A stretch of 31,664 nt of DNA from a virus, in IMG/VR virus record IMGVR_UViG_3300047494_000267, positions 1 through 31,664 of that record. The stretch is one strand, 5' to 3'. The translations under genes and the position numbers were made by a program. The notes beneath the pieces are model-generated. The model was not told where the DNA came from. It saw only the letters and a list, made by a program, of their open reading frames with translations, and searched no databases. Shown here piece by piece: positions 1 to 31,664 of the stretch; within the stretch, counting starts at the first letter, position 1; the number at the start of each line of letters is the position of its first letter.

Positions 1-315
1 TTGGTTACTGTACAGGAATGTATCGAACCGCTCGCCTGCGCTGCAAGCCGCGCCGCGCCCGGGCAGGATCGCGCCGGGCTGCGCACCCGGCTCGCGCACG
101 CGCTGACCGATGCGGCCGCGGCTGAAACCATGCGGCGGCGCCAGGCCGCCGCCGCGGTGCAGGCAGCGGTGCGCGCCGCCCTGCGCGCCGGCGCGCCCTC
201 CACGGTGGTGCAGGCGCGCGCATTGGCCGCCAACCGCGGCGTGCTGACCGCCGCCGAACTGGCTTGCCTGGCCGGGCGGCTGGCCGCGTGCGCGCTGGCC
301 CGGGGCCGCGCATGA
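1..315 (+). CDS. Ala-rich hypothetical protein (possibly 5'-truncated)
   Basis: I do not recognise this protein. It begins with TTG at the very first base, so the true start may lie upstream of the window and no ribosome binding site can be judged. The 104 residues are very rich in Ala and Arg, predicted mostly helical, without a membrane segment or a clear catalytic motif. Its stop codon overlaps the ATG of the ATPase gene at 312 (ATGA), which implies translational coupling and a common role with the replication-like genes that follow. The gene could be a small accessory of the helicase-like ATPase, but that is inference from position only. Confidence 0.5.
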   Translation: MVTVQECIEPLACAASRAAPGQDRAGLRTRLAHALTDAAAAETMRRRQAAAAVQAAVRAALRAGAPSTVVQARALAANRGVLTAAELACLAGRLAACALARGRA

Positions 316-1580
316 GCGGCGGGGTGTGGGAGCTGTGGGACGCGCGGCTGCAGCCGCCGCCGCCGCTGCGCGCCGAACAGGCCGAGGTGCCGGAAGCGGC
401 CGGCATTCCGCCGCGCGAGTGGCTGTATGGCACCAGCCTGATCCGCCGCTTCGTGACCTTGCTGGTCGCCCCCGGTGGCGTGGGCAAATCCGCGCTGGCG
501 TTGGGCCAGTGCGTGGCGCTCGCCACCGGGCGCGGCTTCCTGGGCGAAACCGTGCACCACCCGGCCGCCACCTGGATGCTGAACCTGGAAGATCCGGTGG
601 ACGAGCTGCACCGCCGCCTGGCCGCGCTGCTGATCCGCCACCGGGTGGAGCGGGCGGAGCTGGATGGGCGGCTGTTCCTGCATTCCGGGCGCACCCGGCG
701 GGTGTGCATGGCCCGGCCCGGCCCGGATGGCGGCATGGTGGTGTTCCCCGACCGCGAGGCGGTGATCCTGGCCGCCCGCGCGCGCGGGATCGGCTGCATC
801 ATGGTCGATCCGTTCATCAAGTCGCACGGGCTGGAGGAGAACTCCAACACCGACATGGACGCCGCGGCGACCGCCTGGGCCGAGGTGGCGGAGGCCACCG
901 GGGCGGCGGTGCAGTTGATCCACCACGTGCGCAAGCCCGCGCCGGGCGCAAACCCGGCCGCCGACGTGGATGCCGCGCGCGGCGGCAAGGCGCTGACCGA
1001 TGCCGCCCGCGTGGCCCTGCTGCTGGCGCCGATGACGCCGCAGGAGGCGGAGGCGCTGGGCGTGACCGAGGCCGAACGCTGGCGCCACGTGCGGCTGGAC
1101 GACGCCAAATCCAACATGGCGCCGAAGGCCGCGCGGGCGAGCTGGTACCGGCTCGATACCGTGCATCTGGGCAACGGCACGCCCGCCTATCCCAGCGGCG
1201 ACAACGTGGCCGCGATCAGCGCGTGGGCGGCGGAAACCGTGTGGTCGCGCCTGACCCCGGCCGGCTGCAACCGGGCGCTGGATGCGATCGCGGCGGGGCC
1301 GGAGGAGGGCGTGCGCTACGCCAGCCAGCGGCGTGGCCGCGGCACCGAGCGCTGGGCCGGGCGGGTGCTGATGGACCTGCTGCAGGTGAACGAGACCCAG
1401 GCCGTGGAGGTGATCGGCGCCTGGCTGAAATCCGGCCTGCTGATCGAGGAAAACTACCGCGACTGCGTCCAGCGCAAGACCCGCGTGGGCGTGGTGGTGA
1501 TCGACGCCAAACGGCCCACCGCCTGCCGGGCGGACGCCCAGGGCGGATTCAACTTTTACAACGAGGCGACCAAGTCATGA
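312..1580 (+). CDS. RecA/RepA-type AAA family ATPase (AAA_25-like)
   Basis: This is a P-loop ATPase of the RepA/AAA_25 type, a group of hexameric helicase-like proteins used by plasmids and phages for DNA replication or recombination. Counting from ATG 312 (422 residues), the Walker A motif APGGVGKS is at residues 53-60, the Walker B strand GCIMVDP at 161-167, the HHVRK sensor-type motif at 204-208, and the RGGKALTDAAR segment at about 223-233, all typical of the family. The C-terminal 100 residues look like a winged-helix region. I chose ATG 312 because it overlaps the preceding stop as ATGA; an in-frame ATG at 264 would add 16 low-complexity residues. The gene ends with another ATGA overlap to the next gene. 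A role as replicative helicase or loader is likely but inferred. Confidence 0.85.
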   Translation: MSGGVWELWDARLQPPPPLRAEQAEVPEAAGIPPREWLYGTSLIRRFVTLLVAPGGVGKSALALGQCVALATGRGFLGETVHHPAATWMLNLEDPVDELHRRLAALLIRHRVERAELDGRLFLHSGRTRRVCMARPGPDGGMVVFPDREAVILAARARGIGCIMVDPFIKSHGLEENSNTDMDAAATAWAEVAEATGAAVQLIHHVRKPAPGANPAADVDAARGGKALTDAARVALLLAPMTPQEAEALGVTEAERWRHVRLDDAKSNMAPKAARASWYRLDTVHLGNGTPAYPSGDNVAAISAWAAETVWSRLTPAGCNRALDAIAAGPEEGVRYASQRRGRGTERWAGRVLMDLLQVNETQAVEVIGAWLKSGLLIEENYRDCVQRKTRVGVVVIDAKRPTACRADAQGGFNFYNEATKS

Positions 1581-2188
1581 CCCAGATTGCACCCAGAAAC
1601 CCCTACGCCAGCGCGCGCTGCACTGGCGCAAAGTATGGCGCGGGCGGCGGGGCTGGCGGCGCCGTTGCGCCATACCCCCTGGCTTCGCCAGGGGAGGATG
1701 GCGGCGCAGCCCATGGCGCAGCAGCCATTTCCGGGGCCGCCTATGGCGCAGAGTATGGCGCGCTGCACGGCGCGCAGGCCGAGCGCCCCGTCGACGCGGC
1801 GCTGGTGATCTACCGGCTGGAGGAGGCCGGCATGACCCTGCTGGCGCTGCCGCAGACCGGCTACACCACCCGCATGAAAACCGGCGGGTTGGAGATCGTG
1901 CGTGCCGCCGCCGAAAGCTACGGCTGGGGGGAGGGCCGCATCCGCCCCGCCATCCCCTCCGCCGCCAGGATCACCCGCATGGACGAGGCGCTGGCCTGGA
2001 TTCCGCTGATCCCGCGCGACAAGGTGGTGCTGCGCCGGATCGTGGGCTGCCGGGCGCTGGTGAGCCCGATCACCGAGCGGCATCTGTTCTCCTGGCGGCG
2101 GCTGGCCACCGTGGTGGGTGCGGACCACAAAGCGGTGCAGCGCTGGCACGCGCAGGGGGTGGACCTGATCGTGGGGGCGCTGCGGTGA
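1577..2188 (+). CDS. DUF6362-like protein with N-terminal YGA/HGA repeats
   Basis: The protein has 203 residues and starts at an ATG overlapping the ATPase stop codon (ATGA). Residues 1-70 are low complexity, with short Tyr/His-Gly-Ala repeats. From about residue 74 a compact domain follows (RLEEAGMTLLALPQTG, then RITRMDEALAWIPLIPRDK, ending with a helix-turn-helix-like WRRLATVVGADHKAVQRWH). This pattern resembles the phage/prophage family DUF6362, whose C-terminal part looks like a DNA-binding helix-turn-helix; I make this assignment from memory and with moderate confidence. Together with the ATPase it could form a replication or early regulatory pair. The N-terminal repeats are encoded by repeated TATGGCGC octamers that may matter at DNA level. 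The gene is followed by a large inverted repeat. Confidence 0.65.
   Translation: MTQIAPRNPYASARCTGAKYGAGGGAGGAVAPYPLASPGEDGGAAHGAAAISGAAYGAEYGALHGAQAERPVDAALVIYRLEEAGMTLLALPQTGYTTRMKTGGLEIVRAAAESYGWGEGRIRPAIPSAARITRMDEALAWIPLIPRDKVVLRRIVGCRALVSPITERHLFSWRRLATVVGADHKAVQRWHAQGVDLIVGALR
1623..1761 (+). repeat. Iteron-like TATGGCGC cluster with an internal hairpin
   Basis: Related octamers occur at 1623-1630 (CTGGCGCA), 1634-1641 (TATGGCGC), 1667-1674 (inverted, GCGCCATA), 1713-1720 (ATGGCGCA), 1742-1750 (TATGGCGCA) and 1754-1761 (TATGGCGC). A perfect 8-bp hairpin, CCCCTGGCTTCGCCAGGGG, sits at 1676-1694. The direct copies are in frame and encode Y/H-G-A, so they may simply be protein repeats. 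The inverted copy and the hairpin leave a DNA-level role, such as an origin, possible. Confidence 0.4.
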
Positions 2189-2201
2189 GCGGAGGAAGGG
2201 G

Positions 2202-2365
2202 GGAAGGAAGGCGGGGGCTCCGCCCCTCGACCCCGCTGGGGCATAGCCCCAGACCCCTGCACCGGGAGTCTGGGGAGGCCTCGGTGTTTAGGCCATTCGC
2301 CCGGTGAAGGGGTCTGGGGCTATGCCCCAGTGGGGGTCGAGGGGGCGAAGCCCCCCGCCTTCCTT
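2202..2365. repeat. Long imperfect inverted repeat, probable bidirectional terminator
   Basis: The left arm (2202-2258) and right arm (2308-2365) are near-complete reverse complements, separated by about 49 bases. Each arm contains the smaller palindrome CTGGGGC-ATA-GCCCCAG. The element lies exactly between two convergent genes, so a transcript from either side would fold into a very strong stem. No clean T-run follows, so this would not be a classical Rho-independent terminator. Related shorter sequences occur near 14161-14215 and 20772-20817. Confidence 0.8.
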
Positions 2366-2374
2366 GCCTGCTTC

Positions 2375-2920
2375 CTACGCCCGCGTCAGCACCACACGCC
2401 CGGTTCCACGCCCGAGCAGCCCCAGTTTGCGGGCGGCGGCTTTGGAGAGGTCGATGATGCGTTGGGCGGTGCCCTGGTGATCGGTGATGGTCACCAGCAC
2501 GGAGCGGGCGGTGCCTTCCAGCGTCACCAGCACGCGGGTGCCGAGGGGCAGGGTGTGGCTGGCGGCAGTCATGGCTTCGGGGTTGTAGCGGGCGCCGCTG
2601 GCGGTGCGGCGGCCGCAGAAATGCGAGCTGTAGTAGGAGGCGACGCCGGATTGCAGGATGTCGCCGGGGCGGGCGAGTGCGGGATCGATGTCGGCCTGGT
2701 TGAAGCCGGTGCCGGCGGAGACGTCCGCGGCGGGAGCGTTCGGCGAGAATGGGGCGGCGCTCAAATCAAGGCTCGGGGACAGATCGTGGGCGGGGGAGAG
2801 ATCGATGCCGGGATCGGCGGCGCGGGCCGCGGCGGGCAGGATCAGCGTGGCGGCAAGCAGTGTGGTGCAGAGCAGGCAGGCGGGCCATTGGCGGGCGGCG
2901 GTATTCTGGCGCGGCGGCAT
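2375..2920 (-). CDS. Secreted RlpA-like double-psi beta-barrel protein
   Basis: The protein has 181 residues and a Sec signal peptide (hydrophobic stretch about 14-30, AxA-type cleavage after residue 34 or 35). A linker of about 55 residues follows, then a C-terminal RlpA-type double-psi beta-barrel (about 90-181). RlpA proteins act in the envelope on peptidoglycan, some as lytic transglycosylases specific for naked glycans. Conserved elements are GVASYY, TASG, TAASHTLPLGTRV (His122) and RIIDLSKAAA (Asp157). The usual NDRGP segment reads TDHQG here, keeping the Asp (147) but not the Arg-Gly, so activity is uncertain. I chose ATG 2920 because a GAGG lies seven bases upstream and a signal peptide follows; longer reading to 3115 is possible but lacks such support. 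The lipobox seen in enterobacterial RlpA is absent. It lies on the minus strand downstream of the EAL gene and might be a moron or a lysis-related protein. Confidence 0.8.
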   Translation of the reverse strand: MPPRQNTAARQWPACLLCTTLLAATLILPAAARAADPGIDLSPAHDLSPSLDLSAAPFSPNAPAADVSAGTGFNQADIDPALARPGDILQSGVASYYSSHFCGRRTASGARYNPEAMTAASHTLPLGTRVLVTLEGTARSVLVTITDHQGTAQRIIDLSKAAARKLGLLGRGTGRVVLTRA

Positions 2921-3225
2921 ACAGGACCTCGTGGTAGATGGCGGGGTTGTGATGTCGTTGGGCCGGAACCCGAGGCTCAGCATGCCGCCAAATGTGGCGA
3001 AATCAAGACAGATGTCGTGATGGATCACTATTGCACCTGCGAACCCAGTGTTGCGGTGCTGCCGCAGGGTGTGATTTGAATGCGCACCAGCATTGTCAGT
3101 GAACTGATTTTGCATCTTCTTCCGGTGTGACTGTTCTGCCGATCAATCGGCTTTTGGCGGCGGAATTTCAGGTCTGCGGCGGGGTATTCAGCACAGTTGC
3201 GCGGGCGGGCCGTTTCGGCGCCGGT
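2921..3225 (-). other. Intergenic region between the EAL and RlpA-like genes
   Basis: About 305 bases without a convincing gene. Two small inverted repeats are visible: CGCCA-aatg-TGGCG at 2986-2999 and GCCGAT-CA-ATCGGC at 3138-3151. Neither is followed by a T-run in the direction of the minus-strand EAL transcript. The RlpA-like gene has its own GAGG ribosome binding site at the lower end. A promoter for it is likely here, but I cannot point to clear -35/-10 boxes. Confidence 0.4.
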
Positions 3226-4365
3226 TCAGGTATCCGCCGCCACCGGCACGCGCGGCGCGGCGATCGGAACGGCAGTCGCGGCGGCGGCGGCTTCTTCCCG
3301 GATCGCCTGCTGCAGCGAGCGCCAGAGCCGGTCGGCCGCGGATTCCCAGCCGGTGGGGTTTTCCATGTATTGGGTGATCAGGGTGTGGAAGTGCTGGTGG
3401 GCGCGGCCCAGCGCGGTATCGTGCAGGCCCGCGCGATCGAAGAACTGACCGATGGTGCAGGCGTGCGGATCGTTCACGCGCGGATCCCAGATCATCGGCA
3501 GCGGCGCGTTCTGCAAGGCGCGGCAGGCCTCCACGATGACCAGGTGGTTGGCGTAGGCGCTCAGCAGCGTGTCGCAGCCGCGGTCCACCGGCGCCACCAC
3601 GCGGGTCTCCAGCCAGGTCAGCAGAGCAGGGCGCGGCATCGGGCGGGCGATCGCGTAGCCCTGGGCGGCGTGCACGCCCAGCACGCCGAGCGCCTGCATG
3701 ATCTCCGGCGTCTCCACGCCTTCCACCACCAGCATCTTGCGCAGCCCGCGCGCCAGCGAAACCAGGCTGGCGACGAAATGCAGCTTCTCGGGCCTGGAGG
3801 ACAGGTTGCGGATGAAGCCCTGATCCAGCTTCACCTTGTCGACCGGCAGCGACCGCATGCGGGCGAGCGAGGAGTAGCCGGTGCCCACGTCGTCCAGCGC
3901 GAGGCTGATGCCGTGGGCGGTGAGCTCCGCCAGGATGGCCTGGGCGCCGTCCAGATCGCCGAACTCGTCGCCCTCCAGGATCTCGAGCGTGACCGCGCCG
4001 GGCGGAATGGCGGCCTGGTTGGCCAGGGTGACCACGCGGGCGACGAAGCCGGGTTGCAGCATGACCGCGGGGCTGACGTTGAACGACATGAACAGCCCAC
4101 CGCCGGAACCGCGCGCATTGCCGGCGAGCAGGCTGGACAGCAGATCGAGGCCCATCGGCAGCGAGGCGAACAGCAGCGCCTCCAGTTGCACTGTATCCAT
4201 GCCGGGCAGGAACTCGCCGGGCGGGATCAGCCGGCCCGCTTCCTGCAGGCGGCCGAGCACCTCCAGCCCCAACAGCGCGCCGGTGCGCAGATCGGTGATG
4301 GGCTGGTAGTGGTTCACCACCTGGCCGCCGGCAATCAGCGCCGCAAAGCGGGGGGAGCTGCGCAT
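3226..4365 (-). CDS. EAL-domain c-di-GMP phosphodiesterase with C-terminal CZB-like zinc-binding domain
   Basis: The 379-residue protein carries an EAL domain at about 13-255. EAL enzymes linearise cyclic di-GMP to pGpG in the cytoplasm. All residues expected for catalysis appear present: Glu35 in an EVL variant of the EAL signature, Asn96 (FNVSP), Glu128 (LEILE), Asp158-Asp159 in DDVGTGYSS, Lys179, Glu215 (EGVET) and Gln235 (QGY). Residues 265-345 resemble a CZB (chemoreceptor zinc-binding) domain: His274, Cys303 in CTIGQF, and His323/His327 in an HxxxH motif, i.e. the 3-His/1-Cys zinc site. The spacing before HxxxH is a little shorter than I remember for the family. There is no membrane segment or GGDEF domain. 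The gene sits on the opposite strand inside phage genes. Zinc- or oxidant-responsive c-di-GMP breakdown is inferred. Confidence 0.88.
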   Translation of the reverse strand: MRSSPRFAALIAGGQVVNHYQPITDLRTGALLGLEVLGRLQEAGRLIPPGEFLPGMDTVQLEALLFASLPMGLDLLSSLLAGNARGSGGGLFMSFNVSPAVMLQPGFVARVVTLANQAAIPPGAVTLEILEGDEFGDLDGAQAILAELTAHGISLALDDVGTGYSSLARMRSLPVDKVKLDQGFIRNLSSRPEKLHFVASLVSLARGLRKMLVVEGVETPEIMQALGVLGVHAAQGYAIARPMPRPALLTWLETRVVAPVDRGCDTLLSAYANHLVIVEACRALQNAPLPMIWDPRVNDPHACTIGQFFDRAGLHDTALGRAHQHFHTLITQYMENPTGWESAADRLWRSLQQAIREEAAAAATAVPIAAPRVPVAADT

Positions 4366-4639
4366 GGACTCGTATGATGCCTCAAGGGTGGCGTGAATGC
4401 CGTGCCGGCGCAGTGTGGATGTGGCTGCGTTTCCAGTGAGTTAACGGGCGCCGACGGCGTCATGGAAAAAAAGTTTGCGATTCTCGAAGATTTTCCTTGC
4501 CCAAACGCCCCAGAAAAGTGTATGAGTTCCGGCATGATGGAGCCTTGAGCGCCACGGGCCCTTCGCCCCGCCTCACCGGCCCCGAATTTCCCGCCTTCAA
4601 CCTGAAATTCCCGGCTTAAATCAGCAGCGCGAGGCTCCG
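4366..4639. other. Divergent intergenic region upstream of the late genes
   Basis: This stretch separates the minus-strand EAL gene from the + strand packaging genes and is the natural place for two divergent promoters. It holds the most A/T-rich patch of the area (about 4462-4500, including AAAAAAA). I see no open reading frame with coding character in it. Confidence 0.5.
4497..4526 (+). promoter_or_regulatory. Possible promoter for the packaging/structural operon
   Basis: TTGCCC at 4497-4502 and TATGAG at 4521-4526 are spaced by 18 bases, resembling sigma-70 -35 and -10 boxes. The site lies about 115 bases upstream of the first late gene, in the only A/T-rich region nearby. The match to consensus is modest and based on sight only. 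Confidence 0.3.
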
Positions 4640-4879
4640 ATGGGTGCACCCGAACCTGGCGGGATGTCCCCGCTCGACGTGATGCTGACGCTGATGCGCC
4701 AGAAATGGGACAACGGCGACCAGGAGGGCGCGGCCCAACTGGCCAAATCTGCAGCGCCCTACATGCACGGCCGCGTGCCGCCCGAAGCGCCGAAGCGATC
4801 CCTGACCACATTGAGCGACGAGGAGTTGGCCTTGTGGGTGGACCGTCTTGACCCGGTTGAGGACGAAGGCGCGGACTGA
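4640..4879 (+). CDS. Small phage protein, possible terminase small-subunit equivalent
   Basis: The 79-residue protein starts at ATG 4640 with a GAGG about eight bases upstream and overlaps the large terminase gene. The core (SPLDVMLTLMRQKW, then GAAQLAKSAAPYMHGR) matches a short motif I recall from proteins encoded immediately before, or fused to, terminase small subunits in alphaproteobacterial phages. The C-terminus is acidic. No clear helix-turn-helix is visible, and at 79 residues it is shorter than typical small terminases (about 140-200). Position directly before the large terminase supports a packaging role, which remains inference. Confidence 0.6.
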   Translation: MGAPEPGGMSPLDVMLTLMRQKWDNGDQEGAAQLAKSAAPYMHGRVPPEAPKRSLTTLSDEELALWVDRLDPVEDEGAD

Positions 4880-6344
4880 CGATCTGTTCAGCCGCGTGGC
4901 CGCGCCGGCGGCGGCGCCAGTTGCGCACATCAAAGTCCCGGCGGCGAAGTTGCGGCCTGCGCGCGACCGCGATGCCGATGAAACGGCGCTGCGGCGGAAA
5001 TTGCGCGGCAGCCTGCGCAACTGGGCCGAATATGCGTTGCCGCCCGGCCACGTGCCGGCGGCGCATCATCGCATGCTGATCGATGCGCTGGTGGATGTGC
5101 GGCTGGGGATCACCGACCGGCTGATGGTGCTGATGCCGCCCGGCTCGGCGAAAAGCACGTATGGATCGGTGGTTTTTCCGGCCTGGTGGATGGCCTTGCA
5201 GCCGCGCGCGAGCGTGATTGCCTGCGCCCATACCGCGTCGCTGGCCGAGGAATTCGGCGGCCGGGTGCGTGGGCTGCTGGCTGAACATGGGCCGATCCTG
5301 GGCGCGCCGCTGGACGGCCGCCGCGCCCGCGGCGATTTCCGCACGGCGGGCGGCGGCGCCTATTTCGCCGCCGGCGTGCAGGGCGCGATTACCGGCCGGC
5401 GGGCGGATTTGATCCTGATCGACGATCCGGTGAAATCGTTCGAACACGCCGACAGCCCGCCGCGGCGCGACCATCTGTGGAACTGGTACCGATCGGATCT
5501 AACAACCCGGCTGAAGCCGGGCGGCCGCGTGGTGCTGATCATGACGCGCTGGCACGAAGACGATTTGGGCGGACGGCTGCTGGAGCACGAACCGGATTGG
5601 CGCTGCATCCGTCTGCCCGCGCTGGCCGAGGAGAACGATCCGCTCGGGCGTGAACCCGGCGCGCCGCTCTGGCCGGAATGGGAAAGTGCGGCGCAACTGG
5701 ACCGCAAGCGGACCAGCATCGGCGAACGTGGCTGGGCGGCGCTGTTTCAGCAAACTCCGCGCCCGCAGGGCAATCTGCTGTTCGCGATGCAGCAGATCGC
5801 CATCACCGATACGCCGGCTCCCATTGTTGCAGCGCGGGGCTGGGATTTGGCGGCCACCAGCCAGGTGGGCAAGGCCGATCCGGATTGGACGGTGGGATTG
5901 AAGATCGGTTGCGAGGCCAGCGGCCGGCTGGTGGTGATGGATGTGGTGCGGCTGCGCGGCGGCCCGCACGAGGTGGAATCCGCCATCCTGCAAACCGCGC
6001 AGCGCGACGGCTTGGGCACGCCGATCAGCCTGCCGCAGGATCCCGGCCAGGCGGGCAAGATGCAGGCGCAATATCTGGTCGGCCGGCTGGCGGGCTACCG
6101 CGCTTCATCCTCCCCGGAGACCGGTTCGAAACTGACCCGAGCCTCGCCGATCGCAAGCCAGATTGCCGCCGGCAACGTGGCGTTGGCGCGGGCGCCGTGG
6201 AACGCGGTGCTGCTGGACGAGTTGGCCAACTTTCCAGGCGGGCGCAAGGACGATCAGGTGGATGCGCTCTCACGCGCATACGCGGCGCTGACCAACACGG
6301 GTGCGCCGGCGCGATCGATGTTCATTGGATTGACCGCCCGCTGA
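4848..6344 (+). CDS. Phage terminase large subunit
   Basis: This is the DNA-packaging motor with ATPase and headful nuclease domains. Read from TTG 4848 it has 498 residues. Walker A is PPGSAKST (97-104), Walker B is LILIDDP (188-194) and the coupling motif is TRWHED (233-238). The C-terminal RNase H-like nuclease shows the expected acidic residues: Asp333 in GWDLAAT, the QDPGQAGK segment (397-404) and Asp468/469/472 in DDQVDALSRAY. The start codon is uncertain because the TTG overlaps the preceding gene by 32 bases, but no better start with a ribosome binding site precedes the conserved region. The type is Terminase_6-like, usual length 450-550 residues. Confidence 0.93.
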   Translation: MTRLRTKARTDDLFSRVAAPAAAPVAHIKVPAAKLRPARDRDADETALRRKLRGSLRNWAEYALPPGHVPAAHHRMLIDALVDVRLGITDRLMVLMPPGSAKSTYGSVVFPAWWMALQPRASVIACAHTASLAEEFGGRVRGLLAEHGPILGAPLDGRRARGDFRTAGGGAYFAAGVQGAITGRRADLILIDDPVKSFEHADSPPRRDHLWNWYRSDLTTRLKPGGRVVLIMTRWHEDDLGGRLLEHEPDWRCIRLPALAEENDPLGREPGAPLWPEWESAAQLDRKRTSIGERGWAALFQQTPRPQGNLLFAMQQIAITDTPAPIVAARGWDLAATSQVGKADPDWTVGLKIGCEASGRLVVMDVVRLRGGPHEVESAILQTAQRDGLGTPISLPQDPGQAGKMQAQYLVGRLAGYRASSSPETGSKLTRASPIASQIAAGNVALARAPWNAVLLDELANFPGGRKDDQVDALSRAYAALTNTGAPARSMFIGLTAR

Positions 6345-6396
6345 GTACGCCCACTGCGCCCGCGTGAGCGTTTGCGCGGCAGAGTTTGGGAATTAT

Positions 6397-7797
6397 ATGT
6401 TCGACACCATCTGCACCATGATCCCGCGCGACGGGGATTATTCCGCGCGCGTGCGGCGGCTGGATATTCTGCGCCGCGTGCTGGATGGCACGCTGTACGA
6501 CGTGCTGCCCTACGAGTTTCACGATGAGCGCTCCGCCGGCGGCGAATATGTGCCGCTGCGCGCGCGCAAGCCCTCGGTGCGCTATGGGCTGTGCCGGGTG
6601 GTGGTGGAAGACGCGGTGGCGCTGCTGTTCAGCGAAGGCCATTTCCCCACCGTGACCTGCGCGGACCGTGCGCTTGCCGATGTGCTGGCGGATTTGGCGC
6701 GCGAGACGCGGCTGAACGCGGTGATGATCGATGCGGCGCTGCGCGGCGCGGTGGGTTCGGTTGCCGTGCTGATGCGGGTGCTGCGCGGGCGCGTGTTCTT
6801 TTCCGTGCACGACACCACCTATCTGACCCCGGTGTGGGACCCGCAGGCGCCCGATACGCTGAGCCGCGTGGTGGAGCGCTACAAGGTGGCCGGCGCGCAG
6901 TTGATCGAGCAGGGCTACGAGATCGACGATCCGGGCGCGCAGTACTGGTTCCAGCGCTGCTGGGACGATGCGGCGGAAACCTGGTTCGACCCGGTGCGCG
7001 CCGATGCGCCCGCGGTTGATCCGGTGGTGGATACGCTGCGCACCACGCAGCATCAGTTGGGCTTCGTGCCGCTGGTGTGGATCCGCAACCTGCCGGGCGG
7101 CGACGATCTGGATGGCGCGTGCACGTTCCGCGCGGCGATCCCGACCTCGATCGAGATCGATTATCAGCTCAGCCAGGCTGGGCGTGGCCTGAAATATTCC
7201 TCCGATCCCACCTTGCTGATCAAGGAACCGGCCACCTCGGATAGCGAGATCATCAAGGGCGCCGGCAACGCGCTGGTGGTGTCGGAGAAGGGCGACGCGA
7301 AACTGCTCGAGATCGGCGGCACCGCATCGGCGGCCGTGATCGAGTATGTGCGCACGCTGCGTGAATTCGCGCTGGAAAGCGTGCACGGCAACCGCGCCGA
7401 TGCATCCCGTCTGTCGGCGGCCGCTTCCGGGCGGGCGCTGGAGCTGATGCAGCAAGGGTTGGTGTGGCTGGCCGATAATCTGCGGATTTCCTATGGCGAG
7501 GGCGGATTGCTGCCGTTGCTGCGCATGGTGCTGCGCGCTTCCGAGCGCTACCCGCTGCTGATCGCCGGACGCAGCGTGGGCAGATTGGATGCGGCCGCGC
7601 GGCTGTCGTTGAACTGGCCGCGCTGGTCGCCATCGACCGCGGACGATCGGGCCAAGGATGCGCAATCGCTGTCGATGCTCGCCGCCGCCGGGCAGATCAG
7701 CCGGCAGACCGCGGTGCAATCGCTCGCCGATACCTATGACATCGCCGATGTATCCGCCGAACTGGCGCGCATCGCGCAGGACCGGGAGACAGCATGA
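6397..7797 (+). CDS. Phage portal protein (SPP1 gp6-like)
   Basis: The protein (466 residues from ATG 6397) follows the large terminase and has the character of SPP1-gp6-type portals, the dodecameric ring at the capsid vertex through which DNA enters and to which the neck binds. Recognisable parts are the N-terminal helical region, the YGLCRVVVEDAVALLFSEG segment, a central beta-rich part (VFFSVHDTTYLTPVWDP) and a C-terminal helical crown with the MQQGLVWLADNLRISYGEGG segment. An in-frame GTG at 6364 would add 11 residues; I prefer ATG 6397, which has a weak GGGA before it. The stop overlaps the next ATG (ATGA). Confidence 0.88.
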   Translation: MFDTICTMIPRDGDYSARVRRLDILRRVLDGTLYDVLPYEFHDERSAGGEYVPLRARKPSVRYGLCRVVVEDAVALLFSEGHFPTVTCADRALADVLADLARETRLNAVMIDAALRGAVGSVAVLMRVLRGRVFFSVHDTTYLTPVWDPQAPDTLSRVVERYKVAGAQLIEQGYEIDDPGAQYWFQRCWDDAAETWFDPVRADAPAVDPVVDTLRTTQHQLGFVPLVWIRNLPGGDDLDGACTFRAAIPTSIEIDYQLSQAGRGLKYSSDPTLLIKEPATSDSEIIKGAGNALVVSEKGDAKLLEIGGTASAAVIEYVRTLREFALESVHGNRADASRLSAAASGRALELMQQGLVWLADNLRISYGEGGLLPLLRMVLRASERYPLLIAGRSVGRLDAAARLSLNWPRWSPSTADDRAKDAQSLSMLAAAGQISRQTAVQSLADTYDIADVSAELARIAQDRETA

Positions 7798-8183
7798 GCA
7801 ACGATGACAATGCCGGCGACGAGGATTGGCGCGCCCGCGCCGAAGCGGCCGAACGCGATCTGGCCGATGCGGTGAATGCCGCCGAGCAACGCTTGATCCG
7901 CGCGGAATTGAAGGCCGAGGCGTTGCGTGCCGGCATGGTGGATCTTGATGGCATCAAGCTTGCCGATACCGCGCAGCTCTCGATCGATGACAAGGGCGAG
8001 GTGCCGGGTGCGGCCGCGCTGATGCAGCAATTGAAGCGCGCGAAGCCATGGCTGTTCGGCGGGGTTTCCACCAGCTCGGGCGCGAAGGCGCCGCCGGCGC
8101 AGCCCCCGGTGCAGAAGCTGGCGACCGAAATGGGCCACGACGAATGGCGCAGCGCCAGGGCCGATCTGCTCAAGCGCCGCTGA
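7794..8183 (+). CDS. Putative phage scaffold protein
   Basis: The 129-residue, highly charged and helical protein begins at ATG 7794 with GGGAG upstream and overlaps the portal stop codon. It combines an N-terminal coiled-coil-like stretch (about 8-45), a motif seen in GP20/scaffold-like phage proteins (LRAGMVDLDGIKLAD, then a PWLFGG segment around residue 85), a Pro/Ala linker and a short basic C-terminus. Scaffold proteins guide capsid assembly and bind the coat protein through a basic C-terminal helix, which fits here. The position between portal and capsid genes is the usual one. No protease domain is fused to it. Confidence 0.65.
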   Translation: MSNDDNAGDEDWRARAEAAERDLADAVNAAEQRLIRAELKAEALRAGMVDLDGIKLADTAQLSIDDKGEVPGAAALMQQLKRAKPWLFGGVSTSSGAKAPPAQPPVQKLATEMGHDEWRSARADLLKRR

Positions 8184-8199
8184 ACAACCAGGAGAATCC

Positions 8200-8427
8200 A
8201 TGATGAATGCCAACGCCATGGCGGCGCTGACCGCCGTGTTCGGCGCGCGCGCGGCCGGAAGCATCGGCGCGGCCGCCGTACTGGTGGTGCTGATCGCGCA
8301 CGGATTGATGCCCTGGCTGCCGGTGGCGGGCCCGGCCAGCCCCGCCTGGTATCGCGCAATCTATGCGGTGCTGCGCCTGGCCGCCGGCAATTACGCGAAC
8401 GCCGCCCCCGCCAGGCCGGATGCCTGA
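8200..8427 (+). CDS. Small membrane protein of the head cluster
   Basis: This 75-residue protein has a good AGGAG ribosome binding site at 8190-8194 and starts at ATG 8200 (or the adjacent ATG 8203). Residues about 20-42 form one hydrophobic segment rich in Ala, Val, Leu and Ile, likely a membrane helix; the rest is short and neutral, with a conserved-looking WYRAIYAVLRLAAGNYANA end. I do not recognise a function. It precedes a lipoprotein gene by 22 bases, so the two may act together in the envelope, for example in lysis. Confidence 0.6.
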   Translation: MMNANAMAALTAVFGARAAGSIGAAAVLVVLIAHGLMPWLPVAGPASPAWYRAIYAVLRLAAGNYANAAPARPDA

Positions 8428-8449
8428 TCCGAGGTTCTCAGAGGAAATC

Positions 8450-8767
8450 ATGAAACTTCACCTTCTACCCGCCGCCGTCTGCCTGGCTTTGGCTGGGTGC
8501 GCCGGCAGCAACACCAGCGTCAGCCAAGGTGCCTACGCGCTGACTGCGGCCCTGGATACGGCGGAAAAGCTTGCTGCCGCCTATGAACAGTCGCCTGCCG
8601 CCAATGCCGCGGTGGTCGCGCAGATCAAAATGCTCGATGCACGCGCCTATGCCGCCGTGGCGCCGATGGCGGCAAACGCAAATAACACCACGGCCGACGA
8701 GTTGGCGGCGGCGCAGGCCGCCATGACCGCCTTCACCCAATACCTTGCGCAGCACGGGGGCAAATAA
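8450..8767 (+). CDS. Small putative lipoprotein
   Basis: The 105-residue protein starts at ATG 8450, preceded by GAGG at 8441-8444. Residues 1-18 form a signal peptide ending in a lipobox, LAGC, with Cys at about residue 17, so a lipid-anchored envelope protein is predicted. The mature part is Ala-rich and helical (AYALTAALDTAEKLAAAYE and similar), without Pro-rich Rz1 character. An earlier in-frame ATG at 8363 overlaps the previous gene and would bury the signal peptide, so I reject it. Lipoproteins are rare in head clusters. A spanin-like role or host-surface modification is possible but not shown. Confidence 0.65.
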   Translation: MKLHLLPAAVCLALAGCAGSNTSVSQGAYALTAALDTAEKLAAAYEQSPAANAAVVAQIKMLDARAYAAVAPMAANANNTTADELAAAQAAMTAFTQYLAQHGGK

Positions 8768-8768
8768 C

Positions 8769-8957
8769 ATGAGCATTGCAACCATCCTCGCTCTGCTCGG
8801 CGTGGTCGAAACCTTGATCCAGGATACGCCGCAGGCGGTTGCGCTGTTCGCCAGTGTGAAGGCGATGATGGCCAGCGGCACCGAGCCCACCGCGGATCAA
8901 TGGGCCGCACTGAACGCGCAGCTCGCCACCGACCACGCGGCTCTGCAGCAGGGCTGA
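8769..8957 (+). CDS. Small hypothetical phage protein
   Basis: The 62-residue protein begins one base after the lipoprotein stop codon (TAA C ATG). It has a hydrophobic N-terminal stretch (ATILALLGVVETLI) followed by a helical segment ending in TADQWAALNAQLATDHAALQQG. Similar small helical proteins occur near capsid or lysis genes of many phages, but I know of no assigned function. The stop/start proximity indicates translation coupled to the lipoprotein. Confidence 0.55.
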   Translation: MSIATILALLGVVETLIQDTPQAVALFASVKAMMASGTEPTADQWAALNAQLATDHAALQQG

Positions 8958-9024
8958 TGCCGGCTGCCGCCTGAATTTCCGACTTCTCCCTCCTATCCCC
9001 ACAGTCACGCAAGGGCAGTCCCTC

Positions 9025-10347
9025 ATGGGCATTCAAAACTTTCCGGCCGCGTTGCAGCCGATCATCCAGCTCGGATTCCTGGAACGCGAGTTCGAGGCTG
9101 CGCTGCACTCCAAACTCGGCTATCGCATGTGCGCCGACCGCGAGGATTTCGCCGTCGGCATCGGCGAGACGCTGACCAAGACGCGCGCCGGGCTGAAGCC
9201 CTCGGTCACCACGCCGCTCGCGCCGGCCACCAACACCAATTTGGATAACGGATTGACGCCCGCCAGCTTCAACATCGAGCAATACACCATCAGCATCAAC
9301 TCCTATGCCGCCACCACCGACCTGAACATGGTGACGTCCCGCGTCGGCATCGCGAGCCAATTTCTGCTGAACGCGGCGATCAACGGCGAACAGGCGGCTC
9401 GCAGCCTGGATGAGCTCGCGCGCAACGCGCTGTTCAACGCCTATTTCGGCGGCAATACGCGCGTGAGGGTTACTGCCGGTTCGGCCGGTCCGGCCGTGAG
9501 CGTGGATGACATTCGCGGTTTCCAATATGCGTTCGTGAACGGTGTGCAGACGCCGGTGGGATCCACCACCACGCTTACCGTCACGGTGGGCAGCAACGCC
9601 TACACGCTGGTGGGCGCGGCGCCGGACGGCACCAATGTTTCCACCACGCCGAACGGCATTTCCGGTGTGCTGACCTTCAGCGGCAACGTGCTGGCAGCGG
9701 ATGCGACCGCCGGTAACGCGGTGCAGGCCGCCACCGCCAGCGTGATCGTGCGCCCCTCCAGCCGCACCACCACCGCTGCGCTCACCGCGGCCGATACGCT
9801 CACCATGAGCAACCTGCTCGATGCCGTCTCCAAACTGCGGTTGAACGCGGTGCCGATGATCGAGGGCGCGTATAACTGTTATCTCGATCCGGTCTCTGCC
9901 CGGCAGTTGTTCGCCGATCCGGATTTTAAGCAATTGTTTCAGGGTGCGACCAGCGCCAACCAGGTGTTCCGCCAGGGCATGACCAACGATTTCCTCGGTC
10001 TGCGCTTCTGCCCCACCACGGAGGCGTTCGTGCAGGCGCATCCCACGCTTGCCAATGTGAATGTGCGCCGTCCGATCGTGACCGGCCAGGGCGCTCTGAT
10101 CGAGGGCGATTACGCCGGCATGGCGGCAAGCGACGTCGCCCCCAGCGATGCCATTGTGCAGGTGATCGATAGCGTGGCGATGGTGACGCGCGAGCCGATC
10201 GACCGGCTGCAGCAGATCATCGCGCAAAGCTGGTATTGGATCGGTGGCTTTTGCACGCCTTCCGATACCACGACCAACCCCACCACCATTCCCACCGCCA
10301 CCAACGCCGCGTTCAAGCGCGCGGTGATGATCGAGCACGCGGGCTGA
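9025..10347 (+). CDS. Major capsid protein
   Basis: The 440-residue protein is in the standard position after the scaffold-like gene and has features of HK97-fold coat proteins: an N-terminal arm (1-60), a helical spine region (LDELARNALFNAYFGGNTRV, about 128-147), and C-terminal segments with the YNCYLDPVSARQLFADPDF and GALIEGDY parts. Residues about 148-250 are Thr/Ala/Gly-rich and beta-like (TTTLTVTVGSNAYTLVG), suggesting a surface insertion domain. Which coat family it belongs to (P22-like, N4 gp56-like or other) I cannot decide. It assembles the icosahedral shell around the scaffold. No head protease gene is visible nearby. Confidence 0.82.
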   Translation: MGIQNFPAALQPIIQLGFLEREFEAALHSKLGYRMCADREDFAVGIGETLTKTRAGLKPSVTTPLAPATNTNLDNGLTPASFNIEQYTISINSYAATTDLNMVTSRVGIASQFLLNAAINGEQAARSLDELARNALFNAYFGGNTRVRVTAGSAGPAVSVDDIRGFQYAFVNGVQTPVGSTTTLTVTVGSNAYTLVGAAPDGTNVSTTPNGISGVLTFSGNVLAADATAGNAVQAATASVIVRPSSRTTTAALTAADTLTMSNLLDAVSKLRLNAVPMIEGAYNCYLDPVSARQLFADPDFKQLFQGATSANQVFRQGMTNDFLGLRFCPTTEAFVQAHPTLANVNVRRPIVTGQGALIEGDYAGMAASDVAPSDAIVQVIDSVAMVTREPIDRLQQIIAQSWYWIGGFCTPSDTTTNPTTIPTATNAAFKRAVMIEHAG

Positions 10348-10363
10348 TCCGGGGGAACGCAGC

Positions 10364-10672
10364 ATGTCCACCGGTTCAACCCAGCCGTTCAGGCCCGCCG
10401 TTACCGCCACGATCGCCGCCAGCACCACCCCTGCATATGCATCGATCGCGGGGCACGGCGAGGCGGTGCTGGTGACCAACACCACTGCGGCCGTGGCGTT
10501 CATCCGCTTCGGCACCGATAATACGGTGGTTGCGACCACCGCCGATACGCCCATCCCGCCCAACGCCCGCATGCTGATGCATTGCGGCAATATCGCCAGC
10601 ACCGCCTCGGTGGTGTTGGCGACGGGAACGGGCACCGTGTACGTCAGCCGCGGCGACGGCACGGTTTACTGA
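10364..10672 (+). CDS. Putative head decoration or minor head protein
   Basis: The 102-residue protein has a GGGGGA ribosome binding site and starts 16 bases after the capsid gene. It is beta-rich (AVLVTNTTAAVAFIRFGTD, then ADTPIPPNARMLMHCG, ending TGTVYVSRGDGTVY), the pattern of small trimeric decoration or cement proteins, but no specific family is recognised. Its position directly after the capsid gene is the usual place of decoration proteins. A head-tail joining role is an alternative. Confidence 0.55.
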   Translation: MSTGSTQPFRPAVTATIAASTTPAYASIAGHGEAVLVTNTTAAVAFIRFGTDNTVVATTADTPIPPNARMLMHCGNIASTASVVLATGTGTVYVSRGDGTVY

Positions 10673-10697
10673 CGCATCCGATCAAGGCGGAAACCGC

Positions 10698-11075
10698 ATG
10701 TTCACCGATGCGCAACTGACCGATATCCGCCGGTTCTGCGGCTATCCGGCCTATGGCGGCGACCCTTCGGGGTTTCAGTCATGGCGGTTTTTCCAGGCCT
10801 ACGGCTTGCTGGAATACCGGCTGCAGAACCTGTCTCCGGCGGAAATGCAGGTGGTGCTGAACCAGCTCGCCATTCTGTATCCGCTGGAGGCCGCGGTGCC
10901 CAACGCCGGCACGAACCTCGATACCGCGCAGGCGGCGGTATGGACGCACAACGCGCGCGAAGTTGCAGACCGCGCCGCCTTGTTCGACGATTGGCGGCGC
11001 CGGCTGTGCGCCTTCCTGGGCGTGCCGCCCGGGCCAGGCCTGGCGTCCGGCGGCAGCATCGCGCTGGTGGTGTAG
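10698..11075 (+). CDS. Hypothetical head-tail connector protein
   Basis: The 125-residue protein has a ribosome binding site (AAGGCGG) about ten bases before ATG 10698. The N-terminus (FTDAQLTDIRRFCGYPAYGG) is a motif I associate with small neck-region proteins of alphaproteobacterial phages, followed by a helical middle and a C-terminal part ending at IALVV. In gene order it takes the place of the gp6-type adaptor that binds the portal. Function is inferred from position; no enzyme motif is present. Confidence 0.55.
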   Translation: MFTDAQLTDIRRFCGYPAYGGDPSGFQSWRFFQAYGLLEYRLQNLSPAEMQVVLNQLAILYPLEAAVPNAGTNLDTAQAAVWTHNAREVADRAALFDDWRRRLCAFLGVPPGPGLASGGSIALVV

Positions 11076-11078
11076 ACG

Positions 11079-11720
11079 ATGGATGGCGCCGCCCTGCAGG
11101 ATATCATCGCCCGAGGCATGGGCACCGCGGCGCGCGCCATCGGCGTGGTGTGCAACGCCTATCGTCCGTCCGGCGGCGGCGATCCACTGGCGTCCGGCAA
11201 CCGCTTTCTGCAATTGTCGGCGGCGTTCAACGCGCGCGATCCGAGCTTCGCGGCGGCCGGGCTGCCGGCGAATGCGGTATGGTATGGCGTCTTCGATTCC
11301 GCCTATCTGCTGCCGGGCGACTACCTGGTGGAGCAGGTCAGCGGGCAGACTTGGTTTGTCGCCGCGTTGCAAAATCTGCTGCCGGCGGTTTGCGTGTTGA
11401 CCAACCGGGTGATCAGCGTCAGCCGCCCCGCCACCTACGCGGTGGCCGGCGTGAACGCCTATGGCGGCGGCAGCGTGCCCGTGAATGTGATCAGCGGCTT
11501 TCCCGCCAATCTGCTGCATGGCGGCAGCGGGCACAACGCCGGCGTGCTGCCGGCCGATCCGCGCGTGGCCGATGCGGTGGCGCTGTTGCCGGTTGTCGCC
11601 AACACCGTGTTCGCGCGCGGCGACGCCATCACCGACGATCTGGGGCGCAATTTCGTGATCGGTCAGGCCGAATTGAACGATCTGGGCTGGCGGCTGGATT
11701 TGCGCCAGGCGGCAAGCTGA
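11079..11720 (+). CDS. Hypothetical neck/tail protein
   Basis: The 213-residue protein starts three bases after the previous stop. Visible parts are a helical N-terminus (ALQDIIARGMGTAARAIG), a central beta-rich half with WYGVFDSAYLLPGDYLVEQ and TWFVAALQNLLP, and a C-terminal part with FARGDAITDDLGRNFVIGQ. The central portion resembles head-closure or stopper-type proteins, which measure a small beta barrel, but I cannot assign a family. Its TGA overlaps the next start (TGATG). Confidence 0.5.
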   Translation: MDGAALQDIIARGMGTAARAIGVVCNAYRPSGGGDPLASGNRFLQLSAAFNARDPSFAAAGLPANAVWYGVFDSAYLLPGDYLVEQVSGQTWFVAALQNLLPAVCVLTNRVISVSRPATYAVAGVNAYGGGSVPVNVISGFPANLLHGGSGHNAGVLPADPRVADAVALLPVVANTVFARGDAITDDLGRNFVIGQAELNDLGWRLDLRQAAS

Positions 11721-12547
11721 TGGCCGATCAATCGGATGTGGAAAACGCGCTGATCACGCTTGCCGCTGGCGCGCTGTATCCGCTTGGCACCGTAAACGGC
11801 AGCGTCACCGGCGCGGTGTTCCGGCTGTATCGCGGCTGGCCCGCCAACGCTGCGCTGGAAGCCGATCTTGCTAACGGAATACAGCATATCTCAGCCGCCA
11901 CGGTGGCCGGCTCGCATGCGCCGGTGGAGCAGTTTCCGCTGGCTTGGGAAATTCCCGCCCCCGTTACGCCCAGCCTCACCGCGGTCACCGTCAACGATAC
12001 CGTCACGTTTGGCGGCTTGGCGTCGATGGGTCAGATCGCCGGCATCCTGGCGGGCGACGACGGCTTCGTCTATCGCATCCAACCGGGCGATACGCCTGCC
12101 GCGGTTGCGGCCAATCTTGCAGCACTGATCAACCAACAATCGATCGCCACGGTCAACGGCGCCAGCGTGACCGTGCCTGGCGCCACCCGTCTGCTCGGCC
12201 GCGTGGAGGCGGATCAGACCGCGCTGTTGCCGATGCGGCGCCAGCGTGGGGATTTCAAGCTCACCTGCTGGTGCGCCGATCCGGCCAGCCGCGATGCCAC
12301 CGCCGGCGCGCTCGATGCGGCGTTTGCGCAGTCGCCGTGGCTGGCGTTGGCCGATGGCACCGTGGGCCGCATGATGTACGTAGCGAGCCAGCCCGGCGAC
12401 GACCTTGCGACGCTGCCGCTGTTCCGCCGCGAGCTGACCTACAGCGTGGAATACACCACCACGCTGGTGCAGGTGCAGCCCAGCATGCTGATCGGCATCT
12501 TCGCCAACGATGCCGTGGCGGGCGCGCCCATTCTGCATTTGTCCTGA
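11720..12547 (+). CDS. Putative tail completion/terminator protein
   Basis: The start is ATG 11720, which shares one base with the preceding stop codon, giving 275 residues. The N-terminus (MADQSDVENALITLAAGALYP) and C-terminus (RRELTYSVEYTTTLVQ followed by ILHLS) fit the terminator-like proteins that cap the tail tube and sheath before head joining. Residues about 90-165 form an inserted beta module (VTFGGLA..., FVYRIQPGDTPAAVAANLAA) like add-on domains seen in phage structural proteins, so the gene is longer than the usual 130-200 residues. Position immediately before the sheath gene supports the call. Confidence 0.6.
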   Translation: MADQSDVENALITLAAGALYPLGTVNGSVTGAVFRLYRGWPANAALEADLANGIQHISAATVAGSHAPVEQFPLAWEIPAPVTPSLTAVTVNDTVTFGGLASMGQIAGILAGDDGFVYRIQPGDTPAAVAANLAALINQQSIATVNGASVTVPGATRLLGRVEADQTALLPMRRQRGDFKLTCWCADPASRDATAGALDAAFAQSPWLALADGTVGRMMYVASQPGDDLATLPLFRRELTYSVEYTTTLVQVQPSMLIGIFANDAVAGAPILHLS

Positions 12548-12585
12548 TCCGCACACCTGCGACATAGAACGAGAGATCCACACCC

Positions 12586-14160
12586 ATGCCCATCGTGCAG
12601 CAAGGCGCGCTGAACACCACCGCGCTGATCGTGCCGGATCTGTATGTGCAGATCGTGGCGCCGCAGAACCTGGTGCTGAACGGCGTGCCGACCGATCTGG
12701 TCGGCGTGGTCGGCAGCGCGAGCTGGGGGCCGGTCGGCCAGCCCACCATTGTTGGCAGCATGGCCGATTACGCGGCGAATTTCGGCCCGCTGGTCGCGCG
12801 CAAATACGATATGGGCACCCAGGTAGCGACCGCCGTGCAGCAGGGTGCGGCGAATTTCTGCTGCGTGCGCGCAACCGACGGCACCGATACCGCAGCCGAG
12901 CTCGGTGTGTTCTACACCGGCGCCTCCGGGCCGCTGGTGTTGACTGCGCGCTACACCGGATCGCTCGGCAGCCAGATCGTGGTGACGTTCAGCGCCGGTT
13001 CGGCCGCCAATACCTGGAGCATGGCCGTATCGCTGCCCGGCGCGCCGCCCGAGCTGTTCAACAACATCGCCGGCAGCGGGGAGACATTTTATCAGAACCT
13101 GGTCAGCGCCGTGAACACCGGCAACGGCGTGCTGCGCGGGCCCAGCCAGATCATCACCGCCGCGTTGGGCAACACCTTCAGCGTCAATCCCGTCGCCGGC
13201 AGCTATCCGTTCAGCTATGGCGCGGCCGGCACCGATGGTGCCAGCTCCATCACGGCGGCGACCCTGATCGGCGCCGATACGCTGCCGCGCCACGGCATGT
13301 ATGCGCTGCGCGGCCAGGGCTGCAGCGTGGGCCTGCTCGCGGATGCCGATGACAGCACGCAATGGACCAGCCAGGTGGCGTTCGGGTTGAGCGAGGGCGT
13401 GTATATGATCGGCGTGGGGCCGGCCGGCGACACCATCGCCAATGCCGTGACCACCAAGCAGAGCGCCGGGATCGATAGCACCGCGTTCAAGCTGCTGTTC
13501 GGCGATTGGGTGTGGTGGAACGATGCGGTGAACCAGCAGATCCGCCTGGTCAGTCCGCAGGGCTTCGTGGCGGGGCGGCTGGCGAACCTGTCGCCGGAAC
13601 AATCCTCGCTAAACAAGCCGCTGTACAGCATCATCGGCACGCAGAAATCCGGTCAGCCGGGCAGCTCGCAATCGAACGCCTATGCCACCGCCGATCTGCA
13701 AACCCTGTTTTCCGCCGGCATCGACGTCATCAGCAATCCGCAGCCGGGCGGCGCCTATTGGGGCGTGCGCTGCGGGCATAATTCCACCAGCAACGCCGCC
13801 GCCAACGGCGACAACTACACCCGCATGACCAACTACATCGCGGCCACGCTGAACGCCGGCATGGGCCAATATGTGGGCCAGGTGATCAATAGCACATTGT
13901 TCCAGCGTGTGCGTTCCACGCAGTTGCAGTTCCTGGCCAACATGCAGTTGCAGGGGCTGCTGGGCAGCACGGACGGTTCCACACCGTATTCGGTGATCTG
14001 CGACACCAGCAACAATCCGTCCAGCCGCACGGCGCTGGGCTACGTGCAGTCGGACGCGCAGGTGCAGTATCAGGCGATCAACGAGGTGTTCATCGTCAAT
14101 ATCGAGGGCGGGCAGACTGTCACCGTGCAGCGTCAAACCTTGCCTGCTGGCCAATCGTAA
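12586..14160 (+). CDS. Contractile tail sheath protein
   Basis: The 524-residue protein is the outer contractile sheath that drives the tube through the envelope. The N-terminal sheath signature is clear (ALIVPDLYVQIVAPQ, then GVVGSASWGPVGQP), followed by a variable surface domain (about 100-240), and the conserved C-terminal core with AYWGVRCGHNSTSN, DNYTRMTNYIAATL and the final beta strand NEVFIVNIEGGQTVTVQRQT used to lock neighbouring subunits. A GAGAG ribosome binding site precedes ATG 12586. Together with the tube gene just downstream it shows that the phage has a myovirus tail. Confidence 0.93.
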   Translation: MPIVQQGALNTTALIVPDLYVQIVAPQNLVLNGVPTDLVGVVGSASWGPVGQPTIVGSMADYAANFGPLVARKYDMGTQVATAVQQGAANFCCVRATDGTDTAAELGVFYTGASGPLVLTARYTGSLGSQIVVTFSAGSAANTWSMAVSLPGAPPELFNNIAGSGETFYQNLVSAVNTGNGVLRGPSQIITAALGNTFSVNPVAGSYPFSYGAAGTDGASSITAATLIGADTLPRHGMYALRGQGCSVGLLADADDSTQWTSQVAFGLSEGVYMIGVGPAGDTIANAVTTKQSAGIDSTAFKLLFGDWVWWNDAVNQQIRLVSPQGFVAGRLANLSPEQSSLNKPLYSIIGTQKSGQPGSSQSNAYATADLQTLFSAGIDVISNPQPGGAYWGVRCGHNSTSNAAANGDNYTRMTNYIAATLNAGMGQYVGQVINSTLFQRVRSTQLQFLANMQLQGLLGSTDGSTPYSVICDTSNNPSSRTALGYVQSDAQVQYQAINEVFIVNIEGGQTVTVQRQTLPAGQS

Positions 14161-14215
14161 GCAGGCGGGGGCTTTGCTCCCTCGCCGCCCGCCGGGGCAT
14201 GGCCCCAGACCCCGA
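14161..14215. repeat. GC-rich intergenic repeat related to the 2202-2365 element
   Basis: Immediately after the sheath stop codon, this sequence contains GGCGGGGGCTTTGCTCCCTC and CCGGGGCATGGCCCCAGACC, both close to the arms of the inverted repeat at 2202-2365 in order and orientation. It can form GC-rich hairpins and ends 17 bases before the tube gene. It might damp or process the transcript between sheath and tube. Confidence 0.65.
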
Positions 14216-14232
14216 TCCATTGGAGTATATAG

Positions 14233-14661
14233 ATGGCAGCTACACAGTTTTCGTTGGGGCGCGATTGCCAGCTCGTGGTTATCGGGCCGGCGGGGCGAGT
14301 TGATCTCAGTTACGTCACCGCGTTTCAAAGCAGCCAGGTGACCCAGCCGGTACGCGTGGACCGGCTCGATGGCGTGCAGATGGCAACCGAACTGCCGAAG
14401 GGCTGGGAAGGCAGCTTCGAGGTGGAGCGCGGATCGAGCGCGGTGGACGATTTCATCTCCGCCGCCGAAGTGGCGTACCGCACCAGCGGCGCGCTGCCAT
14501 ACGGCCAGGTGTATCAGTACATCACCGAACCCGACGGCTCCGTCAGCACGTTTCAATACACCGGCGTGGTGTTCCGCCTGATCAACGCCGGCGTGTGGCG
14601 CGGTGATGGCGCGGTGAAACAGAAGCTAGAATTCTTCGCCGCCGCACGGTTGCGCCTGTGA
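14233..14661 (+). CDS. Tail tube protein
   Basis: The 142-residue protein follows the sheath gene, with a TGGAG ribosome binding site. It has the length and beta-rich pattern of contractile tail tube proteins (P2 FII/T4 gp19 type): an N-terminal arm, DLSYVTAFQSSQVTQPVRVD, the ELPKGWEGSFEVERGS segment, and a terminal FQYTGVVFRLINAGVWRGDG strand pair. It polymerises as hexameric rings inside the sheath. The stop codon overlaps the GTG start of the tail assembly chaperone gene (GTGA). Confidence 0.88.
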   Translation: MAATQFSLGRDCQLVVIGPAGRVDLSYVTAFQSSQVTQPVRVDRLDGVQMATELPKGWEGSFEVERGSSAVDDFISAAEVAYRTSGALPYGQVYQYITEPDGSVSTFQYTGVVFRLINAGVWRGDGAVKQKLEFFAAARLRL

Positions 14662-15002
14662 GCGGCGCACCCGCCGCGCAGTTGCTGCGCGAGACCACCG
14701 CGCCGATCGACGCCACCGGCGCGGATGGCCGCCGCTATACCCTGCGGGCCATGAACGTGCTGGACCGGCTGCGGCTGTTCAAGGCGGTGGGTGCGGAGCT
14801 GGCGAACAACGAGGCCTATCTCGGCATCGCCTACCTGGCCTTCGCGGTCAGCGCGATCGATGGCGTGCCGGTGCCCACGCCGGTGAACGAGCAGCAACTC
14901 GAAGTGCTGGTGGGCAAGATCGGCGATTCCGGGATTGCCGCCATCGCCGACGCGTTCGCCGCGCAGGACGCCGCCCGGCCGGAACCCGCCCCGGGAAACT
15001 GA
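14658..15002 (+). CDS. Tail assembly chaperone, protein G (short frame)
   Basis: The 114-residue protein begins at GTG 14658, overlapping the tube stop codon. It is the short product of the tail assembly chaperone gene pair (lambda G/GT, P2 E/E+E'), which holds the tape measure during tail assembly. Its sequence includes RYTLRAMNVLDRLRLFKAV and AYLGIAYLAFAVSAIDG, typical of this helical group. The last codons read CCG GGA AAC TGA, forming the -1 slippery heptamer GGGAAAC directly before the stop, so a fraction of ribosomes can continue into the T extension. It lies between tube and tape-measure position as expected. Confidence 0.82.
   Translation: MSGAPAAQLLRETTAPIDATGADGRRYTLRAMNVLDRLRLFKAVGAELANNEAYLGIAYLAFAVSAIDGVPVPTPVNEQQLEVLVGKIGDSGIAAIADAFAAQDAARPEPAPGN
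14993..14999 (+). promoter_or_regulatory. Programmed -1 ribosomal frameshift site GGGAAAC
   Basis: In the G reading frame the heptamer is phased G GGA AAC and is followed directly by the TGA stop (15000-15002). It fits the X XXY YYZ rule and differs by one base from the lambda G-T site GGGAAAG. Slipping back one base opens a 58-codon frame. Confidence 0.85.
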
Positions 15003-15175
15003 GCCGGCACCCCGATCTGGTCGACGCGCTGTATCTGGTGCGGAACGGGGTGCCCTTCGATGTGGCGTTCAGCCTGCCGGAAGCCGATCGCACCGAATGG
15101 GTGGTCGCACTCGGCACCCTCTCCGGCCGCCGCTTCGATTGGTCGACACGCAATTGGGATGAGGAAGGCGCATGA
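14999..15175 (+). CDS. T extension of the G-T tail assembly chaperone (made by -1 frameshift)
   Basis: This frame has no start codon of its own and is read only after a -1 shift at 14993-14999. It encodes 58 residues with clear protein character: LSRHPDLVDALYLVRNGVPF, then DVAFSLPEADRTEWVVALG and GRRFDWSTRNWDEEGA. The frame is open from the slippery site to the stop at 15173-15175. The full G-T fusion would have 172 residues (114 + 58). In lambda the T part recruits the tail tube protein to the tape measure. The stop overlaps the next gene's ATG (ATGA at 15172). Confidence 0.8.
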   Translation: MSRHPDLVDALYLVRNGVPFDVAFSLPEADRTEWVVALGTLSGRRFDWSTRNWDEEGA

Positions 15176-16029
15176 CCGATTTAGCGCGCCGTAGCGCCGC
15201 CAGTCTGGCTGCGGCGCGCGCGCGCACGTTACTGGCGCCGGCGCTATTCCGGCTGCGGCAGGGCGCGGGGCGGTGGACGGAGGCCGCGCGGTTGTTGCTC
15301 GCCGCACCGCGCCGCACCGGCTTGCTAGGGGCCCCAGGGGCCGCGACGGCGCCCGTGGCGGTGCGACGGCGCGTGCGGGCGCCGCGTGTGCCCAGGCCGG
15401 AGCAGATCGGTGCACCTGCGGGCAGTGCCTGGCGGGCGATCGCGGCGGCCGCGGCATCGCGCTTCCCCGTCGCGCGGACTTTCGTCGCCGGCCGCGTTGG
15501 ACTGCCCGCTGCATCCGCCATCGCAAACATGCCCTTGCCGGCCTCAACCTTGAGGATTAGCGCTGGCGTCTGCGTCGCACCCGGATCAATCGGCGGGCCC
15601 CGCCTGCGGAGTGCCGCGAGTCCGCTGATCCCGCTTTCCGTTGTCCGGCCACCGGTTGCCGAATCGCGGCGCCACGGCAAACCCGGCGTTCGCGCACCAG
15701 CCGGTGCACCACTGATCCGCCGTATGCCTCGTCTGGCCACGCCATCGTCCGGCTTCAGCCGATCCGCACCCACAGCCCCCCTCGCCGCCGCCATGCCCCG
15801 CGCTGCGGTCGCGCCCGTGGAAAACCATGCGCCGCCCCTGCCACCGCCGCTGCGTGTGCAGCCCGCACCGCCGGCGCCGTGGGACAGTGCCGCGCCGCTG
15901 GATGGCGCACAGATCGGCCGCTGGGTCACCGATCAGCTCACCGAGGCCGCCAGCCGGCCGCCCAGCGGGCTATCGGGCCTGGATGACCGGCTGACCCCGG
16001 TGTTCGCCGGCATGGTCGGCTACGGCTGA
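15172..16029 (+). CDS. Short protein in the tape-measure position
   Basis: The 285-residue protein follows the G-T genes, where phages keep the tape measure protein, often 600-1500 residues. It is rich in Ala, Pro and Arg, with a helical basic N-terminus (about 1-50) and a long Pro/Ala/Arg middle. A C-terminal segment looks conserved (IGRWVTDQLTEAASRPPSG, then LDDRLTPVFAGMVGYG). The hydrophobic segments usual for tape measures are absent. It may be a minimal tape measure, in which case the tail would be very short, or a remnant after an internal deletion. I am confident only of the coding frame, through the overlap at its start and the TGGAG site of the following gene. Confidence 0.55.
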   Translation: MTDLARRSAASLAAARARTLLAPALFRLRQGAGRWTEAARLLLAAPRRTGLLGAPGAATAPVAVRRRVRAPRVPRPEQIGAPAGSAWRAIAAAAASRFPVARTFVAGRVGLPAASAIANMPLPASTLRISAGVCVAPGSIGGPRLRSAASPLIPLSVVRPPVAESRRHGKPGVRAPAGAPLIRRMPRLATPSSGFSRSAPTAPLAAAMPRAAVAPVENHAPPLPPPLRVQPAPPAPWDSAAPLDGAQIGRWVTDQLTEAASRPPSGLSGLDDRLTPVFAGMVGYG

Positions 16030-16060
16030 TGCGCCCGCCCGCAAATCTGGAGTTCGCCCG

Positions 16061-16792
16061 ATGCCGTTGAGGGATGTGGCCCTGGTGCTCGGGCCGGTGC
16101 AGTTCCACGGGTTCGAAATCCCCGATCGCATCGGCTTCGGCGGTCAGCAGCGCCTCGCGGTGCACGATATGCCGGGCGGTCAGCGGGTGATCGACACGCT
16201 GGGGCCTACGCCGACCGATATTGCCTGGTCTGGTATTTTCACCGGCCCGGACGCCACTCTGCGCGCCCGCACGTTGGATGCGCTGCGCGTGCAGGCGGCG
16301 GTGCTGAGCCTGAGCTGGGATGTGTTTTTCTACAGTGTGATAATCGGCAATTTCCAGGCCAGTTATCATAATTCCGCCTGGGTGCCCTACGATCTCCGCG
16401 TCTCTGTGCTGATCGATGCGGATCAGCAGGCGCCGGCGCTGCTGGGTGATCTGCTCGGCGACGTGCTGGGGGATGCAGCCAGCGCCTACGGTTTTGCCGC
16501 GCTGGCGGGCGTGGGCCTTGCCACGCTGCAAACCGCGCTGGCGGCGCCGAACGCCACGGTGCTGCAAAGCGGCGCGTATGTGGCGGCCCGGTCGGTGCTC
16601 GCCGGCGCGCAAACCAGCGTACAGGGCGGGCTGACCGCCGCGAATGCGTCGCTCGCCGGCTACACGAGCGGTCTGGGCAACGCCGCCGCGGTGGCGGGCA
16701 TGATCGGCGCCGCTGCCAACGCGGCCGCATGTTCCGCCGCCAACGCCTATCTGGGCCGGATATCCGTCAATCTTGCCAACGCGGGGACCTGA
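16061..16792 (+). CDS. Baseplate/tail hub-associated protein (DUF6046-like)
   Basis: The 243-residue protein has a TGGAG ribosome binding site. Its N-terminal 120 residues (FHGFEIPDRIGFGGQQRLAV, then PTDIAWSGIFTGPDATLRAR and LSLSWDVFFYSVIIGNFQ) resemble the XkdP/gp53-like group of hub or tube-initiator proteins encoded between tape measure and hub. The C-terminal half is Ala/Gly/Leu-rich and helical (about 125-243), with no membrane helix I would call. It probably joins the tape-measure C-terminus to the baseplate hub. Family assignment is from memory and moderate. Confidence 0.6.
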   Translation: MPLRDVALVLGPVQFHGFEIPDRIGFGGQQRLAVHDMPGGQRVIDTLGPTPTDIAWSGIFTGPDATLRARTLDALRVQAAVLSLSWDVFFYSVIIGNFQASYHNSAWVPYDLRVSVLIDADQQAPALLGDLLGDVLGDAASAYGFAALAGVGLATLQTALAAPNATVLQSGAYVAARSVLAGAQTSVQGGLTAANASLAGYTSGLGNAAAVAGMIGAAANAAACSAANAYLGRISVNLANAGT

Positions 16793-16977
16793 AGCAGACC
16801 ATCACCGTCGCCGGCGGCAACCTGTTCGCGCTCGCCGCCGCCTATCTGAACGATGCCACGCAATGGAACCGCATTGCCGCGCTCAACAACCTCGACGATC
16901 CGCAGCTCTCTGGCGTCACCACGCTGTTGATCCCGGATATCGATCCCGGCGCCGGCGGCGGCATCGCCACCCAATGA
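16729..16977 (+). CDS. Small LysM-like baseplate protein
   Basis: Read from ATG 16729 the protein has 82 residues and overlaps the preceding gene by 64 bases. The recognisable part begins at Leu-Lys-Gln (CTG 16789): TITVAGGNLFALAAAYLNDA, then QWNRIAALNNLDDPQLSG and TLLIPD. This is a LysM-like fold pattern, often found as a tail X-type protein (P2 gpX) between tube initiator and hub. The in-frame CTG at 16789 comes right after GGGGA and two bases before the end of the preceding gene. It could be the true, unusual start, giving 62 residues, because the first 20 residues from ATG look like overlap sequence. Confidence 0.7.
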   Translation: MFRRQRLSGPDIRQSCQRGDLKQTITVAGGNLFALAAAYLNDATQWNRIAALNNLDDPQLSGVTTLLIPDIDPGAGGGIATQ

Positions 16978-16987
16978 GCGGATTCCG

Positions 16988-18028
16988 ATGAGTCAGATTC
17001 GGCAACCCTGCCTGCAGGTGCTGGCCGATGGCGTGGTGCTGCCCGGCGTATTGGCCGCGGAGATCACCAGCACCAACCACGTCGGCGCCGACCGGTTTTC
17101 CGCCCGCCTCGCCATCAACGCCGATCCACAGGGCCTCTCTGCGTGGGATGCGCGCACCGCATCGCTGATCGAGGTGCAGATCGGCTTCGCCAATACCGGC
17201 TGGGCCAGCCTGATCACCGGCGCGGTCGATAGTCTTTCCGCCGATCCGATTCATGGCGAGCTGACCATCGAGGGCCGCGATCTGTCGTCGCGCTTGATCG
17301 AGGCGCGCACGCAGGAAGCTTTCGCCAACCAGACCGCCAGCGATATTGCAACCTTGCTGGCGGGACGGCAGGGATTGACCGCACAGGTTACCGCCACCAC
17401 CACGCCGGTCGGGCGCTATTACAGCAACGGCCACGACCGCGTGACGCTGGACCGCTTTGCCCGCGCCAGCACGGAATGGGATCTGCTGGCTTGGCTGGCG
17501 CAGCAGGAGCATTTCGATCTATTCGTGAACGGCACCACGCTGTTCTTCCAGCCTGCCATGGCCGATCCCACGCCCGTACTGGTGCTGCAGGCGAGCGTGA
17601 ACGGCGCCCAGCCGCCGAACATCACCGATCTGCGCGTGCAGCGGGCGATGACCTTGGCGGGTAGTCTGTCGGTAACCGTGAAAAGCTGGAACAGCCAGCA
17701 GCAGACGGCATTCTCGCAAACCGCTCAGCGCACCAGCGATGCGGGCCCAATACGCAGCTATATCTACATGCGCCCAAACCTGACCACCCAGGCTGCGCAA
17801 ACCATGGCGCAGCAACGGCTTGCCGCATTGACCGCGCATGAACTTGTGTTCACCGCCACCATGCCGGGCGAACTGTTGCTGGCACCGCGCGCAGCCGTGG
17901 CCCTGGCCGGCACCAACAGCGTGTTCGACCAGACCTACGTGATCGATGAGATCATCCGCCGTTTCGATCTGCGCCACGGTTTCGTGCAGACCGTGCGCGG
18001 ACGCACCGCCAATCAGGGCATTTCGTAA
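16988..18028 (+). CDS. Baseplate hub protein (gpD / late control D-like)
   Basis: The 346-residue protein resembles P2 gpD and T4 gp27, the trimeric hub at the base of the tail tube. The N-terminal beta barrel includes ITSTNHVGADRFSARLAI and IEVQIGF; then the typical GAVDSLSADPIHGELTIEG and GRDLSSRLIE segments appear, followed by a central WDLLAWLAQQEHFDLFVNG stretch and a C-terminal domain ending in IDEIIRRFDLRHGFVQTV. It binds the spike encoded by the next gene, with which it shares one base (TAATG). Confidence 0.82.
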   Translation: MSQIRQPCLQVLADGVVLPGVLAAEITSTNHVGADRFSARLAINADPQGLSAWDARTASLIEVQIGFANTGWASLITGAVDSLSADPIHGELTIEGRDLSSRLIEARTQEAFANQTASDIATLLAGRQGLTAQVTATTTPVGRYYSNGHDRVTLDRFARASTEWDLLAWLAQQEHFDLFVNGTTLFFQPAMADPTPVLVLQASVNGAQPPNITDLRVQRAMTLAGSLSVTVKSWNSQQQTAFSQTAQRTSDAGPIRSYIYMRPNLTTQAAQTMAQQRLAALTAHELVFTATMPGELLLAPRAAVALAGTNSVFDQTYVIDEIIRRFDLRHGFVQTVRGRTANQGIS

Positions 18029-18537
18029 TGCAGCGGCTGCTCAACGCGTTGAAGGCGCATGCCGCCGGGCTGGATGCGGCGTTCGCGCAGCCGCGTTTCG
18101 GGCTGGTCAGTTCGGTCGATCCCGTCACCTATACCGCGCGTGTGCTGTTCCAACCGGAGGGCGTGCTGAGTGGCTGGCTGCCGATTCTGGCGGCCTGGGG
18201 CGGCAGCGGCTGGGGCATGGTGTGCCCGCCCACGCCGGGCCAGCAGGTGCTGGTGATCGCTCAGGAAGGCGAAGCCGAGCACGGCATCATTCTAGGCGCC
18301 GCATTCAGCCAATCCACCCCGCCGCCGAATGCGCCGAGCGGCGAGTTCTGGCTCGTGCATGCGAACGGCACGTTTCTGAAATTGCTGACCGATGGCAGCA
18401 TCGCCGGGAATGCGACCCAGTTCACCTTGAGCGGCAATGTCGTGCTGACCGGCAACGCCACCGTTACCGGCAATCTTGCGGTCAGTGGCACCATCACCGA
18501 TGCGTCTGGCTCGGTGGGCATGAATTCCGGTGGATAA
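18028..18537 (+). CDS. Baseplate assembly protein V / membrane-piercing spike
   Basis: The 169-residue protein starts within the stop codon of the hub gene. Residues about 20-95 form a gpV/gp5 N-terminal OB-fold (RFGLVSSVDPVTYTARVLF, GWLPILAAWGGSGWGMVCPP, then GEAEHGIILGAAFS). After a Pro-rich hinge, the C-terminal part shows regular beta repeats (NATQFTLSGNVVLTGNA, TVTGNLAVSGTITDASG), the triple-stranded beta helix of a short spike. No HxH iron-site motif is evident at the tip. The spike closes the tube and pierces the outer membrane. Confidence 0.85.
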   Translation: MQRLLNALKAHAAGLDAAFAQPRFGLVSSVDPVTYTARVLFQPEGVLSGWLPILAAWGGSGWGMVCPPTPGQQVLVIAQEGEAEHGIILGAAFSQSTPPPNAPSGEFWLVHANGTFLKLLTDGSIAGNATQFTLSGNVVLTGNATVTGNLAVSGTITDASGSVGMNSGG

Positions 18538-18913
18538 GGATAGGCGCTTGGATCTTTCGCACAATTTCGGCGCCGATCTCGCGCTCAGCCCCACCGGCGA
18601 TCTGGCGCTGTCGGCGGCGCCATCGCTCACGCAGCAGCGCGTGCTGCGGCGGCTGTTGACCAATGCCGGCGATTATATCTGGCAACTCACCTACGGCGCT
18701 GGCCTGCCGCAATTCGTCGGCCAGCCGGGCAACGGGTTGCAAATCCGCGCGGTGATCCGCAGCCAGATCTTCGGCGAAGCGGCGGTGGCAAAAACGCCTG
18801 AGCCCAGCATCGATGTGACTGCCGCCGCCGCCAATCAGATGTTGGTGCAGGTGCGCTACACCGATTCCGCCAGCAGCCAGACCCAGGTTCTCAGCTTCAG
18901 CGTGGATGGGTGA
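18530..18913 (+). CDS. Baseplate wedge protein W (gp25-like)
   Basis: The 127-residue protein starts at GTG 18530, overlapping the spike gene by 8 bases. The segment DLALSPTGDLALSAAPSLTQ, then QRVLRRLLTNAGDYIWQLTYG, contains the arrangement typical of gp25/gpW wedge proteins (a short beta region followed by the R-x-L-L-T-N-x-G-[ED]-Y/W motif). These proteins begin the sheath at the baseplate. The stop overlaps the GTG start of the gpJ-like gene (GTGA). Confidence 0.8.
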   Translation: MDKDRRLDLSHNFGADLALSPTGDLALSAAPSLTQQRVLRRLLTNAGDYIWQLTYGAGLPQFVGQPGNGLQIRAVIRSQIFGEAAVAKTPEPSIDVTAAAANQMLVQVRYTDSASSQTQVLSFSVDG

Positions 18914-20037
18914 ACATGCTCCTGCTCCAAACCTTTGCTGCGCTGATGCAAACCATGGCGGCGTCCGTGCAAGGCGCGGCCAGCCAATTGATCGATCTGT
19001 CGGTCGGCTCTGTGCTGCGCGCGATCCTGGAAGCCAACGCGGCGGTGGCGCTGTGGGTGCAATGGTTGATCGTGCAGGTGCTCGGCGTAACCCGTGCCGC
19101 GACCAGCGCGGGTTCGGATCTCGATAGCTGGATGGCCGACTATTCGCTCACCCGGCTGCCCGCCACCCCGGCCGTCGGTGCGGTGACGCTGGCGCGCTAC
19201 ACCACCACGCTGACCGCCTTTATCCCCGTAGGCACGCAAGTCCGCAGTGCGGATGGCAGCCAGAGCTTTTCGGTGACCGCCGATCCCACCAACGCTGCGT
19301 TCAGTGCGACCCTGAACGGCTACACCCTGGGCGCCGGCGTGGCCTCGCTGATCGTGCCCTTGGTGGCAAGCAACCTGGGGGCAGCCGGAAACCTGCAGCC
19401 GGGCACGGCCACGGTTCTGGGCAGCGCCATTGCCGGTGTGGATACCGTCATCAACGCGCTGCCGTTCGCCGGCGGTGCCGATGCCGAGACCGATCCGGCA
19501 TTCCGCGCGCGCTTCAGCGGCTACATTCAAAGCCTGTCGCTCGCCACGCCGCTCGCGCTCGCCACCGCGCTGCAGGGCGTGCAGCAAGGCCTGAGCTACG
19601 CCATTGCGGAAAACACCGCGGCCGGCGGCGCCACCCAGCCCGGCAGCTTTCTGGTCACGCTGGACGACGGCAGCGGCAACCCGCCGGCCTCGCTGCTGAG
19701 TGCGGCCACCGCGGCGGTGGAAGCGGTGCGCCCGATCGGCTCGGTATTCGCGGTGTTGCCGCCCACCATCTTCCGGGCCGGCATCACAATGACGATCGCG
19801 GTGGCCAACGCCGCCACGCTGCCGGCCGCCATCGCGGCCGTTACCGCGGCACTCACCGCGGCCCTCAATGCTCTGCCGATCGGCGCCCCGTTGCCGTGGA
19901 GCCGGCTTGCGCAGATTGCCTATGACGCATCGCCGCTGATCACCAACGTCACCGGCGTAACCTTGAACGGCAGCACCGCCGACCTGGTTATTCCGGGCTA
20001 TGGCGTGATCAAAGCCGGCACGCTGGGGATCGCCTAG
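18910..20037 (+). CDS. Baseplate J-like protein
   Basis: The 375-residue protein has the layout of P2 gpJ/T4 gp6-like wedge proteins: an N-terminal helical part (LIDLSVGSVLRAILEANAAV, then WVQWLIVQVLG), a beta domain with LDSWMADYSLTRLPAT and FIPVGTQVRSADG, the GAAGNLQPGT motif, and a C-terminal part with DAETDPAFRARFSGYIQSLS and WSRLAQIAYDASPLITNVTG. It starts with GTG 18910; an ATG two codons on is an alternative. It forms the inner ring of the baseplate with gpI and gpW. Confidence 0.88.
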   Translation: MNMLLLQTFAALMQTMAASVQGAASQLIDLSVGSVLRAILEANAAVALWVQWLIVQVLGVTRAATSAGSDLDSWMADYSLTRLPATPAVGAVTLARYTTTLTAFIPVGTQVRSADGSQSFSVTADPTNAAFSATLNGYTLGAGVASLIVPLVASNLGAAGNLQPGTATVLGSAIAGVDTVINALPFAGGADAETDPAFRARFSGYIQSLSLATPLALATALQGVQQGLSYAIAENTAAGGATQPGSFLVTLDDGSGNPPASLLSAATAAVEAVRPIGSVFAVLPPTIFRAGITMTIAVANAATLPAAIAAVTAALTAALNALPIGAPLPWSRLAQIAYDASPLITNVTGVTLNGSTADLVIPGYGVIKAGTLGIA

Positions 20038-20040
20038 ATC

Positions 20041-20727
20041 ATGGCCCTGCTCTCGCTGCCTCCAGCCGCCGGCACGCAGCCGGATATTGTCGCGCGCCTG
20101 AAATCCGTGCTGCCGAACGGCTGGTTTCCGGATGGCACCCCGGTGCTCGATGGGCTGCTGAACGGGCTTGCTGCCGCATGGGCCAATCTGGTTGGCTTGC
20201 TGAGCTACACGCAGTTGCAAACCCGCATCGCCACTGCAACCGACATCTTTCTCGATCTGGCGGCGGAGGACTTTTTCGCCGGCGGCATTGTGCGCGGCGC
20301 CGGCGAACCCGATAGCAGCCTGCGCGCACGCATCCAACGCAACCTGCTCACGCCACACGCAACCCGCAACGCGCTGAACGCCGCATTAACCGCACTCACG
20401 AGCCGCCAGGCGCGGATTTTCGAACCCGCGCGTCTGCAGGATACCGGCGCCTACGCCATCGCCAGCACGCTGGCCTATAACACGGCTGGCGGCTACGGCA
20501 GTTTCGCGCTGCCCTTCCAATGCTTCGTGCACGCCTTCCGCCCGATCGGCGCGGGCGTTGCCAATACCACCGGCTACGGCAGCGGCGCCGGCGGCTATGG
20601 CGCGGGGCTGGCGCAATACACCACACCGGGCATGGCCGCGAGCACCGTCCTCGATTCCGCAATCACCGCTGCCATCGCCGCCACCATGCCAGCGGCAACC
20701 ACGGCATGGGTCGTGGTGACGAACTGA
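20041..20727 (+). CDS. Tail protein I-like baseplate protein
   Basis: The 228-residue protein starts three bases after the gpJ stop codon. The N-terminal half (ARLKSVLPNGWFPDGTPVLD, then LAAAWANLVGLLSYTQLQTR) matches the position and general character of gpI-type wedge proteins, and EDFFAGGIVRGAGEPDSSLR fits the central conserved part. The C-terminus is Gly/Tyr/Ala-rich (TGYGSGAGGYGAG) and may touch the fibres. At 228 residues it is longer than P2 gpI (about 176). A repeat-like sequence follows. Confidence 0.68.
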   Translation: MALLSLPPAAGTQPDIVARLKSVLPNGWFPDGTPVLDGLLNGLAAAWANLVGLLSYTQLQTRIATATDIFLDLAAEDFFAGGIVRGAGEPDSSLRARIQRNLLTPHATRNALNAALTALTSRQARIFEPARLQDTGAYAIASTLAYNTAGGYGSFALPFQCFVHAFRPIGAGVANTTGYGSGAGGYGAGLAQYTTPGMAASTVLDSAITAAIAATMPAATTAWVVVTN

Positions 20728-20771
20728 GCGGGCAGAAAGCGAGGTTGGAGGTTTCACCCCCGATTGCGGCG

Positions 20772-20817
20772 CTGGCCCCGGGCGGGGTCCAGGGGCGGAG
20801 CCCCCGGCCTTGCTTGC
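20772..20817. repeat. GC-rich intergenic repeat related to the right arm of 2202-2365
   Basis: GGCGGGGTCCAGGGGCGGAG, then CCCCCGGCCTTGCTTG follows the order of the right arm of the large inverted repeat (GGGGGTCGAGGGGGCGAAGC, then CCCCCGCCTTCCTTGCCTG). It lies between the gpI-like gene and the first fibre gene. Confidence 0.6.
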
Positions 20818-20847
20818 TGACCGCACACTCCCTTACAGGACCCGCAC

Positions 20848-22068
20848 ATGGATCGCACGATCGTTTATCCTGGCAGCATTCCGCAGGATTCCGATATCCT
20901 TTCGCTCAACCGCAACGCCATGCTTGCGGTCGGTTATCTGGCGCAGATGGCGCTCGGCACGTCGGTGGTGGCGGATGGCCTGGCTTGCACGCCCACCGTG
21001 CCTGCCACCATGTCGGTGTTGATCGGCCCCGGCAGCATCACCGGGTTCGGTCCGATCGACGCCACCGCGTATGGATCCTTGCCGGCCGACACTACGCAGA
21101 ACGTGGTGAAAATGGGCATCAACCTGGGCACCACCAGCTTTACGCTCACCGCCCCGGGCGGCACCAATACCGCAATCAATTATCTGATCGAGGCCAGCTT
21201 CCAGGAGAGCGATATCAATCCTGTAGTGCTGCCCTACTACAATGCCGCCAATCCCTCGCAACCGTATAGCGGCCCGGGCAACAGCGGCACCGGCCAGAAC
21301 ACGTTGCGCACCGAACAGGTGGCGCTGCGGCTGGTGGCCGGCGCGGCCGCGGCCACAGGCTTTCAGGTGACGCCGACTCCCGATTCAGGGTGGGTCGGTT
21401 TGTATATCATTACCGTGTTCAACACCATGACGTCGATCGGCGGCGGCACCATCGCCACCTATCCCAGCGCTCCATTTCTGCCCTATAAATTGCAGCAGCT
21501 CACGCCCGGCTACGCGTCGATGAACGTGATTACGAGTTCGCAGAGCTGGACACCGCCGTTCGGTATCACCACGGTGAAGTTGCGCATGGCTGGCGGCGGC
21601 GGCGGCGGCGGCCCGGGTGGCGGCGGGGCTGGCGGCGGCGGGGCTGGCGGCGGAACGGTTGAAGGCTATTACACGGTTGTTCCGGGTGCTGCGATCACCT
21701 GCGCGATCGGGGCGGGCGGCGCATCCGGCAGCGCAGGCGGCAGCACCAGCTTCGGCAGCGCGGCGGTGGCCAGCGGCGGCGGCGGCGGCAGCGCCACCTC
21801 AGGCGCCACCGGCGCCGGAACGGGATCCGGAACGGGCCTGCTAATAACAGGTGAAATCGGCCAAACCGGATTCTCCAGCAGCAGCCTGCTGATCGGCGGT
21901 GCCGGCGGTGGCAGCAGTTATGGCAGCGGCGCTCCCGGCGCGCTGGCAAGTGCGGGCACCAACAGAGCAGGCGCCAACGCGAATTTTCCAGGTGCTGGCG
22001 GGGCCGGCGGCCTCGGCACCAGCGCCGGCGGCAGCGGTGCGGCCGGCATCATTATTCTGGAATGGTAG
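20848..22068 (+). CDS. Tail fibre protein with Gly-rich adhesin domain
   Basis: The 406-residue protein has an AGGA ribosome binding site. The N-terminal 210 residues (SIPQDSDILSLNRNAMLAVG, then LPYYNAANPSQPYSGPGN) form a fibre base common in phages of this type. From about residue 226 a Gly-rich domain starts (SWTPPFGITTVKLRMAGG) and continues as polyglycine runs to the terminal AGIIILEW strand. Such domains resemble the polyglycine-helix sandwich of adhesins like phage S16 gp38, which bind outer-membrane proteins. The tract begins with about seven GGC codons in a row. It is the first of several host-recognition proteins here. Confidence 0.75.
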   Translation: MDRTIVYPGSIPQDSDILSLNRNAMLAVGYLAQMALGTSVVADGLACTPTVPATMSVLIGPGSITGFGPIDATAYGSLPADTTQNVVKMGINLGTTSFTLTAPGGTNTAINYLIEASFQESDINPVVLPYYNAANPSQPYSGPGNSGTGQNTLRTEQVALRLVAGAAAATGFQVTPTPDSGWVGLYIITVFNTMTSIGGGTIATYPSAPFLPYKLQQLTPGYASMNVITSSQSWTPPFGITTVKLRMAGGGGGGGPGGGGAGGGGAGGGTVEGYYTVVPGAAITCAIGAGGASGSAGGSTSFGSAAVASGGGGGSATSGATGAGTGSGTGLLITGEIGQTGFSSSSLLIGGAGGGSSYGSGAPGALASAGTNRAGANANFPGAGGAGGLGTSAGGSGAAGIIILEW

Positions 22069-22128
22069 CGCGGCGCTAACGCCGGTTCTGCTGCTCTTGC
22101 TTCATCTCGAACGATTTTCGGAGACGTC

Positions 22129-22620
22129 ATGTCCGCAACGACATCGTCCGCCCATGTTTATCGCCCCAGCACCGCGCGGCTGGTGGTGCTGGATGGTTTC
22201 GTGCCGGTACCGCGCGGCGCGGTGGCTGCGCCGCCGGTCATGCTTTCGTGGCCGGTGAAGGATCCAAACGACGTGCTCGATTACGCGGTGGATGTATCCG
22301 CGGCGGTGGCGGGCGACGATGGCGACGCGATCGCCGACGTTACCGTCTCCAGCACGCCGAACGCCAGCGGCGATCTGGTGCTGAACAGCGTCTCCATGGA
22401 TGGCACGCAGGTGATCACCTGGTGTTCCGCAGGCATCTCCGGAACGATCTACACCGTTGTGCTGGCGATCACGCTTGCCTCCGGCCGGATGGTGTCGCGC
22501 AGCATCGCGCTGCCGGTCTACAGCCTGTCGGGCGCATCGCCCACTTCCGCCGTGCTGGTCACCGATACCGGGCAGGAGCTCACCGATCAGGCCGGCAATC
22601 CCATTGTGGTGGGTAGCTGA
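22129..22620 (+). CDS. Phage fibre-tail adaptor protein
   Basis: The 163-residue, beta-rich protein has a weak ribosome binding site (GGAGACG). It shows the pattern LDYAVDVSAAVAGDDGDAIA, then VTVSSTPNASGDLVLNSVS, and TIYTVVLAITLASGRMVSRS. This pattern is typical of proteins annotated as phage fibre-tail adaptors, Ig-like modules that attach fibres to the baseplate. The name is from memory of the family. It sits four bases before the first tailspike gene, which supports its role as the docking protein for the spikes. Confidence 0.6.
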   Translation: MSATTSSAHVYRPSTARLVVLDGFVPVPRGAVAAPPVMLSWPVKDPNDVLDYAVDVSAAVAGDDGDAIADVTVSSTPNASGDLVLNSVSMDGTQVITWCSAGISGTIYTVVLAITLASGRMVSRSIALPVYSLSGASPTSAVLVTDTGQELTDQAGNPIVVGS

Positions 22621-22623
22621 ATT

Positions 22624-25179
22624 ATGCCCACCATCAATCAGTTACCTGCCGCGACTGCATCCGCCGCGACCGATGCCTTCATGTGCAGCCAGGGCGGTAT
22701 TGCGCGGCAATCCACGCTGTCGCAGATGCTGGCGTCCACCCAGCCACTGATCGCGCTGACCCAGGGTCAATTGCTCGGCCGCTTCGATGCGGGCGCGGGC
22801 CCAATCCAGCCAGTGGTGCTTGGCACTGGTCTCGCCATGGTGAACGGCACGCTGACGGCGGCTGGGCCGTTCGAAATCAGCGGCCTGCCGGCTGCAACTG
22901 TGCCAACTGCGGCGAACATTGTACCCCTCGCGCAAACGGGTGCCAATGTTGGCGCAACATACGCGCAATTCATGTCCGGCTTGCCGAACGTGACGAATAT
23001 CAATGGCAGCGGCTTGGTGGCTCAGGCCAGCGGCGCTGCCACGGCACGCACATTGGCGGCATTGTTCACCAACGCGGTGGCGGCGGAGGATTTCGGCGCC
23101 GCCGGCGACGGCGCAACCGACGACACCGCCGCGCTTACTGCCGCTCTGGCCGCGGGCCAGCCGGTGCGGTTGGGCCCGAAAACCTACTGTATCAGCGGCC
23201 AATGGACCATTACCGGTGCGGCGGCCACGTTGCTCGGCATACCAGGGCAGACCACGCTGCGCCGGCTGGGGCAATCGGGCGACGGCGCGTGGATCAGCGT
23301 GCAATCCGCCAGCTTCCACGCCGACGGCATCGCCTTCGACGCCAACACCACGATCGCCGCCGATACCTGGGCCGTGCTGGTCACGCCCGGCTGCCTGGCG
23401 GCCGATTTCCACCGCTGCACGTTTGAAAACGCGCGCGGCACCAGCATGGGCTGCGGCCTTACTTTCCAGGCGGCCTATCCGGCCGTTACGCAGCACACCG
23501 TGCGCGCCTGTGAGGCCGCCAACAACGCAGTGCACGGCATCTGGGTGCAGGCGCTGCTGACGGTGCGCGTAGATGGCTGCCGCGCGCACGATAACGGCGC
23601 CTATGGTATTTGCGTCGATTACGCCGATCCCGCGTTGGTGCAAAAGCTGGAATATTGCCAGGTGGTGAACTGCGCCGCTTGGAACAACCAACGCGGCATC
23701 TCGGTCGGCAATTTCAACGCCACCAACGCGACGCCGCCGGTGTGGGGCAATGCCAATCCAGATGCGATCTGTATTCTGGTCGCGGGCAATGTCTGTCACG
23801 ATAACAGCATCTACGGCATCGCCGCCGCGGGCCAGGCGCTTGCGGTGGCTGGCAATCAACTCGCCAACAACGGCGCGCCGGGCGGCGCAGGGATACTGGC
23901 CAACGTCGGCTACAGCCGGGTGGCCGGCAACGTGATCACCGGTGCCTCGCAATATGGTATTGATGCCGGCGGTTCGATCTTCTCCGATATTGCCGGCAAC
24001 CATGTCAGCGGCGCGGTGCATGGCATCACGCCCGGCGGCGGCCAGAGCGTGCGCGTCGCCGGCAATATGATCCAGAACTGCAACGGCTGGGCGGTGCTGG
24101 CGAACAACGTGGAGACCGACGGGCAGGGCCGCAATTTCGGCCTTGCCTGCACTGATCTGGCTATCACGGACAACTGGATCGGCTTCTCCGTCGCCAGCGG
24201 CGGGGGCGGCATTCTGTTGCTGGATAATCCGCAGAATGTGTTGGTGGCGCGCAATTGCGTGGTGGGCAGCGGTGCGGCCAGCATCGGCCAGGCGCTTTGG
24301 GCGAACACGAACGCCGCTGTCATTGTTGGCAATACCTGGAACGTCTCGCCGCGCGCCACCCTTGCCACCGGCACCGCGCCGCTCGGCGGCAATCAGATCG
24401 TGTATCCGGATCTGCTCGATGAGGTGCTGGTCACCGCTGCGTCCAACCCGGTGTCCTCGCTCATCTCGCTGCGGCAGCAGGCGCTGGCGGGACAACTCGG
24501 CTTTATTGCGGTCACCGCTGGCGGCACCGGCTATTCCGGCGCATCGGTCGCTATCTCCGGCGATGGCGCGGGGGCGGCGGCGATCGCCTATGTCAGCAAC
24601 GGCGCCGTGATCGGCATTGCGCTGACCAATGCCGGCAGCGGCTACAGCCATGCCAGCGTCACGATTACGCCCACGGGCAACGGTGCCGGCAGTGGTGCCA
24701 CCGCGAGCGCGCAAATCGGCTTGCCGTCGCTGGAACAACGCACGCTCACCGTGCGCTGTGCCGCGCCGGTGGTGTTCTCCGGCCCCGCCAGCTCCGCGCC
24801 CGCGCAGCAGAACTGGACCGATGCCAGTTTCACCGTGCCGGCGAACGCGGAGATTACCTTCAACGCCCGCGGCGGCGCCTGGTGCGCCAGCAACGTGCCG
24901 CTCGCCGACTACATCGTTCCGAGCGGCACCGGCGGCGTGATGCTGACCACGCAGAACGCGGGCGACCTTGTGTTGTCGCCCGGGGGCGCCGGCCATCTGC
25001 GCCTCGCCACCGCTACGGAGGTCACCGGCGCCACCAGCAGCATCGGCCGGGGATCGCCGGCCGGCGTGGTCTCCGCCCCGCCGGGCTCGGATTTTCGCAA
25101 TCTGAACGGCGGCGCCGGCCAAACCTATTGGATCAAGCAAACCGGCACCGGCAGCACCGGCTGGATCGCCGTCGCCTGA
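22624..25179 (+). CDS. Tailspike with pectate-lyase-like beta-helix (spike 1)
   Basis: The 851-residue protein has an N-terminal attachment segment (1-80: MPTINQLPAA..., LLGRFDAGAGPIQPVVLGTG) that is homologous to that of the next gene. A linker precedes the Pectate_lyase_3-type entry motif DFGAAGDGATDDTAAL (156-171), followed by a right-handed beta-helix of about 300 residues with repeated NNAVHGIWV / HDNGAYGICV / NNGAPGGAGILAN turns. From about 625 there are two GTGYSGASV / GSGYSHASV repeats with Gly/Ala loops. The last 150 residues (about 700-851) are a beta-rich domain ending in TYWIKQTGTGSTGWIAVA. Such spikes bind and often cleave surface polysaccharides; the catalytic residues cannot be named from sequence alone. 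Confidence 0.85.
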   Translation: MPTINQLPAATASAATDAFMCSQGGIARQSTLSQMLASTQPLIALTQGQLLGRFDAGAGPIQPVVLGTGLAMVNGTLTAAGPFEISGLPAATVPTAANIVPLAQTGANVGATYAQFMSGLPNVTNINGSGLVAQASGAATARTLAALFTNAVAAEDFGAAGDGATDDTAALTAALAAGQPVRLGPKTYCISGQWTITGAAATLLGIPGQTTLRRLGQSGDGAWISVQSASFHADGIAFDANTTIAADTWAVLVTPGCLAADFHRCTFENARGTSMGCGLTFQAAYPAVTQHTVRACEAANNAVHGIWVQALLTVRVDGCRAHDNGAYGICVDYADPALVQKLEYCQVVNCAAWNNQRGISVGNFNATNATPPVWGNANPDAICILVAGNVCHDNSIYGIAAAGQALAVAGNQLANNGAPGGAGILANVGYSRVAGNVITGASQYGIDAGGSIFSDIAGNHVSGAVHGITPGGGQSVRVAGNMIQNCNGWAVLANNVETDGQGRNFGLACTDLAITDNWIGFSVASGGGGILLLDNPQNVLVARNCVVGSGAASIGQALWANTNAAVIVGNTWNVSPRATLATGTAPLGGNQIVYPDLLDEVLVTAASNPVSSLISLRQQALAGQLGFIAVTAGGTGYSGASVAISGDGAGAAAIAYVSNGAVIGIALTNAGSGYSHASVTITPTGNGAGSGATASAQIGLPSLEQRTLTVRCAAPVVFSGPASSAPAQQNWTDASFTVPANAEITFNARGGAWCASNVPLADYIVPSGTGGVMLTTQNAGDLVLSPGGAGHLRLATATEVTGATSSIGRGSPAGVVSAPPGSDFRNLNGGAGQTYWIKQTGTGSTGWIAVA

Positions 25180-25209
25180 ACGCTGAACCCCATTCCGCAA
25201 GGGGACTTC

Positions 25210-28200
25210 ATGCCCACGATTGCTCAGCTCCCGCTCGCCACCGAAGTGAACGATACCGATGAACTGCCGCTCAGCCAGGGTGGCGTTTCGCGTTCGCTGC
25301 CGGTCGGCACGTTGCTTGCGAATACGCAGGACACCATCACGCTTGCCACCGGGTCATTGCTGGGCCGCGTCAGCCCCGGCCCCGGCGGCCCGGAATCGAT
25401 CGCGCTCGGCACCGGGCTGATCCTGCAGAACGACGTGCTGCTGGTCGATAGCACCTCGTTTCCGCTGGCCGATGAGCTGAATTTGGAAAATACGCTGCTG
25501 CTGAACGATACCAGCGGCACCGCGCAATTGATGCCGATCTCTCTGTTGCGCGGGCTGTATACGGCCGGGAGCAACATCTCCATCGATTCCAACGGCACGA
25601 TCACCTCCACACCCACCGCGGCCACCGGCAGCAGCATCGGCGCGGTGGCGGTGGGTAACGCCCTGGTCATCAACGCTTCTGGCCAGCTTTCGGTGAATGT
25701 GGGCACCGTTAGCGGCACCGTGGCGGCGGGGAACGACAGCCGTATCACCGGCGCCGAGCAAACCACCAACAAGGATCAGCCGAACGGCTATGCGGGCCTC
25801 GACAGCAACGGCCTGGTGCCGTCCGCGCTGTTGCCGGGCGGCGGCGGCTCGCCGGTGTTGAGCGTGGCCGGCCGCACCGGAAATGTGGTGCTCACCACGG
25901 CCGATATCGGTGGCCTGGGCTCGATTGCCACCCAATCGGCCGCCGCGGTGAACATTACCGGCGGCGCCGTGGCCGGTGCATCCGTAACCACGGCGAATGC
26001 CACCGCCAATCTCAGCGGCGCAGTGCCGCGCACGCTTGCCGCGCATTTCGCCGATTCGCTGAACATCAACGATTTCGGCCTCGCGCGGAACGGCACGACG
26101 GACGACAGCGCGAAGTTCGTTGCCGCCTGCCAGACCGCGATTGCGCAGCAGCTCAAGCTCTACATTCCCTCCGGCGGCCCCATCCTGCTGACCGACGCGG
26201 CACAGCAGAGCCTACAGAATATCTGCATCTATGGCGACGGCATCCGCGATTACGATAGCCCCTCCGGCTATGGTCACGAAGGCAGCCAGCTCTGGTTCAC
26301 CGGCACAACCAACACGCCGTTTCTGATCGGCGCCAACGTTCAGTTTCAGGGCGTAAACTTCTTCTGGCCTAACCAGACCGAGATCGCCACCGCCGGCAAC
26401 GGCAATCTGCCGATCGTCTATCCGCCGCTGTTCGCGCAGCAATCGCCCGCGCAGAACATCGTCTATTTCAACTTCGTCGATTGCCAGGTGACCAACTGCT
26501 ACGATTTCTTCACCGCGCTCAGCACCACAGCGGTGGTCGGTAACTGCATCTTCGAACGCTGCACCATCTACGCCATCCATAACTGCTTCACGCTCACCAA
26601 CGTGCCGGAGGTGGTGTTCATCGCCAACTGCCTGTTCACCTGGGGCGTCTATGGCACCGTGGTAAGCGTAGGCCCCACCTACAACCTGCGCAGTTTCACC
26701 AACACGCAGGGCACCTGGCTGAAGGTGGTGGGCAACGGCACCATCACCGGCCCGTCCAGCACCACGGTCGGCGGCATCATGTCGTCGAACACGTATGTTT
26801 ATGGCAGTTCGCGCGGCATCTGGCTCGCTGCCGGCACCATGGATATCTCGGCCTTCGTCAACACCAGCTTCGATACCGTGCCCACTGTGCTGCAGGGCGA
26901 TCCGGGTTGCGCAATGTTCAGCACGCGCTTTACCGGCGGCACCTGGTATCCGATCTATTTCAACCAGACCGGCGAGCCGGATACCACGGCGATTCTGATC
27001 AACAACCCTGCACCCGCCGGGGTTAATTTCAACGCCAGCTTCGCCAACATTACCATTCCATTCGTCAACGGATCGCTGGCGTCGATCACCGGCAGCAACA
27101 TATCCAACCTCTCGTTCGACGATATCCGCTGCCTCGCGCTGGGTCACACCACCGGTGGTGTTGGCCCGTATTACGGCTTTCAGTTCAACACGCCGAACGC
27201 CAACATCCGCATCGAATCGGTGGATTTCCAATCCTCCAACGCCGGCCTCAGCAACACCGGCATCCAGATCACCGCTTGCACCGGCGCCACCATCAGCAAC
27301 TGCACGTTCCGCAGCATGAGCGCGCCGATCGATGTTGAAACCACCTTGGGCAACATCGTGCTGATCGGCAACACCACCCAATCCACCCAGGGCAGTGCGC
27401 CGATCGTCGGCATCGGCACCAGCAATGTGCACGATCTGAACAACAACTGGGACAAGGCGGAGTTCGCCTATAACGGGTTCGCGCCGGCGAACTACCGCGC
27501 CGGCGCTGCCATCGGCGTTATGCCGGTCGCCTGCACGGCGGCGGCCGGCTATGTCGGCGTGCAGCCATCCGCCACCGGCACCGGCGGCGGCACCCGGTTC
27601 GGCGTCACCGCGGTCGGCACCAGTCCGGTTTCGCTGCTGACCAACGCGTTCAACGAGGAGCAATTGCGCGCCAACCGCCAGGTCTCTGCGGTTAACTACG
27701 TGGCGGTGCGCGGATCGGTTTCCGGTAGCCCCACCCTGGTCAGCACCGGCGGGGCCGACGCCAACGGCTCCATTCAGCTCACCGGCCTTTCCACCGGCCC
27801 CACCTTCCTGGGCAGCCCTGGCACCACCGGCAGTCCCATTGTGCATTACGGCGCGATGGCGGACCAAAGCTATGTCACCAGCGCGCCCGGCAACGGCTTT
27901 TCCATCACCATTCCCGCCAACTGCTCCACGCTGCTGCTGCGTCCGGTCGGTGCGCTCGCCACCGGTACCGTTATCCTGCCGGCCGCTTTGGCCGACGGCG
28001 AAAAAATCTCGATCTGGGCCAGCAAGACGATCACCGCGCTCACGGTCACCGGCGCCGCGGGCACCACCGTGAACAATGGTTTGGCGTTCCAGCTCGCCGC
28101 CAACGCATCGGTGGAATTCTTCTGGAATGCCGCCAACGCCACCTGGTTTCAGCAGCTCGGCAGCGGCACCTCCAACGGCACCATCGCATCGCAGAACGCC

Positions 28201-30969
28201 AACAACGTCGATATCACCGGTGGCGCGGTCACCGGCCTGTCGGCGCTGGAGGTCGGCACCGATGCTTCGGTCAGCGCAAGTCTGGTGATCGATAGCGCGC
28301 CCGGTTACGCGCGCCAGGTGGTCTATGAGAGCGCCAGTTCGCCGCGTTGGGTGGAAGGCGTGGAGGGCACGCCGGAGAATTCCGTCACCGCCACCACCTC
28401 GTCCAACATGCCTGCCGGCAGCAGCAACATGCCGCTGACCAGTCTGACCGGCATTTCGATCGGGATGTTCGTCAGTGTCGTGGGCATTCCCGCCGGCACC
28501 ACCGTCACCGGGTTCAACGGCGGGGCCGGCGTGCATCTGTCGCAGGCTGCCAGCGGGCTCATCAACGCCGGCGCATCCGTGCTGTTCTACACCAATGCCG
28601 GATCGGATTTCGCGCTGCTGCCCTACGACAACACCGGCGCGCCACTGGCCCCCACACTTGGGCAGCCGTTCCTGATCACCCGCGCGACCGGCTTGGTCAC
28701 CATCACCACCCTTGCGGTTACCGGCAACGCCAGCGCGCCCACGCCTGCCGCCGGCGATAATTCCACCCAGGTTGCCACAACGGCTTTCGTGGATAACGCG
28801 ATCGCAAGCACGGCGGTGCCGGCCAGCGCTGTCGGGGCGGCCAACGGCGTGGCGTCCTTGGATAGCACCGGTCATGTGCCGGCGGCGCAGTTGCCGGCTT
28901 CCGTGCAAGGGGCGCTGGATTACCAGGGCGTCTGGAACGCCGCCACCAATTCGCCGGCGCTCGCCAGCGGTACCGGCACCAAAGGGGTCTATTACACCGT
29001 TGGAACCGCCGGCAGCACCACGCTGGATGGCATCAGCCAGTGGAACCTCGGCGATCACGCCGCCTTCAACGGCGCCAACTGGGAGAAACTCGATGGTCTC
29101 GCCAGCGAGGTCATCAGCGTCGCGGGCCGCACCGGTGCGGTCACGCTCAGCACCGCCGATATCTCCGGTCTCGGCAGTATGGCGAACCAGTCGTCCACCT
29201 CCGTCGCCATCACCGGCGGCAGCGCGCAAGGCCTCAGCCTGCTGAAGCTGGGCACCGACACGGGCGGCACGATCAGCGGTTTCATCGATGCGGCCGCCGG
29301 CAGCGCGCGCCAGCTTGTGTATCAAACCGCCAGCTCCACGCGCTGGAACCTGGCCGCCACCGCAACCGCGGAATCCGGATCCAACGCGGGTTCCGATTTC
29401 ATCGTCGCTGCCTACAGCGATAGCGGCACGCTGCTCTCCACCCCGATCACGATCACCCGCGCCACCGGCACCGTCAGCTTCGCCGCCCCTCCGCTGGTGG
29501 GCACCGCGACCGCCGGCGACAACAGCGCAAAGGCCGCCTCCACCGCTTATGTCGCCACCGCGCTTGCCGGCCTCGGCAGCATGGCGAGCCAGAATGCCGC
29601 CGGTGTCGCGATCACCGGCGGCGCGATCAGCGGCGCCACCCTGTCCGCAACGTCGCTCAGCATTCCCGCGCTCACCGGCTACATGTTTGCCAACGGCAGC
29701 AGCGCGGCCACCGCCAGCGCGACGATCCCCAGCACCGCCATCACCGGCCTGGGCGGCTTGGCGAGCCAAAGCGCCTCCAGCGTTGCCATCACCGGGGGTA
29801 CCGTCAGTGGGATCACCGCGCTCACCGCCGGCACCTCCACCGGCGGCACCATCACCGCCGCGCTGAACGCCGCCGCAGCCACGCCGCGCCAGCTTGCCTA
29901 TCAAACCGCCGGCGTCACCCGCTGGAACTTGATCACGCAGGGCGATGCCGAAAGCACGACCGTCACTCTTTCAACCACCGCCGCCAGCAGTGGCACCACG
30001 CTCACCTTTGCGGCCACCACCGGCGTGGTGGCGGGCATGTCGGCCGGCGGCACGGGTGTTGGCGCCGGCACGCTGGTTGTCTCCGTGACCGGCACGACGG
30101 TAACTCTCTCGCTGGCCGCCACGGTTACGCTCGGCGAATCGATCTCGTTCTATCCAAACGCCGGCAGCACCTTTTCGGTGCGCGCCTACGACGACGGCGG
30201 CAACCTGCTCAGCACGCCGCTATCGATCGCGCGCGCTACCGGCGCCATTACGCTGCTCGGTACACTCACCACCGCCAGCTACGCGCCCATCGTGATCCAG
30301 GGGGGTTCCGCCACGCCCGGCAACAGCCGCGGTCTGGGCGCGTTCGATGGACAGCAATACCGAAGCGGCGCCGCTCAGGTGGCCAGCGGGCAATATTCGG
30401 TGGCGTTCGGCAGCGGGAATACGGTGAGCGGTTCCGCCGCCTTTGCGGCCGGCATTTCCAACACCCTTTCGGGCTCCGGCTCGCATGCGTTCGGAACCCA
30501 GGCGCGCGATTGGGGCCGTTACGGCGGCTCGGTGCTGGCCAGCGGCTACAACACCAATGCCGGCGACGCGCAGCGCTACGAGACTGTATTGCGGTCCACC
30601 AGCACCACCAGCACCGCCGTGCGGCTCACCGCCGATGGCGCGGCGGCTGGTGCCGCCAACGTGGTCGATCTGCAAAACAACCAGGTGGCGAAACTCAACA
30701 TCGAAATCGTCGGCTATAACGCCGCCGCCAACGCGGCCGCCACCTGGGTGCTGCGCGATGTGTTGCTCGCGCGCGGCGCCACCGCCTCCACCACCACGCT
30801 GTCCTCCACAACGCTCACCGCGGGCGGCAGCGTTGGCACCGTCAGCGGCTGGACTGCGCCCACCATCGCCGCGGATACATCCAACGGCGGCTTGGCGATC
30901 AATTCCGGCTACGCCGCCAGCACCACCATCAAATGGGTCGCCCGCGTCATTTCGGTCGAAGTGATGTAG
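25210..30969 (+). CDS. Giant modular tailspike/fibre (spike 2)
   Basis: The 1919-residue protein has an AGGGGA ribosome binding site. It opens with the same anchor as spike 1 (MPTIAQLPLATEVNDTDELP). A GRTGNVVLTTADIGGLG fibre motif follows at about 222-238, then the beta-helix entry DFGLARNGTTDDSAKF (about 288-303) and a helix to about 760. From about 990 to 1680 there are three related modules, each with an ASQ(N/S)-ITGG start, an ARQ(V/L)VYESAS-type middle, and an ITRATG end. Two of the three carry an insert of the GM-x-V-x-G-I-x-x-GT type. Two TAFVDNAI-like linkers and a GVWNAATNSPALASGTG segment lie between. From about 1724 the YSVAFGSGN / GSGSHAFG repeats resemble YadA-type heads, followed by a C-terminal domain shared by phage fibres. 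It probably forms a long trimeric fibre. Confidence 0.83.
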   Translation: MPTIAQLPLATEVNDTDELPLSQGGVSRSLPVGTLLANTQDTITLATGSLLGRVSPGPGGPESIALGTGLILQNDVLLVDSTSFPLADELNLENTLLLNDTSGTAQLMPISLLRGLYTAGSNISIDSNGTITSTPTAATGSSIGAVAVGNALVINASGQLSVNVGTVSGTVAAGNDSRITGAEQTTNKDQPNGYAGLDSNGLVPSALLPGGGGSPVLSVAGRTGNVVLTTADIGGLGSIATQSAAAVNITGGAVAGASVTTANATANLSGAVPRTLAAHFADSLNINDFGLARNGTTDDSAKFVAACQTAIAQQLKLYIPSGGPILLTDAAQQSLQNICIYGDGIRDYDSPSGYGHEGSQLWFTGTTNTPFLIGANVQFQGVNFFWPNQTEIATAGNGNLPIVYPPLFAQQSPAQNIVYFNFVDCQVTNCYDFFTALSTTAVVGNCIFERCTIYAIHNCFTLTNVPEVVFIANCLFTWGVYGTVVSVGPTYNLRSFTNTQGTWLKVVGNGTITGPSSTTVGGIMSSNTYVYGSSRGIWLAAGTMDISAFVNTSFDTVPTVLQGDPGCAMFSTRFTGGTWYPIYFNQTGEPDTTAILINNPAPAGVNFNASFANITIPFVNGSLASITGSNISNLSFDDIRCLALGHTTGGVGPYYGFQFNTPNANIRIESVDFQSSNAGLSNTGIQITACTGATISNCTFRSMSAPIDVETTLGNIVLIGNTTQSTQGSAPIVGIGTSNVHDLNNNWDKAEFAYNGFAPANYRAGAAIGVMPVACTAAAGYVGVQPSATGTGGGTRFGVTAVGTSPVSLLTNAFNEEQLRANRQVSAVNYVAVRGSVSGSPTLVSTGGADANGSIQLTGLSTGPTFLGSPGTTGSPIVHYGAMADQSYVTSAPGNGFSITIPANCSTLLLRPVGALATGTVILPAALADGEKISIWASKTITALTVTGAAGTTVNNGLAFQLAANASVEFFWNAANATWFQQLGSGTSNGTIASQNANNVDITGGAVTGLSALEVGTDASVSASLVIDSAPGYARQVVYESASSPRWVEGVEGTPENSVTATTSSNMPAGSSNMPLTSLTGISIGMFVSVVGIPAGTTVTGFNGGAGVHLSQAASGLINAGASVLFYTNAGSDFALLPYDNTGAPLAPTLGQPFLITRATGLVTITTLAVTGNASAPTPAAGDNSTQVATTAFVDNAIASTAVPASAVGAANGVASLDSTGHVPAAQLPASVQGALDYQGVWNAATNSPALASGTGTKGVYYTVGTAGSTTLDGISQWNLGDHAAFNGANWEKLDGLASEVISVAGRTGAVTLSTADISGLGSMANQSSTSVAITGGSAQGLSLLKLGTDTGGTISGFIDAAAGSARQLVYQTASSTRWNLAATATAESGSNAGSDFIVAAYSDSGTLLSTPITITRATGTVSFAAPPLVGTATAGDNSAKAASTAYVATALAGLGSMASQNAAGVAITGGAISGATLSATSLSIPALTGYMFANGSSAATASATIPSTAITGLGGLASQSASSVAITGGTVSGITALTAGTSTGGTITAALNAAAATPRQLAYQTAGVTRWNLITQGDAESTTVTLSTTAASSGTTLTFAATTGVVAGMSAGGTGVGAGTLVVSVTGTTVTLSLAATVTLGESISFYPNAGSTFSVRAYDDGGNLLSTPLSIARATGAITLLGTLTTASYAPIVIQGGSATPGNSRGLGAFDGQQYRSGAAQVASGQYSVAFGSGNTVSGSAAFAAGISNTLSGSGSHAFGTQARDWGRYGGSVLASGYNTNAGDAQRYETVLRSTSTTSTAVRLTADGAAAGAANVVDLQNNQVAKLNIEIVGYNAAANAAATWVLRDVLLARGATASTTTLSSTTLTAGGSVGTVSGWTAPTIAADTSNGGLAINSGYAASTTIKWVARVISVEVM

Positions 30970-31004
30970 CCGCCAAGATCGCACTCCTGCTCGAAGGAAT
31001 TTCA

Positions 31005-31337
31005 ATGGCCCTCTCGATCGCGCTCGATCTGCATAACGCCGGCGCGCCAGCGCAGTATTGGCGCATCACCCAGGCCCATCTCGACCATGCGCAGGGCCAG
31101 GCCACAGTCTGGCTGCACGGCTGGCGCGACGACGCTGCGCGCCGGCAGGGCTGCGCCCCGGTCGGTGGATTTTCATTGATCCTGCTTGCATCGGATATGA
31201 ATGGCGATCTGCATCGCGCCACCACCGCCGCGCTTTACGATGCGCTGAAGCTGCGCGCCAACGCCACCGCGGATACCCTGTTGCCGGCCTGCGCGCCGAT
31301 CGGCCCTGCCATTCTGGCTGGCGCGGTGGATTGCTGA
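31005..31337 (+). CDS. Small hypothetical protein after the tailspike
   Basis: The 110-residue protein begins at ATG 31005 behind an AAGGA ribosome binding site; an earlier ATG at 30933 lies inside the spike gene and adds an unlikely leader. The sequence is compact (ALDLHNAGAPAQYWRITQAH, then GQATVWLHGWRDDAARRQG and ATTAALYDALKLRANA). I recognise the first half as typical of small accessory proteins that follow fibre genes, but no function is known to me. It could be a fibre assembly protein or a decoration; that is inference. Confidence 0.55.
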   Translation: MALSIALDLHNAGAPAQYWRITQAHLDHAQGQATVWLHGWRDDAARRQGCAPVGGFSLILLASDMNGDLHRATTAALYDALKLRANATADTLLPACAPIGPAILAGAVDC

Positions 31338-31340
31338 TCC

Positions 31341-31664
31341 GTGCCCGATACCATCGAAACCCGCCTTGCCCGCGTGGAAGCGCGGGCCGAAGCGCGCGAC
31401 GACATCCTGCGCGACCTGCGCCAATCCAACGACCGCGCGCTGACTGATCTGAACACGCGCCTCGATAAGCTCGATGACGGCATGGATGCGCTGGCGGAGA
31501 AGCTCGGCAACGCCATTGTCGCAGCCTTCGAAAAAGCCTCCGACCAATTCGCATCACGAGAAACACTCACATGGTGGACGTCCTTGCTCACCCGCGGCCT
31601 GCTCTGGTTGGTCGGCCTCGGCTTGTTCACGATCGCGACCGGCCGCTGGCCGCATCTCAATTGA
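31341..31664 (+). CDS. XhlA-like membrane-associated coiled-coil protein (possible holin accessory)
   Basis: The 107-residue protein starts at GTG 31341 three bases after the preceding stop. The N-terminal 70 residues form a long charged coiled coil (ETRLARVEARAEARDDILRD, then NTRLDKLDDGMDALAEKLGN), and residues about 82-100 (TRGLLWLVGLGLFTIATG) form one membrane helix near the C-terminus. This layout is that of XhlA/hemolysin-type proteins, which accompany holins in phage lysis modules. The endolysin and holin would lie beyond the window's end. A role in lysis is inferred; a simple tail-associated protein cannot be excluded. Confidence 0.6.
   Translation: MPDTIETRLARVEARAEARDDILRDLRQSNDRALTDLNTRLDKLDDGMDALAEKLGNAIVAAFEKASDQFASRETLTWWTSLLTRGLLWLVGLGLFTIATGRWPHLN

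Follow-up and report, generated by a model that had tools for sequence, protein, structure and literature searches.

Evidence for a programmed −1 ribosomal frameshift between a probable tail assembly chaperone gene and its extension in a family of contractile-tailed phages from acetic-acid bacteria and related hosts

Between two tail genes of a contractile-tailed phage lies a short reading frame, here called T, which overlaps the end of the preceding gene, G, in the −1 phase and has no ATG of its own, and this raises the question of how T comes to be translated. The DNA analysed (the ‘window’) is a whole virus record of 31.7 kb, in which genes for the portal, major head protein, tail sheath, baseplate hub and baseplate spike are recognisable. 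Synthesising the sequence comparisons described below, we propose that G and T are very probably joined by a programmed −1 ribosomal frameshift, such that a single start codon would give rise to two proteins: G itself and a G-T fusion.

The G/T pair and its neighbours

The genes at the locus are arranged as follows:

12586-14160: tail sheath gene (PHROG_23, tail sheath)
14233..14661, + strand: probable tail tube gene, 142 aa (PHROG_12993, of function unknown there, E 1e-40)
14658..15002, + strand: G, 114 aa, GTG start; the zero-frame product, a probable tail assembly chaperone
14993..15175, + strand: T, the extension in the −1 frame, with 58 residues beyond the slip; ends ATGA over the next ATG
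15172..16029, + strand: next gene, 285 aa, at the tape-measure position (assigned by position only)

The order is therefore sheath, tube, G, T and next gene, which places the G/T pair between the tail tube and tape-measure genes, with both of these identities being given by position. We take the product of 14233-14661 to be the tail tube from its location directly after the sheath gene and from its size; the stop codon of this gene overlaps the start of G (GTGA, 14658-14661). The GTG with which G begins in the window is replaced by ATG in 86 of 99 loci. The 285-aa gene at 15172-16029, whose product is rich in Ala, Pro and Arg, gave no match in Pfam and PHROG searches; its product may be a very short tape measure or another protein altogether. 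In relatives, the ORFs at this position are about 264-393 aa long, and phiKX1 has genes of 171 aa and 742 aa.

G belongs to PHROG_20383, which is listed with unknown function, and searches of Pfam and NCBIfam returned no usable hit for it; nor did sequence profiles of G and T find anything meaningful in the PDB. Its AlphaFold model (pLDDT 86.6) has as its best matches in the PDB the HK97 tail assembly chaperone (2ob9; Z 4.5 over 99 residues), 5ir0 and YqbN (3klu), and the likeness of its predicted fold to the HK97 chaperone, YqbN and PICI ORF19 is modest (Z 4.2-4.5). With 9% identity to the HK97 protein, no close relationship to it or to PHROG_508 is detectable, whereas the predicted fold is similar. 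PHROG_508 (‘tail assembly chaperone’) is nevertheless matched by 24 of 69 G homologues (best E 1.6e-4). Taken together, fold, weak sequence matches and gene order suggest, moderately and not decisively, that G is a probable tail assembly chaperone. T is predicted to form a small helical domain (AlphaFold pLDDT 89.3); a Pfam search gave no hit for it, and searches with its model among PDB structures and viral models gave no informative match.

Conservation of the heptamer, the −1 frame and a downstream hairpin

The elements of the putative frameshift signal are:

14970..14988, + strand: weak Shine-Dalgarno (SD)-like stretch, around CCGGAACC (anti-SD duplex −3.5 kcal/mol)
14993..14999, + strand: candidate slippery heptamer GGGAAAC, in phase G_GGA_AAC (from sequence and conservation)
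15000..15002, + strand: zero-frame stop of G (TGA), directly 3′ of the heptamer (from sequence)
15006..15014, + strand: 5′ arm of the predicted stimulatory hairpin, GGCACCCCG (from pairing and the frozen codons CAC CCC)
15046..15054, + strand: 3′ arm of the predicted stimulatory hairpin, CGGGGTGCC (from pairing and the frozen GGG and GTG)

The 3′ end of G reads CCG GGA AAC TGA, in which the heptamer has the X_XXY_YYZ form expected of a frameshift site and a phase that would suit −1 slippage; GGGAAAC occurs only this once in the window, with both strands scanned. From here the −1 frame is open as far as the TGA at 15173-15175, giving a predicted fusion of 172 residues, and the last codon of T overlaps the ATG of the next gene at 15172 (ATGA). 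A sequence-only reading of the locus had already described a GGGAAAC phased for a −1 shift, adjoining the stop of G and one base away from the lambda site (G_GGA_AAG, as against G_GGA_AAC here), followed by 58 open codons and an ATGA overlap, and in all of this it agrees with the coordinates that we obtain. Its further statement, that the −1 frame lacks a start codon, holds for ATG and fails for GTG, which is found at 15038, 15050, 15062 and 15101; and it overlooked the hairpin.

Comparison of homologues shows how widely the arrangement is kept. The first set, of 199 distinct loci having both G and T, was drawn from bacterial genomes and viral contigs, mostly Acetobacteraceae prophages, fetched by homology to the small upstream gene (the probable tube gene) and enlarged by G and T queries and by two Komagataeibacter phages. 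An in-phase heptamer is present in 197 of these loci (GGGAAAC in 179, AAAAAAC in 18), and 198 have T in the −1 frame relative to G. A wider search took a G profile to 395 genomes of the host order and found matches in 160; among the 110 G-profile loci examined (17 of them already within the first set), 104 carry GGGAAAC or AAAAAAC, four carry GGGAAAT, AAAAAAT or AAAAAAA and two carry none, such that XXXAAAN stands in phase in 108 of the 110. By chance, an in-phase GGGAAAC or AAAAAAC would be expected at about 8e-5 per codon (9 in 111,921, counted over the remaining genes of these loci); of the 368 Gly-Asn dipeptides encoded in those genes, just 9 are spelled G_GGA_AAC. The codon ahead of GGA or AAA differs between loci, yet without exception it ends in G in the first case and in A in the second, and hence the whole slippery unit is kept and switches together; on the best tree at least four switches between GGG and AAA are needed, of which well-supported branches force only one.

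A usable in-phase heptamer is missing in only four loci, and over both sets T falls outside the −1 frame of G in only two. One locus of the first set has lost a base within the heptamer (L180) and another has an early stop in G (L210), breaks in the arrangement that look like sequencing error or decay. The remaining two (L366 and L368) are very divergent G homologues in which the heptamer is absent from the end of G, possibly reflecting a different form of recoding. T lies in the other frame in L366, whilst in L368 a CCCTTTG stands in phase six codons upstream of the stop. The outcome that had been named as telling against a frameshift, a broken heptamer or frame along with loss of the extension, was thus not found among the homologues.

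One point counts against the frameshift reading: ribosomes of E. coli shift far less readily on A_AAA_AAC than on A_AAA_AAG (PMC5009743), with the caveat that efficiency in these hosts may differ. Separate genes for tRNA-Lys(CUU) and tRNA-Lys(UUU) are present in the host genomes of L275-L278 and L280-L282, and it is our guess that separate tRNA-Lys(CUU) genes may favour a heptamer ending in AAAC rather than AAAG.

Beyond the zero-frame stop, the −1 frame is open and under selection at the protein level. Across 98 sequences, the amino acids at codons 9-17 and 21-39 of T are largely unchanged as synonymous sites vary, and codons 3, 6, 13 and 15 specify the same amino acid in all 98. Synonymous freezing, by contrast, peaks at the heptamer and at both arms of the hairpin, where CCC (5′ arm) is the codon in 93 of 97 sequences against 0.19 expected, GGG (3′ arm) in 97 of 98 against 0.28, and GTG (3′ arm) in 98 of 98 against 0.50.

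The predicted hairpin has a stem of 9 bp, its first base lying 6 nt past the heptamer. In 89 close sequences, 98.9% of cells are paired; covariation among 90 close sequences is thin when taken by itself (one double change), becoming strong only once divergent loci are included: in 103 divergent non-redundant sequences, 92.7% of cells are paired, as compared with 39-51% when the partner is slid, and 18 cells are doubly changed, as compared with 3.5 in shuffles. A C-G pair of the stem is replaced by G-C in L094 and L133, a U-A pair is used in L346 and L351, and L391 keeps eight of the nine pairs with largely different letters (GGGATGCC/GGCATCCC). The stem is part of the minimum-energy fold in 97 of 97 sequences, from which set seven were excluded (six stemless, one register-shifted), and a possible inner helix that would lengthen it appears in the AAA group. 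In single-sequence folding, the window gives unremarkable z-scores owing to its high GC content, and the case for the hairpin is one of conservation and covariation. RNA structure a few nucleotides after the heptamer is thus predicted throughout, save in six divergent sequences (L367, L370, L374, L376, L383 and L375) where the heptamer is kept and the hairpin is absent in its usual register. In the first five of these, a divergent group, the heptamer is AAAAAAC/T and the adjoining stop is also kept.

Upstream of the heptamer, the SD-like stretch is weak in the window and stronger in many relatives. Over 129 non-redundant loci, complementarity to the 16S rRNA 3′ end is highest in stretches ending 4-11 nt before the heptamer, where it is strong in 62% of loci, as compared with 33% of codon shuffles, and the element is missing in 38%. 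The commonest spacing between its core and the heptamer is 9 nt, reported SD-like stimulators of −1 shifting being spaced at 9-14 nt (PMC5009743); an SD-like element stands at stimulatory distance in about half of the loci.

How the fusion would be made

On the frameshift reading, most ribosomes would make G and a minority the G-T fusion. A ribosome with GGA in its P site and AAC in its A site would meet the 9-bp hairpin 6 nt past the heptamer whilst, in about half of the family, the SD-like sequence upstream also held it back; the two tRNAs would then re-pair on GGG and AAA, and translation would go on into T, whereas ribosomes that do not slip would terminate immediately at the adjoining stop. 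By analogy with lambda, G may coat the tape measure protein and T may bring in tail tube subunits, the roles of the two proteins here following the lambda G/GT scheme.

What part the stop codon plays is a more delicate matter. It adjoins the heptamer, as TGA, TAA or TAG, in 175 of 197 loci, and stands six codons downstream in the other 22, in which heptamer and hairpin are still kept; on the tree its position has to change about 11 times, and well-supported branches force three or more of these changes. An adjoining stop is therefore usual and not essential. The 6-nt spacer, judged against known spacers, would suit slippage with AAC rather than the stop in the A site, and in HIV-1 release factor can recognise a stop codon placed here before the ribosome slips, in competition with shifting (PMC4373837), so that a stop here would lower and not raise the frequency of the shift. 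On these three counts, the earlier idea that slippage is driven by the pause of a terminating ribosome is not supported as an essential component. Slippage could alternatively be limited by release factor, taking place once the stop codon has reached the A site and the heptamer occupies the E and P sites. The occurrence of all three stop codons, with differing −1 amino acids beside them, makes it seem that the adjoining stop is itself favoured, and the HIV-1 results imply that significant slippage occurs when the A site is occupied by the next codon (PMC4373837); however, the hairpin would then be just 3 nt away, release factor would compete with slippage at that point, and the loci with distant stops have dispensed with such an arrangement whilst keeping the rest of the signal. 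We consider this version of events unlikely. It is likewise conceivable, if doubtful, that the adjoining stop is a working part in another sense, with release factor competing against hairpin-driven slippage and so setting the G:GT ratio.

Other readings dispense with ribosomal slippage altogether. T might be a separate small protein, started at the conserved GTG at 15050 or at some other start, with the hairpin regulating that start; the GTG codon, in GGGGTGCC, is indeed invariant, and the annotators of phiKX1 called a separate ORF in the T frame (from 6360 of L120). Against this, the −1 frame upstream of the GTG already evolves as protein (it holds the invariant codons 3, 6, 13 and 15 and the synonymous changes in 9-17), which argues that the frame is entered at the heptamer and not at a start codon. 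Moreover, across 129 loci no other start codon is conserved in the T frame, an ATG between heptamer and GTG being found in four only; the GGGG beside the GTG sits within the stem, leaving no spacing for a ribosome binding site; and a start codon would leave the invariance of the heptamer unaccounted for. A separate T is, we think, highly improbable. Scarcely any weight can be given to the view that G and T are simply two adjacent genes in different frames, conserved as part of densely packed tail genes: phage genes do often overlap, and the two could be separate, but the only conserved start in the T frame is the GTG inside the stem, and frozen codons cluster at the heptamer and in the stem arms. 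Transcriptional slippage in a run of bases could also yield a fusion, and runs of A6 or A7 do exist in some relatives (AAAAAAC, AAAAAAA); yet most first-set loci have GGGAAAC, with no run longer than three, and such slippage would require no hairpin at a constant 6-nt spacing and no X_XXY_YYZ phase, leaving the chance that it is responsible vanishingly small. The kept heptamer and −1 frame and the covarying hairpin instead lend strong support to the proposal of the sequence-only reading, that gene finding based on start codons misses a G-GT fusion.

Relation to known systems and significance

The E. coli dnaX frameshift differs from the one proposed here in that its heptamer is of the AAG type and its gene cellular, and the nearby stop in dnaX lies in the shifted frame. 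The two are alike in having an X_XXY_YYZ heptamer and an upstream SD-like stimulator (PMC5009743) and a downstream hairpin (PMC7282821).

Amongst phages, the nearest precedent is the lambda G/GT tail assembly chaperone frameshift at G_GGA_AAG (reviewed in PMC5009743), which is shared in gene position (after the tube gene and before the tape-measure position), in the −1 direction and in the pairing of a chaperone-like G with a short T. Here, however, the seventh base is C, the stop mostly follows the heptamer directly, there is a strong conserved hairpin, the tail is contractile, and the proteins are unrelated in sequence (no Pfam or NCBIfam model). The g-t sites of the haloarchaeal viruses HCTV-1 and HCTV-2, G_GGA_AAC and A_AAA_AAC (reviewed in PMC5009743), have both of these heptamers at the corresponding gene pair, but these are siphoviruses of archaeal hosts, and the likeness seen here is one of heptamers and gene pair. 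P2, with its E/E+E′ frameshift at T_TTT_TTG, and its Burkholderia relatives (PMC3091744) offer a myovirus tail chaperone pair expressed via a −1 shift with a short extension; the heptamer there is a different one, and no hairpin was found at those sites (PMC3091744), whereas one is nearly universal here. Downstream structure at phage chaperone frameshift sites has been described as rare (PMC3091744). For the present phage family we found no report of a frameshift in the literature, and none is mentioned in the phiKX1 paper (PMC8566455). The lambda-type G/GT mechanism and both heptamers are thus known, and what is new is the protein family, the architecture of the signal and its conservation.

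The signal is unusually complete, comprising XXXAAAC, an adjoining stop, a covarying hairpin and, in about half of the family, an SD-like element. A large family, found in numerous genomes of the Acetobacteraceae order and in their viruses, is thereby added to the tail-chaperone frameshifts, and a coding frame that stood without annotation beside PHROG_20383 is now explained. Were the adjoining stop indeed a working part, the G:GT ratio would respond to the termination capacity of the host, and the phage tail operon would contain a release-factor sensor. With a hairpin that is maintained, and covaries, even between very divergent members, the family is a good natural set in which to separate the contributions of hairpin, SD-like element and adjoining stop, its natural swaps (GGG to AAA, a stop at 0 or 6 codons, hairpins of differing sequence) serving as ready variants; and the relatives phiKX1 and phiKX2, which are inducible from Komagataeibacter xylinus, are usable for such tests.
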